A stretch of DNA of 59,712 nucleotides, from assembly GCA_021781555.1 (NCBI GenBank), contig JAJXWQ010000003.1, forward strand, positions 1-59,712, written 5' to 3'. Shown here piece after piece: positions 1 to 59,712 of the stretch; the stretch's first letter is position 1, and every line of letters starts with the position of its first letter. The notes beneath the pieces are model-generated. The model saw nothing but the letters and a program-made list of their open reading frames with translations, was not told the origin of the DNA and searched no databases. The stretch is from a bacterium (GTDB lineage: Bacteria; Cyanobacteriota; Sericytochromatia; S15B-MN24; VGJW01). The translations under genes were made by a program, and so were the position numbers.

Positions 1-90
1 TGGAGGAGTCGGGCCAAAGGAGTCAAGCGGGGCCCGGTTGCGCAGCGAAGCGACCGCGCAGAGGGACCCGTTAAAATCGCAGAAGGTATA
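1..90 (+). repeat. Interspersed structured repeat, copy A (cut by window start)
   Basis: First of two tandem copies of the repeat family described under the copy at 15991. It shows the GC-rich hairpin arms and the GCAGCGAAGCG loop core, and its tail reads GTTAAAATCGCAGAAGG instead of the usual GTTCAAACTGC. The left end lies outside the window. Confidence 0.8.
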
Positions 91-190
91 GCTCCCGGAT
101 TGAAAGAGTCGGGCCAAAGGAGTCAAACGGGGCCCGGTTGCGCAGCGAAGCGACCGCGCAGAGGGACCCGTTAAATTGGAAAAGGTATAA
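91..190 (+). repeat. Interspersed structured repeat, copy B
   Basis: Second tandem copy, from GCTCCCGGATTGAA to AAAAGGTATA. Its A/G-rich tail lies directly before the ATG at 195 and supplies the only Shine-Dalgarno-like sequence (AAAGG) for the downstream gene. Confidence 0.8.
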
Positions 191-194
191 ACCG

Positions 195-1718
195 ATGCCA
201 CGCCCACGCACCCGCCGCCCCGCCGGAACCGAGGCCGAGCCCCCCCAGCTTCCGCCCACAGACCCGATCGCCGCAGCCTCGGGCGCCCCCCAAGGGGACG
301 CGCCGGCACGTCCGCGACGGACTCGCAAGGCCAAGATCGAACCCACCATGGCCGCGCCGCCTGGGTCCGATCCCGGAGCCGTGGCGGGTGCCCCCGAGCC
401 TGCCGCCGAGGCTCCCGCCCGCCCGCGGCGCCGGAAGGCCCAGCCCAAGCCCGTCGAATCGGCACCGGAGGGCGCGGCCCGGGCCTCCGAGACCTCACCA
501 GCTGGCCCCCCGCCGCCGCAACCGGCCGGCGCCGCCGCAGAACCTGGCGTGGCCCAGAGCCCTTTGGGCGAAGGCCCACCTTCGCGCAGGCGCCGCGGGC
601 GCGGCTACTGGAGCCGGCGGCGTGAAAAGCGCGAGCAAGCAGCCGCCTCGCCCGAGCAGGCGGTTCCAGGCAGCGAGGAGGTCGCTGCCCAGCGGTCGCA
701 GAAGCGCTCCGGGCGCAAGACCGAGCCCGCCAACCGACCCGACCTGCAACGGCGCAAGGCCGAGGCCGCGTCCGGACGCTCCGAGCGTCGCGCCCAGCAG
801 CAGCAAGCGCGCCGGGAAGAACAGAAGCATCGCCAGCAGGAAGCCCAGGCCCAACGCCGCGCCCAGCAGCAAGCTCGCAAGCGCCCGACCTTCGGCTCGA
901 CCTGGTGGTCGGCCCGCTGGACGGCTGTCCTCGAGACCTTCGGCTGGGCCGCGCGCGTTGCCCGCGGGGCGGAGTACGCCCGCCAGGGCGCGGTGCGGGA
1001 TCTCAACATGGACGAGTGGGGAGTGGTCACGGCCCTGGTACAGGGCTCCCGACCCGAGCCCTACGTGGTCGAGCTCTCGATGGTCCACCTCCCCGACGAG
1101 GTCTGGGAACGCATCCTGGCGGAGATGTCCAACAACGCCCTGCTGGCGGCCAAGCTCCTTGCCGGTGAGATGCCGGAAGACATCGAGGAAGCTTTCTACG
1201 CCGCGGGTATGACGCTGTTCCCCTACGACGGCCAGGAGATCCTTGCGGGCTGCAGTTGCCCCGATCAGGTCAATCCGTGCAAGCACATCGCCGCGGTCTT
1301 CTACACCCTGGCTCAGGAATTCGATCGCGATCCCTTCTTGATCTTCCGGTTCCGGGGGCGGTCCGGCGAGCAGATCGCCGCGGCGCTTCGCGCCCTGCGC
1401 GCCGAGACCGAGACGGTCGAGGAGGACGAGATCCTCCCGGCCACCGACGAGGTGCTGCCGCTCGATCAGTGCCTGGACCGGTTCTGGACCATCCCCGACA
1501 CCCTCCACGCCTTCCGCGTGGCCATCGCCCCGCCAGCGACCCCGGGCGCCGTGCTCCTGCGCCTGGGCCAACCCAACGGCTGGGACGGGGCGCGGGGGTT
1601 CATCTTCACGATGGCACCGTACTATCAGACCCTGTCCGAGAAAGCCCTGGCCGCAGCCTTCGCCGAGGATTCTGCCAGCAATGGCCACGCACTCTCGGTG
1701 CCCGCAGCATCGGCCTGA
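195..1718 (+). CDS. SWIM zinc-finger domain protein
   Basis: Protein of about 507 residues. Roughly the first 230 residues are low-complexity, rich in Pro, Ala, Arg and Gln, with runs such as QQQQARREEQKHRQQ. The C-terminal half is ordered and carries a SWIM zinc finger, CSCPDQVNPCKH (CxC-x6-CxH), near residue 352. SWIM fingers bind DNA or protein; bacterial proteins of this layout usually accompany a Snf2-type helicase, but none is adjacent here. An upstream TTG at 138 keeps the frame but lies inside the repeat, so I prefer ATG 195, with AAAGG upstream. The molecular role is unknown. The gene is convergent with frdB. Confidence 0.8.
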   Translation: MPRPRTRRPAGTEAEPPQLPPTDPIAAASGAPQGDAPARPRRTRKAKIEPTMAAPPGSDPGAVAGAPEPAAEAPARPRRRKAQPKPVESAPEGAARASETSPAGPPPPQPAGAAAEPGVAQSPLGEGPPSRRRRGRGYWSRRREKREQAAASPEQAVPGSEEVAAQRSQKRSGRKTEPANRPDLQRRKAEAASGRSERRAQQQQARREEQKHRQQEAQAQRRAQQQARKRPTFGSTWWSARWTAVLETFGWAARVARGAEYARQGAVRDLNMDEWGVVTALVQGSRPEPYVVELSMVHLPDEVWERILAEMSNNALLAAKLLAGEMPEDIEEAFYAAGMTLFPYDGQEILAGCSCPDQVNPCKHIAAVFYTLAQEFDRDPFLIFRFRGRSGEQIAAALRALRAETETVEEDEILPATDEVLPLDQCLDRFWTIPDTLHAFRVAIAPPATPGAVLLRLGQPNGWDGARGFIFTMAPYYQTLSEKALAAAFAEDSASNGHALSVPAASA

Positions 1719-1732
1719 AGCGGTTTCACCTG

Positions 1733-1836
1733 GACGGAATCGGGCCGCTGGAATCAAACCGGGCCCGGACCGCTCCCGGTCCGGGCCCTGCAGGGGATCC
1801 TTTGCCTCCGATAGCCTCGAGGCTAGAGTGCTCTAG
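1733..1836. repeat. Degenerate remnant of the interspersed repeat
   Basis: Contains GAATCGGGCCGCTGGAATCAAACCGGG and, at the far end, the typical terminal CTAGAGTGCTC followed by CTAG. The middle is replaced by a perfect GC hairpin. The frdB stop codon TAG lies in the terminal CTCTAG. Confidence 0.55.
1761..1788. terminator. GC hairpin between convergent genes
   Basis: GGGCCCGGACC and GGTCCGGGCCC form a perfect 11-bp stem with the 6-nt loop GCTCCC. It lies between the ends of the SWIM gene and frdB. There is no T-tract, so termination is inferred from position and stability. Confidence 0.55.
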
Positions 1837-2570
1837 CTGAAGGCCATCGCCACCATCTTGCGGCGGACGTAGGCGATCTGGGTTTGCAGCGGAAGCTGCT
1901 TGGGACAGACGTCGTGGCAGCCGAGCAACGACATGCAACCGAACACGCCGTCGTCATCGCCGACCAGTTCGTAGAAATCGTCGTCACTGCGGGTGTCGCG
2001 AGGATCGATCTTGAAGCGGGCGATCTTGTTGAGACCGACGGCCCCGACGAAGTCTTCCCGCATCCGCGCCGTGCCGCAACCAGCGACGCAGCAACCGCAC
2101 TCGATGCAGCGGTCGACCTCGTAGAGCTTCTCGGCGAGTTCGGGGTCCATGGGCTCCTCGATCCGGCGCAGGTCGATCTCCTGCTCCTTGGCGTGGACCC
2201 AGGTCTCGAGACGTTCGCTCATCCCGCGCATCCACTTGCCGGTGTTGACCGACAGGTCGCCGATCAGCTCGAAGACCGGGAGCGGCGCGAGCGTGAACTC
2301 GTCACCGAGGTCCTTCGTCAGCTGACGGCAGGTGAGCGCGGGCCGGCCGTTGACCAGCATCGCGCAGCTGCCGCAGATGCCGGCCCGGCAGACGTAATCG
2401 AATTGCAGCGAAGGATCGAGCTTCTCGCGAATCTCGTTGAGCGCGATGAACAGCGTCATCCCGTCCGCTTCCTCGAGTTCGTACGTCTGCATGTGCGGCA
2501 CGCTCTCGGGATCCTGCGGGTTGTACCGCAAGACGCTGATCTTGAGTTTGCGATGCTTTACCTCGTTCAT
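1833..2570 (-). CDS. frdB: Succinate dehydrogenase/fumarate reductase iron-sulfur subunit
   Basis: Subunit B (245 aa) of succinate:quinone oxidoreductase. It passes electrons between the flavin of FrdA and the hemes of FrdC on the cytoplasmic face of the membrane. The plant-type [2Fe-2S] ligands lie in [13 protein letters not shown] and the following PALTC. The C-terminal half has [11 protein letters not shown] for [4Fe-4S] and [12 protein letters not shown] for the [3Fe-4S] region. Length fits Wolinella FrdB. Its ATG overlaps the frdA stop (ATGA), so translation is coupled. It is last in a C-A-B operon, and its TAG stop lies in a repeat remnant. Confidence 0.95.
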
Positions 2571-4552
2571 AGTGGCAACCTCTCATCGATGCGCTCGTTG
2601 CGCCCACGCAGCCGCTCGGGAAGCAGATGCTCGTACGGCATGAGCGCGTCTTGCACCGCGAAACGATCCGCGCCTTCCATCTTCGTCCGGATCTCGTCGA
2701 CCTCCGCCTGGCGCTTGCTGGTGTCGGGGTGGTCGATGTAATCCTTGGCACCGTAACCGCGCCAGCCCGGTGGCAGCTCCATCTTCTTGACGTCGAGCTG
2801 CTCGTATTCGAGCGTCGGCAACGAAGCCGTCTCGTCCTTCCAGGTCGCCAGCGTGCGCTTGAGCCACTGCGCGTCGTCACGCCGCGGGTGATCGACCCGG
2901 AAGTGCGCGCCTCGGCTCTCGGTACGGGTCAATGCTCCGTATGCGATGGCCAGAGCCACCTTGAGCATCTTCTGCGTGCGGTAGGCCGTGACCAGCTCGG
3001 GGTTGGATCCCGTGGACTTGCTCCGCACGCCCAGATTACGGCTCTTCTTGAGCAACTCCTCGAGCTCGGCGACCGCGGACTCCAGCTCGGCCCCGGTGCG
3101 GAAGATGCCGACCTTGTCGGTCATGAGGTCCTGCATGCGAGACCGCAGGCGGGTGGCGTCCTCGGTGCCCTTGCCGTGGAGCAGGTCGTCGATCTTGGCC
3201 TGCTCGCGGGCGACGAACTCGCGGATCAGGCCGGTCGAGACGTCAAGATCGTTCTCGGTCCGATCGCAGAAATCCGCGACGAACTCTCCCACGATCATGC
3301 CTGCGACCACGGTCTCGGCGACCGAGTTCCCACCGAGGCGGTTGAAGCCATGCATGTCCCAGCACGCAGCCTCGCCCGCGGCGAACAGCCCCTTGAGGGT
3401 CGGACTCTCGCCGGTGGGCTTGGTCCGGATTCCGCCCATCGTGTAGTGCTGGCCGGGCCGGATCGGAATCCACTCCTTCACCGGATCGACGCCGTTGAAG
3501 TACTTGGCGATCTCGTACACCTCCCGCAGGTTGTGCTTGATGTGGTGCTCGCCAAGCAGGGTGATGTCGAGCCAGACATGCTCGCCGAACCGCGACCTGG
3601 CCCCCTTGCCCTTGCGGATGTGCTCCTCGATGCGCCGGGAGACGACATCGCGGGAGGCCAGCTCCTTCTTCTCGGGCTCGTAGTCGGGCATGAAACGATG
3701 GCCGTCGACATCCCGCAGCAATCCACCATCGCCGCGAGCCCCTTCGGTGAGCAGGATCGCGGCGGGGAAGATGGGCGTCGGATGGAACTGCACGGCCTCC
3801 ATGTTGCCCAGCGCCGCAGCACCGGTCTCCAGCGCGAGCGCCATGCCCGTGCCCTCGCAGATGACCGCATTGGTGGTCACCCGGTACACGCGGCCCGCAC
3901 CGCCCGTGGCGATGGTCGTCGCCTTGGCAATGTAGGCGACGAGCTCCCCGGTGATGAGGTTGCGCACGACGGCTCCGTGACACCGGCTGCCGTCGTGGAT
4001 GAGCGCCAGCGCCTCGGTCCGCTCGTGGACCGGGATGCCCTCGGCGATCACATGGTCGCTCACGACGAAGAGCATCGAATGGCCCGTGCCGTCCGAAACG
4101 TAGCAGGTACGCCACTTCTTGGTGCCGCCAAAGTCGCGCTGGGCAAGCAGCCCGTGGGCCTCATCGCGCTCGGTGATGGTCACCTTCTCCCCGTTGATGA
4201 TGACCTGGCGATCGCCCTTACGTACGCGGCTCCACGGCACGCCCCAGGCTGCGAGCTCGCGCACGGCCTTGGGCGAGGTGTTGACGAACATGCGCACGAC
4301 GTCCTGGTCGGCGCCCCAGTCGCTGCCGCGAACGGTGTCCCCGAAGTGGATATCCTCGTTGTCCCCCTGGCCCTTGATGACGTTGGCCAGGCTCGCCTGC
4401 ATGCCACCCATGGCCGCGGCCGAGTGCGACCGCTTGGGCGGCACGAGAGAAAGGATGATCGTGTCGTGACCACGGCGCTTGGCGGCGATGGCCACGCGCT
4501 GGCCTGCCAGACCGGCCCCGATCACCAGCACGTCGGTATAAATGACCCTCAT
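2567..4552 (-). CDS. frdA: Succinate dehydrogenase/fumarate reductase flavoprotein subunit
   Basis: Catalytic flavoprotein (661 aa) interconverting succinate and fumarate. The N-terminal FAD-binding motif is [19 protein letters not shown]. The His in [10 protein letters not shown] is at the position of the covalent FAD attachment. EAVQFHPT and the C-terminal capping region are conserved. I start at ATG 4552 (MRVIYTDV), where the Rossmann fold begins; the longer open frame upstream is out of family. The ATG overlaps the end of frdC by 4 bp. Length and gene order match the epsilonproteobacterial-type enzyme. Direction in vivo cannot be read from sequence; oxidation of succinate in the TCA cycle is likely given the isocitrate dehydrogenase at 36653. 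Confidence 0.95.
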
Positions 4553-5388
4553 TGCGCACCTCCCGCTTGCGATGTCGTCGCGGGCTGACCCGCGACCGGA
4601 GCCGCCTGCCCGCCGTGACCAGGCAGCGCGTCCTGTTGCCAGGTAGGAACGTAGCGCTCGCCGTAAATTGGATGAGCCGTGATGCCGATCTTGATGAACG
4701 TCGCCAGGGTTGCAAGCCCGATCGCGAGGAAGAAAACCGTGATCGCCCACTTCAACACCTTGAGACCGTGGCGCGCTTCATCCGGATTGCTTCCACCGAA
4801 CCAGTTCCACTTGACTGAAAGGCGATACAGACCGATGCCGCCGTGAAATTCGACCGCGAGTAGCAGCAGCAGATACAGGGGCCACAAGTGCTGGTCCCAG
4901 ACGCGGAAGGACGACTCGTACGGGCCGATCTTCCCCGGGTTGGACATGATGATGTACAGGTGCACCGAGGCGAGGAAGAACAGGGCAAAGCCGGTGACAA
5001 CCTGCGCGAACCACAGGGACGTATCGCCATGCCGCATCATCGCCATGTGGCCGCGGAAAGTACGGAACTGGCGGTAGTTGATCGGGAACTTGCGCACAGC
5101 CAGGGCCGCGTGCCCGATCACCAGAGCCAACACGACGGCTGCGGCGATCGAGACGATCACCGGGTACCGGTGACCGAAGAAGTAGTACCCCTCGAAGGTC
5201 CTGGCCACGACCCACAGCGCGTTCTTGCCAAACAGGATCGAGGAGACGAAGCCCATGTGAGCCCACATGAAGAGGGCCAGAACCAGGCCGCTCGCGCTCT
5301 GCAGATAGTCGAGCCGCGCCGGCCACCGGCTCCGGCGTGGTCGCTCCACCAGGTCCGAACCGGCAATGACTTCAAGGGTGCGATTCAT
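4549..5388 (-). CDS. frdC: Diheme cytochrome b subunit of succinate:quinone oxidoreductase
   Basis: Membrane anchor of 279 aa with five hydrophobic segments, as in single-subunit diheme (type B) cytochromes. Candidate heme-ligand histidines lie in [41 protein letters not shown] and [10 protein letters not shown]. The C-terminal ~30 residues are a Gly/Ala/Pro-rich tail. ATG 5388 is preceded by GGGAG and starts MNRTLEV. First gene of the frdCAB operon. In Wolinella FrdC and Bacillus SdhC, transfer across the two hemes is linked to proton movement; whether this one is electrogenic depends on residues that need alignment. Confidence 0.88.
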
Positions 5389-5864
5389 GCAAGATCTCCC
5401 AATGTGTTGTCGGCTACCTCGACGGCAGTCAGGCTTGGACGCGGGCCCGTCCTTCTCGTGCAAGCATCGCTGTCATGCACGCAAGGCCCGGCCAGAATCC
5501 GCCGCGCTAGGGACACCAAAGCCCCGACCCGTCGGATACCACGCAGTGCACCAGGCAATCCCGCGCCGCGGTTCCTTCCCTGGTGGGTAGTGCCGTGGAA
5601 CTGAACGGCACGACCCGCGAGGAACGCGCCGGCCATCAACGGGGGGGCGCATGAGTTCCGCGAGCACGATCTCGTGGGTTCGGGAAAGTTGAAGTGGTGC
5701 ATGCTTCGGACGATGCTCGGTACGATCTTACCAGAGAAGTCGGATAACAGCCGGATCGACCACCGATCTGCTCCGGCGCGACAGCCCGGGGCGTCGCTCA
5801 GCGCGCAGTTCCGGCGTTCCCCTGAACGCTCCTGCGCCGGGATACCCCGGTGGCCTGGTTCGCA
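5389..5864. other. Intergenic region of 476 bp upstream of frdC
   Basis: Lies between the start of frdC and the end of the TPR gene at 5865, both on the minus strand. I see no convincing gene; the short open frames have no recognisable family and no ribosome binding site. It should hold the frd promoter, but I find no good -35/-10 pair. A lone TAAGAT-like hexamer near 5735 (minus strand) is the best candidate. Confidence 0.4.
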
Positions 5865-6584
5865 TCAGCGCACCAGGGCAAGTGCGAAGGTCCAGGGACC
5901 GATCATCCACACCAGACCAGGCTCGAGCTGCATCGCCCGGTTCAGGCAGGCGACAGCCTCGCGCTCCATCCCCCGCGCCCGATACAGCGCGGCGAGGTTG
6001 CGGTAGGGAGCGGCCAGGCTCTCGTCGCGACCGATGGCAGCCCGGAAGCAATCTTCCGGCTCGGAAATCTTGTTTTCCAGCGCGTAGAACGCCCCCAGAT
6101 TGCACGCGGCCCACGCATCGACGCTGGCCTGGGCCGCGGCCAGCTCGAAGCAGCGCCCGGCGTCGTGAAGGTGGCCTTGCGCCGCGTACACGATCCCGAG
6201 GTTGGACGCTGCCTCGGGAAAGGCGCGACGGCGAGTTATCGCCTTTTCGAAGCACTCCTGGCCATCTCTGAGCTGCCCTGCCAGGAGATGGCAAACCCCC
6301 AGATCGGCAACGGGCGCCGCTTCGTGGGGGGCCCATCGCGCCGCCTGGACGAATGCCTCGGTACCGGCAGCGAGAGCGCCGTCCTGGAGTTCGAGCAGGC
6401 CGACGTTGAGCGCCGCAAGCCAGCTCGGGTGCTCGCCACGAGCGGCCTCCCGGAAACAAGCCAGGGCGGCACGGCGATCCCCGCTGGCAAGATGCGCGAA
6501 AGCGAGGCGCAAGGACAAGACGTCGCCCGACAAGGCATCCGGAGACCCGGAAGATTCGGTGGACAACGGGAAGGGTTCGGACAT
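5865..6584 (-). CDS. Tetratricopeptide repeat protein
   Basis: Protein of 239 aa made of about six TPR units. Typical pieces are AALNVGLLELQDGALAAGTE, AASNLGIVYAAQGHLHDAGR and YRNLAALYRARGMEREAVAC. No signal peptide or membrane segment follows the chosen start MSEPFPL, so it is probably a cytoplasmic scaffold. ATG 6584 was chosen because the repeats begin shortly after it; no clear Shine-Dalgarno sequence precedes it. The gene stands alone, divergent from the response regulator at 6816. Partner proteins are unknown. Confidence 0.75.
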   Translation of the reverse strand: MSEPFPLSTESSGSPDALSGDVLSLRLAFAHLASGDRRAALACFREAARGEHPSWLAALNVGLLELQDGALAAGTEAFVQAARWAPHEAAPVADLGVCHLLAGQLRDGQECFEKAITRRRAFPEAASNLGIVYAAQGHLHDAGRCFELAAAQASVDAWAACNLGAFYALENKISEPEDCFRAAIGRDESLAAPYRNLAALYRARGMEREAVACLNRAMQLEPGLVWMIGPWTFALALVR

Positions 6585-6815
6585 GCTTGACGACAAAAAA
6601 TGGTACCATTGATACCGCCCGTAAAGAATTGCTCGCATCCTTCTCGCATCGTGTGAGCAATGGCCACGAATCACCGAACGCTCGTGAAATATTTTGGCAT
6701 CACGCCTGCAAGCTGAAGTTAGAGAGTTGCCCGCAGTATGTGACGATGGGCCGCTTTCCCACGAGGCGATGCTGCCAGCCGGTGCCCATCGTTACCTCGG
6801 AGGTCTTGCCTAGCC

Positions 6816-7520
6816 ATGCCAGAACCTGGTGCCAATATCCTGGTCGTCGAGGACGAGCCCAACGTTCGTGTGCTCCTCGAGGTGCTGCTCACCAAGGAAG
6901 GCTACAAGGTCGTCTCCGCGACCAATGGCGAGGAGGCCCTGAGCCTCATCGATCAGACCCAGCCCGACCTCATCGTGACCGACCTCATGATGGCCAAGAT
7001 GGACGGTTTCGAGCTGACCCGGCGAATTCGCAAGCAACCCAACTTCGATCCCGTGCCCATCTTGATGCTAACCGCCAAGGGAGAGCCGGTCGACAAGTAC
7101 CAGGGGTTTTCGGAGGGTGCCGACGACTACCTCACCAAACCCTTCGATCCCGTCGAGCTGCTGTTCCGGGTCAAGGCGCACCTGCGGCGCAGCAATCCCG
7201 AGCAGAAAGCCGCCGCCAACATCCTGACCGTGGGTGACCTCGTTCTCGACTGTGCCAACTACGAGGCCCGGGTAGGCGAGCGCAAGGCACTCTTGACGCG
7301 CAGCGAGTACGCACTGGTGCACTACCTCGTGACCCACCACGACCACGTGATCTCGAGTCGGGTCCTGCTGTCAGACGCCCTCGGCTATCCGCCCCATGTC
7401 GGATCATCCGATCTCATCCGGACCCACGTCCGCAACATTCGCAAGAAAATCGAGGACGACCCTGCCAATCCCCGGATCGTCCTCAACGTCAGCCGTCACG
7501 GCTACACGATCAAGAGCTGA
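6816..7520 (+). CDS. OmpR/PhoB-family response regulator
   Basis: Two-domain regulator (234 aa). The receiver spans about 5-120: acidic pocket VVEDE, phosphoacceptor Asp in LIVTDLMMAKMDG, MLTAKG with the conserved Thr, and YLTKPF with the conserved Lys. The C-terminal winged helix (about 135-232) has RSEYALVHYL and the DNA-recognition region SDLIRTHVRNIRKKIEDD, ending in the wing HGYTIKS. No histidine kinase is adjacent, so it is an orphan whose signal cannot be inferred. CGGAGGT lies about 11 nt before ATG 6816. Confidence 0.9.
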   Translation: MPEPGANILVVEDEPNVRVLLEVLLTKEGYKVVSATNGEEALSLIDQTQPDLIVTDLMMAKMDGFELTRRIRKQPNFDPVPILMLTAKGEPVDKYQGFSEGADDYLTKPFDPVELLFRVKAHLRRSNPEQKAAANILTVGDLVLDCANYEARVGERKALLTRSEYALVHYLVTHHDHVISSRVLLSDALGYPPHVGSSDLIRTHVRNIRKKIEDDPANPRIVLNVSRHGYTIKS

Positions 7521-7541
7521 TCCGGCCCCGGGGTAAACCCC

Positions 7542-8339
7542 TCATTCAACCCACTCCTCGTGGGTCGCCCAGGCATTGTGGTTGTGGATCGACTCGAAGT
7601 TCTCGCACTCGATCGCAAACCATTCGATGCCAGGTAGCTGGCGCACGAAGAGGATGCAGTCCCGAAGCACATCCTCGACGAACCGTGGGTTGTCGTAAGC
7701 GCGCTCGGTGACCGCCTTCTCGTCTTCGCGCTTGAGCAGGGGATAGACCGGGCAGCTGGCCTGCTCCTCGAGTGCGGCCGCCAGGTCCTCGATCCAGATG
7801 CTCCCGGTACGGTAGCGAATCCGTGCCTTGATGAGGCTGCGCTGGTTATGGGCGCCGTACCGAGAGATCTCCTTGCTGCAGGGGCAAAGCGTCGTCACCG
7901 GAACCTGCACCCCCAAGGTAAAGACGAACGATCCGTCCGCGGCGACCTCCCCCGCGAAGGAGCAGTCGAGATCCGTCGGCGCGACCCGTCCGCTCACCGG
8001 AGCGCGCTTGTCCACGAAGTACTTGAACGCGATGGCCGCCTGCGCCGTACTGGCGTCCAATCTCTTGCAGGCATCCCGCAGGAGATCCTCGAGACCCGCT
8101 CCCGACAGATTGCGGCTGCGCCACTCGGTGAGCAACTCGACGAAGCGGCTCATGTGGGTGCCCTTGAAATGCTCGGGAAGCCCGACCGACAACGAGCAGG
8201 TCGCATGAACGATCTGGTGCCCGCCCGCCTTGTTCGCGACCCGCAGCGGGATGGCGATATCCCGGATTCCCACGCGCTGCAGCGCCACCCCGCGCGCGTC
8301 GGGATGACTCTGGATATCCTCGAGGACGACCTTCGACAT
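7542..8339 (-). CDS. folE2: GTP cyclohydrolase FolE2 (type IB)
   Basis: Enzyme of 265 aa forming 7,8-dihydroneopterin triphosphate from GTP, first step of folate (and queuosine) synthesis. Family features are VGIRDIAIPLRV near the N terminus, HATCSLSVGLPEHFKGTHMSRF and the catalytic Cys in TLCPCSKEIS. FolE2 enzymes can use metals other than zinc and often back up zinc-dependent FolE under zinc limitation; no Zur-like site is visible. It starts 10 nt after the selenocysteine peroxiredoxin and forms an operon with it. Confidence 0.93.
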   Translation of the reverse strand: MSKVVLEDIQSHPDARGVALQRVGIRDIAIPLRVANKAGGHQIVHATCSLSVGLPEHFKGTHMSRFVELLTEWRSRNLSGAGLEDLLRDACKRLDASTAQAAIAFKYFVDKRAPVSGRVAPTDLDCSFAGEVAADGSFVFTLGVQVPVTTLCPCSKEISRYGAHNQRSLIKARIRYRTGSIWIEDLAAALEEQASCPVYPLLKREDEKAVTERAYDNPRFVEDVLRDCILFVRQLPGIEWFAIECENFESIHNHNAWATHEEWVE

Positions 8340-8349
8340 CAGACCTCGC

Positions 8350-8781
8350 TCAGGCCTCGATCATGGTGGCCAGGATCTCGTCCGAGCTGGGCATTCCTTC
8401 CCTGGCAAACCGGATGATGCCATTTTCCACCCCGAAGACGGACCGTTGGATGCCCCCGCTGGCCTTGAGGGCCCCGTAGGCGCCGGCCACCTCCTTGCCC
8501 GCGTCGGACAGCAACACGAAGGGGAAGCCGAGCCTGTCGACGTACCGTGCGTGGGCAGCCGCGGACGCCGGATTGATCCCGACGACCGAGATGCCCGCCT
8601 GCTGGTAACGGTGGAAGTTGTCACGCAACTCCGAAAGCTGCCGGTTTCAGCCAGGGGTGTTGTCAGCGGGATAGAAGACGAGCACGGCCAAGCGGCCGAG
8701 AGCGTCGCTGGCAACGACGCTGCCGTCGCTCGCGGGAAGTCGAAATGCCGGGGCCGCGGCCCCGGACTGGAGAATTGCCAT
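8350..8781 (-). CDS. Peroxiredoxin (Bcp/PrxQ-like) with in-frame TGA read as selenocysteine
   Basis: Thioredoxin-fold peroxidase of 143 residues reducing hydroperoxides. The frame runs from ATG 8781 (MAILQSG) through a TGA at 8649-8647 to a TGA stop at 8352-8350. The internal TGA falls exactly at the peroxidatic cysteine of the PxxxTxxC motif: YPADNTPG-[TGA]-NRQLSELRDNF, where Bcp proteins have TPGC followed by LRD-like residues. Downstream sequence stays in family (VVGINPASAAAHARY, FPFVLLSDAGKEVAGAYGA, RSVFGVENGIIRF). There is no frameshift, and a SECIS-like hairpin follows. No Cys occupies the usual resolving position five residues on. Cotranscribed with folE2. The alternative is a pseudogene or sequencing error, unlikely given intact flanks. 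Confidence 0.85.
8614..8646 (-). promoter_or_regulatory. Candidate bacterial SECIS element
   Basis: Immediately after the in-frame TGA. The upper stem has 7 pairs (minus-strand 8632-8626 with 8620-8614, GGAGUUG with CAACUUC, one G-U). The 5-nt loop CGUGA begins 22 nt after UGA and has G at its second position. A short lower helix is possible between CCGG near the UGA and CCG beyond the stem. These values match published bacterial SECIS rules (loop 16-37 nt from UGA, G among the first two loop bases). Confidence 0.7.
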
Positions 8782-8933
8782 CGCAAACAGGCCCTTGGCA
8801 GCCAGGGTTTCGATCCTGGCGCAGGAGAAATGAAACCGTTCCGGCTGCGGATGTCCTCGGGATTGGATTTCTACGAATTCATGATAACACCCTCGCCTCT
8901 CGTGGAATAAAATGTGGAGAAATGGGGGACGAC

Positions 8934-10265
8934 ATGCAACGCTGGATGCTCGGACTTGCACTACCCCTGGCCCTGTCGGGGTGCGACGGCGCCCTTCTGG
9001 CCAACGGGCCACCGAAGAGCCTGGGGGTGGCTGGCCTGTCACTCGCTGGCGGAGCGACGACCACCCTGTCCGGGACGGCCTACGGACCGTCAACGCTGGT
9101 AGGAAACAACGCGAGTGCCCTCGTTGCCAACAACGTCGGCAACCTGATCTCGAACAGCAGCAACGCCCTGGTTTCCAACAACGTGGGCGGCCTGGCGGCT
9201 CCGATCGACCTGGTCGGCTCGTTCGGCGTGCTGTCGCTGGTGCCGGAGGTACCCCTGCCGGATGTGCAGGTGGCGCTGTTGACGCTCTCGGGCACCGTCG
9301 CGCAAACAGGCACCACCGATTCCAGCGGCCATTTCTCCTTGCCGTCTCCAGGCGGGACCTACCTCGTCGAGGCCGCCTACCAGGTCGGACAGACCACCGT
9401 GCGCGAGGATAACCTGGCCCTTGGCCAGGGCGCGGTCCAGGTCGACACGGCCAGCACGCTGGCGATCGACGCGCTCCAGAGCGCAGCGGGGTCGCTCCTC
9501 GGATACAGCACCGCGGATGTCAGTTCCCTGATCTCGGCGGTGCAGGGCAGTCTCACGGATTCGGCCGCCCAGGCCCTGGCAGGGACAACCGCGACCCGCG
9601 TGGCGGCCTTCCAGCAGCTCTCGGGCAGCAGCTCGCAGGTCCTTTCCTCCTACCGGACCGCGATCGCCGATCGCCAGTCCCAGCTGGGCTCGAGCGGTTC
9701 TACGGCATCCAGTTCGTCGAGCAGCTCGGGCACGACCTCGACGACAAGCAGCTCGAGCACCTCGAGTTCCACCACCAGCTCGAGCTCGAGCTCGAGCGCT
9801 CCGGCGGCCCTGACGCTGTCCTCCTTCGCGGCGGCCCCGGGCTTTGCCCTCGGCACGGATTCCGGGACGGGACAGCAAGAGCTGACCGTGTCGGCCAACG
9901 GCTCGACCTCGATGAGCGTCGCGCTGCCCCAGGGGGACATCCTGCGCTTCGACCTCTCCATCAGCGGCGTCCAGTCGAACCCGACCAGCGGCTATCCGGT
10001 CTACCTCGAGATGCTCGATGCCAGCGGCACCCAGCTCGTCGTCGCGGGGCTCTACGACTCCAATGCCAGCGGCATCCCGGCGGGGACGACGGACTGCGGA
10101 GCCGGTACGCCGCAACAAGGCTCGACCGTGCAGTGCGCAGCCGGCGACAACCAGATCATCGAGTTCAACCTGACGGTGCCGGCCAACGTGACCAGCCTGG
10201 TCTTCGGTGGAACCGGGACCTCGTTCACCGGCGGCCTGGAGCAGCTCCAGATTCTCGCCAATTAG
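8934..10265 (+). CDS. Secreted lipoprotein with Asn-rich repeats, Ser-rich linker and C-terminal domain
   Basis: About 443 aa. Signal peptide MQRWMLGLALPLALSGC ends in a lipobox (LSGC), so it should be lipid-anchored. Next comes a short Asn-rich repetitive stretch (LVGNNASALVANN, NLISNSSNALVSNN). Then a carboxypeptidase-regulatory-like segment, LTLSGTVAQTGTTDSSGHF, a helical region, an almost pure Ser/Thr linker of about 35 residues near residue 255, and a ~150-residue beta-rich C-terminal domain. GGGGGA lies just before ATG 8934; ATG 8922 is an in-frame alternative. No family recognised; surface display of the C-terminal domain is inferred. Confidence 0.7.
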   Translation: MQRWMLGLALPLALSGCDGALLANGPPKSLGVAGLSLAGGATTTLSGTAYGPSTLVGNNASALVANNVGNLISNSSNALVSNNVGGLAAPIDLVGSFGVLSLVPEVPLPDVQVALLTLSGTVAQTGTTDSSGHFSLPSPGGTYLVEAAYQVGQTTVREDNLALGQGAVQVDTASTLAIDALQSAAGSLLGYSTADVSSLISAVQGSLTDSAAQALAGTTATRVAAFQQLSGSSSQVLSSYRTAIADRQSQLGSSGSTASSSSSSSGTTSTTSSSSTSSSTTSSSSSSSAPAALTLSSFAAAPGFALGTDSGTGQQELTVSANGSTSMSVALPQGDILRFDLSISGVQSNPTSGYPVYLEMLDASGTQLVVAGLYDSNASGIPAGTTDCGAGTPQQGSTVQCAAGDNQIIEFNLTVPANVTSLVFGGTGTSFTGGLEQLQILAN

Positions 10266-10320
10266 GAACCAGCCGGGGGCAGGCCGGCCCCATCTTGGCG
10301 AACGCGAGCCATCGGTTTGC

Positions 10321-10326
10321 TACCAT
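10321..10326 (+). promoter_or_regulatory. Leaderless -10 box, TACCAT
   Basis: Ends exactly 6 nt before ATG 10333, placing the expected transcription start on the start codon. No Shine-Dalgarno sequence is present and the -35 is poor. One of six such boxes in the window. Confidence 0.45.
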
Positions 10327-10332
10327 GGCGCG

Positions 10333-11403
10333 ATGGATATCGCTCGCCCGTCCCTCGAGGAGTGGTTCAGCCAGCCCCACGAACACCTCCCCCACGATCT
10401 CGGGGGCACGATGGTGCCGGCCGATTCCGAGAAGCTGGGCCAGCTCCTGACCAGCTGGGACGTCCGCTACGCACCGACGGCCGGTTCCGGCGACTGTCGT
10501 GGTCTCATCGCCGCAAGAGACCGCCTCGATCCCGATGACCTGGTTTTGACCTGCGGAGCCACCGAGGCGGGGGTCGCAGCCCTGCTCGCCACGGCTCGTC
10601 CGGCGACGACGGCGGTGCTGCAGGATCCCCTCTACTACCTCTTCGAGCCCTGGCTCGCGACGCTGGGCGTCACCATCCGCCGCTGGCGGGCAAGCTCCGA
10701 CGGCACCTGGCAGGTGGGGGACATCGCCGGTCTGCTCGATCCCTCCGTGAGCGTCGTGGTGGTGAACAGCCCCCACAATCCCACCGGCCGTACCCTGGCC
10801 ATCGCAGCCCTCGCCGAGACCGTTTTCGCCCGCTCCCAGGCCGCCTTGATCGTGGACGAGGTCTATCGGGGCGTGACGGATGACGACCCGGGTTGCGCTG
10901 CGCGCCTGGGACCGCGAGCCCTGGCCGTGAGCTCCGCATCCAAGCGTTGGGGCTTGCCAGGCCTTCGTCTGGGCTGGGTTGCCTGCACGGATCCCGAACT
11001 CCGAAGACGGGTCCTGGCCTGGCACGAACACCTGTCCAACAGTCCCCCGAGGCCGAGCGAGGCTGCCCTGGTGGCTCTGTGGCCGGACCTCGAACGCGAG
11101 ACCGAGCTCTCCCGCGGCATCGCGGCCCGCAACGCGGCCATCGTAGCCCGCTGGCTGGCACGCCACCAGGACCGGTTCGCCGGTTCGTTGCCCGACGCGG
11201 GCGTCTCGATGCTGCTGGCTCCCGGGGGAGTCCACGACGACGTCCAGTTCGCGACCGCGCTCGGGCGTTCGGGGGTCTTCGTGATCCCCGCCTCGACCCT
11301 CGGTTACCCGGGCCAGATCCGGATCGGATTCGGTCATCGCGATCCAGGCCGCCTGGAAGCCGCCCTCGAAGCCCTGGCCACGCCGGTGGCCATCCCGGCA
11401 TGA
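10333..11403 (+). CDS. PLP-dependent aminotransferase, class I/II
   Basis: Fold-type I aminotransferase of 356 aa. Recognisable blocks: LTCGATEAGVAALLATARP near the cofactor phosphate site, VVNSPHNPTGR (conserved Asn of NPTG), ALIVDEVYRG (Asp contacting the pyridine nitrogen), and SSASKRWGLPGLRLGW with the Schiff-base Lys. QIRIGFGH carries the substrate-carboxylate Arg near the C terminus. The N-terminal arm is short. The amino acid substrate cannot be assigned. The start codon overlaps no Shine-Dalgarno site but has a TANNNT box 6 nt upstream. The stop overlaps the acpS ATG. Confidence 0.85.
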   Translation: MDIARPSLEEWFSQPHEHLPHDLGGTMVPADSEKLGQLLTSWDVRYAPTAGSGDCRGLIAARDRLDPDDLVLTCGATEAGVAALLATARPATTAVLQDPLYYLFEPWLATLGVTIRRWRASSDGTWQVGDIAGLLDPSVSVVVVNSPHNPTGRTLAIAALAETVFARSQAALIVDEVYRGVTDDDPGCAARLGPRALAVSSASKRWGLPGLRLGWVACTDPELRRRVLAWHEHLSNSPPRPSEAALVALWPDLERETELSRGIAARNAAIVARWLARHQDRFAGSLPDAGVSMLLAPGGVHDDVQFATALGRSGVFVIPASTLGYPGQIRIGFGHRDPGRLEAALEALATPVAIPA

Positions 11404-11774
11404 TCCTCGGCACGGGGATCGACCTCTCGAGCATCGGCCGGATCAAGGCCGCGCTCGAGCGGAGTGGCGACGCATTCCTGCGCCGGGTTTTCACCGCAGC
11501 GGAGCGCCAGTACGCCCTGGCCCACCGGGAACCCGAGCGTCCCCTGGCGGCGCGTTTCGCTGCCAAGGAAGCTGCGATCAAGGCCCTGGGAGGCTGGGCA
11601 CCGACGATGAGCTGGCAGGACATGGAGATCCTTCGGGCTGCCGAAGGTCCTCCGGTCCTGCTCCTCCACGGAGGGGCGCGGGCCCGGGCCGACGCCATGG
11701 GGGTCCGGGCAATTCACGTCTCGTTGACACATGAAGCCGACATGGCGGCGGCCATGGTCGTGCTCGAAGATTGA
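11400..11774 (+). CDS. acpS: Holo-[acyl-carrier-protein] synthase
   Basis: Small (124 aa) phosphopantetheinyl transferase that moves 4'-phosphopantetheine from CoA to the serine of acyl carrier protein, activating fatty acid synthesis. Signatures: GTGIDLSSIGRI at the N terminus with the Mg2+-binding Asp, and RFAAKEAAIKALG in the middle with the second metal-binding Glu. ATG 11400 overlaps the aminotransferase stop in an ATGA junction, so the two are translationally coupled. The pairing of AcpS with this aminotransferase has no obvious metabolic logic. Confidence 0.93.
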   Translation: MILGTGIDLSSIGRIKAALERSGDAFLRRVFTAAERQYALAHREPERPLAARFAAKEAAIKALGGWAPTMSWQDMEILRAAEGPPVLLLHGGARARADAMGVRAIHVSLTHEADMAAAMVVLED

Positions 11775-11806
11775 ATCCGGAACGATTTCACCGCCGGGCC
11801 CCCACC

Positions 11807-12709
11807 TCACAGGGGCCGGACGACCCGGATCCCCACGATCTTGGGATGGGCCTTCAGGTAATCGGTGAGCGACCCTGCGCTCACCTCGACCTTGCGGTCG
11901 ATCGAGGAGGCGTTGAGCAGATGCAGCACGCCATCTGGCGTCCGATGTGCGAGGCCGAGGTGGCTCACGTCCAGGCCGGGCGTGCCAGGGACCAGCGCCA
12001 GGATGTCCCCCTCGTGGATCCCGGATTCGGCCCGCGGCACGTCAGCGACCGGCAGGATCCACCGTAGGGAATGTGTGAGCTGCGCCTCGACGCGACCCAC
12101 CGCCCCCAGGATCTCCGGGTCCGCCAAAGGCGGGTACCGATCGACGTGGACGGTCATGAAGTCGACGGGCCGGGAATCCGCCTCGCCCCCCAGACTCCGG
12201 GTGATCTCCTCGACAACCCCGCGGCGCTCGTTGTGGTCGATCCAGTCGGAAAAATAGTGAAGGCGGCTGGCGTAGCTCGAAGGCGGATACTGCCGGTACC
12301 TGAGAGCAGCCAGTTCGGCCTCGAAGAGGCTCCGGGCAGCCCGGGGTCCAGCGCTTGCCGCGAGGCACTTGCGCGTGCGAGCGATCGCCAGGGCCGATTC
12401 CACGAAGGTCATGCAGTCGAGCCCGCGGAGATCGCAGACGAGGCGCTCGGGGCCAGGACCATCGAGCGTTCCGGCCACGTACGGAGTGCCGACGAGCGCC
12501 AGCCCTGCGCGGGCGGTCAGCTCGGCGACCGGCTCCCCGCGATCCGGCGACAGGCGCTCGAGCACGCCCAGCAGCGCCTCACGATCGCCCCGGGTGAAAA
12601 GCACCGCACCCGCGGGCGTGGCCCCGACAGGGCGATCGCCCGTAGCGCCGGCCTTGAGACTGACCAGGCAGACCGTGCTGGCCAGGATCACGTGCAGAGG
12701 ATGGAGCAT
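11807..12709 (-). CDS. DUF1460 (amidase-like, NlpC/P60-fold) secreted protein
   Basis: 300 aa with an N-terminal signal sequence (MLHPLHVILASTVCLVSLKAGA). The family signature is LRGLDCMTFVESALAIAR, whose Cys is the likely nucleophile, with HLGLAHR supplying the His near the C terminus. Members of DUF1460 studied in other bacteria are N-acetylmuramoyl-L-alanine amidases in peptidoglycan recycling. It lies 18 nt downstream of a protein with an L,D-transpeptidase domain on the same strand, so a joint role in wall remodelling is inferred. Convergent with acpS. Confidence 0.8.
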   Translation of the reverse strand: MLHPLHVILASTVCLVSLKAGATGDRPVGATPAGAVLFTRGDREALLGVLERLSPDRGEPVAELTARAGLALVGTPYVAGTLDGPGPERLVCDLRGLDCMTFVESALAIARTRKCLAASAGPRAARSLFEAELAALRYRQYPPSSYASRLHYFSDWIDHNERRGVVEEITRSLGGEADSRPVDFMTVHVDRYPPLADPEILGAVGRVEAQLTHSLRWILPVADVPRAESGIHEGDILALVPGTPGLDVSHLGLAHRTPDGVLHLLNASSIDRKVEVSAGSLTDYLKAHPKIVGIRVVRPL

Positions 12710-12727
12710 GCGCGCCGTTTACCGCCT

Positions 12728-14797
12728 TCAGAGGATCTCGACCGGGGTGCCCGACGGCACCAGATGGTACAGCCGATCGACATCCTTGTCCCTGAGCCGG
12801 ATGCAACCACCGGACGCCGACATCCCCAGCTGGTCCGGGCGATTGGTTCCATGGATGCCGATATGCTTGCCCCCAGGATACGCCACGTCCAGGCCGAGCC
12901 AACGCGATCCGATCGGGTTCCGCGGACTTCCTCCGGGGATGCGCCCGTATGAGGGCTCCTTCACTTTCTTGGTGATGACGAAGCGTCCCTCGGGGGTCGA
13001 CGCGCCCTTGCCCGTGGTGATCGGGAACTGGGCGTAGTACTGCCCGTCGCGGTAAAGCGTCAGCGTGTGGTAGGTCGTGTTGATGCGGATGAAATAAGGC
13101 GAGTGGGGGCTTGCCTTGCTCTCTCCGCGAGGCTCGACCGGAGGTTCCCGGGCAGCGTCATAAGGGGTCGCGGCCACCTGGCGCCGCCCGGACCCGGGAG
13201 GAGCCGCTGCGGATGCGGGCCGGCCGGACTGGCGTCCCGCCCCGGCAGGCGGGTTGCCCGAAGACGCCGCCGGGGATCGTCCCGAGCCGGATCCTGGCGC
13301 CGCTCCCGTGCTGCCAGTCGAACCGGCCCCCGCCCCCGGCGCTCCGGGGGCAGCTTGTAAGGATCCCCCATGACCACCTGCAGGCCCCCTTGCCGCGGAG
13401 CCCGCCAGGCTCCCCGGCAAGGCTCCGGCCAGGTTCGCCCCTCCGCCACTGGCATGCCGTGGGCCGAGGGCGGCCGACGGCCACTCCGGCTCGGCGGGTG
13501 CCGACAGCGAGGCAGGCAGCCCCGCGGGCCCCGGTGACACGATTCGCGTCCATGGCAGGACCCGCACGAGCGGACGAACCGGACCGGGAGTCCGCCACAG
13601 CCCCTGGGGGTCGGGCGGGAGCGGGTTGTCATTCTGGCCGACGACCGGCGGTGGCAAGGAGTCCGACGCGTCGTGCCGCAACCACATCCAGCGGCTGGCC
13701 AGACCGCCAGCCAGCACGCCGAGGGCAACGAGGATACGCAGCCCGTTCAGAGTCCAGGTCCCGGGAAGCTCGGCCACCATCCTGCGCAAGAAGGCAAGGA
13801 TCGCAGCCGCGATGGATGCCAGCGCGATCCCCAGCCCCGCCTTGCGACGATTGTCCACGGGATCCTGGGCCGGGGCCTCCGAGACCGGCTGCGGGCCCCT
13901 GGCAGCTTCGGCCGGCGCCGGCTCGGCAGTGGCATCCGGGACGGGTGCGGGCGGGGTCCGGCTATCCAGGGACGACAGCAGCTGCAAGAGCTTGCTGGCA
14001 CTCTGGATGCGATCCTTGGGTGAGTCTGCGACCAGCCCATCCACGATCTCGACCAGGCGCGGCGAGACCTTGGCCGCACCGGCCCAGACGAACCGCCGGA
14101 TGTCCGGGCGATAGAGGCCCTCCGGGTTCAGACCGGAGAACAGGTGGATCGCCAGCACGCCGAGCGAGTAAAGATCCGCCTGTGCAGACACGTGCCCGGG
14201 CGCTGTCTCGGGCGCCGTGAAAACGCTGCGGCTGCCAGCCCGGGCCCGTTCCTGGAGCTCGCGCTCCCAGGCCGGCGCGGTCAGCACCGTCCGGCCATCT
14301 GCGGTCAGCGCCACGGACTCGGGCCGGATGTCGCGGTGGACGACCGACAGGGCATGGACCTTCTCGAGCGTGGAGGCGATGCCGCGGATGATCTCGAGAC
14401 CCTCGGCCTCCTGAATCCGGCGGTCGCCGTGCACGATCCGATCGGCCAGAGTCCGCCCGCTCAAAGAGCTCTCGGCTACCCACGGGAAGTCCGCATCCCA
14501 ATCGAACTCGAGGATGCGCGGCATCCGATCGAACGCAAGCTCCTTGAGGGCCTTGACCTCGGCCTTGAGGTTCCGGAAAGAGCGCCCGACCTGCGGGACG
14601 AAGATCCTTACCTGGACGGCCTCCAGGCGTACCGTATCCCAGGCCGTGTACCACAGGGCCACGGGCAGCTGGCGCTGCAGCTTCTCGAGCCGGAAGCGAT
14701 CGCCAAGGACGGCACCCGCCACCGGCATCCCACACCTGGGGCATGCGGTGCGCCCGTCGTCGACGGGAGACTGGCAGAGCTGATTGGGGCACTTCAT
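12728..14797 (-). CDS. Zinc-ribbon/pseudokinase/L,D-transpeptidase fusion protein
   Basis: 689 aa in four parts. (1) Four-Cys ribbon, CPNQLC...CPRCG, then LGDRFRLEKL, the opening seen in cyanobacterial Ser/Thr kinases. (2) Kinase-like domain (about 30-290): HRDIRPES is kept, but the Gly-rich loop is gone, the VAIK lysine position reads VQVRI, the metal-binding Asn is Ser, and DFG is replaced by TAPAW; it is probably catalytically dead. (3) Two hydrophobic segments (AGLGIALASIAAAILAFL and LRILVALGVLAGGLAS) and a ~150-residue Pro/Gly/Ala/Ser linker. (4) YkuD domain with IHGTN and SASGGCIRLRD carrying the catalytic Cys. ATG 14797 follows AGGTG. Confidence 0.85.
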   Translation of the reverse strand: MKCPNQLCQSPVDDGRTACPRCGMPVAGAVLGDRFRLEKLQRQLPVALWYTAWDTVRLEAVQVRIFVPQVGRSFRNLKAEVKALKELAFDRMPRILEFDWDADFPWVAESSLSGRTLADRIVHGDRRIQEAEGLEIIRGIASTLEKVHALSVVHRDIRPESVALTADGRTVLTAPAWERELQERARAGSRSVFTAPETAPGHVSAQADLYSLGVLAIHLFSGLNPEGLYRPDIRRFVWAGAAKVSPRLVEIVDGLVADSPKDRIQSASKLLQLLSSLDSRTPPAPVPDATAEPAPAEAARGPQPVSEAPAQDPVDNRRKAGLGIALASIAAAILAFLRRMVAELPGTWTLNGLRILVALGVLAGGLASRWMWLRHDASDSLPPPVVGQNDNPLPPDPQGLWRTPGPVRPLVRVLPWTRIVSPGPAGLPASLSAPAEPEWPSAALGPRHASGGGANLAGALPGSLAGSAARGPAGGHGGSLQAAPGAPGAGAGSTGSTGAAPGSGSGRSPAASSGNPPAGAGRQSGRPASAAAPPGSGRRQVAATPYDAAREPPVEPRGESKASPHSPYFIRINTTYHTLTLYRDGQYYAQFPITTGKGASTPEGRFVITKKVKEPSYGRIPGGSPRNPIGSRWLGLDVAYPGGKHIGIHGTNRPDQLGMSASGGCIRLRDKDVDRLYHLVPSGTPVEIL

Positions 14798-14818
14798 CGA
14801 GCACCTATATCTTTCCCC

Positions 14819-14840
14819 AAGGGACCCGTTCAAACTGCAA
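14819..14840 (+). repeat. Fragment of the interspersed repeat
   Basis: Only the 3' end is left (AGGGACCCGTTCAAACTGCAA), between the divergent fusion-protein and acetyltransferase genes. Confidence 0.6.
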
Positions 14841-14926
14841 GCCATACAACCGACAAGTCGTACCTGCCCGACAGGTTCCCGGGCGTGCTAACCTGAGCAG
14901 AGCAACACCCGATCTTGACCCTCGAG

Positions 14927-15994
14927 ATGAACCAGGCTCAAGCCGTGGCCATTCCGGCCGAATCCCCGGCATTCGCCCGCACGCTGCAGGTTGCCGGCGT
15001 CAACCGCTGGCAAGACGCTGCCCTGCCCTATCGGCTCGCTGGCGCTGGCGCCGTCTTGCGCATGGAAGGCCCGGACGGCGCCGGAGTGGTCGGAATGACG
15101 ATCCGGCCAGGCTACTTGCGCCAGGATGCCGTATCGATAGCGATCCTGCGGGATCTGGCGGTCGAGCCCGCCACGCGGGGGAAGGGAATGGGGAAAGCGC
15201 TGGTCGCGGCAGCCATCGCCGAGGCGCGCGCTCGCGGGGCCCGGATTGCGGTCTTCGGTTCGATCGGTCCGTACCTTCCGATCACGTCACTTGACCGAGA
15301 AGGCGGTGATTTTCCGGCCTTCCACCGGGTGGCCTCGCTCGTGACGACGCGAATCGTGCCGGCGCTCGGACGCTGGGAAGAACCCGAGTACAAGATTTTC
15401 AAGGCAACCAACCAGGATGCTCCTGCGCTGGCCTACCTCCTGGACCTCTACCGCCGGCAGCTGGCCTTCGCGCCCGTGACGGACGAGGCGACCTTTCGGG
15501 AGGGCGTCTCGCGTTGCCCGGGACTGGCCGTCACGGATTTCCGCATCGCCCGGTACAAGGACGAGATGGTGGCGATGGTCGGCGTATGGGAACCAGGCCC
15601 CGCGCTGCCGGTCCTCATGCCCGCGCCCAGCCTGGCCGAGCGCCTGGTAGGGGGGAGCTCCAGGCTGCTGGGGCCCCTGTCGCGATTGCCGCGCCTTCCG
15701 CACGCGGGTCAGCCCCTGCGGGTGCGATTCCTGCGGGCGATGGCCTTCAAGCGCGATCACGCCGCCGCCTTCCGCTACCTGGTGGATCGCGTGGCCAATG
15801 AGGCGCGCAAGGCCGGAGCCCACGCGCTCGAGTTCACCCTCCTCGAGGGGGATCCCATGCTCGACGGCATCCGTGGTCGCGTGCGCCGGACCTGGAAGCA
15901 CTCCTTGTGGGCCGCCCCGCTCACCGCCGAGGTCTCGCTCGATGACCTCGGGCCGGTCGACCCAGGCATCCTCGATCCCGGCCCGGAGGGCTAG
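14927..15994 (+). CDS. GNAT-family acetyltransferase, possibly two-domain
   Basis: 355 aa. The first half has the acetyl-CoA loop VEPATRGKGMGKALVAAAI after ILRDLAVEP. A second region (about 265-340) with FKRDHAAAFRYLVDRVANEARKAG may be a second, degenerate GNAT domain. Substrate unknown. An in-frame TTG at 14915 is an alternative start; neither has a good ribosome binding site. Its TAG stop (15992-15994) is the first element of a full repeat copy. Confidence 0.75.
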   Translation: MNQAQAVAIPAESPAFARTLQVAGVNRWQDAALPYRLAGAGAVLRMEGPDGAGVVGMTIRPGYLRQDAVSIAILRDLAVEPATRGKGMGKALVAAAIAEARARGARIAVFGSIGPYLPITSLDREGGDFPAFHRVASLVTTRIVPALGRWEEPEYKIFKATNQDAPALAYLLDLYRRQLAFAPVTDEATFREGVSRCPGLAVTDFRIARYKDEMVAMVGVWEPGPALPVLMPAPSLAERLVGGSSRLLGPLSRLPRLPHAGQPLRVRFLRAMAFKRDHAAAFRYLVDRVANEARKAGAHALEFTLLEGDPMLDGIRGRVRRTWKHSLWAAPLTAEVSLDDLGPVDPGILDPGPEG

Positions 15995-16097
15995 AGTGCT
16001 CCCGGCTTGAATGGATCGAGCCCGATGAGTCAAACGGGGCCCCGTTTCGCAGCGAAGCGACCGCGCAGAGGGCCCCGTTCAAACTGCAAAAGGGCTA
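15991..16097 (+). repeat. Interspersed structured repeat, full copy E (reference description)
   Basis: Unit of about 105 bp starting (C)TAGAGTGCTCCCGG and ending CTGCAAAAGG(N)CTA. From 5' to 3': a TTTGAA segment; a GATCG(G/A)GCCCGAT palindromic segment; TCAAAC; an outer arm AACGGGGCCC; inner arm TGCGC; loop AGCGAAGCGACC containing the very stable GCGAAGC mini-hairpin; inner arm GCGCA; outer arm GGG(C/A)CCCGTT; and TTCAAAC, which can pair with the opening GTTTGAA. The whole could fold as a three-way junction. This copy has the perfectly pairing GGGCCCCGTT arm. It supplies the stop of the GNAT gene. Confidence 0.85.
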
Positions 16098-16108
16098 ACC
16101 AAAGATTC

Positions 16109-16136
16109 GGCGCTCCCCGACGAATCGGGGAGCGCC
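16109..16136 (-). terminator. Strong hairpin terminator
   Basis: GGCGCTCCCCGA and TCGGGGAGCGCC form a perfect 12-bp stem with a CGAA loop. It lies about 50 nt downstream of the end of the minus-strand basic repeat protein, between it and the GNAT gene. It may serve both strands. Confidence 0.65.
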
Positions 16137-16188
16137 GCTACTAGATCCGTTGCTACGAAGAAGCTAGGTTCGTGGCAGTCTGGTTCTA

Positions 16189-16638
16189 CTACTTGGTCGC
16201 ACGGGCCTTCTTGGCGATGGGCTTGCGGGCGATGGGCTTGCGGGCCATGGGCTTGCGGGCCATGGGCTTACGGGCCATGGGCTTGCGCACCATCTTGTGG
16301 CCACGGACCATCTTGTGGCCGCGAACCATCTTGTGGCCACGGACCATCTTGTGGCCACGGACCATCTTGCGGCCGCGATGCGCCAGCTTGTAGCCCTTGT
16401 GGGCCTTGGCGATACGACGCTTGGACGTCTTGCGGGCGACCTTCCGGGTGGCCTTCTTGGCGGCCTTCTTGGTGGCCTTCTTGACGCCCTTCTTGGTGAC
16501 GAGGGCGACCTTCATCGTGCCGGCCTTCTTGGCAGCGACGGCGGTCTTGGCGGCGTGGGTAGCCGGGGCAGCTGCGATCGCAGGAGCCGCGACGGACATC
16601 GCGACAGCGGCGACCAGGAGAGCGATGAGCTTACGCAC
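16189..16638 (-). CDS. Secreted Lys/Arg-rich tandem-repeat protein
   Basis: 149 aa. A signal peptide, MRKLIALLVAAVAMSVAAPAIA, precedes an Ala/Lys region, a Lys/Arg-rich core (KKATKKAAKKATRKVARK), then five near-identical KMVRGH hexapeptides and about five (M/I)ARKP pentapeptides. DNA copies repeat as 18-nt and 15-nt tandem units, so copy number may vary by slippage. It starts at GTG 16638 behind a perfect AAGGAGGA. Composition resembles histone H1-like C-terminal tails, but the signal peptide points to export; binding of DNA, polysaccharide or anionic surface polymers is possible. No homologue recognised. Confidence 0.75.
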   Translation of the reverse strand: MRKLIALLVAAVAMSVAAPAIAAAPATHAAKTAVAAKKAGTMKVALVTKKGVKKATKKAAKKATRKVARKTSKRRIAKAHKGYKLAHRGRKMVRGHKMVRGHKMVRGHKMVRGHKMVRKPMARKPMARKPMARKPIARKPIAKKARATK

Positions 16639-16828
16639 TGGGAAATCCTCCTTGGTGTGCGGGATCCGGAAAAAGCGAAATCAACCTTCCCGATGCCCCT
16701 ATCGTCGCCGCATCAGGTTAGAGCCGCCTGAGCCGATGATGAGGATTTGCTGAGAGGTGGCTTAGAATTCTCTCAGGTTGCACCTGCCTGCCACCGGCCA
16801 GAACCGAGCCGACGGCCCGCCAGGGTGG

Positions 16829-18184
16829 CTATTTGCCAGCGATCGCGAGTTCGGAAACCAGAACGGACGGCGTCGCGATGCCGGAGGGGAAGCGCTCCTC
16901 GTCCTTGCCGACCTGGGCGATGGCCTCCAGCAGGCTGTAGAAGTTCCCCGAAACAGTGAAGAGGTGGACCGGGTAGCGCTCCCTCCCCTCGTGCATGAAC
17001 CCCTGGGCCTGGAGCGAGAAGTCACCCGAAATCGCGTTGGCACCTGCGTGCAGCCCCGCCACCTCGGTGATCTCGAGCATGCGGCCCGCACCGGAAAGCA
17101 AAGCCTGCCGCGAGGACGGCCCGCTCACGACGACCAGGTTCGAGGTGCCGACTCGCATGGTTCCCTGATAGCCTCCACGAGAGGCGTGGCCCGTCGTCGT
17201 CGAGCGGTCCCGGCGAGCGGTCTCGGAATTGTGCAAGAAGCCGACGAAGGCCCCGTTCTCGACCAGGGTGTGGCTTTTCGAGGCGCACCCTTCGTCATCG
17301 AAGGGACGAGAGGCAAAACCGCCCTCCTGCAGCGGGTCATCCACCAACGTGAAAGCCGCCGAGGCGATCGCCTGTCCCTGCCGCCCGACCAGAAGCGATT
17401 TGCCCTCTTGGGCGACCTTGGCCGAAAAGACCGAAGCGAAGGTCCCCAGGAGGTCGGCGAAGGCCTCCGGCGCGAACACCACGGGCATCCGGCCCCCGGG
17501 AATCTCTCTGGCCCCGAGCTTCTCGACGCAGCGCCGCACCGCCTCCTGGCCCATCCACTCCGGATTTAGTTCCTCGAAGCAGCGCGCAGCCCGCACCAGC
17601 CCGTAATTCTTCGACTGATCGCCATCGGCTACCAGCGGCTGGACTGCCGCCCACCCCATGGTGGCTCGGTAGGACCGGTCGACGCCCCGCGTGGAGGCCA
17701 CCCGCACGAAGCTCAGGCTGTCGCCGTACGACGATCCCGTGACCGTCTTGACCCGACCATCGGCTCCGTGGGCCGCACGGTCGAGATCGAGAGCGAAGGC
17801 GACCTTGCGCTCGATCGAAACCGCCGCCAGGTCGGGATTGAACAGCGCCAGCTCGGGAGTCGGCTCGCCGAAGGCCTCGAGGCCCGCGAACTCGTCGGGC
17901 TCGAGGAGCGCGGCGTTGGCAGCGGCGTCCGCGACGGCGCGATCCAGGGCATCCGGAGCGAAGGACTCGGTATAAGCGTATCCGACCCGACCCTCGCGGA
18001 CGACGCGTACGCCGAGGCCCCGCCGCTCGGTAAGGGTGAAGGTCTCGACCTCGCCGTCCTGAACCCGCACCCGCGTCGCCCGATCGACCCCCAGGTAGGC
18101 CTCGGCCTCGACCTTGCGCGCAGTGGCAGCCGCCAGCACCCGCGCGATCTCGTCTTCAAACATGCTCGGTGCGTCCGCTCCCAT
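16829..18184 (-). CDS. pmbA: TldE/PmbA-type metalloprotease subunit
   Basis: Partner subunit of the TldD/TldE protease, which unfolds and degrades peptides and in several bacteria matures modified peptides or toxins. 451 aa from ATG 18184 (MGADAPSMFEDEI), which has GAGGG 8 nt upstream; ATG 18217 is a longer alternative. Family features: the N-terminal VRVQDGEVETFTLTERRGLGVRV, central RMPVVFAPEAFADLL and C-terminal GDFSLQAQGFMHEG with VSGNFYSLL. It lacks the zinc-binding HExxxH, as expected for TldE. Encoded 45 nt downstream of tldD. Confidence 0.92.
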   Translation of the reverse strand: MGADAPSMFEDEIARVLAAATARKVEAEAYLGVDRATRVRVQDGEVETFTLTERRGLGVRVVREGRVGYAYTESFAPDALDRAVADAAANAALLEPDEFAGLEAFGEPTPELALFNPDLAAVSIERKVAFALDLDRAAHGADGRVKTVTGSSYGDSLSFVRVASTRGVDRSYRATMGWAAVQPLVADGDQSKNYGLVRAARCFEELNPEWMGQEAVRRCVEKLGAREIPGGRMPVVFAPEAFADLLGTFASVFSAKVAQEGKSLLVGRQGQAIASAAFTLVDDPLQEGGFASRPFDDEGCASKSHTLVENGAFVGFLHNSETARRDRSTTTGHASRGGYQGTMRVGTSNLVVVSGPSSRQALLSGAGRMLEITEVAGLHAGANAISGDFSLQAQGFMHEGRERYPVHLFTVSGNFYSLLEAIAQVGKDEERFPSGIATPSVLVSELAIAGK

Positions 18185-18229
18185 CTTCGATCCCTCGCTA
18201 TCGTTGCGCCTGGACATCCAGCGACCGGG

Positions 18230-19648
18230 TCAACGCCCTCCCACCGTGATCTCGTCGACCAGGATGGGCGGCTCGCCGACGTCCACCGGCACGGTGCCGC
18301 TGATCGAGCCGCACATTCCCGTGGCGAGCTCGAGATCCTTGCCCACCCGCGAGATCTTCTTGAGGATGTCGGCTCCGTTTCCGATGAGCGTGGCCCCGCG
18401 GACCGGTTCGGCAATCTTGCCGTCCCGGATCAAGAAGGCCTCGCGGACGGAGAAATTGAAGTCCCCCGTACCCGGGGAGACCGACCCGCCTCCCATCCGC
18501 CTGGCATACAAGCCGAAGCGCACCCCCCCGATGAGCTCCTCGATCGAGGCCTCGCCGGGCGCAATGAAGGTGTTGCGCATGCGCGAGGCAGGAGCGAACC
18601 GGTAGCTCTCGCGCCGGCCCGAGCCGGTCCTGCGGTACCCGGTCTTGAGCTCGCCGAGGCGATCGACCATGTAGCTGACCAGGCGTCCCTTGTCGATGAG
18701 GACCGTCCGTTGCGTGGGCATTCCTTCATCGTCGATGGCCGAAGACCCCCACTCGCCCGCCAGCGTCCCGTCGTCGATCGCGGTGACGGCTTCGTGGGCG
18801 ATCCGCTCTCCGAGCTTGTCAGCCAGGATGGAAGCCTTGGGAGCCACGGCCGTCGTCTCGAGCAGGTGACCGCACGCCTCGTGAAAGATGACTCCTCCGA
18901 ACCCCTTGTCGATGACGACCGGCATCCGGGCAGCTGGCGCATAATCGGCCGCCAGCATCCGTACCGCCGAGTCGGCGGCATCGCGGGCGAGCTCCTCGAC
19001 GTCGAGATCGTCGAAAAACTCGAAGCCCGCCATGCGTCCCGGACTGCGAGCGCATACCTGCTGCTGGGAGCCGGAGCGAGCTATCGCCTGTACGAAGAAG
19101 CGCGAGTAGGGGCGCTCGTCGGTGATGAACAGACCCTCGGAGTTGGCAATCAGTACGCGCTGTACGCTCTCGGTGATCGAGACCTCCACCTGGGCGATCG
19201 CCTCATGGAACCGCCGCGCGGCACGGTCCGCCTTGAGCGCAAGCTCGATCCGCCTCTCGCTCGGAACGTCCTGGGGGTAGATCCGGGCCAGCCTTGGCGC
19301 GGGTTCCGCGGCCACGAGCGCAGCTGGATCTCCCTGGCCCGAGCGCTTGTGGGCTGCGGCCACTGACTGCGCGACGGCCAGCAATCCCGCCCTCGAGAGG
19401 TCGCTCGTATAGCCATACACTGCACGCTGTCCGTGAATGACGCGGATGCCAGCCCCCAGGGACTGTCCCGAGACGGCGTCCTCGACCTTCCCGTCCAGGA
19501 ACATCAGCCGACTGGTCGGCCGCTCCTCGACGAAGATCTCGGCGAAGTCGGCCCCGCTGCTCATCGCGTCGGCGATGACATCCTGCGCGACCGCAGGATC
19601 CACGGGCGGCTGCCACGTTCCCGAAGACACTTGCTGGCGCTCGATCAT
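18230..19648 (-). CDS. tldD: TldD zinc metalloprotease
   Basis: Catalytic subunit (472 aa) of the TldD/TldE complex. The metal site is HEACGH in GGVIFHEACGHLLE; the third ligand region lies near the C terminus (TLIGNGADIL and MCGSISGTVPVDVG). Start ATG 19648 has AGGAGGGTG upstream. It leads the tldD-pmbA pair. No adjacent precursor peptide of a microcin or RiPP type was found, so a housekeeping peptide-degrading role is most likely. Confidence 0.94.
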   Translation of the reverse strand: MIERQQVSSGTWQPPVDPAVAQDVIADAMSSGADFAEIFVEERPTSRLMFLDGKVEDAVSGQSLGAGIRVIHGQRAVYGYTSDLSRAGLLAVAQSVAAAHKRSGQGDPAALVAAEPAPRLARIYPQDVPSERRIELALKADRAARRFHEAIAQVEVSITESVQRVLIANSEGLFITDERPYSRFFVQAIARSGSQQQVCARSPGRMAGFEFFDDLDVEELARDAADSAVRMLAADYAPAARMPVVIDKGFGGVIFHEACGHLLETTAVAPKASILADKLGERIAHEAVTAIDDGTLAGEWGSSAIDDEGMPTQRTVLIDKGRLVSYMVDRLGELKTGYRRTGSGRRESYRFAPASRMRNTFIAPGEASIEELIGGVRFGLYARRMGGGSVSPGTGDFNFSVREAFLIRDGKIAEPVRGATLIGNGADILKKISRVGKDLELATGMCGSISGTVPVDVGEPPILVDEITVGGR

Positions 19649-19874
19649 TCACACCCTCCTGGTATCGGAGCTCGAAGGTCCAGAGCTTGGCTCCCACATC
19701 GAGCCACCGGAGGACGCGGACGCCTTTGGCGGCGACACCGACCGGACATGAGCTCGAACGGGCCCCCCTCGAAATCTCAAAAAAAGCAACTCGCGAGGGC
19801 CACCCGCATGATACCGCCAAAGGCCGGAAGGGGTCAGATCCCGTGCGCCCCCCCCAGACGACGCGGCCCGGCCC

Positions 19875-20252
19875 TCACCTCGCCGGCGCGGGCGAAGGAG
19901 ACACGGCCGGTGCGGGAGTCGGCGGAACCGGGACGCGCGCCAGCTGTGCCTTGGCGCCCGGCAAGAACACGACCGGAATCTCACCGGGACGCGCCAGACC
20001 GAGGACCCGACGAGCGATGTGCTCCACTCCCGGGCTCGAGCGAGCCTCTGCGATCTCGGCGATGAGCTTCTGGCTGAGTGCATCCTGGTCGCGGCGATCG
20101 GCGGCCACGATCCGGCCCTCTCCCAGCAGGCGGCCCTCCTGGATCAGGAGGCGGGCCAGGTTGAGCCCGAGGTAGATCGTGAACGCCGACACGATCAGGG
20201 CCGGGAGGAAGCGCTCCTTCCAGCTTTGTGATCTATGTCTCCTGCGCGGCAT
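19875..20252 (-). CDS. FtsB/DivIC-like septum formation protein
   Basis: 125 aa. A short basic N terminus (MPRRRHRSQSWKERF) precedes one membrane segment (LPALIVSAFTIYLGLNLARLL), a coiled-coil stretch, and the family-like ending VEHIARRVLGLARPGEIPVVFLP. A Pro/Ala-rich tail of about 25 residues follows. Proteins of this kind bridge FtsL and FtsQ in the divisome. It has no Shine-Dalgarno site; a strong promoter ends 10 nt before the ATG, so the mRNA leader should be only a few bases. Located upstream of tldD on the same strand. Confidence 0.72.
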   Translation of the reverse strand: MPRRRHRSQSWKERFLPALIVSAFTIYLGLNLARLLIQEGRLLGEGRIVAADRRDQDALSQKLIAEIAEARSSPGVEHIARRVLGLARPGEIPVVFLPGAKAQLARVPVPPTPAPAVSPSPAPAR

Positions 20253-20262
20253 AGCTGTTTTT

Positions 20263-20291
20263 ACAATATTAGCTCCAAGGCCGTATGTCAA
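20263..20291 (-). promoter_or_regulatory. Sigma-70-type promoter of the FtsB-like gene
   Basis: Minus strand: TTGACA (20291-20286), 17-nt spacer, TATTGT (20268-20263). The predicted start lies about 4 nt before ATG 20252. It sits in a locally AT-rich patch. Confidence 0.7.
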
Positions 20292-20453
20292 CAAAGATAG
20301 GCGCGGAAAATCCACCAGGCCCATCCGCCTGGCCCCGGAGGCCAACCCGGCGATCGCCGAGCTCCGATCCGCGGGTACCGGCCACGGCCCACCGGCGCGA
20401 AGGAGCCTCCTGCCTGAGGAAACGGGTACAATGGCGGTTTCGCAGAGGAGATC

Positions 20454-21791
20454 ATGGCCTACATCGAGCCCTTCAGCGGCATCATGTTCGACCCCGCTCG
20501 CGCCGGAGCGCTGTCTGACCTGCTGTGCCCGCCGTATGACATCATCTCGGGCCCCGAGCAGGAGCGCCTCCATCGGATCCATCCTCACAACATCGTCCAC
20601 CTGGAGCTCGGCATCGAAGAACCGGGTGATGCCCCGGGATCCGATCGCTATTCCCGCGCCGGGGCACTCTGGGAGGACTGGCTCAGCCAGGGCGTCCTGA
20701 CCCAGGATCGCCAGCCCGCGCTCTACGTCTACGAGCAACGCTGGGCCGATCGCAAGCGCATGGCGTTCTTCGCGGCGGTGCGGCTCGCGCCGTGGCACTC
20801 GGGGGAGGTGCTCCCCCACGAGCTGACCCTCTCGGGACCCAAGAAGGATCGCCTCGAACTCATGCGCCACACGGGCGCCAACCTGAGCCCCGTGATGGGG
20901 CTGTATGACGACGCCGAGGGCACGGTCCAGACGATCCTCGCAGAGGCGATCGCCGCGCCTCCCGTCGTGCAGGCGTCCCTCGGAGACGAGACCCACAAGG
21001 TCTGGCGCCTGACGGCCTGGGACGCCATCGCGGCCATTCAAGAATCCCTGGCCGGACGCCCCATCTTCATCGCCGATGGCCACCATCGCTACGAAACAGC
21101 GCTCACCTACCGGGACGAGCGCCGCCAGGCGCAGGGCGCCTACTCCGGAGAAGAGCCCTGGAACTACGTTCTGATGGCCTTGTGCGCCCTGTCCGATCCC
21201 GGCCTCGTGGTGCTGCCAACCCATCGACTCGTGCGTGCTCCCGATCTGGATCGTCGGGCCTTTCTCGAGCGCCTGGGCAGGAGCTTTCGCATCGAGGCGG
21301 CTTCGCTCGGGAACGCGGCCCCTGACCCCCGGAGCCAGTCGGGTGCGCTCTTGTCGCAGCTCACGGGCAAGCATCGCCTCGCGATGGTGTTCGGGGGGGA
21401 TCTCGCACCACACATCCTCGAACTGGCCACGTCGCCCGAGCTGGCCTTGACCCACCTGCCGCAATCCAAACCCTGGCGGGAACTGGCCGTGGCCCACCTT
21501 CACTACCTCATCCTCGCGGACGTGCTCGGGATTCCCGAGAGCGAGTGGAAGGGCGGGCAGCACATCGTCTACACGCGGGATTCTGCCGAAGTGGTCTCCC
21601 GGGTGGGTTCTGGGGAGTTCGACATCGGCTTCCTGCTCGAGGCCCCTCCGGTCGATCAGATCACCCGCGTCGCGCTTGCCGGAGACGTGATGCCGCAGAA
21701 ATCGACCTACTTCTACCCCAAGCTCCCGACCGGCCTCGTCGTGCACCGTCTCGACGAGCATCCGGCCAGCATCGGGGCGCCCTCGCCATGA
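20454..21791 (+). CDS. DUF1015 family protein
   Basis: 445 aa. Typical family pieces are the N-terminal FSGIMFDPARAGALSDLLCPPYDIIS, HNIVHLELG, RPIFIADGHHRYETALTYRDE and ALCALSDPGLVVLPTHRLV. The GHHRYET block is the family hallmark. Some members are annotated as SerB-like or kinase-related, but the function is unestablished. A GAGGAGATC site precedes ATG 20454, and TACAAT lies about 20 nt upstream of the start as a possible -10. Followed on the same strand by rlmI. Confidence 0.9.
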   Translation: MAYIEPFSGIMFDPARAGALSDLLCPPYDIISGPEQERLHRIHPHNIVHLELGIEEPGDAPGSDRYSRAGALWEDWLSQGVLTQDRQPALYVYEQRWADRKRMAFFAAVRLAPWHSGEVLPHELTLSGPKKDRLELMRHTGANLSPVMGLYDDAEGTVQTILAEAIAAPPVVQASLGDETHKVWRLTAWDAIAAIQESLAGRPIFIADGHHRYETALTYRDERRQAQGAYSGEEPWNYVLMALCALSDPGLVVLPTHRLVRAPDLDRRAFLERLGRSFRIEAASLGNAAPDPRSQSGALLSQLTGKHRLAMVFGGDLAPHILELATSPELALTHLPQSKPWRELAVAHLHYLILADVLGIPESEWKGGQHIVYTRDSAEVVSRVGSGEFDIGFLLEAPPVDQITRVALAGDVMPQKSTYFYPKLPTGLVVHRLDEHPASIGAPSP

Positions 21792-21873
21792 GTTTCGTTC
21801 GCGCCGCCAGCCCTCCCGCGGGCGGATGGCAATTTCGGGCCAGCGCCGGCCCAGCCGGAGGACGGACTTTCCA

Positions 21874-23091
21874 GTGACCACGGCCGGATCGCAAACCTCA
21901 CGCACCGAGTTCGGCCTGCGGGCGATCGCGCTCAAGCGCGGGCGCGAGGCTCGCCTCAAGTCGGGCCATCCGTGGATCTTCGCCGGCGACCTCGCCGAAC
22001 CCCTCCCCGCGGACCTGGCCGGAGCTCCGGTCGCGGTTCTCGACCATCGCGGCGGGTTCCTGGCGATCGCCGTCGCCAGCGGCGGGGGCGGACTCGTCCT
22101 GCGGGTCTTGACCCGCCAGCGTGAGGTCATCGATCAGGCGTGGCTGGCCGGGCGGTTGTCCTCGGCCATCGCGCTGCGCAGGCGCTGGCTCGGCGAGGTG
22201 GAAGGCGTCCGTCTGGTCAACGCGGAGTCGGATGGACTGCCCGCCCTGATCGTCGATCGGTACGGGCCCTTCCTGTCCGTGCAATCGCTCTCGGCGGGGG
22301 CGGATCGCATGCTGCCCAACGTGGTCGAGGAGCTGGTCAACCTGCTCTCCCCCGTCGGGATCTACGAGCGCAGCGACGTGACGATCCGAGCTCTCGAGGG
22401 CCTGCCCGAGCGGACCGGGGTCCTGTGGGGCGAGGCGCCGCCGGACGAACAGGTCATCCAGGAGGGCAAGGCGCGGTTCCTGGTTGACATCAAGAACGGC
22501 CAGAAGACCGGATTCTTCCTCGATCAGCGCCCCAATCGCCAGCGCTTGCAGACCCTTTGCGGCGGCAAGCGCGTGCTCAACACCTTCTGCTACTCGGGCG
22601 GATTCTCCATTCCTGCGGCCATCGGCGGCGCGGCCTCGGTCGTCGGGGTCGACGTCTCGGCCTCGGCGCTCGAACTGGCGCGCCGCAACGCGGAGATCAA
22701 CAAGGTGGGCGATCGCTGCCAGTGGATCGAGGCCAATGCCTTCGACTACTTAAGGGAGCTGGATCGGGACCGCAAGCGGTTCGACGTCGTGGTCCTCGAC
22801 CCCCCGGCCTTCACCAAGACGCGCCAGTCCGTGCCGGGCGCACTGCGCGGCTACAAGGAGATCAACCTGCGCGCCCTCAAGATCCTCGAGCCGGGCGGCC
22901 TGTTGGTGTCGAGCTCGTGCTCCCACCACGTGGATGCCGAGGCCTTCCTCGCGGTCATCGCCGAGGCCGCAGCCGATGCCGGCCGGCACCTCCGCATGGT
23001 GGATTACACCGGGCCGGGCCCCGATCATCCCAGCCTGCCAGCAGCCCCGGAGACTCGCTACCTCAAGTGCTTCTGGGGCGTCGTGAGCTAA
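21874..23091 (+). CDS. rlmI: 23S rRNA (cytosine) methyltransferase, RlmI-like
   Basis: SAM-dependent RNA methyltransferase, about 405 aa. The N-terminal PUA-like domain starts at LKRGREARLKSGHPWIFAGD, a central EEHD-like domain has VNAESDGLPALIVDRYG, and the Rossmann domain has VLNTFCYSGGFSIPAA (SAM site), VVLDPPAFTKT and the catalytic Cys in LVSSSCSHHV. RlmI methylates C1962 of 23S rRNA in E. coli; the exact target here is by homology. GTG 21874 has GGAGGAC upstream, though with long spacing; ATG 21826 is an in-frame alternative. Convergent with fabI across a repeat. Confidence 0.9.
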   Translation: MTTAGSQTSRTEFGLRAIALKRGREARLKSGHPWIFAGDLAEPLPADLAGAPVAVLDHRGGFLAIAVASGGGGLVLRVLTRQREVIDQAWLAGRLSSAIALRRRWLGEVEGVRLVNAESDGLPALIVDRYGPFLSVQSLSAGADRMLPNVVEELVNLLSPVGIYERSDVTIRALEGLPERTGVLWGEAPPDEQVIQEGKARFLVDIKNGQKTGFFLDQRPNRQRLQTLCGGKRVLNTFCYSGGFSIPAAIGGAASVVGVDVSASALELARRNAEINKVGDRCQWIEANAFDYLRELDRDRKRFDVVVLDPPAFTKTRQSVPGALRGYKEINLRALKILEPGGLLVSSSCSHHVDAEAFLAVIAEAAADAGRHLRMVDYTGPGPDHPSLPAAPETRYLKCFWGVVS

Positions 23092-23126
23092 ACCGGCGGC
23101 CCTCGTCGCGGTCGGGTGGGCCTGAG

Positions 23127-23255
23127 CCTTTCAAACCGGGAGCACCCTTAGGCCTTTTGCAGTTTGAACGGGGCCCTCTGCGCGGTCGCTTCGCTGCGCA
23201 ACCGGGCCCCGTTTGACTCATCGGGCTCGATCCATTCAAACCGGGAGCACTCTAG
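23127..23255 (-). repeat. Interspersed structured repeat, full copy F plus partial unit
   Basis: Read on the minus strand it starts with TAGAGTGCTCCCGG, whose TAG is the fabI stop, and runs to CTGCAAAAGGCCTA; a second unit then begins (GGGTGCTCCCGGTTTGAAAGG) and is lost. It lies between the convergent rlmI and fabI genes. Confidence 0.85.
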
Positions 23256-24172
23256 ATCGCCGGGACGCTCGGGACCGTCACCGCCGGCTCGTCCGCCCGC
23301 CCCATCGCGTGGAAGCCCTTGTCCACGTACACCACGGTGCCGGTGATGGCCGAAGCCAGATCGCTGCCCAGGAAGGCCGCGGTGTTTCCCACCTCGGTGG
23401 CCTCGATCGCTTCGGGCAACGGAGAGTTCGCCCGGCAGTACTCGATCATCGACTCGATGAAGCCGATCGCCGTCGCGGCCCGCGACGCGAGCGGGCCCGC
23501 CGAGATCGCGTTGACCCGCGCCCCCCAGCGGCGTCCGGCCTCGTAGGCCAGCACGCGCATGTCGCTCTCGAGTGCAGCCTTGGCCGAGGACATGCCGCCG
23601 CCATAGCCCATCACCACTCGTTCGGAGGCCATGTAGGTGAGTGCCAGGAAAGACCCGCCCGGCGCCAGCAACGGGCCCAGGCGCTGCACCAGGGAAATAT
23701 TCGAGTACGCGCTGATGCCAACAGCCGTGAGGTAGCCGTGGCGAGTCGTCTCGAGCAAGGGCCGCTTGACCTCCGGGCCGTTGGCCAGACTGTGGACGAC
23801 GATATCCAGGCCGCCGGGCCCGAAATCCGCCTTCAGACGGTCGGCAACGCCCTGGATGCTCACGTCGCCATGTTCGGCATACTTTCGGTCCGCCCGGATC
23901 TCGGCGGGGATGTCCGCCTCGGTGTCGAAAGCCGCATCGAGAGGATAGATCCGCTCGAAGGCCATTTTGCGGCCGTCCGAGAGGGTCAGCGAGGCATCGA
24001 GCTTGCCGCGTTCGAGCAGCTTGCGCAGGATGCCCAGGGCCGGCGGCCAGGTCCCGATGGTCACGCTGGCACCCGCCTCGGCCAGCGCCTTGGCGATGGC
24101 AAACCCGAAGCCGTTGTCGTCGGCAACCCCGGCCACGAAGGCACGCTTGCCGGAAAGATCGATCGCTAGCAT
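23252..24172 (-). CDS. fabI: Enoyl-[acyl-carrier-protein] reductase, plant/chlamydial type
   Basis: NADH-dependent reductase (306 aa) for the last step of each fatty-acid elongation cycle. N-terminal nucleotide motif is AFVAGVADDNGFGFAIAKAL. The active-site Tyr/Lys region is YMASERVVMGYGGGMSSAKA. It carries the ~30-residue insertion before the core (RRGK-like ERGKLDASLTLSDGRKM, then YPLDAAFD), and HSLANGPEVKRPLLETTR, both characteristic of plastid and chlamydial enzymes and absent from E. coli FabI. A TATAGT box ends 6 nt before ATG 24172. The stop lies in the repeat. Confidence 0.93.
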   Translation of the reverse strand: MLAIDLSGKRAFVAGVADDNGFGFAIAKALAEAGASVTIGTWPPALGILRKLLERGKLDASLTLSDGRKMAFERIYPLDAAFDTEADIPAEIRADRKYAEHGDVSIQGVADRLKADFGPGGLDIVVHSLANGPEVKRPLLETTRHGYLTAVGISAYSNISLVQRLGPLLAPGGSFLALTYMASERVVMGYGGGMSSAKAALESDMRVLAYEAGRRWGARVNAISAGPLASRAATAIGFIESMIEYCRANSPLPEAIEATEVGNTAAFLGSDLASAITGTVVYVDKGFHAMGRADEPAVTVPSVPAI

Positions 24173-24178
24173 GGGCCA

Positions 24179-24184
24179 ACTATA
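24179..24184 (-). promoter_or_regulatory. Leaderless -10 box, TATAGT (fabI)
   Basis: Six nucleotides (TGGCCC) separate the box from the fabI ATG. No Shine-Dalgarno sequence and no good -35. Confidence 0.5.
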
Positions 24185-24209
24185 GCGATCGCTCGACCGC
24201 TCAGCTAGG

Positions 24210-24295
24210 GTGGGCCCGGTCTGAGCGGGCCCACCTGAACCGCCCGAAGGCCTTCGGGGCGCCGCCGGCCCTCGGGTTGACCACCCCGTCGCCCC
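24210..24295. other. Three consecutive perfect inverted repeats between divergent genes
   Basis: GTGGGCCCG/CGGGCCCAC with a 7-nt loop (24210-24234); the palindrome CCCGAAGGCCTTCGGG (24243-24258); and CCCTCGGGT/ACCCGAGGG with an 18-nt loop just after. They lie upstream of both fabI (minus) and the Cys-rich ORF (plus). Whether they act as DNA sites or transcribed hairpins is unknown. Confidence 0.55.
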
Positions 24296-24321
24296 ACCCG
24301 AGGGTCCTGCTGCGGGTCTGC

Positions 24322-24327
24322 TACGAT
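24322..24327 (+). promoter_or_regulatory. Leaderless -10 box, TACGAT
   Basis: Six nucleotides (CGGGCC) before ATG 24334. No Shine-Dalgarno sequence. Confidence 0.45.
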
Positions 24328-24333
24328 CGGGCC

Positions 24334-24732
24334 ATGACTCGCACGCCAACCGTGGACGACAAGCCCATCGACCAGCCGCAGACCTGGGCGACCGAGAACC
24401 TGGCTGAAGCCCGGCTCCAGGACGTCCTGGTCGTCGATGGTCCCTTCGGCTGGTCGGGCGTGTACCCGCTCGATTTCGACCAGACCCGCCAGGACGGGCG
24501 CTGCGTGCGCCACTGCAACCTGTACTATCTGCACTTCGCCATGCCCGCCCACGTCCGGGAAAGGGCGGCAGTGGTGGTCGAGAAGACGCACTATCGGCTG
24601 GCCGATGGCGATCGGCTCGTGACGGACGACGACCTTTGCACGCGCTGCTGCAACAAGGCCTGCCCGCCCAATCGCAATCCTGACGCCGACATCCAGGCTC
24701 TCCCACCCGGCAAACTCGTGCTGCCGCTCTGA
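24334..24732 (+). CDS. Hypothetical Cys-rich protein
   Basis: 132 aa, not recognised. The C-terminal third holds a cysteine cluster, LCTRCCNKACPPNRNP, and an earlier CVRHCNLYYLHF; six Cys and several His could make a zinc or iron-sulfur site. No signal peptide or membrane segment. It is divergent from fabI and has a leaderless-type promoter box. Codon usage matches the neighbours, supporting a real gene. Confidence 0.6.
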   Translation: MTRTPTVDDKPIDQPQTWATENLAEARLQDVLVVDGPFGWSGVYPLDFDQTRQDGRCVRHCNLYYLHFAMPAHVRERAAVVVEKTHYRLADGDRLVTDDDLCTRCCNKACPPNRNPDADIQALPPGKLVLPL

Positions 24733-24880
24733 GGGCGCGGCGCCTCGCTCCGGGACGCCGTCGTGGTGCAGCCCTCGGCGCGATGCAGGAACTCTGGCTT
24801 GCTGCTGCGGGCTGCCTGCCTGCTAAACTGATGGACCCTCGGCGGAGTCTGAGCTCCCTCGATGGGCAAGGAGGAAGACT

Positions 24881-27274
24881 TTGCGACTCCATCCCACCGG
24901 ACCGGTTCTCGGCGCCGCCCTCTCGATCGCCATCGCCTCGCCGGCCCTGGCGGCCCCGCCACCCGTGTACATCCCCGAAACGGGATCCATCCCCTCGGTG
25001 GCCACCACCGAGGACGCGGCGGCAACGCTCGTCAATCCGGCGGGCCTGGGCTGGGACCAGGGCCTCGGCCTCCAGCTCGATACGGCCGGGAGCTCGAGCA
25101 GCACGCTCGCGCTTGGACTCGGCGGGCTGGGAATCGGCCTGCGGATGGAGGGTCAGCGCCAGGAACTCACCCTGGCCACCGAGATCCCGCTCACCTATGG
25201 CTTCCGGACGGGACTGGCCTATCGCCTCGGCCGCCTGGGGGCGAAGACGGGCGGGGATTATGACGCCAGCTTCCTGGCCAGGCCGGCAGACTTCATCTCC
25301 CTGGGTGGCGTCGTGCGCAACATCGGCGGCACGCTCCCGGGAGAATCCCGGAACTACCAATTCGGGATAGGCTTGCGACCGGGCACGGATCGCCTCACCT
25401 TGAGCCTCGACGGGGCCTGGGCCGAGGGTCGGACCTTCTGGCAGGCCGAGCCGATGCTGGGCATCGATGCCGAGGTCGCGCCGAACATCTTCGTGCGCGG
25501 CGAGGCCCTCTACGATCCCATGACCGACGACGTGACGACGCGGTTCGGACTGGGCATCGGCACCCCCAACTGGGATATCGGAGCCCTGTCGGGCCCGATA
25601 TCGAGCTCGGGGCCGAGCCTGGCCGGCACCACCGGCTACCTGCGTTTCCGCGAGGCACGCAGCAAGGCGCTCCTGGGGCCATCCGACGTTGCCGAGCTCA
25701 AGCTCAAGGGAGCGCTGGGGCCGAGTCCCAGCACCCTGGCAGTCCTGACCGGGCTCGGCGCGATGCCCCCGGTGGCCAGCACGCTCGAGGCCCTCAAGGA
25801 GACGGCCGAGGATCCGCACATCACGGGTCTCCTGCTCGTCATCTCCGACGTCACGGCATCGCTGGCCGACGTCGAGGAGGTTCACGACGCCATCGCCACG
25901 GTCGTCAAGGCTGGCAAACCCGTCGTGGCGTATCTTCCAGCGGGTGGCCTGGCCGAGATGTATCTCGCCTCGGCCTGCACCCGGGTCGTGCTCAACCCGG
26001 TCGGGACCCTCGATTTCACGGGCTTCGCCACCGAGGTGCAGTACTACAAGGCCCTGCTCGATCGCATCGGAATCAAGGCCGAGTTCGTCAAGGCGGGACC
26101 CTACAAGGACGCGATGGAGCCCTTCCGCCGCAAGCACATGAGCACCGCCAACCGGTCGCAGCTCGAACAGCTTACGCAGGACCAGTTCGGGCAACTCCTC
26201 GAAGGCATCGCCCAGGGCCGCCACCAGGCCACCGACGACATCGCGGTCGACGTCAACCAGGGCTTCCTCTCGGCCCCCCAGGCGCTCGACGCCAAGCTTG
26301 TCGACCAGCTCGGCGAGCCCGAGGATCTCAAGGCGGCCCTCGCCAAGGCCCACGTGCAGGCGTCCGGCCACGTCGACGCGCTGGACCTGGCATACCGGCT
26401 CCGTTCGTGGGCCCCGCCCCACCTCGCCGTGGTCAATCTTTCGGGAGCCATCAGCAGCGGGCCGAGCGGCAACGATCTCCTGATGGGCCGGACGATCGGC
26501 GCGGGCACGATCGTCGGTGCCTTGCGCCAGGCCCAGGCGGATAGCTCGATCCGCGGGGTCGTCGTCCGGATCGATTCTCCTGGAGGAGACGCCATCGCAT
26601 CCGAGGCCATCCGCGACGCGGTCGCCCGCCTGGCTGCGGTCAAACCGGTGGTCATCAGCATGGGCGGCGAGGCCGCCTCCGGCGGATACTGGGTAGCGTG
26701 CGGCGCCAATCGGCTGCTGGCCGACCCCGCCACGATCACCGGCAGTATCGGCGTGTTCGTCGGCAAGTTCAGCGCCCAGGGGCTCTTCGACAAGCTCGGC
26801 ATCCACACCGACACGGTGAGCCGCGGCCGCTACGCAACGCTCGATTCGATCGCCCACAACCTCACGCCTGACCAGAGGTCGCTGATGTACTCCAACATGG
26901 AGTTCACCTACGCCCGCTTCCTCGAACTCGTCAGCCATACCCGCCACATGACCGAGGCTCGGGTAAAGAGCCTGGCCGGTGGCCACATCTGGTCCGGGCA
27001 GGCTGCCCTCAAGCTCGGGCTCATCGACAAGCAAGGTGGCCTTCTCGATGCCATCTCCGAGGTCAAGCACGAAGCCGGGCTCGCGGGTCGGCAGGTCGTG
27101 ATCGACTATCTGCCGGTGCCAGGTCCGTTCGGCTTTTCCGACGACGTGCTGGATGTCTTCGACGGGGACTTCGGACTGGACAAGGCGCTCCAGCGGGCGG
27201 CCAAGTGGGGCCGCGTCCAGGACTGGCTCCTCGATCCCCGGCTCGTTCCAGCAGGACCGGCAGCCAACGAGTGA
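24881..27274 (+). CDS. sppA: Signal peptide peptidase SppA with N-terminal barrel-like domain
   Basis: 797 aa. A signal peptide ends near ALAAPPP. Residues ~35-260 are beta-rich, with ATLVNPAGLGWDQGLGLQLD resembling the start of outer-membrane barrel proteins of the PorV/TraF kind. Two SppA (S49) domains follow: the catalytic Lys in KAGPYKDAMEPF, and the Ser in EAASGGYWVACG, close to E. coli SppA. SppA degrades cleaved signal peptides in the inner membrane. The barrel-like fusion suggests a different location or anchoring. It starts at TTG 24881, 7 nt after AAGGAGGA. Followed by ruvX. Confidence 0.88.
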   Translation: MRLHPTGPVLGAALSIAIASPALAAPPPVYIPETGSIPSVATTEDAAATLVNPAGLGWDQGLGLQLDTAGSSSSTLALGLGGLGIGLRMEGQRQELTLATEIPLTYGFRTGLAYRLGRLGAKTGGDYDASFLARPADFISLGGVVRNIGGTLPGESRNYQFGIGLRPGTDRLTLSLDGAWAEGRTFWQAEPMLGIDAEVAPNIFVRGEALYDPMTDDVTTRFGLGIGTPNWDIGALSGPISSSGPSLAGTTGYLRFREARSKALLGPSDVAELKLKGALGPSPSTLAVLTGLGAMPPVASTLEALKETAEDPHITGLLLVISDVTASLADVEEVHDAIATVVKAGKPVVAYLPAGGLAEMYLASACTRVVLNPVGTLDFTGFATEVQYYKALLDRIGIKAEFVKAGPYKDAMEPFRRKHMSTANRSQLEQLTQDQFGQLLEGIAQGRHQATDDIAVDVNQGFLSAPQALDAKLVDQLGEPEDLKAALAKAHVQASGHVDALDLAYRLRSWAPPHLAVVNLSGAISSGPSGNDLLMGRTIGAGTIVGALRQAQADSSIRGVVVRIDSPGGDAIASEAIRDAVARLAAVKPVVISMGGEAASGGYWVACGANRLLADPATITGSIGVFVGKFSAQGLFDKLGIHTDTVSRGRYATLDSIAHNLTPDQRSLMYSNMEFTYARFLELVSHTRHMTEARVKSLAGGHIWSGQAALKLGLIDKQGGLLDAISEVKHEAGLAGRQVVIDYLPVPGPFGFSDDVLDVFDGDFGLDKALQRAAKWGRVQDWLLDPRLVPAGPAANE

Positions 27275-27291
27275 TCGACCCGAGTCTAAAC

Positions 27292-27738
27292 ATGTCGGAG
27301 CAGCGCCGGATTCTCGGCCTCGATGTCGGAACCCGCACGATCGGCGTCGCGGTTAGCGATCCGCTGCGTCTGACCGCCCAGGGGCGGGGGGTCATCCGGC
27401 GCTCGAGCAAGGCTGCAGATCTCGCCGAGATCAAGCACCTGACCGACCTTTACCAGCCCGAGGCGATCGTGGTAGGCTACCCCTTAACCTTGAGCGGCCT
27501 GGCTCACCGCCAGGCTCAAGGCATAGATGGCTTCATCGCCGACCTCGAGGCGCTTGGAATCCCGATCATCCGTCAGGACGAGCGATTCACGACGAAGATC
27601 GCCGAGCGGGTCCTCATCGAGGCGGACGTCTCGCGCGCGAGGCGTCGCGGCATCATTGACCAGCAGGCCGCCATCTTGATATTGCAAGGCTACCTCGACC
27701 GACTGCGCCGAGAAAGGAATCCCGATGGAACTCCATGA
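27292..27738 (+). CDS. ruvX: RuvX/YqgF pre-16S rRNA nuclease
   Basis: 148 aa, RNase H-like fold. GLDVGTRTIGVAVSD at the N terminus carries the first catalytic Asp, IVVGYPLTLSG the second strand, and RQDERFTTKIAERVL the conserved DER(F/L)(T/S)T motif; the C-terminal IDQQAAILILQGYL holds the last Asp. YqgF is proposed to process the 5' end of 16S rRNA. ATG 27292 lacks a clear Shine-Dalgarno site; GTG 27271, overlapping the sppA stop, is an alternative. The next gene overlaps it by 14 nt. Confidence 0.92.
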   Translation: MSEQRRILGLDVGTRTIGVAVSDPLRLTAQGRGVIRRSSKAADLAEIKHLTDLYQPEAIVVGYPLTLSGLAHRQAQGIDGFIADLEALGIPIIRQDERFTTKIAERVLIEADVSRARRRGIIDQQAAILILQGYLDRLRRERNPDGTP

Positions 27739-28048
27739 CCACGAACACGACCACGAACACGAACACGACGAGGAACTCGAAGGCGATGACACCGTCCTGG
27801 TCCTCCGGTTCGAGGACGAGAACCTCGTCATGATCGAAGACGAAGCGGAGTTCAACCGGGTCGTCGACTACCTCAACAACCTCCCGCCCGAGGCCGAGGA
27901 CAAGGAGCTCCCGGATCAGGAGGACGCGCTGATCACGCTGGAGGACGAAGACGGCAACACCCACGACTTCGCGGTGGTGGATATCATCGAGGTCGACGGC
28001 AAGGAGTACGCCCTGCTCGCGCCGGCTTCGGACGAAGAACTGGAGTGA
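27725..28048 (+). CDS. DUF1292 (YrzB-like) acidic protein
   Basis: 107 aa, very acidic. The N terminus is a His/Asp/Glu string (HDHEHDHEHEHDEE) that could bind metal. The DUF1292 core is ALITLEDEDGNTHDFAVVDIIEVDGKEYALLAPA. In Firmicutes the same family (YrzB) follows yqgF (YrrK), as here, so the linkage is old, but the function is unknown. AAAGGAA precedes the ATG; the start lies inside the ruvX coding end. Confidence 0.85.
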   Translation: MELHDHEHDHEHEHDEELEGDDTVLVLRFEDENLVMIEDEAEFNRVVDYLNNLPPEAEDKELPDQEDALITLEDEDGNTHDFAVVDIIEVDGKEYALLAPASDEELE

Positions 28049-28077
28049 TCGGCGGCAACTGCCGTCCGCAGCGTGCC

Positions 28078-28106
28078 TTTAACCTGGGCTCGACCCTGGG
28101 TATAAG
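28078..28106 (+). promoter_or_regulatory. Promoter of the SPOR gene
   Basis: TTTAAC (28078-28083), 17-nt spacer, TATAAG (28101-28106). It lies 68 nt before GTG 28174. Confidence 0.5.
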
Positions 28107-28173
28107 CATCTGGATCTTGAGGTAGACGATCGAGCCGCTGGGCTCACCGGCACTCGACACTGGAGGCACCCTC

Positions 28174-29331
28174 GTGGCCAAGAAGAAGCAAGACGTCGAT
28201 TTCGACGAGTTCGAAGACGAAGCCGAAGGTGATGAGTACGCCGAGGGCGACGACGACGAATACGAAGACGACGACTACGAAGACGACGAGGACGGCGGCA
28301 AGAAGGGCGGCCTGGGCGGGATCCTGCTGGTCGTTCTGCTGGGCGTCGTCGTTGCGGGGGCTGGCGCTTACTATTTCATGAGCGGCGGCAACCTGAGTTT
28401 CCTTGGCTCGGTGCCCTTCGTGGGCAAGCTCGTGGCTGCGCCCAGCCCGATCCCGACCCTGCCCCCGCTGCCCAAGATGAAGACGCACGAGCACAGTGCC
28501 GGGGCGGCGTCTGCCTCGGCGAACGCGGTAGCCACGGCCGCCAAGACTGCATCGGGTTCGGCCAAGGCCCAGCCGGGACCGGCCAAAGCCGCCAGTGCCA
28601 AGACCGCCGCTGCGGCCAAGAAGACCCCGACGGCCAAGGTAGCCGGGGCCCATGCGGCCGCCCCCGCGGCCAAGCCCCACGCGGCGGCGGCCGGGCGAGC
28701 TGCGGTCGCCAAGCCCCGCAAGAAGCCTGCCCGCGTTGCCGTAGCCTCGCATGCCCGCGGTCGCAGGACGCACGCTCCGGCTCGTCACCGCTGGGTCGCC
28801 ACCCGGAGCTGGCGCAATCGCCATCTCGTACGCCGACATCACTGGATTCCGGCTCGCCGGACGGGCGCGGGCTGGACGGTCCAGGTCGGTGCCTTCAGCG
28901 AGCCCGGCAATGCCACGCGGCTCATCGCCTCCCTCCGAGCCAGGGGCTACCAGGCCTTCAGCGGTAGCGGAGCCGGGGTCGTCGGCGGACGGTTCTCCGT
29001 CTTCTCCAACACCGTCGACACCGAGGCCAAGGCAGCTCAGCTGGCCCGGCAGTTCAAGGCGGCCGGCCGGGAGTCGCGGGTGGTGCGTCAGGGCCGCAAT
29101 TACGCCGTGAGCCTCGGCACCTTCACGACGCAGGAGGCTGCCAGCGAGCTGGTGAGCAGGCTCAACGCCCGCGGCCTGTTCGCGACGGTCAGCGGCCACG
29201 CCGGCACGATCGGTCGTTCTCATGGTCCCAACCGCGTCATGGTTGGACACTATGCCAGCTACGCCGAGGCCGCAGCCGCAGCCAGCCGTCTGCGTAGCCA
29301 GGTCGGCGCCGCCATCGTCGTGCGACAATAA
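28174..29331 (+). CDS. SPOR-domain membrane protein
   Basis: 385 aa. An acidic cytoplasmic N terminus (about 48 residues of mostly Asp/Glu) precedes one membrane segment (GGILLVVLLGVVVAGAGAYYFM), then a long Ala/Lys/Pro-rich spacer. The C-terminal part has two or three SPOR-like repeats, starting GWTVQVGAFSEPGNATRLIASLRARGY. SPOR domains bind denuded glycan strands at division septa. The type II topology places SPOR in the periplasm. Starts at GTG 28174 behind GGAGG. The CheW-like gene follows 17 nt later. Confidence 0.85.
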   Translation: MAKKKQDVDFDEFEDEAEGDEYAEGDDDEYEDDDYEDDEDGGKKGGLGGILLVVLLGVVVAGAGAYYFMSGGNLSFLGSVPFVGKLVAAPSPIPTLPPLPKMKTHEHSAGAASASANAVATAAKTASGSAKAQPGPAKAASAKTAAAAKKTPTAKVAGAHAAAPAAKPHAAAAGRAAVAKPRKKPARVAVASHARGRRTHAPARHRWVATRSWRNRHLVRRHHWIPARRTGAGWTVQVGAFSEPGNATRLIASLRARGYQAFSGSGAGVVGGRFSVFSNTVDTEAKAAQLARQFKAAGRESRVVRQGRNYAVSLGTFTTQEAASELVSRLNARGLFATVSGHAGTIGRSHGPNRVMVGHYASYAEAAAAASRLRSQVGAAIVVRQ

Positions 29332-29348
29332 TCTCCGGGCTCTCGGCG

Positions 29349-29858
29349 ATGGCCGACGAAGAGGCGAAGGTGGTCACGTTCACCGTGGCCACCGAGTCGT
29401 ACGGGATCGACATCGCGGACGTCATGGAAATCATTCCGGTCCTGCCCATCGTCAAGCTTCCCGAGACCCCGCCCTGGATCGAGGGACTGGTCGATCTTCG
29501 CGGCACGATCCTGCCCGTTCTGGATCTGCGCCACCGTTTCAAGTTACCCCCCCTGGACGACAGCCCCACGCGCTGCATCCTCGTCATCGACGTGCATGAC
29601 CAGGCCCTGGGCCTCATCGTCGATGCGGTACGCGATGTCGTGCGTCTGGGACCATCGTCGGTGCTTCCGGTCCCGCCGGGCGCAGGAACTCGAGCTCGGT
29701 TTCTTGGCGGCATCGTCCGGATTCCAGAGGCGGGAGGACACCGCCTCTTGATGCTCCTGGCCCCGGCCGAACTCCTTTCCCAGGGAGAGATCGAGACGCT
29801 CGCAAGCCTCGAACAGGCACCCTTATTGCGGGTCGATCCTGACGCCCTTGATGGTTGA
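29349..29858 (+). CDS. CheW-like protein (orphan)
   Basis: 169 aa, single CheW domain: FTVATESYGIDIADVMEIIP at the N terminus, GLVDLRGTILPVLDLRHRF in the core and ALGLIVDAVRDVVRL after it. CheW couples receptors to CheA. No receptor or CheA lies nearby; the main chemosensory operon is 19 kb away. It may serve that array or an unlinked one. No ribosome binding site; probably coupled to the SPOR gene. The promoter of the next gene begins inside its last codons. Confidence 0.82.
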   Translation: MADEEAKVVTFTVATESYGIDIADVMEIIPVLPIVKLPETPPWIEGLVDLRGTILPVLDLRHRFKLPPLDDSPTRCILVIDVHDQALGLIVDAVRDVVRLGPSSVLPVPPGAGTRARFLGGIVRIPEAGGHRLLMLLAPAELLSQGEIETLASLEQAPLLRVDPDALDG

Positions 29859-29883
29859 CTGGAGTTGACAAGCGCGCTACAAT
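29855..29883 (+). promoter_or_regulatory. Sigma-70-type promoter upstream of zinc-ribbon gene
   Basis: TTGACT (29855-29860), 17-nt spacer, TACAAT (29878-29883). Predicted start near 29890, giving a ~190-nt leader. The -35 overlaps the CheW-like gene's stop codon. Confidence 0.7.
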
Positions 29884-29889
29884 CGGCCC

Positions 29890-30080
29890 CAAGTTCTGGC
29901 TCTCTTGCGCGCTCAGGGTCACCCTTCGGTTGGTAAGCCCCCCCTTTGGGTATCTCGGCGGGTCAGCAAGCAGTCAAACGGAGCGCCAGTGCGCTTTGAC
30001 CAGGTGACCGATGCCTCTTTCGGGCTGCAGGCCGCTTGGGGGAACGAGGTTCGGTACCACTCTTGGAGGAACTGCTGACC
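29890..30080 (+). ncRNA. Structured 5' leader of the zinc-ribbon gene
   Basis: No open frame. GGTCACC (29917-29923) is complementary to GGTGACC (30003-30009) and would close a multi-helix domain. Nested inside is GTCAAA/TTTGAC with GCGC/GCGC (29973-30000). No known riboswitch class recognised. Could be a temperature- or ligand-responsive leader. Confidence 0.45.
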
Positions 30081-30443
30081 ATGCAGGACGAAACCCTTGT
30101 CTGCCGGGATTGCGGAGTCGATTTCATCTTCTCCGTGGGCGAGCAGGAGTTCTACGCCCAGAAGGGCTACACCAACAAGCCCGCTCGCTGCCCGACCTGC
30201 CGGCAGAAGCGTAAGGCGGCGTCATCGGGTGACTCGGGCGGCTACGGCGACCGCGGCGGATACGGCGGCGGCGGCGGCGGTTACTCGAGCGGCGGATACG
30301 GCGGCGCGCCCCGCCGGGAGCGCGAGCTCTTCCCCGCCAAGTGCGCCGAGTGCGGGATGGAGACCAAGGTTCCTTTCCGTCCCACCCAGGGCAAGCCGGT
30401 GTACTGCAGCGACTGCTTCCGGGCTCGCGCCGCAACCCGCTAG
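30081..30443 (+). CDS. Double zinc-ribbon protein with RGG/Gly-rich linker
   Basis: 120 aa. The N-terminal ribbon CRDCG...CPTC with EFYAQKGYTNKPARC is the zf-trcl type. A Gly/Tyr-rich middle (GGYGDRGGYGGGGGGY) resembles RNA-binding RGG tails. The C-terminal ribbon CAECGMETKVPFRP...CSDC is the CxxC_CxxC type. Such proteins are small, abundant and of uncertain role; RNA binding or stress adaptation is inferred from the linker and the long leader. ATG 30081 has GGAGGA 10 nt upstream. A longer frame from 30036 starts inside the leader and is less likely. Confidence 0.85.
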   Translation: MQDETLVCRDCGVDFIFSVGEQEFYAQKGYTNKPARCPTCRQKRKAASSGDSGGYGDRGGYGGGGGGYSSGGYGGAPRRERELFPAKCAECGMETKVPFRPTQGKPVYCSDCFRARAATR

Positions 30444-30463
30444 CCCCCCGCTCTCAAAAGCCG

Positions 30464-30494
30464 CAAGAGCCCGCTCGAATCGAGCGGGCTCTTG
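30464..30494 (+). terminator. Hairpin terminator of the zinc-ribbon gene
   Basis: CAAGAGCCCGCTCG and CGAGCGGGCTCTTG form a perfect 14-bp stem with an AAT loop, 20 nt after the stop. It lacks a T-tract. Confidence 0.65.
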
Positions 30495-30503
30495 AAACAG
30501 GCA

Positions 30504-30556
30504 GCCGGGCCCCGTTGGATTCCTCGGGCCCGCTCGCTTCAAGCCGGGAACACCTG
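30504..30556 (-). repeat. Partial interspersed repeat, copy G
   Basis: The 5' half in degenerate form (minus strand GTGTTCCCGGCTTGAAG ... GGGCCCG ... GGGGCCCGG). It lies just after the terminator. Confidence 0.6.
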
Positions 30557-30687
30557 AGGACGACCCTTACTTGCTGCGGGAGCGACGGGGCCGACGCAGG
30601 CGCGCGACATCATGCGCCCCCAACATCACCAGGAACAGGCATGCCAACACAACGGCGTACTTCATCAAGGGCGATCCCATAGAAAAG

Positions 30688-30761
30688 TCGGGATGAGAGG
30701 ATTTGAACCTCCGGCCTCACGGTCCCGAACCGCGCGCTCTGCCAAGCTGAGCTACATCCCG
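30688..30761 (-). tRNA. tRNA-Pro (anticodon CGG)
   Basis: 74 nt, cloverleaf intact: acceptor CGGGATG/CATCCCG, D stem GCTC/GAGC, anticodon stem CGCGG/CCGTG with loop TTCGGGA, T arm GGAGG-TTCAAAT-CCTCT. Discriminator A; CCA is not encoded. Reads codon CCG. Confidence 0.95.
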
Positions 30762-30880
30762 ACGAAAATGGTCGGCCCCGCCCACCCGTGGCGGATCGAG
30801 CCCGACTCGTCCGAAGAGTCTAGCACGCGTCAGGTCGGGGCCGCAAGGCCGCTACGCCCACCAGAGGTGAGCCTCCGGCA

Positions 30881-31534
30881 TCAAGGATGGAGATCGACGG
30901 CGCCGCGCAGCGCCATGGCCTGCGCCATCTGCAGAGCGGCGGCAAAAGGCTGCTTGGCCTTGAACAGGCCCTCGCCGAGCAGGAAATGCGCGACCGCGTT
31001 GTTGGGATCCGCGGCGGTAGCCTTGCGCGCGAGATCCAGCGCTCCGCTGAGATCGCCGGCGTCGTAGGTGAGATAGGACAGATAGTCGAGAGCCCAGACG
31101 TACTCGGGATCCACCGCGAGGATGTCCTGGAACTCGGCGCGAGCCTTGGCCTTGTCCGCTGCGTCGTGGTTGTAGAACCCCCGGAAGTAGTAGGCAAAAC
31201 CGAGCCTGAAGAGGACCTCGATGTTGTCCGGATTGGCCTGCGAAAGTGGCTTGAGCTTGGTGATGAGCTGATCGGCATAGGCCGGATCGAGCTGATCGAC
31301 CTCCTTGAGCTCGGCCCACGCCTTCTCGAGGTCGGGGGTACGGGCATAGGCCATGGCAAGATCGAAATGCGCGTCAGGATCCCGGGGTGCAGCTGCGACC
31401 TGCTGCTCGAGAAAGGCGATCTCGTCCGAGCTGGTGTTGGCTCTTGCCGGTGCGCAGGGCGCAAGTGCCAGCAGCAACCCGCACAGCACCAAGAAGGGGG
31501 TGCCGATACGCCGATGCGATGCCAGTGCCCTCAT
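30881..31534 (-). CDS. Exported TPR protein
   Basis: 217 aa. A signal peptide (FLVLCGLLLALAPCAPARA) precedes four or so TPR units (PDAHFDLAMAYARTPDLEKA, NIEVLFRLGFAYYFRGFYN, VWALDYLSYLTYDAGDLSGA). The Cys in ALAPCAP is not a good lipobox. Likely a periplasmic scaffold. A TAGGAT box ends 6 nt before ATG 31534. tRNA-Pro follows on the same strand. Confidence 0.72.
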   Translation of the reverse strand: MRALASHRRIGTPFLVLCGLLLALAPCAPARANTSSDEIAFLEQQVAAAPRDPDAHFDLAMAYARTPDLEKAWAELKEVDQLDPAYADQLITKLKPLSQANPDNIEVLFRLGFAYYFRGFYNHDAADKAKARAEFQDILAVDPEYVWALDYLSYLTYDAGDLSGALDLARKATAADPNNAVAHFLLGEGLFKAKQPFAAALQMAQAMALRGAVDLHP

Positions 31535-31540
31535 GCCATC

Positions 31541-31546
31541 ATCCTA
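31541..31546 (-). promoter_or_regulatory. Leaderless -10 box, TAGGAT
   Basis: Six nucleotides (GATGGC) before ATG 31534. A -35-like GTGACG lies 18 nt upstream. No Shine-Dalgarno sequence. Confidence 0.5.
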
Positions 31547-31664
31547 GCACGTACGTCCAACGGGCGTCACGCGCAAATCCGGGCAAGGCCTGCATTCGAC
31601 GGCAGCACGCGTTGCGATCGCCAGGCAGGCCATCTCGAACGCCGCGCTCCGCAGCCGGATGCTC

Positions 31665-33029
31665 TCAGCCGCCAGTCCGGTTTTCGGGCTCCATGCTCGA
31701 TCTTGACGATGCACCCGAGGCCGAGGTTCCCTCGGCGGGGAGGACTTCCCGCAGCTGGCGCGTGGTTGCGACCTGGAACCTGGCCAGGAGCTCGTCCTCG
31801 GAAAGCAACCTGGCCCCGTTGCACAGGAGCTCTTCGTAGAGCACGGTCGCTCGCCCGCCAGAAAAATCCCGCTCGGCGATCCCGGGGGGATCGACGAGGT
31901 AGACCGGGACGCGGGCGCGCACGACAGCCTCGAGATTGGGGAGATTACCAGGGCCAAAGGGGCAAGGCGCCACCACGACGGCATCGACCGTGTCGAGGAT
32001 CCCCCCCAAACGCTGGATACTGGCCTCGGAGATCGGGGCGAACGGGGCCTCGGTCAGCGTGGGGACCCGGCAATCGGCAGCCAGCTGCTGATCGGAGTCC
32101 ATCGCGTCCAGGATGCCCACCGAAAGGTCGTAGCCCATGTCGGCAAGCTTCGGGATCAGGCGGCGGCCCGATCCCCCACCCGCTACCAGGTGGATGCGCG
32201 AGGTACGGCTCGGGCGATTCAAGGCGATGCGAGGAAGCAAGTACGGAGCGCCACTGAGCGGGTGGTGAGCGACCCGCACGGCCACACCGTATGCCTGTGC
32301 GACGCTCTCCTCCGACAGCACCGCCGCCGGGGGGCCATCGGCCTGGACCCGTCCATCAAAGAAGAGGACCAGGCGCGTGCAGAACTGCGCGGCGAGGTTC
32401 AGATCGTGAAGCACGGCGAGGATCCCCAGGCCCTGGCGCGCGAGTTCCGCCAGCAGCAACATCAGGTCGAGCTGACCACCCAGATCGAGGGCACTCGTGG
32501 GTTCGTCCGCCAGAAGCACCCCAGGCTCCTGGGCCAGAGCCATGGCGATGCGGACACGCTGCCGCTGGCCGCCCGAGAGCGTCCCGACCGGGCGATCGAC
32601 CCACGCCGAAGCCCCGGCGCGCTCCAGCGCCATCTCGATCGCCCGCACGTCCGACCTCGATGTCCCGAAGGAGAACGGCCCCAGGTAAGGCGAGCGACCG
32701 ATCGCGACCAGCTGGGCTACCGTAAAAGCGTCGTCTTCGCCCGGATTCTGGGGCAGGTAAGTGAGGATCCGGGCCCTGGCCCGCGGCCGGTAACCGGAAA
32801 GCTCCCGGTCGAGCAGGAACACGCGCCCCCGCACGGGCTCCAGCACTCCCGCCAGCGTGGCCAGGAAAGTCGACTTGCCGGCCCCGTTGGGCCCGATGAG
32901 TCCCACGAACTCGCCGGGCGCCAGGTCGAAGTCGATATCCCGCACGACCGGGCTCCCCGCGCGGCCCACAGCAAGGCTCCGGGTGGACAGGAGGCAGGCA
33001 GCGTCCGCCGGGAAGCTCTCGCCCGTCAA
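31665..33029 (-). CDS. ABC transporter ATPase of the cobalamin/iron-siderophore class, with C-terminal extension
   Basis: 454 aa. The ABC domain (about 15-255) has Walker A GPNGAGKS, Q-loop LPQNPGEDD, signature LSGGQRQR, Walker B GVLLADEP and the switch His in VLHDLNLA. The last ~190 residues (HLVAGGGSGRRLIPKLADMG, VVVAPCPFGPGN) form an extra domain known from YvrA-like ATPases of putative cobalamin importers. It starts at TTG 33029, overlapping the permease stop (TTGA), with GGGAG upstream. No binding protein or outer-membrane receptor is adjacent, so the substrate is unproven. Confidence 0.85.
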   Translation of the reverse strand: MTGESFPADAACLLSTRSLAVGRAGSPVVRDIDFDLAPGEFVGLIGPNGAGKSTFLATLAGVLEPVRGRVFLLDRELSGYRPRARARILTYLPQNPGEDDAFTVAQLVAIGRSPYLGPFSFGTSRSDVRAIEMALERAGASAWVDRPVGTLSGGQRQRVRIAMALAQEPGVLLADEPTSALDLGGQLDLMLLLAELARQGLGILAVLHDLNLAAQFCTRLVLFFDGRVQADGPPAAVLSEESVAQAYGVAVRVAHHPLSGAPYLLPRIALNRPSRTSRIHLVAGGGSGRRLIPKLADMGYDLSVGILDAMDSDQQLAADCRVPTLTEAPFAPISEASIQRLGGILDTVDAVVVAPCPFGPGNLPNLEAVVRARVPVYLVDPPGIAERDFSGGRATVLYEELLCNGARLLSEDELLARFQVATTRQLREVLPAEGTSASGASSRSSMEPENRTGG

Positions 33030-34084
33030 GCGGATCGCTCCCGCAGTACCAGGAACAGGAAGAACGGAGCGCCGAGAAATGCGGTCACGACGCCGACCGG
33101 GATCTCGCCGGCGAGCCGAGCCACGAGGTCCGCGAGGATCAGCAGCAGAGCGCCCGCCAGCGTGGCGACCGGGAGCGTCCGCCTGAGATCGGGCCCGACC
33201 AGCATCCTCGCCATGTGAGGCACGACCAGCCCCACGAAGCCGATCATTCCGCAGGTCGCCACGACCGTGGAGGCCAGCAGGGTCGCCGCACCGATGAGGG
33301 CAAGCTGAGCGCGTCGAGGATCGATCCCGAGGGCGTGTGCGCGCTCCGGGCCGAGCTGCAGCACGTTCATGGGGCCAGACATGAGCAGCAGCACTCCCCA
33401 GCCCACGCCAAGATAGGGAGCGGCGCGGAGCAGATCCGGCCAGCCGCGGGGCGGAGCCAGACTGCCCATCATCCAGAAGTACACCGCGGGCATCCGATTC
33501 GACTTCCAGACCAGCAGCACCGCCAGGCACGCCGACAGGAAGGCTCCGACGGCGACTCCCGCCAGGATCAGCCGCTCGATCCGCATCTGGCGAGTTCCAG
33601 CCAGGGCCAGCACCACTCCCACGGCCAGCAACGCACCAGCGAAGGCACACGCGGGAACAGCCGAGACACCGCCCGGCCACTCGAGATCGAAGGCGATCGC
33701 GATGCCAGCCCCGAGGGCCCCACCGGCCGAAACTCCGATCAGATAGGGGTCGGCGAGAGGATTGCGGAGGACACCTTGCCACGCCACGCCCGACGCGGCG
33801 AGCCCGGCACCCGCCCCGATGGCCAGCAAAACCCGCGGCAGGCGCATCTGCAGCAGGATCGTGCGCAAGGCTGGATCGACCCTTTGGCCCGTGATAACAT
33901 GCCACAGGATCTGGTTCGAGATCGGCACGGTGCCATACCGCACGCCCAGTGCGGCAGCCAGGATCACGGCAACGGTGAGCCAACCCAGGTGCAGAAGCCA
34001 GCGCCGGTCCCGGCTGGACGCCGATCGCCTGCCGTCCGTGTGCGATCCGGCAGGGGCAAGCTTGGAACCTTCGATGAGATCCAT
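33026..34084 (-). CDS. FecCD/BtuC-type ABC transporter permease
   Basis: 352 aa with about ten membrane segments. Family blocks: RLPRVLLAIGAGAGLAASGVAWQGVLRNPLADPYLIG (read in parts), ALGIDPRRAQL, and MIGFVGLVVPHMARMLVGPD. Such permeases import vitamin B12 or ferric siderophores with a partner ATPase, here encoded immediately downstream. The first ~28 residues are a hydrophilic extension. The ATG at 34084 shares the CATG with the yraN ATG on the other strand, so the true start may lie further in. Confidence 0.88.
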   Translation of the reverse strand: MDLIEGSKLAPAGSHTDGRRSASSRDRRWLLHLGWLTVAVILAAALGVRYGTVPISNQILWHVITGQRVDPALRTILLQMRLPRVLLAIGAGAGLAASGVAWQGVLRNPLADPYLIGVSAGGALGAGIAIAFDLEWPGGVSAVPACAFAGALLAVGVVLALAGTRQMRIERLILAGVAVGAFLSACLAVLLVWKSNRMPAVYFWMMGSLAPPRGWPDLLRAAPYLGVGWGVLLLMSGPMNVLQLGPERAHALGIDPRRAQLALIGAATLLASTVVATCGMIGFVGLVVPHMARMLVGPDLRRTLPVATLAGALLLILADLVARLAGEIPVGVVTAFLGAPFFLFLVLRERSA

Positions 34085-34460
34085 GTCAGAGCCGTCAAGC
34101 AGGCGTTCCGATCCGCGTCAGCGACTTGGCCGAGCGGGCGAAGACCTGGCTGCGCTGTACCTGGCCGCGGGCGGGTACGAAATCGTAGCACGAAACGTCC
34201 GCACCAAGCTGGGCGAGATCGACCTGCTGGTGCGGCATGACGGCGTGCTCATCTTCGTGGAGGTCAAGACCCGCCGCGGCGATCGCTTCGGTTCCGGAGC
34301 CGACGCCGTGGGCTACCGCAAACAGGATCGCCTGCGCAGGCTGGCGCTCGCTTACCTCGGCACGGCCATCGCCAAGCAGCCGATCCGGTTCGACGTCGTC
34401 GACGTCCGGATCTCGCTGGATCATGAACCGGTCATCCGTCATATTGCCAACGCTTTTTGA
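34083..34460 (+). CDS. yraN: UPF0102 (YraN-like) nuclease-fold protein
   Basis: 125 aa. Typical features: RLGRAGEDLAALYLAAGGYEIVARNVRTKLGEIDLL and FVEVKTRR (split here for length), the PD-(D/E)xK-like core with GEIDLL Asp and EVK. A role in DNA processing or restart is suspected in the family, unproven. Divergent from the permease, sharing its start tetranucleotide. PhnD-like gene follows 61 nt later. Confidence 0.9.
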   Translation: MSEPSSRRSDPRQRLGRAGEDLAALYLAAGGYEIVARNVRTKLGEIDLLVRHDGVLIFVEVKTRRGDRFGSGADAVGYRKQDRLRRLALAYLGTAIAKQPIRFDVVDVRISLDHEPVIRHIANAF

Positions 34461-34521
34461 TGTCCACCCGAACTTCCCCCTTTCCGCTGCACCGGTTCGC
34501 AGCCTTTTCAAGGAGTTCTTC

Positions 34522-35409
34522 GTGATCAAGAAAACCCTCGCTGCGCTGGCCGCACTTGGCCTCCTGTTGGTGGGCTCCCCGGCTCTCGCATACACCCCGA
34601 AGGTCCTGCGCGTAGGCTTCGCCCCCTGGGACAATCCCACCTCCATCCAGGCGATCGCAGAGGACGCCTCGAGGCTCCTGTCGCGACAGCTCGGCATGCC
34701 GGTCGAACCGGCAGTCACCACCGACTACACCGGGGTCGTGGAGGCCATGCGTTCCCACAAGATCGACATGGCGTTCTTTCCCCCTGCTGCCTATGTGCGC
34801 GCAGCGAAGATCGCCAATGCCCAGGTCATTCTCAAGTCCATCTACGACGGTCACTCGGCTTATTACTCGGCGATCATCACGCGGACCGACTCGGGGATCC
34901 GATCGCTCAAGGACCTCAAGGGTCGGACCCTCGCCCTGGTCGACCCCACGTCCACGTCCGGGGCGATCTTTCCCGAGATGATGCTTCTCGAGGCCGGGGT
35001 CAACCCCCAGCGAGACCTTCACGTCTTCTACGCCGGCGGCCACGACGCGGTGGTGCTGGCCGTGCTGAACCGGAGTGTCGCCGCGGGCGCCTGCTACTCC
35101 AACGACCCTCAGGGCCGCGATTCCGCCTGGACCCAGAAGACCGTCGTGCCCAACCCGGCAGATCGCAAGAAGATCCGCATCCTGGCAGTCTCGCCCCCCA
35201 TCCCGTCCGACAACATCGCCGTCCGCCGGGGCCTCGATCCCAAGCTCGTGGCGCGCATCCAGAATATCTTCCTGGGCCTTTCCCGCACCGCTTCCGGCCG
35301 GGCCGAGCTCAAGCGCGTGTACGAAGTTGATGGGTTCGCCAAAGCCAGATCCTCGGATTACGCGCCGGTCGTCAAGGCCTTCGAGCGCGTGGGCCTGCCC
35401 ATCAACTAG
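34522..35409 (+). CDS. phnD: PhnD-like phosphate/phosphonate-binding protein
   Basis: 295 aa periplasmic binding protein. Signal peptide ends at SPALA. Family blocks: VLRVGFAPWDNPTSIQAIAE, VTTDYTGVVEAMRSHKIDMAFFPPAAYV, LKDLKGRTLALVDPTSTSG and GGHDAVVLAVLNRSVAAGA. The GTG start 34522 has AAGGAG 6 nt upstream. No PhnC ATPase or PhnE permease is adjacent; lone PhnD proteins also act as sensors' ligand-binding partners. Ligand unproven. Confidence 0.85.
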   Translation: MIKKTLAALAALGLLLVGSPALAYTPKVLRVGFAPWDNPTSIQAIAEDASRLLSRQLGMPVEPAVTTDYTGVVEAMRSHKIDMAFFPPAAYVRAAKIANAQVILKSIYDGHSAYYSAIITRTDSGIRSLKDLKGRTLALVDPTSTSGAIFPEMMLLEAGVNPQRDLHVFYAGGHDAVVLAVLNRSVAAGACYSNDPQGRDSAWTQKTVVPNPADRKKIRILAVSPPIPSDNIAVRRGLDPKLVARIQNIFLGLSRTASGRAELKRVYEVDGFAKARSSDYAPVVKAFERVGLPIN

Positions 35410-35647
35410 TCCCCCACTCACGGCGCCCCGGGTCGACGGCAGCCGCCACTGGCGGCCCCGCTGGCGGCCGGGGGCGTTTCCCGACCGGAACCCACGGGTA
35501 TACAAGCGTCGGACCAAAACCGAGGGGACCAAGCCGCGTACGGGCACAGGGCATCTCCAATCCGTTCGTTGCCAAGGAGCGATCGTTTGCTCCCTCGATC
35601 GGGTTGGGCCACAATGGTCGGTGGGCTAGTCCCCTCTGGAGCGGTAA

Positions 35648-36511
35648 ATGTCGAGCGACGAGCGTCAAGAAGCACTCGAAGCGGGCCAGCGGCAAGCAGC
35701 CGAGGTGGCCCGCATCCAGAAGCAGGTCAAGGCGACGACCCGTGAGCTCAAGGTTCGCCTGGACTACCTCGACCAGCTTGCCCGCGAGCACGAGATCAAG
35801 CTGAACGAGCTCCGCACCACGCCACCGTCGCCCCAGCGCGACGCGCGGATGAAGCGGATCGAGCAGAAGCTCAAGTTCTATCACGCGGTCAAGCACGTCG
35901 CGGACGGTGCCGATCGCCTCAGCGATTCCAAGACCCAGCCCCTAACTCAAGGCACCAAGGCTCCGCCCGCCCGCGTTACCAACATGCTCAACATGCTCTC
36001 GGTCAAGAGCGTCGAGGCCGAAGCCATCATCGCGGGGGCACGCATCCTGCTCGAGGAGCTCGGGCCAGCCATGAAGGTCGTCGCCGGCGTGGTCGGCCTT
36101 CCGGCCAACTACAATCCAACCGAGCTGGCCCAGGTCAACCGGATCAAGGCTCGCTCCAAGGGTGCTCCGATGATCATGCAGCGCCTGCAGTTCGCCTACC
36201 AGCAATTTTCCGAAGCGGGCGTCCACCTGACCCAGACCGAGCAGCAGTTCGAACGACTCAAGTCGATGCAGGGTCGCGAAGCCCTACAGTTCCTTCAGAA
36301 CGCCGTTCGCGCCCCCCAGCTCGCCGGCAAGCTGTACCACCTCAATCGCCTGCACATCGATTTTGCGGGCGACCCCGATCTCGCTCAGCTGTTCCCGGCT
36401 CCCCAGGAGGTCGCGTATCCGGCCCCGAGTGCGGAGCCTCCCCTGGACGACGCATCCCGCCCCAAGACCAAGGGCGGGTTGATGGGCCTGTTCGGGCTCA
36501 ACAAGAAGTAG
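35648..36511 (+). CDS. Hypothetical coiled-coil protein
   Basis: 287 aa, not recognised. Helical throughout. The N-terminal ~80 residues are strongly coiled-coil-like (RQEALEAGQRQAAEVARIQK, KVRLDYLDQLAREHEIKLNE). A central segment, AKVV-like MKVVAGVVGLPANYNPTEL, and a long helix with QQFSEAGVHLTQTEQQFERL follow. The C terminus, KGGLMGLFGLNKK, is a short amphipathic tail that might touch membrane. No signal peptide. GGAG precedes ATG 35648. Stands alone. Confidence 0.65.
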   Translation: MSSDERQEALEAGQRQAAEVARIQKQVKATTRELKVRLDYLDQLAREHEIKLNELRTTPPSPQRDARMKRIEQKLKFYHAVKHVADGADRLSDSKTQPLTQGTKAPPARVTNMLNMLSVKSVEAEAIIAGARILLEELGPAMKVVAGVVGLPANYNPTELAQVNRIKARSKGAPMIMQRLQFAYQQFSEAGVHLTQTEQQFERLKSMQGREALQFLQNAVRAPQLAGKLYHLNRLHIDFAGDPDLAQLFPAPQEVAYPAPSAEPPLDDASRPKTKGGLMGLFGLNKK

Positions 36512-36558
36512 GCCCGCTGGGCAGGCGACCTTCGCTCCGCCGGCATCCTCGGGGAAGC

Positions 36559-36608
36559 GGCGGCGTCGCGACCGCGCAGAGGGACCCGTTCGAACTGCAA
36601 AAGCTCTA
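36559..36608 (+). repeat. Partial interspersed repeat, copy H
   Basis: The 3' half of the unit (GCGACCGCGCAGAGGGACCC then GTTCGAACTGCAAAAGCTCTA) between the hypothetical gene and isocitrate dehydrogenase. Confidence 0.65.
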
Positions 36609-36652
36609 CGGTCCTGGACAAGGCCGGTTGCCCATGGAACGATGCTCGCACG

Positions 36653-37753
36653 ATGTCACACATCATCACGCTGATCCCCGGAGACGGCATCGGTCCCGAG
36701 ATCACCGAGGCCACCGTCAAATGCCTCGAGGCAACCGGTGTGGGATTTCGCTGGGACCGATTCCAGGCCGGGGCCGAGTACATGCGACGCACCGGTGCCC
36801 CGGATCCTCTGCCCGGGGAGGTTCTGGATTCGATCCGCCGGAACCGCATCGCGCTCAAGGGCCCCCTGACGACGCCCGTCGGCGAGGGATTCCGCTCGGT
36901 GAACGTCGCGATGCGCCAGGCGCTCGATCTGTTCGCCTGCATGCGTCCCTGCAAGAACTATCCCGGCATTCCGTCAAAGTATCAGGATGTTGACTTGGTG
37001 CTATTCCGCGAGAATACCGAGGATCTGTACGCGGGGATCGAGTTCGAATCCGGAACCGAGGGGTTCGGCGAGATCAACGGTCTGGTGGCCGCGCACTGCC
37101 AGCGGTGGCTGCGCGACAGGTCCGCCGTCAGCGTCAAACCTATCTCGGAGTTCAGCAGCAGGCGGATCGCCCAGTACGCCTTCGAGTACGCCGAACACCA
37201 CGGGCGCAGGAAGGTCAACATCATCCACAAGGCCGAGATCATGCGGCTGTCGGACGGTCTCTTCCTCGAGGCCGCACGGCAGGTGGCCCGCGAGTATCCC
37301 GACATCTGGTACAGCGACCTCCCGATCGACGCCATCTGCAGCGAACTCGTGATCAATCCCGAGCGTTACGACGTCCTGGTCCTCTCCAACCTCTTCGGCG
37401 ATATCCTCTCGGACCTCTGCGCGGGCCTGGTCGGTGGGCTGGGAGTGGCCCCCGGAGCCAACATCGGAACCCACGCCGTGGTCTTTGAGCCGACCCATGG
37501 CTCGGCGCCCACGATCGCAGGCCAGGACAAAGCCAATCCCACGGCCATGATCCTGAGCTCCGTGATGATGCTGCGGCACCTGGGCGAGGACGCCGCCGCC
37601 GATCGTCTGGAAGGCGCCGTCGTGGATGTGCTCCGGTCGGGCGACCACCTGACCGCCGACCTCGCGCCCGCGGGCACGGAGCCCGTCGGGACGCAGGCTT
37701 TCGCCAGCGCCGTCGTCGCTGCGCTCGAGTCGCCAAGCCCGATCGCTCGCTAA
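36653..37753 (+). CDS. Isocitrate dehydrogenase, NAD-type
   Basis: 366 aa beta-decarboxylating dehydrogenase. ITLIPGDGIGPEI at the N terminus; FRSVNVAMRQALDLFACMRP has the Ser/Asn/Arg set for isocitrate rather than isopropylmalate. FRENTEDLYAGIE and LSNLFGDILSDLCAG follow. The cofactor loop HGSAPTIAGQDKANPTA lacks the Lys-Tyr pair that selects NADP in E. coli Icd and resembles NAD enzymes. It would make 2-oxoglutarate in the TCA cycle, feeding the frdCAB complex. Assignment to isocitrate over homoisocitrate is probable, not certain. Confidence 0.85.
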   Translation: MSHIITLIPGDGIGPEITEATVKCLEATGVGFRWDRFQAGAEYMRRTGAPDPLPGEVLDSIRRNRIALKGPLTTPVGEGFRSVNVAMRQALDLFACMRPCKNYPGIPSKYQDVDLVLFRENTEDLYAGIEFESGTEGFGEINGLVAAHCQRWLRDRSAVSVKPISEFSSRRIAQYAFEYAEHHGRRKVNIIHKAEIMRLSDGLFLEAARQVAREYPDIWYSDLPIDAICSELVINPERYDVLVLSNLFGDILSDLCAGLVGGLGVAPGANIGTHAVVFEPTHGSAPTIAGQDKANPTAMILSSVMMLRHLGEDAAADRLEGAVVDVLRSGDHLTADLAPAGTEPVGTQAFASAVVAALESPSPIAR

Positions 37754-37892
37754 AGGGATTTCAGTTCGACCGGGTGCTCGAGCCGTTAAATTTCCCTTAA
37801 CCAGACACCAGGAAACAGTATCGCCCTGACGACCTATAGTACCTACATCACACCGCGGCGCCTCCGGGCTGCCCACGTATAGAAAGGTACTG

Positions 37893-38333
37893 ATGAACAT
37901 CCGCACCCACTCCCTTGTCCTCGTTTCGCTGCTAGCGTCAGCAGGTTGCTCCTCCGTCCTTCCGGCCACCCCGCAGCTCTCCGCCTCGAGTGGCAGTTCC
38001 CTCCTGGCGCAGGCGGCCAGCAAGGGCCCGACCAAGCGCCAGATCTTCACCGCCTGGGACACCAATCAGGACGGCGCCTTGAGCCTGGCCGAGTACGAGG
38101 CGGGCTTCCTGGCAGCGCTCCAGCCGACTCCCACCCCTGAGCAGCTCCCGGCCGTCAAGCAGGCGATCGACGCCGAGTTCAACCGCCTGGACCGTAACGG
38201 AGACGGACGCCTGACCTTCGCTGAGTTCCACAAGCCAAACGCTAGCCAGCTCGGTCAGATCACGCCCGGTGACGTGCTGAGCGGCAGCGCCTTCCTGGTC
38301 TCGTCCGCGACCCCCGATCCCACGGCGGCCTGA
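37893..38333 (+). CDS. EF-hand lipoprotein
   Basis: 146 aa. Signal peptide with lipobox LLASAGC. Two canonical EF-hand loops: DTNQDGALSLAEYE and DRNGDGRLTFAEFH, with Asp at 1, 3/5 and Glu or equivalent at 12. Should bind Ca2+ on the outside of the cell. AAAGG lies 7 nt before ATG 37893 and TATAGT at 37835-37840 may be its -10. Target unknown. Confidence 0.8.
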   Translation: MNIRTHSLVLVSLLASAGCSSVLPATPQLSASSGSSLLAQAASKGPTKRQIFTAWDTNQDGALSLAEYEAGFLAALQPTPTPEQLPAVKQAIDAEFNRLDRNGDGRLTFAEFHKPNASQLGQITPGDVLSGSAFLVSSATPDPTAA

Positions 38334-38580
38334 TCGCCGCCAGGGCCTGTCCGGCAGAGCTACCGGGGCGCATCTCTCGAGCTGCCTCCGGTACCTTCCC
38401 GCTGCTTTGCCTGGCCATGCCCCGGCACGAACAGGCCCCAAAGGCCCGGGCCCACCCCGCCTCGAGGTTCGCCGACCGCTTGGCGGACCTCGAGACGGCC
38501 GTCTCGCGTCCATCGGACGGATCGGATACCCGTTGCAACCCGACGGAGATCCTCTATCCGCAGTTCCTGAGGCGGCACTT

Positions 38581-38671
38581 TGGACGGGGCCCTCTGCGCG
38601 GTCGCTGCGCTGCGCAACCGGGCCCCGTTTGACTCATCGGGCTCGATCCATTCAAACCGGGAGCACTCTAG
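38581..38671 (-). repeat. Interspersed structured repeat, near-full copy I
   Basis: On the minus strand it starts TAGAGTGCTCCCGG, whose TAG is the stop of the deaminase-like gene, and ends at the 3' outer arm GGGCCCCGTCC; the CAAACTGC tail is lost. The 3' arm is the perfectly pairing form. Confidence 0.8.
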
Positions 38672-40035
38672 ACGCTCGGTGCCAGGGCCAGCTGCCGGGC
38701 TAGCCGGTTGTGCTCGGCCACCGCCCGCGGCAGATCGACGGTGACGATCTCCCCAGCCTCCACCACCATCTTGCCCGCCACCATGACGAATCTGGGCGCG
38801 GTGGGCTGGCACAGCAACAGCGCACCGATGGGGTCGTGCACGGCAGCCCCGGCGTATTCCACGCGATCCAGATCGAAAAGGGCCAGATCGGCCGCCTGAC
38901 CCGGAGCCAGGCTCCCCAGCTCGGGCCGACGCAGAAGGCCGGCGCCCTGGCGAGTCGCGAGCGACAGCGCCTGGCGAGCCGAGAACCCCGGCCCGTAGCG
39001 CAGGCGCCCTACGAGCATCGCCTGCCGGGCCTCGGCCAGGAGGTTGCCACCGTCGTTGCTCGAGGATCCGTCAACCCCAAGTCCCACGGGCGAACCAGCG
39101 GCCAGCAGGTCGAGAACCGGGGCCACCCCCGAGGCCAGGCGCATGTTGGAGGACGGGCAATGGACCACGCCCGTTCCCGTCTGACCGAGCAACACGACCT
39201 CGTCCGGAGCCAGGTGGATCCCGTGGGCGAACGACACGTCAGGCCCCAGCCACCCAAGCTCCTCCATGTAGGCGACCGGGCGCTTGTTGAAGGTTTCCAG
39301 GCAGTAGTCTTCCTCGTCCCGGGTCTCGGCCAGGTGGGTCTGGCACAAGAGGCCGCGCGCGCGGGCGAACGCCAGGCTGTCGCGCATGAGCTCTGGCGTG
39401 ACCGAGAACGGAGAGCAAGGCATGACATCGATGCGGACCCTCGCGCCGGGCCGGGGATCGTGGTACCTGCCCACCAGGCGTTCGGTATCTTCCAGGATCT
39501 GATCCGGCGTCTGGACCACCGCATCGGGCGGCAATCCCCCGGCCGACACCCCGCGCGACATGCTGCCACGCCCGGCGTGGATCCGGATGCCGAGGTCCCG
39601 AGCAGCCCGGATCACGTGATCGACCGCGACGTCGGACCCGCGTGGAAACACGTAGAACATGTCGCTGGCCGTGGTGCAGCCGGACAGCAGGAGTTCGGCC
39701 AGTCCCACGAGCGCGCTCGCGTAGACCATCTCCCCCGTCAGCTCCGCCCAGAGGGGATACTGGCCCACCAGCCAGTCGAAAAGCTTTGCGTCCTGGTACG
39801 CTGGCAGGCCCCGCGTCAAGGTCTGGTACAGGTGGTGGTGGCCGTTGATGAACCCGGGCACGGCCACATGCCGCCCGGCCAGGTTCACGATACGGTCGAG
39901 CCGCGTCGCGTCGACCTCCAGGTCGGTGCCGATGGCCGCGATGGTCTCGTCTTCGACCAGGATGCTCGCACGCTCTAGCAGCGTATCGTTCTCGTCGCAG
40001 GTGGCGATCGCCACGTTCTTGATGAGTGTCCTCAT
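38668..40035 (-). CDS. 8-oxoguanine deaminase-like amidohydrolase
   Basis: 455 aa metal-dependent hydrolase. Metal ligands: HxH in INGHHHLYQTLTRG, His in CQTHLAE, His in FAHGIHL and Asp in GVDGSSSNDGG. These blocks, plus LLAEARQAMLVGRL, fit 8-oxoguanine deaminase / triazine hydrolase members of the TrzN-AtzB group. It would deaminate an oxidised or free purine. Start ATG 40035 overlaps the stop of the deoxyhypusine-synthase-like gene (ATGA), so they are coupled. Substrate is by homology only. Confidence 0.82.
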   Translation of the reverse strand: MRTLIKNVAIATCDENDTLLERASILVEDETIAAIGTDLEVDATRLDRIVNLAGRHVAVPGFINGHHHLYQTLTRGLPAYQDAKLFDWLVGQYPLWAELTGEMVYASALVGLAELLLSGCTTASDMFYVFPRGSDVAVDHVIRAARDLGIRIHAGRGSMSRGVSAGGLPPDAVVQTPDQILEDTERLVGRYHDPRPGARVRIDVMPCSPFSVTPELMRDSLAFARARGLLCQTHLAETRDEEDYCLETFNKRPVAYMEELGWLGPDVSFAHGIHLAPDEVVLLGQTGTGVVHCPSSNMRLASGVAPVLDLLAAGSPVGLGVDGSSSNDGGNLLAEARQAMLVGRLRYGPGFSARQALSLATRQGAGLLRRPELGSLAPGQAADLALFDLDRVEYAGAAVHDPIGALLLCQPTAPRFVMVAGKMVVEAGEIVTVDLPRAVAEHNRLARQLALAPSV

Positions 40036-41117
40036 CGGTTGGCGGCCTCGGGCTGCGAGGCGGAGAACGCCTGCTTGAGCTGCCCGGTCAGCTGCTCCCG
40101 GCCGGCGTACAGGCGCTTGATGCGTCTGGGTTGGGCCACGTCGAAGGCGTAAGCCGAGAGGATGGGCAGGGCGATCGTCGTGTCGGCGTACACGGTCACC
40201 GTCTGGTGCAGCTCCTCTGGATTGATCTTGCCCCAGCTGACGGCCTCGGACGGCGTCGCCCCGGAGAGGCCGCCCCAGTGCGGAGCGTCGGCCGTCACCT
40301 GGATGAAGTAGTCGTGCCCCCCCTTGTTGAGGCCGAGGACCTCCCAGAGTTGCGGCTGCGTCTGCATGTAAAAGTTCTTGGGAGACCCCCCGCCCATCAG
40401 CAACGCAGCGTTCTTGCGAGCAGCCCATACGATCGCCGACGTCTCGTTGACGTCCTGGTTGGGGTCGACGTGCAGGGTCCCGCCCTCGAGAGCCAGGCGA
40501 GCGAGGTTCATCCCGATCGATGAATCGCCGGGCGACGAGGTGTAGACCGGTACGTCCAGACGGGCCGCTGCGGCGAGCAGCGAGTGCTTGGCTCCCGGCA
40601 AGGCCAGCAGGCACTCGCCCAGGAAATGATGCAGTTCCGCACTCGACACCGCTCCGCGATCCTTCCAGATCTCGAGGGCCTTCCGGATGAAGCTGTCGGT
40701 CTCGAGCAGGACCTCGTCCTTGAACAGGACGTCGTAGATCCGGATGACGCCCTCCTTGCGCAGGGTGACGTCGTCCAGGCGGAAGTCGCCCTGGTGGAGG
40801 CTATGCGAGAGTGCGTAATGGATGTCGTGGTACAGGTTGGCGCCGGTGCTCACGATCCAGTCCACGAATCCGGCTTCCATCAGCGAGATGACCACCCCGC
40901 CCAGGCCCGCCGGGGTAAGTGCGCCTGCCAGCGTCAGCCCGACGGTGACGTCGTTCTGGGGATCCAGGATGTGCCGTCCGAACAGCCGGGCCGCCTCGGA
41001 GAGTCGGGCGCTGTTGTAGGCGTTGAAGTGGCGCTCGACGAGATCCTTGACGGTGGTCTGCGGCCCGATCGGCTCAGGAACGATAGTTTTTCCGGAAAGC
41101 AAAGAGTGCTGGCCCAC
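40032..41117 (-). CDS. Deoxyhypusine synthase-family protein
   Basis: 361 aa, NAD-dependent aminobutyl transferase fold. Family blocks: TVGLTLAGALTPAGLGGVVI, VDWIVSTGANLYHD, GGGSPKNFYMQ and the active-site run SGATPSEAVSWGKI with the catalytic Lys. Bacteria lack eIF5A; bacterial members studied so far include homospermidine-forming enzymes that use spermidine. The GTG start at 41117 has GGAG 10 nt upstream; the open frame continues further but out of family. Coupled to the amidohydrolase, which suggests polyamine-related rather than translation-factor chemistry. Confidence 0.85.
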   Translation of the reverse strand: MGQHSLLSGKTIVPEPIGPQTTVKDLVERHFNAYNSARLSEAARLFGRHILDPQNDVTVGLTLAGALTPAGLGGVVISLMEAGFVDWIVSTGANLYHDIHYALSHSLHQGDFRLDDVTLRKEGVIRIYDVLFKDEVLLETDSFIRKALEIWKDRGAVSSAELHHFLGECLLALPGAKHSLLAAAARLDVPVYTSSPGDSSIGMNLARLALEGGTLHVDPNQDVNETSAIVWAARKNAALLMGGGSPKNFYMQTQPQLWEVLGLNKGGHDYFIQVTADAPHWGGLSGATPSEAVSWGKINPEELHQTVTVYADTTIALPILSAYAFDVAQPRRIKRLYAGREQLTGQLKQAFSASQPEAANR

Positions 41118-41291
41118 GAGACGTGCTCCTACATCATTTCGGGCGCGCCGGCCGCAGGAACCGTCACCGCCCGTCGCCGCCCCCCAGCCCGTCCAGGACT
41201 GCCGCCGCAGGCGTTCCGGTTCGCCCGGCCGCTCAGTAGCGATACCCGATCGCGACGGGCCCGTCAACTGCCCAAGCTGGCCCGCGGCCCG

Positions 41292-42008
41292 TCAGGAAGC
41301 GGCCAGCAGCTCCGGACCGGTCGCCTGTTGCTGCTTCGCTTCGCGCTCGGGGGACCGCACGATCCAGGCGAAAAGCCAGGCGGCGACCAGGGTGGCAGCG
41401 ATCTGGGCGACGATGAACCCGGGGACGTCCGCAAGCTGGATGCCGGCGAAAGTGTTGGAAAAAGCCCTGGCCAGCGTCACCGCGGGATTGGCGAACGCCG
41501 TCGAGGCCGTGAACCAGTAGGCCGCCGTGATGTAGGCCCCCACCGCAAGGGGGACGGCCGACGCCCGGGCGCGGGACGTTCCCCACATGACCCACAGCAA
41601 GCCGAAGGTCGCAACGAACTCGCTGAGATAGAGGCTCGAGCCGTTGCGGGCATGCACCGACAGCGTGACGGCCGGTAAGCCGAACATCAAGTTGGCGAGG
41701 ATAACCCCCCCGATCGCCCCGAGCCCCTGCGCCGCGACGTAGACCGGAACCTCGCGCCACCTGAACCGCCCTGAGAGGGCCTCTCCGAACGTGACCGCGG
41801 GATTGAAATGCGCCCCCGAAATCCCGCCGAAGGTTAGGATGAGCGCAATCAAGGCCGCTCCGGTAGCGAGGGTGTTGGCCAGCAGAGCCAGAGCCACGTT
41901 GCCCCCGGCGAGGCGCTGGGCCATGATGCCGGATCCGACGACCGTGGCCACGAGCAGGGCCGTTCCTATGGCCTCGGCGACGGCACGCCGCCGAATTTCG
42001 AGTGTCAT
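41292..42008 (-). CDS. MIP-family aquaporin / solute channel
   Basis: 238 aa with six membrane segments and both NPA boxes, AHFNPAVTFGE and AFANPAVTLAR. The compact size and sequence fit the water- or arsenite-permeable bacterial aquaporins more than glycerol facilitators, but selectivity needs the aromatic/arginine positions. GGGAGG lies about 10 nt before ATG 42008. Its promoter carries a long palindromic operator, so expression is regulated, but no regulator gene is adjacent. Confidence 0.88.
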   Translation of the reverse strand: MTLEIRRRAVAEAIGTALLVATVVGSGIMAQRLAGGNVALALLANTLATGAALIALILTFGGISGAHFNPAVTFGEALSGRFRWREVPVYVAAQGLGAIGGVILANLMFGLPAVTLSVHARNGSSLYLSEFVATFGLLWVMWGTSRARASAVPLAVGAYITAAYWFTASTAFANPAVTLARAFSNTFAGIQLADVPGFIVAQIAATLVAAWLFAWIVRSPEREAKQQQATGPELLAAS

Positions 42009-42067
42009 CGGGCCCAGGCCTCCCGCCGCAGATGCGTGCGATCCGGGAACGGATCGGCGCGATCGAC

Positions 42068-42096
42068 TTGCCAGTAGCAATAATTGCTACTGGCAA
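42068..42096. promoter_or_regulatory. Palindromic operator of the aquaporin gene
   Basis: Perfect inverted repeat: TTGCCAGTAGCAA, spacer TAA, TTGCTACTGGCAA (13-bp arms). It begins directly after the -10 box and covers the expected transcription start, the classic place for a repressor. Confidence 0.75.
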
Positions 42097-42125
42097 ACAA
42101 TAGCCTGAACAGCGCCCGCAGTCAA
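42097..42125 (-). promoter_or_regulatory. Promoter of the aquaporin gene
   Basis: Minus strand: TTGACT (42125-42120), 17-nt spacer, TATTGT (42102-42097). The predicted start near 42090 falls inside the palindrome. Confidence 0.75.
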
Positions 42126-42234
42126 CCCCCGGGCCAGCTCGCCAGCGGCTTGTCCTTGGCCTCCGTTGCCCACAAAATGCGGGAGTCGGTTCTCTACCTC
42201 AGCTTCCCGGGTGGCAAGCCGATCCTGGCCATTG

Positions 42235-42240
42235 TAAGAT
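42235..42240 (+). promoter_or_regulatory. Leaderless -10 box, TAAGAT
   Basis: Six nucleotides (CCTGCG) before GTG 42247. This favours GTG 42247 over ATG 42253 as the start. A TGGCAA lies 17 nt upstream as a weak -35. Confidence 0.5.
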
Positions 42241-42246
42241 CCTGCG

Positions 42247-43041
42247 GTGCGCATGAAGGTCCCATTCCGCTGGCTTCTCGCCGCGTTCGTCGGGCTGGCG
42301 AGCCTACCGGGCACCCCCTCGGCCGCCCTCGCCGCGACGTCCGCCCAGGTGACGGCCGAGTACTCGTTGCTCGACCATGGCTACCAGGACTGGCAGGCCA
42401 CGGACATCCTCTGGAACACAGATCTGGGCCCTACCGAAGGATCCCGTGGCTCGACCGCGGGCAAGCTCTTCGGAGACTTCGGGGCAACTCGCCGTTTCGG
42501 CCTGTTCGATCAGACCCTTTCGTTCGGCTACCTGCGCAAGGTCGGGGCCGTCGTGACCACCCTCGAGACCGCCTTCAGCCCGAGCCACCAGGTCATGCCC
42601 TTCTGGACCGGCAGGGCCGGCGTGAGCTGGCCGGTCGGAGCCGGGTGGGTCCTTTCGACCTCGTACAAGCGCAACGCCTACAATGCCGCGTACGTCAACC
42701 TCGGAACCCTGGGTGTCGACGAGTATTTCGGCCCCTTCCGGATCGGCTACCGACTCTTCGGAAGCGATCTCATGAACTCGGGCTTCGCCCTGAGCCACAT
42801 GGTGGCCTTCAGCTGGTATTACGGCGACCGGAGCGATCTCACGCTGATCGGTGCCCTGGGTACGGAGCTCGACGCCCTGCCGAGAGACTCCGTGCTTGCC
42901 ATCCCGACCCGGACCCTTTCCTTGAACCTCGACCACGCCCTCGGCAAGAGCTGGGCGCTGACGGGCCGGGCTGCCTGGCAGGCGGAGGGCGATCTGTACA
43001 CGCGAAGCACCCTTGTGCTCGGCGTGAGCTACCTGCACTGA
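42247..43041 (+). CDS. YaiO-family outer-membrane beta-barrel protein
   Basis: 264 aa. Signal peptide ends near SAALAA. The rest is a run of short amphipathic strands with aromatic ends (TLSFGYLRKV, WVLSTSYKRNAYN, FGPFRIGYRLF, HMVAFSWYYGDRSDLTLIGALGTEL), ending LVLGVSYLH with a strand typical of barrel C termini. YaiO proteins often sit beside a family 2 glycosyltransferase and HEAT or deacetylase genes; both a glycosyltransferase and a HEAT protein lie convergently next door. Polysaccharide passage across the outer membrane is inferred. Confidence 0.78.
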   Translation: MRMKVPFRWLLAAFVGLASLPGTPSAALAATSAQVTAEYSLLDHGYQDWQATDILWNTDLGPTEGSRGSTAGKLFGDFGATRRFGLFDQTLSFGYLRKVGAVVTTLETAFSPSHQVMPFWTGRAGVSWPVGAGWVLSTSYKRNAYNAAYVNLGTLGVDEYFGPFRIGYRLFGSDLMNSGFALSHMVAFSWYYGDRSDLTLIGALGTELDALPRDSVLAIPTRTLSLNLDHALGKSWALTGRAAWQAEGDLYTRSTLVLGVSYLH

Positions 43042-43078
43042 GCCGAGTCACTGCCCGAGCGCAGCGAGGAGACTAAAC

Positions 43079-43178
43079 AGCTCCCGGTTTGAATGGATCG
43101 GGCCCGATGAGTCAAACGGGGCCCGGTTGCGCAGCGAAGCGACCGCGCAGAGGGACCCGTTCAAACTGCAAAAGGTCT
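43079..43178 (+). repeat. Interspersed structured repeat, full copy J
   Basis: Complete unit from GCTCCCGGTTTGAATGGATC to AAAAGGTCTA, joined head-to-tail with the deleted copy K through a shared CTAG. Located between the convergent YaiO and glycosyltransferase genes. Confidence 0.85.
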
Positions 43179-43232
43179 AGAGTGCTCCCGGTTTGAATGG
43201 ATCGGGCCCCGTTCAAACTGCAAAAGGCCTAA
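43177..43232 (+). repeat. Repeat copy K with internal deletion
   Basis: The first third (TAGAGTGCTCCCGGTTTGAA, TGGATCGGGCCC) is joined directly to the tail (CGTTCAAACTGCAAAAGG). The missing ~50 bp lie between two GGGCCC sequences, so recombination or slippage at these is the likely cause. Confidence 0.8.
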
Positions 43233-43235
43233 ATC

Positions 43236-44741
43236 TCAGGCCGCCGGCCGCCCCAGCCCTCGACGTTCCATCGCCCCCCAGTCGCGCCGGCCGCGGAGGA
43301 ACTTCCACAGGCCCTTGAGGCGCCACCAGACCGTCAGTTGATGGTAGCCGAAATCCTCGAGCGCGGCCCAGAGCAGGAGCAGACCGCGGTCTTGCCAGGT
43401 GGAATAGCGATGGAATGCGAACTCCTCTAGCAAGAGGCCGCCGACGGTCAAGATCATCCCCAGGCCATAGGCCACGGCAAAGAAAAGCGCCACGAAAGAC
43501 CAGTCGATCGAGCGTGTCGCGATTCCGATCGCCAGGCCCACCAGCCCGACGGCCTCGATCGGCGGGGCGAGCAGCTCGAAAAACAGGAAGTACGGGATCG
43601 CGACGAGCCCCATCGCCCGGTACCTGGGGTTGAGGCAAGCGCGCCGGTACCGCCACATCACGTCCGCCAGGCCACGGTGCCAGCGATCGCGCTGGCGGCC
43701 GAGCACGCGCGTGGTCTCGGGGACCTCGGTCCAGGCCACCGGATCGGGCACGAAATCTACGCGGCTCGGGCCGCCGCTCTCGTAGCCCCGGGCCCGCAGG
43801 CGCAAGACCAGCTCCATGTCCTCCCCCACCGTATCGTGCTGGTAGCCGCCGCAGGCCAGCACGGCATCGCGCCGGAAGAGCCCGAACGCCCCGGAGATCA
43901 CCAGGTTCCCGCCCAGCCGGTTCCAGCCCAGCCTGCCGAACAGGAAGGCACGCAGGTATTCGACGGTCTGGAAGCCCTCCAGGGGCCGCCTCGACACGTG
44001 CGCCTCCACCACGCGTCCGTGCCGCACCATGCAGCCGTTGGCAACGCGGATCGTGCCGCCGGCGGCCAGGAGATCCGGGGACTCGATGAAGGGACGGGCC
44101 ATCCGCAGGAGGGAATCCAGTTCGATCAACGTGTCGGCGTCGATGGCACAGACCAGGTGGCTCGAGGCCAGGTTGAGCCCGGCGTTCAGCGCGTCGGCCT
44201 TGCCGCCGTTCTCCTTGTCAACCACCACCAGCGGCGCGAAGGTCTTCGATCGGTAGATGCCGCGCACGGGCTTTGACTCCACGACCCGGCGGAAGATCGG
44301 GTGGACGGGCACCAGGTCGAACCGCTCGGTCAGCACGTCCATGGTGCGATCGCGAGAGCCGTCGTTGACCAGGATGACCTCGAGATTGGGATAGTTGAGA
44401 GCCAGCAGGGACCGCAAACTCTCCTCGACCGTGACCTCCTCGTTGTAGGCCGGGGCGATCAGGCTGATGGACGGGGCGACCGGAGAGGACAGCAACCGCC
44501 TCCCGGCCCGGCCTTCAGCTCGCAAACGCTGGGCCGCCATCTCGAGGGCCGCCATCACCAGGAGCACCAGGTAGAAGGCGTTGATCGCCAGGAAATAGGT
44601 CAGGGTAAGGACCAACGCCAAGGCCGGGGCCTCTTTCATCGCAGCGGTCGCCGTCGCCAGCAACCCACCGGCGTGCCAGTCCAGCCCTGCCACCGGCTGC
44701 CAGGCAGGCACTCCGGTCGCTTCCATCAGCCCCACCAGCAC
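43236..44741 (-). CDS. Family 2 glycosyltransferase, membrane-bound
   Basis: 501 aa processive-type enzyme. Two N-terminal membrane segments precede the GT-A domain: ISLIAPAYNEEVTVEESLRS, VNDGSRD, AIDADTLIELDS (DxD), SGAFGLFRRDAV, VGEDMELVLRLR and the QRDRWHRG motif (QxxRW). Two to three more membrane segments follow. The architecture matches PgaC/hyaluronan-synthase-like enzymes. The downstream of HEAT by one base suggests tight coupling. Sugar not assignable. Its stop lies 5 nt from the repeat end. Confidence 0.88.
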   Translation of the reverse strand: MLVGLMEATGVPAWQPVAGLDWHAGGLLATATAAMKEAPALALVLTLTYFLAINAFYLVLLVMAALEMAAQRLRAEGRAGRRLLSSPVAPSISLIAPAYNEEVTVEESLRSLLALNYPNLEVILVNDGSRDRTMDVLTERFDLVPVHPIFRRVVESKPVRGIYRSKTFAPLVVVDKENGGKADALNAGLNLASSHLVCAIDADTLIELDSLLRMARPFIESPDLLAAGGTIRVANGCMVRHGRVVEAHVSRRPLEGFQTVEYLRAFLFGRLGWNRLGGNLVISGAFGLFRRDAVLACGGYQHDTVGEDMELVLRLRARGYESGGPSRVDFVPDPVAWTEVPETTRVLGRQRDRWHRGLADVMWRYRRACLNPRYRAMGLVAIPYFLFFELLAPPIEAVGLVGLAIGIATRSIDWSFVALFFAVAYGLGMILTVGGLLLEEFAFHRYSTWQDRGLLLLWAALEDFGYHQLTVWWRLKGLWKFLRGRRDWGAMERRGLGRPAA

Positions 44742-44742
44742 T

Positions 44743-45792
44743 TCAGCCCGCCACCACTGGCGGCAGGTCCAGCACCTGCCGGGCCATGTCGGCCGCGAAG
44801 GCGTCAGCGTCCCTCAAGGCCTGGCGCAAGAGGATCTGTCCAGGACTCCCCAGCTGTCGCAGGGCCAGGGCGGCAGCGCGACGCACCTCCCACTGCCGGC
44901 TCCGCAAGAGACCCGCAAGCTGGCCAGCAGCAGGCCAGAAGCGAAGCCGGCCGAGCGACTCCGCGGCCCTGGCCACCACGCTTCCCTCGGGATCCTCGAG
45001 CAGGTCCTGCAGCTTCCGGGCCGCTTCCTCGCCACCGATCGTCCCCACCAGGCGAGCCGCCGCGGCCCGGGCCTCCACGATCGCCTCTCCACACCACCGG
45101 AAGGCCGGCGCCAAGAGGCGCGGATCGGCGACAGCCGCAGCGATCTCCAGGCACGGTACGACCGCCTCGTTGCCCGCCTCGACGCTGACGTTGGCCAGGT
45201 ACTCGGCAAGCGGTTCGACGATGGCCCGGCCCGCCGAAAGGAGCGCGTCCTGGGCTGCAAACCGGGAGTAACCATCGCGATCCGCAAGCATCGAGAACAA
45301 CCGGCGCAAGGACAGGGGGTCCAGATCTCCGGCCGACCAGGATGCGACCTCGGCGCGCACCAGGGGGTGGCGATCGCCCAGCAACTCCCCCCGCAGGCCC
45401 GCAAGCCCGCCCCAGACCGACGCCAGGCGCACGCCCTTCAGGCGGCTCCGCCAGGATCGACTCGAGCAGAGGCGCAAGGCCCTTTGCTCCAGCCCGAGAT
45501 GCCTGGCGATCTCCTCTGCGACCGAGGCCTGACCGGCGAGGCTTCGCTCCAGCAGGTCCAGGGTCCGGACCTGCGCAGCGAGCGGCCAGCGCTCGAGTTC
45601 CGCCTTGGCATCTGCGGGGTCGGATGAAGTCAGCAGGCCGAGGATCAGTTGCTGAGCCTTGGTGTCGAATTGCCGCCGCCGACCTTCGGCGTGCCCTTGC
45701 CACGCGCCGTGGATAGCCCCGGCGCTGACCAGGGCTACCAGGGCACCGCCTTCCCCGGCCAGAACCTCACGGAGCAGCGCGATGAATTCCAT
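44743..45792 (-). CDS. HEAT-repeat protein
   Basis: 349 aa. An N-terminal hydrophobic segment (LVALVSAGAIHGAW) may anchor it. From about residue 60 on it is a chain of HEAT helices: LVRAEVASWSAGDLD, RFAAQDALLSAGRAIVEPLAEYL, ARAAAARLVGTIGGEEAARK, VVARAAESLGRLRFWPAAGQ and EVRRAAALALRQLG. HEAT proteins next to a family 2 glycosyltransferase and YaiO occur in other bacteria, suggesting an adaptor for the synthase. GAGGTGA precedes ATG 45792. Confidence 0.82.
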   Translation of the reverse strand: MEFIALLREVLAGEGGALVALVSAGAIHGAWQGHAEGRRRQFDTKAQQLILGLLTSSDPADAKAELERWPLAAQVRTLDLLERSLAGQASVAEEIARHLGLEQRALRLCSSRSWRSRLKGVRLASVWGGLAGLRGELLGDRHPLVRAEVASWSAGDLDPLSLRRLFSMLADRDGYSRFAAQDALLSAGRAIVEPLAEYLANVSVEAGNEAVVPCLEIAAAVADPRLLAPAFRWCGEAIVEARAAAARLVGTIGGEEAARKLQDLLEDPEGSVVARAAESLGRLRFWPAAGQLAGLLRSRQWEVRRAAALALRQLGSPGQILLRQALRDADAFAADMARQVLDLPPVVAG

Positions 45793-45835
45793 GGCTCACC
45801 TCAAGCCGCCGTCCTGCCAAGACCTCTTTGCGCCT

Positions 45836-45913
45836 GGACGGGTCCGCGGCACCCGGCAACCGGGCCCCGTCTGGCCCCACGGGCCCGATCCCTTCAAACC
45901 GGGAGCACCCTAT
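45836..45913 (-). repeat. Interspersed structured repeat, degenerate copy L
   Basis: On the minus strand it starts TAGGGTGCTCCCGGTTTGAA; its TAG is the stop of the GGDEF protein. The inner part is diverged (GGTTGCCGGGTGCCGCGG) but still foldable. Lies between the GGDEF gene and the HEAT gene. Confidence 0.7.
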
Positions 45914-48324
45914 ACCGGCGCGGGCGTCGCCAGGAGCGCGCGAAGCTTGTGAAGGAGCACGGGCAGGCTGAAGGGTTTGGCGACATGGTCGACCGCCCCC
46001 AGATCGAGGGCCCGGATGACTTCCCGCTCGTTCGTCCGAGCGGTCAGCATCACCACCTGCGTGACCTTGAGCGCCCCCTGGCTGCCCAGACGCTGGAGCA
46101 GGGATAAACCGTCGAGGCCGGGAAGGCCGACATCGAGCACCACCACCCGCGGCAGTCCGGAAAGCGGCCGACCCAGCAGCCACTGCGCGGCAGATTCCCC
46201 GTCGGCAAACCAGCGCACCCGGTGCCCTTGGGTCTGGAGCGCATGCAGGAGCAGCGTGCTCAGGGACTCGTCGTCGTCCACCACCACGATATCGACCTCG
46301 GCATCGTGGGGTCCCGAGGCCGCTGGATCTGCCGGTTTCCCGAGCGCGGACCGGACCTGGGAGCGCCCGGCTGCCTTGGCCGCGTAGAGCGCCTGGTCGG
46401 CCTTTTCGACCAGCGTGCCGAGCTCCTTGCCATCGCCCGGGAACTCGACCACCCCGGCGCTGAAGCTCACGTGGAAGGTCTCGTTGTCGGAACCCTGGAA
46501 GACAACCTGGTTGAAATCCGCCAGGAAACGCTCCAGGCGCCGGACCGTCTGCTCCTTGGGTGCGCCGTACATGGCCAGGAAGAACTCTTCGCCACCCCAG
46601 CGGGCCACGATGTCCTCGCCCCGGAACTCCTGCAACATGGCCTGGCCAAGCCGCCGCAGGACCTGATCTCCCGTACCATGGCCGTGGCGATCGTTGATCG
46701 CCTTGAAGTGATCGATGTCGATCAGGACGAAACCGATGAATTGCTGCGTCCGGCTGGCCAGGGTGAGGTAGTGGGCGACCGTCTGCTCGACCTTGCGCCG
46801 GTTCATCAAGCCCGTCAGGGCGTCGGTCTCGGCGGCCGAGCGGAGCAGGCGATAGCGCTCGAGTCGGCTCCGGACCCGGTTGCCGAGCTCGAGGGCCACG
46901 ATGGGCTTGCTGAGGTAATCGTCGCCCCCCACCTTGAAGAGAGTCGAGATGGTCTCGGCATCCCTGCGCGCCGAGAGGAAGACCACCGGGACCTGGATCC
47001 AGTCCGGATCGGCACGGAGCACGCGGCAGAGATCGATCCCGCTCACCGCTGGCATGTCGATATCGAGCAGGATGAGGTCGGGCTGGAACTCCTGCAGGGT
47101 CTGCCAGAAACGCAGGGGATCGTCGAGCGTGCGCACCGACAACCCCATGGGGGCAAGCCCATGGACGATGGCCTCGAGGATCGAGGGATCGTCATCCACC
47201 GAGAGCACCCGCGCGCTCGGGTGCAACCGTTCCCCGATCGCGCGGTTCAGGGCCGCCACGATCCGCGCCGTGGACGCCGGCTTGGGCAAGAACACGCCAC
47301 CACCCAGGCGGCTCACCTCCACGCGATCGGCCAGGTCGGCGCTGTCGGAGAGGACCACGATCGGCACAGGCGGGACCCGGCTCCGCATCTCGGCCAGAAA
47401 CCCGAGGGCCTCCGACGCCCCCTCGGTGGGCCGCAGCTCGAGGAGCACGGCGTCGATCGGATTCGAATCCACGGCCTGCCGAGCCAACGACAGATCCCGG
47501 ACCATCCTGACGGCAAAGCCCGCGGAACTCAGCTCGGCCTGCCATAAGGCATCCGCCTCGACCTCCCCCTCTAACGCCAGGATCACCGGCAAGGATCCCG
47601 TCGTGGGCCCGCCCGGATCCTCGGCTGGAGCCGCCGGCGTCTGCTCGAGTTCGAACCTGAGGGCCTCGACGAGATCGCAGAGCAAGAGGATATCGGTCTG
47701 AGCGACCGGCGCCTCGCCCTCGAGCAAGCGCTCGATCCGCCGGGCGATCTGCGAGCCTTCCAGCAAGCCATAGGTACCCACCGAACCGGCGAGTTTGTGC
47801 GCGGCGCGCTCGGCCTCGCGCCGATCCGCCAAAGCCAGATCGCCTCGCAACAAGCCGGCAGCGGCCGCGTCGACGAGGGCCAGACGCTCGAAGGCACCGG
47901 GCCGGAACTTCTGCCAGAGCTTGGCGAGCAAGCCATCCCGCCCCTCGCCCGAGATGAGCTTTGGCTCGATCGCCAGAGCCTGGGCGATCCGCCTCAGCAG
48001 CTCCTGGCGATCGAGCGGACGCAGCAAGAGCAGAGCTCCGTGACCGGACGATAAGCGCTGGCCATGGCCCGCGAGATGGGCCGCCGTAACGTAGCAAAAT
48101 ACGTGACGGGGAACCGCTCCGAGGGCTTTGACCTGAGCTAGCAGGTCCCCGACATCCAGATCGCCGGTCTCGGCATCCGCGACCAGAACGTCGAAGCTCT
48201 GGTCGCGCAAGAGCTCGAGCGCTCGGCCCCCGGTCTGACACGTAGCGAGCGTGCAAGCTTCGAGCCGCTCCTCGAGAAAACCCGCGAGGGCCTCGGGCAA
48301 CCCGGCCAGGAGAATGCTTGCCAT
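45910..48324 (-). CDS. Multidomain response regulator/diguanylate cyclase (REC-HPt-REC-REC-GGDEF-REC)
   Basis: 804 aa. (1) ~1-115 receiver-like, with Asp in VLVADAE. (2) ~135-235 HPt, AERAAHKLAGSVGTYGLL. (3) ~250-365 receiver without Asp (VLLELRPTEG), probably degenerate. (4) ~375-495 good receiver, VDDDPS, LILLDIDMPAVSG, SAR, SKP. (5) ~510-675 GGDEF: ARWGGEEFFLAMYG, with an inhibitory site RGED five residues before it. (6) ~685-804 second good receiver, VVDDDES, VVLDVGLPGLDG, AKPF. It should make c-di-GMP with feedback control, fed by phosphotransfer. No signal peptide. Probable operon with the REC gene and downstream HEAT-glycosyltransferase. Confidence 0.88.
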   Translation of the reverse strand: MASILLAGLPEALAGFLEERLEACTLATCQTGGRALELLRDQSFDVLVADAETGDLDVGDLLAQVKALGAVPRHVFCYVTAAHLAGHGQRLSSGHGALLLLRPLDRQELLRRIAQALAIEPKLISGEGRDGLLAKLWQKFRPGAFERLALVDAAAAGLLRGDLALADRREAERAAHKLAGSVGTYGLLEGSQIARRIERLLEGEAPVAQTDILLLCDLVEALRFELEQTPAAPAEDPGGPTTGSLPVILALEGEVEADALWQAELSSAGFAVRMVRDLSLARQAVDSNPIDAVLLELRPTEGASEALGFLAEMRSRVPPVPIVVLSDSADLADRVEVSRLGGGVFLPKPASTARIVAALNRAIGERLHPSARVLSVDDDPSILEAIVHGLAPMGLSVRTLDDPLRFWQTLQEFQPDLILLDIDMPAVSGIDLCRVLRADPDWIQVPVVFLSARRDAETISTLFKVGGDDYLSKPIVALELGNRVRSRLERYRLLRSAAETDALTGLMNRRKVEQTVAHYLTLASRTQQFIGFVLIDIDHFKAINDRHGHGTGDQVLRRLGQAMLQEFRGEDIVARWGGEEFFLAMYGAPKEQTVRRLERFLADFNQVVFQGSDNETFHVSFSAGVVEFPGDGKELGTLVEKADQALYAAKAAGRSQVRSALGKPADPAASGPHDAEVDIVVVDDDESLSTLLLHALQTQGHRVRWFADGESAAQWLLGRPLSGLPRVVVLDVGLPGLDGLSLLQRLGSQGALKVTQVVMLTARTNEREVIRALDLGAVDHVAKPFSLPVLLHKLRALLATPAPV

Positions 48325-48337
48325 GAACTTCGGCTCG

Positions 48338-48712
48338 TCACTCCTCCCAGCCCAGGGACCTGGAGATCTGCCCAGCCAGCGAGAATGGATCGAAGGGCTT
48401 GGCGACGACGCCATCGGCCCCGAGGTCCGCCAGACCGCCGCCGTGCCCCTCGTGCACCTTGGCCGTGAGCAGCACGACGGGTATGTCGCCGGTCGCGGGC
48501 TGCGCCCGCAGCTCCTTGAGCGTGGCCGGCCCGTCCATCTCCGGCATCATGACGTCCAGCAAGATGGCATCCGGCCGGCTCTCGGTGGCCATGGCGATAC
48601 CCTCTTTCCCCGAACTTGCCAGACGGACCTCCCAGCCGGCGAAATCCTCGAGGGCGAGCTGTGCGACGGCACGGATGTCCAGCTCGTCGTCGATGACGAG
48701 AACCTTCTTCAT
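48338..48712 (-). CDS. Single-domain response regulator (CheY-like)
   Basis: 124 aa, receiver only: VLVIDDELDIR, phosphoacceptor Asp in AILLDVMMPEMDG, VVLLTAK and VVAKPFDPF. GAGGAGG precedes ATG 48712. It is divergent from the chemosensory operon and 13 nt ahead of the GGDEF protein, so it could carry phosphate from CheA towards the GGDEF protein's HPt. Confidence 0.9.
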   Translation of the reverse strand: MKKVLVIDDELDIRAVAQLALEDFAGWEVRLASSGKEGIAMATESRPDAILLDVMMPEMDGPATLKELRAQPATGDIPVVLLTAKVHEGHGGGLADLGADGVVAKPFDPFSLAGQISRSLGWEE

Positions 48713-48870
48713 CTCGAGCCTCCTCGCACGGCAGCCGGGCCTGGCCTCGGTGCGGATCGGCCACATCGCGCACCCACGGACCCTCGGCGACCTCGTACAC
48801 CTATTCTAGTATGGCATAATCGAGCGGCTACCGGGGATCGGCGTCGGGCCCCCGAGCTCAAGGAGAGGGC

Positions 48871-50754
48871 ATGCGCTTTTCCAACGTTCGGATCGGCTAC
48901 CGCCTGTTCCTCGTGGTGCTCGTCGGGGTGCTCGGGTTCATCGCCTACGCCGTCGTCTCGCTGACCCAGCTCCACCAGACGCTGCTGGCCGATCGCCAGA
49001 GCAGGATCCGCGAGCACGTCGAGATCGCCAGAACCCTGGTGGAAGCCATCGCGTCGGAGGCGGCCCGCGCCGGCCGCTCGCAGGCCGAGGCCCAGCGCGA
49101 GGTCCTCGGCGCCCTCTCCCGGGTGCGCTACGATGGCAACGACTACTTCTGGGTCAATGACATGGCCGGCACCATGCTCATGGACCCGGCCGACCACGCC
49201 CTCGTCGGCCAGAATCTGCTCAAGCTGCGAGACTGCTCCCGCCTGGCCAAGACCGCATCGGGGCAGCTTGTTCCGGCAGGCCATCTCATCTTCCCCGACA
49301 TGATCGATGTCGTCCGCAAGCATGGCGGCGGCTTCTACCACTACACCTGGTCCAACGAGCTCGCGAAGATTTCGCCGCGGCCCAAGGTCTCCTATGTGGC
49401 AGGCATCCCCCGGTGGGGCTGGGTGATCGGGACCGGAGTCTGGGTCACCGACGCCGACCGTATCTTCAGGCAACAAGCCATTCGCCTGGCCGCTCTGGGG
49501 CTCCTGTCGATCGTGGTCGGCATCGCGGTGTCGATCTGGATCACGACCGGCGTGACGGGCCCGCTGCGCAGCGTCTCGCTACAGCTGACGAACCTGGCCG
49601 AGGGCCGGGTCGATATCGACATTCCGGGGGACGATCGCGGGGACGAGATCGGAGCCATGGCGCGGGCCCTGGTGGCCGTGCGTGAGCATCTGGTCGAGAT
49701 CGCCGATGCGGCCGACGAGATCGCCAGGGGCAATCTCACCGTCGAGGTCCGGGCGGTTTCCGAGCACGACCGCCTCGGGTTGGCCATCAAGACGATGCTC
49801 GAGCGTCTGAGCAGCCTGGTGGCCGACGCCGCCTTCGCCGCCAAGGCCGTCCACACCGGAGCGACGACGATCGCCGAGTCGGTCGAGAATCAATCGGTGA
49901 TCTCGAGCGAGCTGTCGGCCTCGGTCGCCCAGATCACCTCGACGATGGAGGAGCTATCGGCATCTTCGTTCCAGATCTCCGAGCACTCCGGGCTCGTCGC
50001 TGACACCGCGCGCGTGACGTGGGAGAGCAGCAAGAAGGGCGCCGAGGCGATGGAACAGCTCAGCGGCAAGATGGCGGGCATCCATCTCGAGAATCAGAAC
50101 AACCTCAAGGAGATCCTGGCGCTCGGCGACGCATCCAAGGAGATCAGCAAGGTCATGGCCATCATCAATGCGATCGCGGACCAGACCCGGCTCATCGCCT
50201 TCAACGCCGCGCTCGAGGCGGCCAGCGCCGGCGAGGCCGGTCGGCGGTTCGGCGTGGTCGCCGCCGAGATCCGCCGTCTTGCTGACAGTGTCACCGATTC
50301 CACCAGCGAGATCGAGGGCAAGGTCAACCAGATCCAGGGCTCGATCAGCCGGCTCGTCATCACCTCGGAACGGGGCACGGCCAGCGTGGTCGAGGGGATG
50401 GCTGCTGCGACCGAGTCGGCCGACCGCCTGGGCGAGCTGGTGGCGGCCGCCCGCAAGACCGCAGGGGCGGCCGAGCAGATCTCGCTGTCAACCCAGCAGC
50501 AAAAAACCGCTGCCAGCCAGGTGGTCGTGGCCTTGCGGGAAATCGTCAGCGCGAGCAATCAGACTGCCGACGGTATGACCCAGCTGTCGGAGGTCAGCCG
50601 CAACATGGCGAGCCTGTCGTCGGATCTCGACTTCCAGGTGGAGCGGTTCCGCGTGAACACCCCTCGCCGCGTCGCTGGCCCGAAGATCGCAGATGCCGCC
50701 GAGAAGTCGGCCGGGCTGGTCTCGGACCGGGCCGCCGGCGTGACGAGGAGCTAG
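48871..50754 (+). CDS. Methyl-accepting chemotaxis protein with single Cache domain
   Basis: 627 aa. Membrane segment near residues 10-32, then a periplasmic sCache_2 domain (DYFWVNDMAGTMLMDPADH, GWVIGTGVWVTDADR), second membrane segment (LAALGLLSIVVGIAVSIWI), HAMP, and a second HAMP-like stretch. The signalling hairpin is IADQTRLIAFNAALEAASAG followed by FGVVAAEIRRLADS. The ligand is probably a small organic acid, as for many sCache_2 domains. AAGGAGAGGGC precedes ATG 48871. First gene of the chemosensory operon. Confidence 0.92.
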   Translation: MRFSNVRIGYRLFLVVLVGVLGFIAYAVVSLTQLHQTLLADRQSRIREHVEIARTLVEAIASEAARAGRSQAEAQREVLGALSRVRYDGNDYFWVNDMAGTMLMDPADHALVGQNLLKLRDCSRLAKTASGQLVPAGHLIFPDMIDVVRKHGGGFYHYTWSNELAKISPRPKVSYVAGIPRWGWVIGTGVWVTDADRIFRQQAIRLAALGLLSIVVGIAVSIWITTGVTGPLRSVSLQLTNLAEGRVDIDIPGDDRGDEIGAMARALVAVREHLVEIADAADEIARGNLTVEVRAVSEHDRLGLAIKTMLERLSSLVADAAFAAKAVHTGATTIAESVENQSVISSELSASVAQITSTMEELSASSFQISEHSGLVADTARVTWESSKKGAEAMEQLSGKMAGIHLENQNNLKEILALGDASKEISKVMAIINAIADQTRLIAFNAALEAASAGEAGRRFGVVAAEIRRLADSVTDSTSEIEGKVNQIQGSISRLVITSERGTASVVEGMAAATESADRLGELVAAARKTAGAAEQISLSTQQQKTAASQVVVALREIVSASNQTADGMTQLSEVSRNMASLSSDLDFQVERFRVNTPRRVAGPKIADAAEKSAGLVSDRAAGVTRS

Positions 50755-50757
50755 CAG

Positions 50758-51831
50758 ATGCCGCGGGGGGCGGGCGACAGGATCCGGGTGCTCGTGGCCG
50801 AGGACAGTCCGGTCACGCGCGCCATGCTCGTCAGCATGTTCGAAAGCGATCCGATCTTCGAGATCGTTGCCGAGGCGATCGACGGGCGCGATGCGGTAAA
50901 CCTGGCCAGAACCCAGCGCCCCGATCTCGTGACGCTGGACCTCGAAATGCCGGTTCTCACCGGCATCGAGGCCATCGAGCAGATCATGAGCTCGAACCCG
51001 GTGCCGATCCTCGTCGTCAGCGGTTATGCCAACGCTCAGAACGCCTATGCGGCGATCTCCCGCGGCGCGGTGGACGTCGTCGACAAGCCCGGCACCAGCG
51101 AAGCCGAGATCCAGGTCTTCCTCGACAAGGCGAAGATGGTCGCGAGCGTTCCCGTCATCACGCACGTCAACGTACTGCGCCTGGGCGCACGGATCGTCGA
51201 CGCACCGCTGATGCCCGCGGCACCGGGTTCCGGCACCCAGGGACCGGTCTTCGCGATCGCTTCGTCGACCGGCGGTCCGCAGGCCCTGGCACGCATCCTC
51301 GGGCAACTGCCACCTACCTTCGGCAGCCCCATCCTCATCGCACAGCACATCGCGCCCGGATTCGCAGCGGGTATGGCAAAGTGGCTGGCCACGGTGTCCC
51401 GGCTGCCCGTCAAGCTGGCCGAGGGCGGCGAAGCGCTCGCGACGGGAGTCGTCTACATGTCCCCGTCCGAGGCCCACATGACGGTCACCGCTGCAGGCAA
51501 GATCGCGTTCAAGGTCCTCAAGGACACCGACATCTACCGGCCCAGCTGCGACGCCCTCCTTGAGAGCGTCGTGGCCACGTACGGCCCGCGGAGCGTCGGC
51601 ATCATTCTCACAGGAATGGGTCAGGACGGGGCGAACGGTATGGAGGCCATCAAGGCGGGCGGCGGCACGACGATCGCCCAGGACGAGGCGTCGTCGGTCG
51701 TTTTCGGCATGAACCAGGTCGCCATTGCCAATGGCTCGATCCGCAAGGTCGTGGGCCTGCCGGAGATCGCCCTCGAGATGGTGCGCCTGGTCGAAGACGC
51801 CACCGCGCGACTCAAGAACCCGGTCCGCTGA
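50758..51831 (+). CDS. cheB: Chemotaxis protein-glutamate methylesterase CheB
   Basis: 357 aa. Receiver: VLVAEDSPVTR, LVTLDLEMPVLTG, DVVDKPG. Methylesterase catalytic triad: Ser in IASSTGGPQAL, His in IAQHIAPGFAAGM, Asp in LTGMGQDGANG. Removes methyl groups from the receptor, opposing CheR. Start 3 nt after the MCP stop; stop overlaps cheR start. Confidence 0.95.
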   Translation: MPRGAGDRIRVLVAEDSPVTRAMLVSMFESDPIFEIVAEAIDGRDAVNLARTQRPDLVTLDLEMPVLTGIEAIEQIMSSNPVPILVVSGYANAQNAYAAISRGAVDVVDKPGTSEAEIQVFLDKAKMVASVPVITHVNVLRLGARIVDAPLMPAAPGSGTQGPVFAIASSTGGPQALARILGQLPPTFGSPILIAQHIAPGFAAGMAKWLATVSRLPVKLAEGGEALATGVVYMSPSEAHMTVTAAGKIAFKVLKDTDIYRPSCDALLESVVATYGPRSVGIILTGMGQDGANGMEAIKAGGGTTIAQDEASSVVFGMNQVAIANGSIRKVVGLPEIALEMVRLVEDATARLKNPVR

Positions 51832-53279
51832 TGGAACCGCGGCCGCTCGATCTGAGGCCGGTTGGAGAACTGGTCAAGCGGCGCACGGGCCTCGGCCTCG
51901 ACGAGGCGGCGCAGGGTCGCCTGGCGCTGGCGGTGGCGAGGCGGCTCGAGGCCACCGGATCGGCATCGACTTCGCGCTACTACGCAAGGCTGCTGGCCTC
52001 GGCCGAGGAGTTCGATGCGCTGCTCGCCTTGCTGACCGTCAAGGAAACCTACTTCTTTCGCGACCCCAAGCAGATCGCGCTGCTGGTCGATCGCCTGCTC
52101 CCCGACCTGCTCGCCCGTCGGCGGGTACCGGAGCTCCCGGTGCGCCTGCTCAGCGCGGGATGCTCGACCGGTGAGGAACCCTATTCGATCGCGATGGCGC
52201 TCTTCGATCGGTTCGGCCCCGCGGTGGGGAGCCTGGTTTCGATCGTCGGCGGCGACATCGACCCGGCGGCCCTCGCAAAGGCCCGCAAGGGCGAGTATCG
52301 GGACTTCTCGTTCCGGAGCATGCCTCCCGAACTCCGCGCGCGCCACTTTTCGGCCACCTTTTCGCAGACCTGGCTCCTGAGGCCCGAGATCCGGCAGCTG
52401 GTCGAGTTCCTCCCGCTGAACCTGATGGACTGGCCGGCCACGGGTTTGACCGACATCGACGTCGTGTTCTTCCGGAACGTCTCCATTTACCTCGACCATC
52501 CCACGCTCGCACAGGTCCAGCGCACCCTGCGCGGCGCCATGCGCGAGGGCGGGTACCTTTTCGTGGGCACGGCCGAGACCCTCGCCAACGATCTGGGCGT
52601 CTTCGAGCTCGTGTCCGAGGACGAACAGTTCTATTTTGCGGCGCGCTCGCCCGCAGCGCACCCGGCCCCGGAACCCCCGGTGGCTCCCGCGCAACCCGCC
52701 CCTGGGCAGCTGGAGCCTGCTGCCGCCATAGCGCCGGGCATAGCGGCCGAGCCCCTTGCGTCTTCGAGCGCCCGCGAGACCGTCCGCCAGCTCATCCGCG
52801 CCAAGCGCCTCCGCGAGGCCCTGGACGAGATCCGGGCCCGGCGCGCTCGGTCCCCCGAAGACCTGGACCTGCTCTTGCTGGAAGGCCACATCCAGATCCA
52901 CCTGCGGAGCTTCGAGGAGGCCGAGGAGCTGGCGGCCGAGGCCCTCGCCCGCGACAGCTGGTCGGCCGACGCCCACTGGGTGCTCGCCCTTGCCGCCAAG
53001 GGCAAGAACGACGCCCGTGCCGCCGTCTCCGCGCTGAAGGCCGTCATCTACTCCAGGCCCGATTGCTGGCCCGCTCACTACCTCCTGGCGGGAATCCTCC
53101 ACTCGACCGCCGGCGCGCAAGCCCGGCGGGAGTACCGGATCGCCCTCCGGCAGCTCGCCTCGGATCCGGATCCCGATGGCCGGCTCACGCTTCCCCTCGA
53201 TCTTCCCGTCGCGGACGCCCGGGCCCTGTGCGAGCGGCGGGCCGGCCTGGCGACCGATCCCCTGGTCGCGGAGCGATGA
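51831..53279 (+). CDS. cheR: Chemotaxis methyltransferase CheR with C-terminal TPRs
   Basis: 482 aa. CheR domain: SAGCSTGEEPYSIAMAL for SAM, FRNVSIYLD and GYLFVGTAETL. An Ala/Pro linker follows, then two or three TPR units (about 330-450; LREALDEIRARRARSPEDLD, FEEAEELAAEALARDSWSAD). The CheR-TPR layout is that of WspC and FrzF rather than of flagellar CheR. ATG overlaps the cheB stop. Confidence 0.93.
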   Translation: MEPRPLDLRPVGELVKRRTGLGLDEAAQGRLALAVARRLEATGSASTSRYYARLLASAEEFDALLALLTVKETYFFRDPKQIALLVDRLLPDLLARRRVPELPVRLLSAGCSTGEEPYSIAMALFDRFGPAVGSLVSIVGGDIDPAALAKARKGEYRDFSFRSMPPELRARHFSATFSQTWLLRPEIRQLVEFLPLNLMDWPATGLTDIDVVFFRNVSIYLDHPTLAQVQRTLRGAMREGGYLFVGTAETLANDLGVFELVSEDEQFYFAARSPAAHPAPEPPVAPAQPAPGQLEPAAAIAPGIAAEPLASSSARETVRQLIRAKRLREALDEIRARRARSPEDLDLLLLEGHIQIHLRSFEEAEELAAEALARDSWSADAHWVLALAAKGKNDARAAVSALKAVIYSRPDCWPAHYLLAGILHSTAGAQARREYRIALRQLASDPDPDGRLTLPLDLPVADARALCERRAGLATDPLVAER

Positions 53280-53282
53280 GCC

Positions 53283-55466
53283 GTGGCCTTTGATGCCAAA
53301 CGTTTCACCGCCCGGTTCGTAGAGGAGGCCCGCGAGCACATCCGCCGCATCGAGGAGGGCCTGGCCGGACTCAAGACCGCGCCGGCAGACCAGGAGAACC
53401 TCAACGCGATCTTCCGGTCGGCTCACACGGTCAAGGGTTCGGCGCGGATGCTCAAGTTCGTCAGCATCAGCCAGACGGCCCATCATCTGGAAGACGTGCT
53501 CGGCGCCATGCGAGACCAGGGACTGGCGTATTCGCCCGAGCTGGGACGCCTGCTGACCCGCGCCGTCGATGGCCTTGCCGCCCTGATCGAAGGCATCGAA
53601 TCGGGTGCGGATCCAGGAGACCTCGACCAGGTGCTGTGCGCCGACCTCGTGGCGGCGCTCTCCGCACCCGGTGCTGGCCCGCAGGAGGCGATCGTTCCCG
53701 CCGCCAGCCCGCCTGACTCTGGCCTGCCCGGAAAGCTCGCCGCGGCCAGCGGCACCGCTCCGGAGGTGGGCTTCAGGTCGCCCGACACCGTCCGGGTCTC
53801 GCTGGCCAAGCTCGATGAGCTGATCAAGCTCCTCGGGGAGGTCGTGTCGAGCCACGCTCGTCTGCGGCAGCGGCTCCAGGATCTGCACCAGATCGAGCGA
53901 CTGCGAGCGCGGGATCTCGAACTCCTGGCAGCGGGAGACGATGTCGCCCTCTCGGGCAGCCTACGCAAGTTCGGCCGCGACCTGAAGGACGATGTCCTCG
54001 CGCAAGAACTGCTCATGGAGGAGCTTCACGGCAAAGCCCTCGTCATGCGCATGCTGGCGCTGGGCATGGTCTTCGACTCCGCACCGCGCCTCGTCCGGGA
54101 CCTCGGGCGCTCGCTGGGCAAGGAGGTCGAATGCGTCGTCAGCGGAGCCGAGATCGAACTCGACCGCCAGCTGATCGATCGCCTCGGGGATCCCATCGTC
54201 CATCTCCTGCGTAACGCCGTCGACCACGGCATCGAGGATCCCGCGACCCGGCAACGCCTGGGCAAGCCCGGCTACGGCACGATCCGCCTGACCGCCCGCC
54301 AGGATGCCGGCGGTGTCGCCATCGAGGTCGGCGACGACGGGGCCGGAGTGTCCCTCGAGGCCATCCGCCAGCAGGCCGTCCGCAAGGGTCTGATGACGGC
54401 CGATCAGGCGACCGCCCTCTCCGACGACCAGGCCCTCGATCTCATCTTCCGCCCCGGCTTCAGCACGCAGCCGATCATCACCGACATCTCGGGCCGCGGG
54501 GTCGGGATGGATGCGGTCAAGAGGTGCATCGTCGACGATCTGCAGGGCAGCATCCGGATCGAGACGGAGCCGGGCAAGGGCACCAGCTTCATCCTGCGCC
54601 TGCCCCTGTCGCTGGCGGTCATGCGCGTCCTGCTGGTCGAGGCCGGGGGCGAGATCCTGGGCTTCGCGGCGCAGCAGGTAGCCCACCTCCTGCGCGTCCC
54701 GGCAGACCGTCTGGTCCTGGTCGGCGACCGGAAGGCGATCGTCCTGGACAACGAGATCGTCCCGGTACTCGGCCTGGCAACCTTGCTGTCCCTGCCCGAG
54801 CCGGGCAGACGGCTTCAGGCCTCACCCCTGGCAGGCGGGGCGCATCCCGGGGGCGGCCTCCTGCTGGTCATCGTCCAGGTGCGGAACGAAAAGCTCGCCC
54901 TGGCGGTCGACGCCCTGGTGGACGAGCACGACATGGTGATCAAACCCCTGCCGCCGCATCTGGCTGGAATGGCGCTGGTCTCGGGCATGGTGGTGACCGG
55001 ACAAAAGCACCTGGTGAGCATCCTGAGCGCCCAGGCCCTGCTGGCGATGGCCGGGCAGGCGCGCCTCGACGTCCGCCCGGGCGGCGCTGGCGAAACCGGG
55101 CGCTTGTCGATCCTGGTGATCGATGACTCCTGGAACACGCGCGAGATCGAGAAGGACGTGCTCGAGGCGCATGGTTACGACGTCACGCTTGCAGAGGACG
55201 GCCGCGACGGGCTGCAAAAGGCCCTGGAGCGCCAGTTCGACGCTGTTCTCACAGATGTCGAGATGCCGCACCTGGACGGCTTCACCCTCACGGCGACGCT
55301 GCGCGCCGACGAGCGCTACCGGTCCACCCCGATCCTCCTCATCACCTCACGCCAGAAGGAGGAAGACAAGCGCCGGGGCATCGAGGTCGGCGCCGACGCT
55401 TACATCGTCAAGGGCGAGTTCGACCAGGGCAGCCTCGTCGACACCTTGCGGGCTCTTCTGGGTTGA
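53283..55466 (+). CDS. cheA: Hybrid CheA histidine kinase with receiver
   Basis: 727 aa. P1 HPt: FRSAHTVKGSARML with the phosphorylated His near residue 44. The P2 (CheY-binding) domain is missing. P3: LDELIKLLGEVVSSHARLRQ. P4: HLLRNAVDHGIEDP, VGDDGAGVS, GRGVGMDAV. P5: CheW-like, about 465-600. C-terminal receiver: LVIDDSWNTREIE, VLTDVEMPHLDG, LITSRQKEEDKRRG and YIVKGEF. CheA-REC fusions occur in Wsp and Frz type systems. GTG start; 3 nt after cheR. Confidence 0.94.
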   Translation: MAFDAKRFTARFVEEAREHIRRIEEGLAGLKTAPADQENLNAIFRSAHTVKGSARMLKFVSISQTAHHLEDVLGAMRDQGLAYSPELGRLLTRAVDGLAALIEGIESGADPGDLDQVLCADLVAALSAPGAGPQEAIVPAASPPDSGLPGKLAAASGTAPEVGFRSPDTVRVSLAKLDELIKLLGEVVSSHARLRQRLQDLHQIERLRARDLELLAAGDDVALSGSLRKFGRDLKDDVLAQELLMEELHGKALVMRMLALGMVFDSAPRLVRDLGRSLGKEVECVVSGAEIELDRQLIDRLGDPIVHLLRNAVDHGIEDPATRQRLGKPGYGTIRLTARQDAGGVAIEVGDDGAGVSLEAIRQQAVRKGLMTADQATALSDDQALDLIFRPGFSTQPIITDISGRGVGMDAVKRCIVDDLQGSIRIETEPGKGTSFILRLPLSLAVMRVLLVEAGGEILGFAAQQVAHLLRVPADRLVLVGDRKAIVLDNEIVPVLGLATLLSLPEPGRRLQASPLAGGAHPGGGLLLVIVQVRNEKLALAVDALVDEHDMVIKPLPPHLAGMALVSGMVVTGQKHLVSILSAQALLAMAGQARLDVRPGGAGETGRLSILVIDDSWNTREIEKDVLEAHGYDVTLAEDGRDGLQKALERQFDAVLTDVEMPHLDGFTLTATLRADERYRSTPILLITSRQKEEDKRRGIEVGADAYIVKGEFDQGSLVDTLRALLG

Positions 55467-55478
55467 AAGGACAGGCGG

Positions 55479-55844
55479 ATGCGAGTTCTCGTCGTGGATG
55501 ACGACCCCCTGGCCGCCGAGATGACGGCGGCGGTCCTCGAGGATGCCGGCTTCGAGGCGGTTCAGGCCGAGAGCGGAACGGCCGCCCTCGAGGTGCTCTC
55601 GACCGATCCGAGCCTCGAGCTGGTGGTGTCGGACATGAACATGCCCGGGATCAGCGGTCTGCAATGCTTTCAGGCCCTGCGAGCCCGGGGGGATGAACGG
55701 CCCTTCGTCTTGCTCAGCGGCGACGACCCGCAGGCCCTCAGGGCAAGCGAACCCGGCCTCGATGCGTGCGTCCGCAAGGACTTCGACCTCGAGAGCACGC
55801 TCGGCCAGGCGATCGCCGACGTGCTCGCGGCCAGGCGGCCATGA
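55479..55844 (+). CDS. Single-domain response regulator
   Basis: 121 aa receiver: VLVVDDDPLAAEM, Asp in LVVSDMNMPGISG, LLSGDDPQAL where Thr/Ser is conserved, and ACVRKDFDLE with the Lys. Likely CheA target or phosphate sink. AAGGACAGG precedes the ATG. In the chemosensory operon. Confidence 0.88.
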   Translation: MRVLVVDDDPLAAEMTAAVLEDAGFEAVQAESGTAALEVLSTDPSLELVVSDMNMPGISGLQCFQALRARGDERPFVLLSGDDPQALRASEPGLDACVRKDFDLESTLGQAIADVLAARRP

Positions 55845-55905
55845 GCTGCTCGTGCGGCCGTCCCGAAAGGCCCCGGCGGGTTGCTCTTTCGAAGGGTGGT
55901 TCCTG

Positions 55906-56304
55906 GTGAGCCGCGACATCGACACGAAGACCGAGGGTTCGGCTTTTCTGCGCGAGAAGCTGAAAAAGCTACAGGATGCCTACCTTGCCAGGCTTCCGGA
56001 GGCCCTGGCGACCCTCCAGAAACTGAGCTCCGCCCTGGCCGCCGACCCCGACGCCGAGGTGGTCGTCGCGGACCTGCACCGCGCTTTTCACAGCATGCGT
56101 GGTACCGCCGCGACATTGGGACTGCCGCAGATAAGCTCCGAGGGGGCGATCGGTACGGAGCTGATGGCGTCCTTCAAGAGCCTGACACCGGACCAGCGCC
56201 GGCAGGCCGCCGCCGCGACCTTGCACGAGCTGGCGGCCTGCACCGCCCGGATCGAGGCAGCCGGCAAGGCTGCGATGCAGCCAGCGGATCCAGAGAAAGA
56301 TTGA
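55906..56304 (+). CDS. HPt phosphotransfer protein
   Basis: 132 aa helical. Phospho-His in LHRAFHSMRGTAATLGL (HxxRGxA instead of the usual HxxKGxA). N-terminal AFLREKLKKLQDAYLARLPE fits the first HPt helix. It would relay phosphate between the CheA receiver and other receivers, e.g. in the GGDEF protein. GTG 55906 has AAGGGTGG upstream. Its stop overlaps the next ATG (TGATG). Confidence 0.82.
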   Translation: MSRDIDTKTEGSAFLREKLKKLQDAYLARLPEALATLQKLSSALAADPDAEVVVADLHRAFHSMRGTAATLGLPQISSEGAIGTELMASFKSLTPDQRRQAAAATLHELAACTARIEAAGKAAMQPADPEKD

Positions 56305-56819
56305 TGTCTGAAAGCGCTCCGCTCGAACGGATTCTCGCCGTCCGGCAGGCTCAACCCGGGCAGGTCATCGACGTCGATGGCCCGAGGATCAAGCTCGTCG
56401 TGTTCACCCTGGACGACCTCTGGTGTGCCTTCGTGGGCGAGAAGATCCGGGAAGTCCTCGCCGAGACGCCCGTCTTCTTCCTCCCTTGCTGCCCGGCGCT
56501 GCTGGAAGGCGTGATGAACGTCCGCGGGACGCTCGAATCTCTCATTCGACTGCGCCCGCTTCTCGGTCTTGGCGAAGCCCTGGCAGGAAAGCGCTCCCGC
56601 ATCCTGATCGGGCAGACCCCGGCCCTGCGCAGCGGGATCCGCGTCGATCGCGTCGAAGAGGTACTGGATGTTCCCCTTGCGACCGTGCACGCGCCCCCGG
56701 CGGCCGTATCGGACCGGATGAAGGCGTTCTTGCTCGGAATCGTGGACTTCCGGGGGCATCCGGTCCACGTTCTCGACCTGGACCGGATCTTCGAGGACCT
56801 CCTTGCAGGCCTGCGCTGA
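56304..56819 (+). CDS. cheW: CheW-like coupling protein
   Basis: 171 aa. After a 30-residue N-terminal extension: LVVFTLDDLWCAFVGEKIREVL, GVMNVRGTLESLIRLRPLLG and IRVDRVEEVLDV, ending FLLGIVDFRGHPVHVLDLDRIF. Bridges MCP and CheA. Translation is coupled to the HPt gene by TGATG. Confidence 0.88.
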   Translation: MSESAPLERILAVRQAQPGQVIDVDGPRIKLVVFTLDDLWCAFVGEKIREVLAETPVFFLPCCPALLEGVMNVRGTLESLIRLRPLLGLGEALAGKRSRILIGQTPALRSGIRVDRVEEVLDVPLATVHAPPAAVSDRMKAFLLGIVDFRGHPVHVLDLDRIFEDLLAGLR

Positions 56820-57318
56820 TGGCACCGGCGGCCGCCACCTGCCGATCGAGGCCTACCGGCTCGAGGTCGTGAGCTTTCGTTGCGGCGGCTTCCGCATGGC
56901 CGTCGAGACCCGCCAGGTCCACCGCCTGCTGGGTTCGCAAGAGCTTCTTTCGGCCGCGGCGCTCACTCCGATCGAGGCCCTGCTCGGCTTGCCGGCCGCA
57001 GGCGAGGGGGTTCCCCCCGAGGGCGCCGCCGGTGAACGTTCCCGCTGCCAGCTGCAAATCGGAGCCAGCGAGTTCGGCGTCGAGGTGACGGGGCCCGCGG
57101 AACTCGCCTCGATCCCGGCAGCTAGCATCTTCGGCCTGCCCGCACTCGTGACCGCGGGGTGCTCGCTCGAGGGTTTGCAGGCGATCGCCCTCGACGAAGC
57201 GGGCCCGATCCTCATCGTGGACTTGCTGGCAACCCTCGAGGCCAGGGGGATCGAACCCGCTTCCAGCGGTTCGGGGCCGTGCCGGGAGCTGCCAGGCGCC
57301 AGCCAGCCAGAGCCTTGA
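56803..57318 (+). CDS. Second, divergent CheW-like protein
   Basis: 171 aa. YRLEVVSFRCGGFRMAVETRQVHRL resembles the first strands of CheW; IALDEAGPILIVDLLATLEA resembles its last. The centre is shortened and diverged. TTG 56803 start (AGGA about 6 nt upstream) overlaps cheW by 17 nt. Wsp systems also have two CheWs. Ordinary function uncertain. Confidence 0.68.
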   Translation: MQACADGTGGRHLPIEAYRLEVVSFRCGGFRMAVETRQVHRLLGSQELLSAAALTPIEALLGLPAAGEGVPPEGAAGERSRCQLQIGASEFGVEVTGPAELASIPAASIFGLPALVTAGCSLEGLQAIALDEAGPILIVDLLATLEARGIEPASSGSGPCRELPGASQPEP

Positions 57319-57411
57319 GGCTGTGACCGGGTGCCGGATCCCCGGTCGCTAGAGGATCGGGTCATCCGGGTAAGCTTCTACCGGCTGACGATGAACAAGG
57401 AGCACTGAAAG

Positions 57412-57936
57412 TTGCAGATGAAATCGTTTCTTGCCGGGGGCGCGGCCCTGGTGCTGGTCGGGGCGCTTGGAGCCTACGGAGTGATCGTGGGTGGCTTCGT
57501 CCCCGTGAATGCGGACACTCGTCCGGGCCCGATCGAGACCTTCATGGCCAAGCATGCCTTGCACGCGGCCATCAACCGCCTGGCTCCGAGGGCTGCCGAT
57601 CCGGTGGCTCCGACGCAACAAAACCTGCTGGCGGGCCTCACCCTGTACAAGCAAGGCTGCGCGGTTTGCCATGGCCTTGCCAACGGTCATGCCTCCATGG
57701 TCGCCAAAGGTCTTTACCAGCGTCCGCCTCAGCTGGCTTCTCACGGGGTGGAGGACGACCCACCCGGCGTCACCTACTGGAAGATCGCCCACGGCATTCG
57801 CATGACGGGTATGCCGTCCTTCGGCGATTCGCTCAAAAAGCGGCAGATCTGGGAACTGGTGACCTTCCTGAAGCACATGAATCATCTGCCTGCCGCAGCC
57901 CAGTCCGCCTGGAAATTGGCGCGTCTTTCCAACTGA
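57412..57936 (+). CDS. Membrane-anchored monoheme cytochrome c
   Basis: 174 aa. An N-terminal hydrophobic segment (FLAGGAALVLVGALGAYGVIVGG) anchors the protein; the heme motif is CAVCH in LYKQGCAVCHGLANG and the Met ligand lies in IRMTGMPSFGD. Fits class I cytochromes c of the CccA/cbb3-CcoP-like group. Electron carrier between respiratory complexes. TTG 57412 has AAGGAG 8 nt upstream; ATG 57418 is in frame but farther from it. Confidence 0.88.
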   Translation: MQMKSFLAGGAALVLVGALGAYGVIVGGFVPVNADTRPGPIETFMAKHALHAAINRLAPRAADPVAPTQQNLLAGLTLYKQGCAVCHGLANGHASMVAKGLYQRPPQLASHGVEDDPPGVTYWKIAHGIRMTGMPSFGDSLKKRQIWELVTFLKHMNHLPAAAQSAWKLARLSN

Positions 57937-57992
57937 AGGAGCTCGCGTGCCATTTTCAGGGCGACCTGAGCCATCCGGCCGGTAGCGGCCTG

Positions 57993-58037
57993 AAAAAAGC
58001 TCCTGGCCCCCGACTTCCGCCGGCAGGCCAGGAGCTT
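57993..58037 (-). terminator. Intrinsic terminator for the small acidic protein gene
   Basis: On the minus strand: AAGCTCCTGGCC, 17-nt loop, GGCCAGGAGCTT followed by TTTT, a classic stem plus T-tract. It lies beyond the repeat copy at 58044, so a minus transcript would contain that repeat in antisense orientation. Confidence 0.8.
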
Positions 58038-58043
58038 CGAACC

Positions 58044-58150
58044 CTAGAGTGCTCCCGGTTTGACTGGATCGAGCCCGATGAGTCAAACGGGGCCCGGTTG
58101 CGCAGCGAAGCAACCGCGCAGAGGGCCCCGTTCAAACTGCAAAAGGCCTA
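58044..58150 (+). repeat. Interspersed structured repeat, full copy M
   Basis: Complete unit CTAGAGTGCTCCCGGTTTGA to AAAAGGCCTA with the perfectly pairing GGGCCCCGTT arm. Here the opposite end supplies a stop codon: the terminal CTA is the TAG of the small minus-strand gene. Confidence 0.87.
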
Positions 58151-58336
58151 AGCGAACTGGTTTACGTTCAGGCCCTTGCCTGCTTCCTGGGCGCGAGCAG
58201 CCGCGCTCTCCGTGGCTTCGGTATCCCCATCGCCATCGGGATCCGTGATCGAGACCCCGCTGGCCTGGGCCGCTTGCTGCTGGGCGCCTAAGCTCTGGAC
58301 ACCGCCCGTTTGGCTCGAAATAGCGCCAATCGACAC
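58148..58336 (-). CDS. Small acidic protein with Ca-binding-like loop
   Basis: 62 aa from GTG 58336 (VSIGAISSQTGG). Contains DPDGDGDTEATE, close to an EF-hand or thrombospondin-type calcium loop, and a C-terminal GKGLNVNQFA. No signal peptide. AAGGAGAG is upstream with long spacing. Followed by a strong terminator, which supports a real gene. Function unknown. Confidence 0.6.
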   Translation of the reverse strand: MSIGAISSQTGGVQSLGAQQQAAQASGVSITDPDGDGDTEATESAAARAQEAGKGLNVNQFA

Positions 58337-58483
58337 GTTCTCTTCTCTCCTTCGAAGCACCGGCCCAGAGGCCAGTCAGTCCTTGACAAGATCGTCATCG
58401 GCGGTCGGCCTGCCCCGGCGCAGGTGTCCGAACGCAAGGCTAATCGAAACGGCCGAGATTTAACCTTCTTGCCATTGCGGTTG

Positions 58484-58540
58484 CAACGGGTCCCGCTGCG
58501 CTGCGCAACCGGGCCCCGCTTGACTCCTCGGACTCGATCC
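58484..58540 (-). repeat. Partial interspersed repeat, copy N
   Basis: Central hairpin portion in degenerate form (minus strand GAGTCAAGCGGGGCCCGG, TTGCGCAGCGCAGCGGGACC). The surrounding ~300 bp between 58337 and 58636 hold nothing else recognisable except a lone TTGACA at 58382 without a -10. Confidence 0.65.
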
Positions 58541-58636
58541 CCGGCCAGGCGAGAACGGGGCGAGCCGGGCGGCATCCGGCCGGGCCGCTCGAGAAAAGCC
58601 AGGACCCCGCGAAGGACGTTCCCGCAGGGTCCGGTA

Positions 58637-58721
58637 CGGAGGAGGCGAGATTCGAACTCGCGGAGGCTTGCACCTCTCCGGTTTTCAAGACCGGCGCAAT
58701 AAACCGCTCTACCACTCCTCC
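58637..58721 (-). tRNA. tRNA-Ser (anticodon TGA)
   Basis: 85 nt with the long variable arm of class II tRNAs. Acceptor GGAGGAG/CTCCTCC, anticodon stem CCGGT/ACCGG with loop CTTGAAA, variable arm around GAGGTGCAAGCCTC, T arm GCGAG-TTCGAAT-CTCGC. Discriminator G; CCA not encoded. TAGGAT 11 nt upstream is a likely -10. Confidence 0.95.
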
Positions 58722-58948
58722 AGGCAGGGTCAATCCTAGCACCTCGAGATCGGGTTTTGCCACGCGGCCCCACGCGGCCGGGTTTTCCAGGTCCTGGCCA
58801 GCCCCCCTGGCCGGGGACGAGAAACGCTACCGCGGCCGCTCCCCGTGACGTCCCACCCGAAGCGACCCACCGATGTCATGCTTCGGACCTTTGCAAATCG
58901 ATACCTCCCCGGGATCCTCACACCGGCTCCAGCCCCCCACCGGCGCCG

Positions 58949-58954
58949 TAGAAT
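58949..58954 (+). promoter_or_regulatory. Leaderless -10 box, TAGAAT
   Basis: Six nucleotides (GGACTC) before GTG 58961. No Shine-Dalgarno sequence. Confidence 0.5.
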
Positions 58955-58960
58955 GGACTC

Positions 58961-59410
58961 GTGCGAGGGAAAGAACGCAAGCCGGCTCTGGAGTGGAACG
59001 AAGAGCTCGAGGTAGGGGTGGCTCTTCTGGACGCCCAGCACCGGGCGATGACGGATCTCATCAACGACCTGCATCAAGCTGTGGACGGGGGTGCGGATCC
59101 CGAAGTCACGGGCAAGTTGTTCAGCGAGCTGGTCGCCGTGACCGTGCAGCACTTCGCGACCGAGGAAGCGCTCTTTCCCGAGGTCCACTATCCGGAGGCT
59201 GACCACCACCGGGCCTGGCACCACAAGCTCCGCAAGGAACTCGCGGTCCTCGCCTCGGAGGTCGCTTCGGGCTGGCGGAAGGTCGACACGGACCTGATCG
59301 ACTGGCTCAAGGGCTGGTTCGTGAATCACGTCGTGGTCGCCGATCGCCCCTTCGCGCTGGCGGTTCGGGGCGCGTTTCCCGACGCTTCGATCCGCAACCA
59401 GGCTCTCTGA
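58961..59410 (+). CDS. Bacteriohemerythrin
   Basis: 149 aa four-helix di-iron protein that binds O2. Ligand-bearing blocks: LEWNEELEVGVALLDAQHRAM, VQHFATEEALFPE, ADHHRAWHHKL and the last helix WLKGWFVNHVVVADRPF. The final His-Val/Val-Asp replaces the usual HI...D(K/R). Roles in other bacteria are oxygen sensing, storage or delivery. Single-domain form. GTG start with TANNNT box. Confidence 0.88.
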   Translation: MRGKERKPALEWNEELEVGVALLDAQHRAMTDLINDLHQAVDGGADPEVTGKLFSELVAVTVQHFATEEALFPEVHYPEADHHRAWHHKLRKELAVLASEVASGWRKVDTDLIDWLKGWFVNHVVVADRPFALAVRGAFPDASIRNQAL

Positions 59411-59472
59411 TTCACGACGACCCGCGTTGGCCCCGGAGAGCTCACCGTTGGAGCGGTTTCGCGTGGAGACGA

Positions 59473-59515
59473 GCGGGCCCAAGGAGTCAAACGGAGCCCG
59501 GTTGCACGGCGAAGG
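59473..59515 (+). repeat. Partial interspersed repeat, copy O
   Basis: First half only: GGGCCCAAGGAGTCAAACGG, AGCCCGGTTGCACGGCGAAGG. The rest of the 59411-59654 gap holds the perfect 18-bp palindrome TGGCGTCCCGGGACGCCA at 59613-59630, of unknown function. Confidence 0.6.
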
Positions 59516-59663
59516 GGTGAGACCCTCCAGCTGCAGAGTCCGCGACGGTCTGGAGTGTGTGCTGGCGGGTCTCCGGTAACTGCTGCTATCTGTAGAACAA
59601 GAGCGCTGGCCTTGGCGTCCCGGGACGCCAGCTTTCAGCAGATGCGAGGCTCAGGTGCGAGAA

Positions 59664-59712
59664 ATGATCCGGATTCGCGGTGCCCGCGAGAACAACCTCC
59701 AAAACGTCTCGA
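59664..59712 (+). CDS. uvrA: UvrA, excinuclease ABC subunit A (5' end only)
   Basis: Only the first 16 codons are in the window: MIRIRGARENNLQNVS, the hallmark N terminus of UvrA (IxVRGAR-NLKN). UvrA scans DNA for damage in nucleotide excision repair. An in-frame GTG at 59655 is an alternative start. No clear SOS box upstream. Confidence 0.8.
   Translation, partial: MIRIRGARENNLQNVS

Follow-up and report, generated by a model that had tools for sequence, protein, structure and literature searches.

The locus

The 59,712-nucleotide stretch of DNA analysed here (the window) carries on its minus strand a peroxiredoxin frame (prx) interrupted by a single TGA, followed by a folE2-like gene (Table 1). 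Translated through this TGA, the frame yields one protein that matches the Pfam AhpC-TSA model (PF00578) over residues 7-125 (5.1e-28) and, by sequence, the solved Bcp, PrxQ and AhpE chains in the PDB. The TGA falls exactly on the peroxidatic cysteine of the PxxxTxxC motif (P38-ADN-T42-PG-U45); P38, T42 and position 45, as cysteine or selenocysteine, are invariant in the homologue alignment, and R113 aligns with an arginine in every aligned homologue except the fragment L020. A sequence-only reading of this DNA had described a lone TGA at the catalytic cysteine with both flanks in family, and its coordinates were right, with the AhpC-TSA match extending across both flanks. It had further proposed a one-Sec peroxidase without the usual resolving cysteine at +5. 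Here the case is stronger than was claimed, since not only is +5 a serine but the read-through translation contains no cysteine in any of its 143 residues. The interval almost certainly encodes one peroxiredoxin with selenocysteine as its reactive residue. An ordinary gene caller would split such a gene at the UGA, and an antioxidant enzyme would thereby be lost from the annotation.

Table 1. Features of the locus and the selD gene of the same genome.
Feature	Position	Strand	Basis or remarks
Sec-containing Bcp/PrxQ-type peroxiredoxin (candidate), 143 aa through UGA	8350..8781	-	ATG at 8781, stop TGA 8352-8350
In-frame TGA, predicted selenocysteine codon, residue 45, peroxidatic position	8647..8649	-	translation, homologue alignment
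SECIS-like hairpin GGAGUUG-CGUGA-CAACUUC	8614..8632	-	7 bp, one G-U pair, loop CGUGA 8625-8621
FolE2-like GTP cyclohydrolase	7542..8339	-	named from reading its sequence; start 10 nt downstream of prx
selD (L065)	G000:C81:85655-86578		in-frame TGA near N-terminus (EAAGUAAK), strong hairpins after the TGA

The prx and folE2-like genes probably form one operon and are co-transcribed, given their close spacing and the retention of the same order in another species of the genus (G001; L017, 90.5% identity) and in another genus of the family (G002; L071, 71.9%).

Conservation of the TGA

The same TGA is present in G001, from the one further species sampled in the genus (82% protein identity), in G002 (57%) and in an acidobacterial MAG (about 45%), at loci L030, L031 and L019, respectively, and the retention of frame and TGA in three further genomes exceeds chance. 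Alignment of close homologues, which had been proposed alongside the sequence-only reading, returned cysteine at the equivalent site in L018 and L020-L022. Against G001, dN/dS is 0.37 before the TGA and 0.19 after it; against G002 the corresponding values are 0.43 and 0.25. As judged from these sequence comparisons, both halves of the gene are under purifying selection, with dN/dS below 0.45 on either side of the TGA.

Because the assembly behind the window is fragmented (3.8 Mb, 98.7% complete, 181 contigs), there is some room for the idea that the TGA is a sequencing or assembly error for a cysteine codon, or that the gene is dead. Separately assembled relatives share the TGA down to about 45% protein identity, which makes a sequencing error very unlikely, and the conserved TGA together with selection on both sides of it, including the part beyond the TGA, tells equally against a pseudogene. 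We rejected both possibilities and consider this the least probable of all the explanations weighed here.

Selenocysteine machinery and the meaning of TGA

On contig C64 of the genome (G000), selA (558 bits) precedes selB (338 bits); the genome also has a tRNA-Sec (69.7 bits, anticodon UCA, tca in the gene) and selD (393 bits). SelD is itself probably a selenoprotein, since its frame contains one TGA near the N-terminus. The selB gene runs off the end of its contig, and because the contig ends inside selB there is no match to PF09107, the C-terminal winged helix (wing) of SelB, anywhere in the assembly; this domain is present in six relatives with selA. The sequence-only reading held that the organism makes selenocysteine, a view that absence of selB and selC from the genome would have undermined. 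Instead selA, selC and selD are all present, as is selB up to the contig end, which supports that view at the level of the genes, and insertion of selenocysteine is what this gene set would predict. There is a further, weaker hit to the selB model (G000:C73:3410-4333; 189.5 bits, below the cut-off, 418-aa frame), which could just be EF-Tu or a similar translation GTPase.

TGA is the stop codon of 8 of the 12 large window ORFs examined, and the earlier argument that TGA is a normal stop elsewhere, which speaks against a recoded genome, holds. We therefore rejected genome-wide recoding. That the UGA is read as, say, Trp by a near-cognate tRNA, or is reassigned through such recoding, with selenium playing no part, is highly improbable, given that most of the examined ORFs stop at TGA, that the homologues have the catalytic cysteine at the TGA position and that the genome carries the Sec machinery. 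A scan of the window for frames that continue across a TGA with coding-like composition picked up nothing but adjacent genes sharing a frame and apparently antisense frames; the scan was not a sensitive one, since it also missed the prx gene itself.

We are thus left with a reading in which we place great confidence, namely that SelB and tRNA-Sec, with the help of a stem-loop just downstream, insert selenocysteine at UGA codon 45 of a Bcp/PrxQ-type peroxiredoxin.

The SECIS-like hairpin

From the TGA it is 15 nt to the stem of the candidate SECIS and 22 nt to its loop, the second nucleotide of which is G and the third U. The bacterial SECIS model specifies a loop of 3-9 nt, a stem of 4-16 bp, a G in loop positions 1-2, a distance of 16-37 nt from the UGA to the loop and a minimum free energy of at most -7.5 kcal/mol (PMC13188914). 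The hairpin agrees with this model in loop (5 nt), stem (7 bp), position of the G (second) and spacing (+22); its energy is a modest -5.5 kcal/mol for the bare stem in our genome, -7.9 in G002 and -16 when a longer stretch is folded, in which case the energy is shared with other stems. An equally stable fold arises in 6.4% of synonymous recodings, so that the hairpin is unexceptional when taken alone, and across the whole window 29.5% of TGAs have an equally stable hairpin after them. For the 63-nt fold, z is 0.61. Since single-sequence stability is not significant, we did not use folding as proof of a SECIS. Of the hairpin as first described, the 7 bp, the CGUGA loop and the distance of 22 nt all stand; what does not stand is its weight as evidence in isolation.

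The comparison between genera is more informative. The 19-nt hairpin is identical in G001 and G002, and an eighth pair is added in G002. Between our genome and G002, codons for the same residue are identical in 9 of 10 cases within codons 46-57, a range picked with the hairpin already known, and in 30 of 70 cases in the remainder of the gene (p = 0.006); dS is 0.33 in codons 46-57 vs 1.40 in codons 58-143. The same synonymous test is marginal for G001 vs G002 (p = 0.06) and not significant for our genome vs G001 (p = 0.24). It is this suppression of synonymous change between genera, seen in the coding sequence, and not the stability of the fold, that supports the hairpin.

It could be argued that the UGA does encode selenocysteine but that some other local structure acts as the SECIS, the conservation reflecting protein or codon constraints. 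Besides the unexceptional stability, the minimum-energy fold changes with the length of RNA supplied, and the paralogous Sec-peroxiredoxin genes of other genera, in which this hairpin was not found, have different structures. Against this stand the identity of 19 nt across two genera with nearly frozen silent sites, and the fit of the loop position, the G and U, and the loop and stem lengths to the bacterial model (PMC13188914). We consider a different SECIS unlikely, although to be taken seriously, and favour the hairpin in Table 1 as the element that would assist decoding.

Predicted structure and mechanism

AlphaFold predicts one confident peroxiredoxin domain (pLDDT 93.4, pTM 0.89). The nearest structures are Bcp and PrxQ proteins, from Xanthomonas and Sulfolobus, and AhpE of Mycobacterium tuberculosis, a 1-Cys peroxiredoxin according to its PDB description; these share the fold, with TM up to 0.93 (AhpE), and have cysteine where our protein has selenocysteine. 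The mechanism is likely to be of the one-Cys peroxiredoxin type, with selenium in place of sulphur. The conserved Thr42 and Arg113 would activate the Sec selenolate, which would attack the peroxide and become a selenenic acid. As the protein holds no cysteine to resolve this intermediate, an external reductant would be needed, and reduction would fall to an external thiol or redoxin. A Cys-free selenoperoxiredoxin of this kind would be a clean test case for the recycling of a lone selenenic acid.

Relation to known selenoperoxiredoxins

Sec-containing peroxiredoxins with a TxxU motif in COG1225 (Bcp) are a listed selenoprotein family (PMC1088965, PMC1794560, PMC9312934, PMC13188914), and the Sargasso Sea set held 43 such genes (PMC1088965, PMC9312934, PMC13188914). 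Our protein is like them in fold family, in the PxxxTxxU motif and in the lone selenocysteine at the peroxidatic position, and it has no cysteine at all, a feature that other members of the family may share. The acidobacterial homologue (L019:5001-5405, from an offshore MAG at 80 m) has a cysteine at +5 (UTKQLC) and so is a Sec/Cys version of the enzyme. PrxU of Eubacterium acidaminophilum, as cited in PMC13188914 (Sohling 2001), also has selenocysteine at the peroxidatic place; our protein scores 38.3 bits against the 270-bit cut-off of the NCBIfam PrxU equivalog (NF040737), and PrxU therefore belongs to a different, longer subfamily. A search of plasmids returned only distant Bcp genes. Bcp-type (COG1225) selenoperoxiredoxins are already catalogued, to which our gene adds a member, and the enzyme is for that reason less novel than the sequence-only reading implied.

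The selenocysteine trait within the phylum

Of the 59 genomes compared, 20 have PsaA/PsaB; all 20 are of the same phylum and none lies in the class of our genome, and among 14 controls only Synechococcus elongatus has them. From this distribution the class appears to be a non-photosynthetic class of Cyanobacteriota, perhaps Sericytochromatia. Of 292 genomes sampled from the phylum, 7 have selA above the cut-off; every one of them belongs to this class, and within the class a tRNA-Sec of at least 67 bits is found in these same seven genomes. Among the peroxiredoxin matches listed for the 59 relatives, 6 of 7 selA genomes, vs 0 of 52 without selA, have a TGA-bearing peroxiredoxin (Fisher p = 1.6e-7, the genomes being related and hence not independent).

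Further peroxiredoxin/TlpA-like genes with a TGA at or near the catalytic cysteine position were seen at L059-L063 in G002, G003, G007 and G010; L062 and L063, both counted in the comparison above, are the more distant Prx/TlpA-like proteins. The class thus appears to hold several Sec-peroxiredoxin paralogues.

A survey from 2015 lists Cyanobacteria as lacking Sec decoding (PMC5322559). The closest earlier hint that we found is a 2022 paper in which a single protein of a melainabacterial record is annotated with Sec (PMC9529120); our search of open papers returned none joining Sericytochromatia and selenocysteine. It is probable that a non-photosynthetic class of Cyanobacteriota has working Sec decoding and several selenoperoxiredoxins, including a Cys-free one-Sec Bcp/PrxQ sub-lineage in a conserved folE2 operon. 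If this is true, Sec decoding can no longer be denied to the cyanobacterial phylum, and the trait would belong to a phylum recorded as being without it in a broad survey (PMC5322559). The host, rather than the kind of enzyme, is the less expected and more noteworthy part of the finding.

Across the 292 sampled genomes, SelB is likewise limited, with selA and tRNA-Sec, to this class (G000-G017), and the three are absent from many of its members. This pattern suggests patchy retention or transfer of the Sec machinery within the class.
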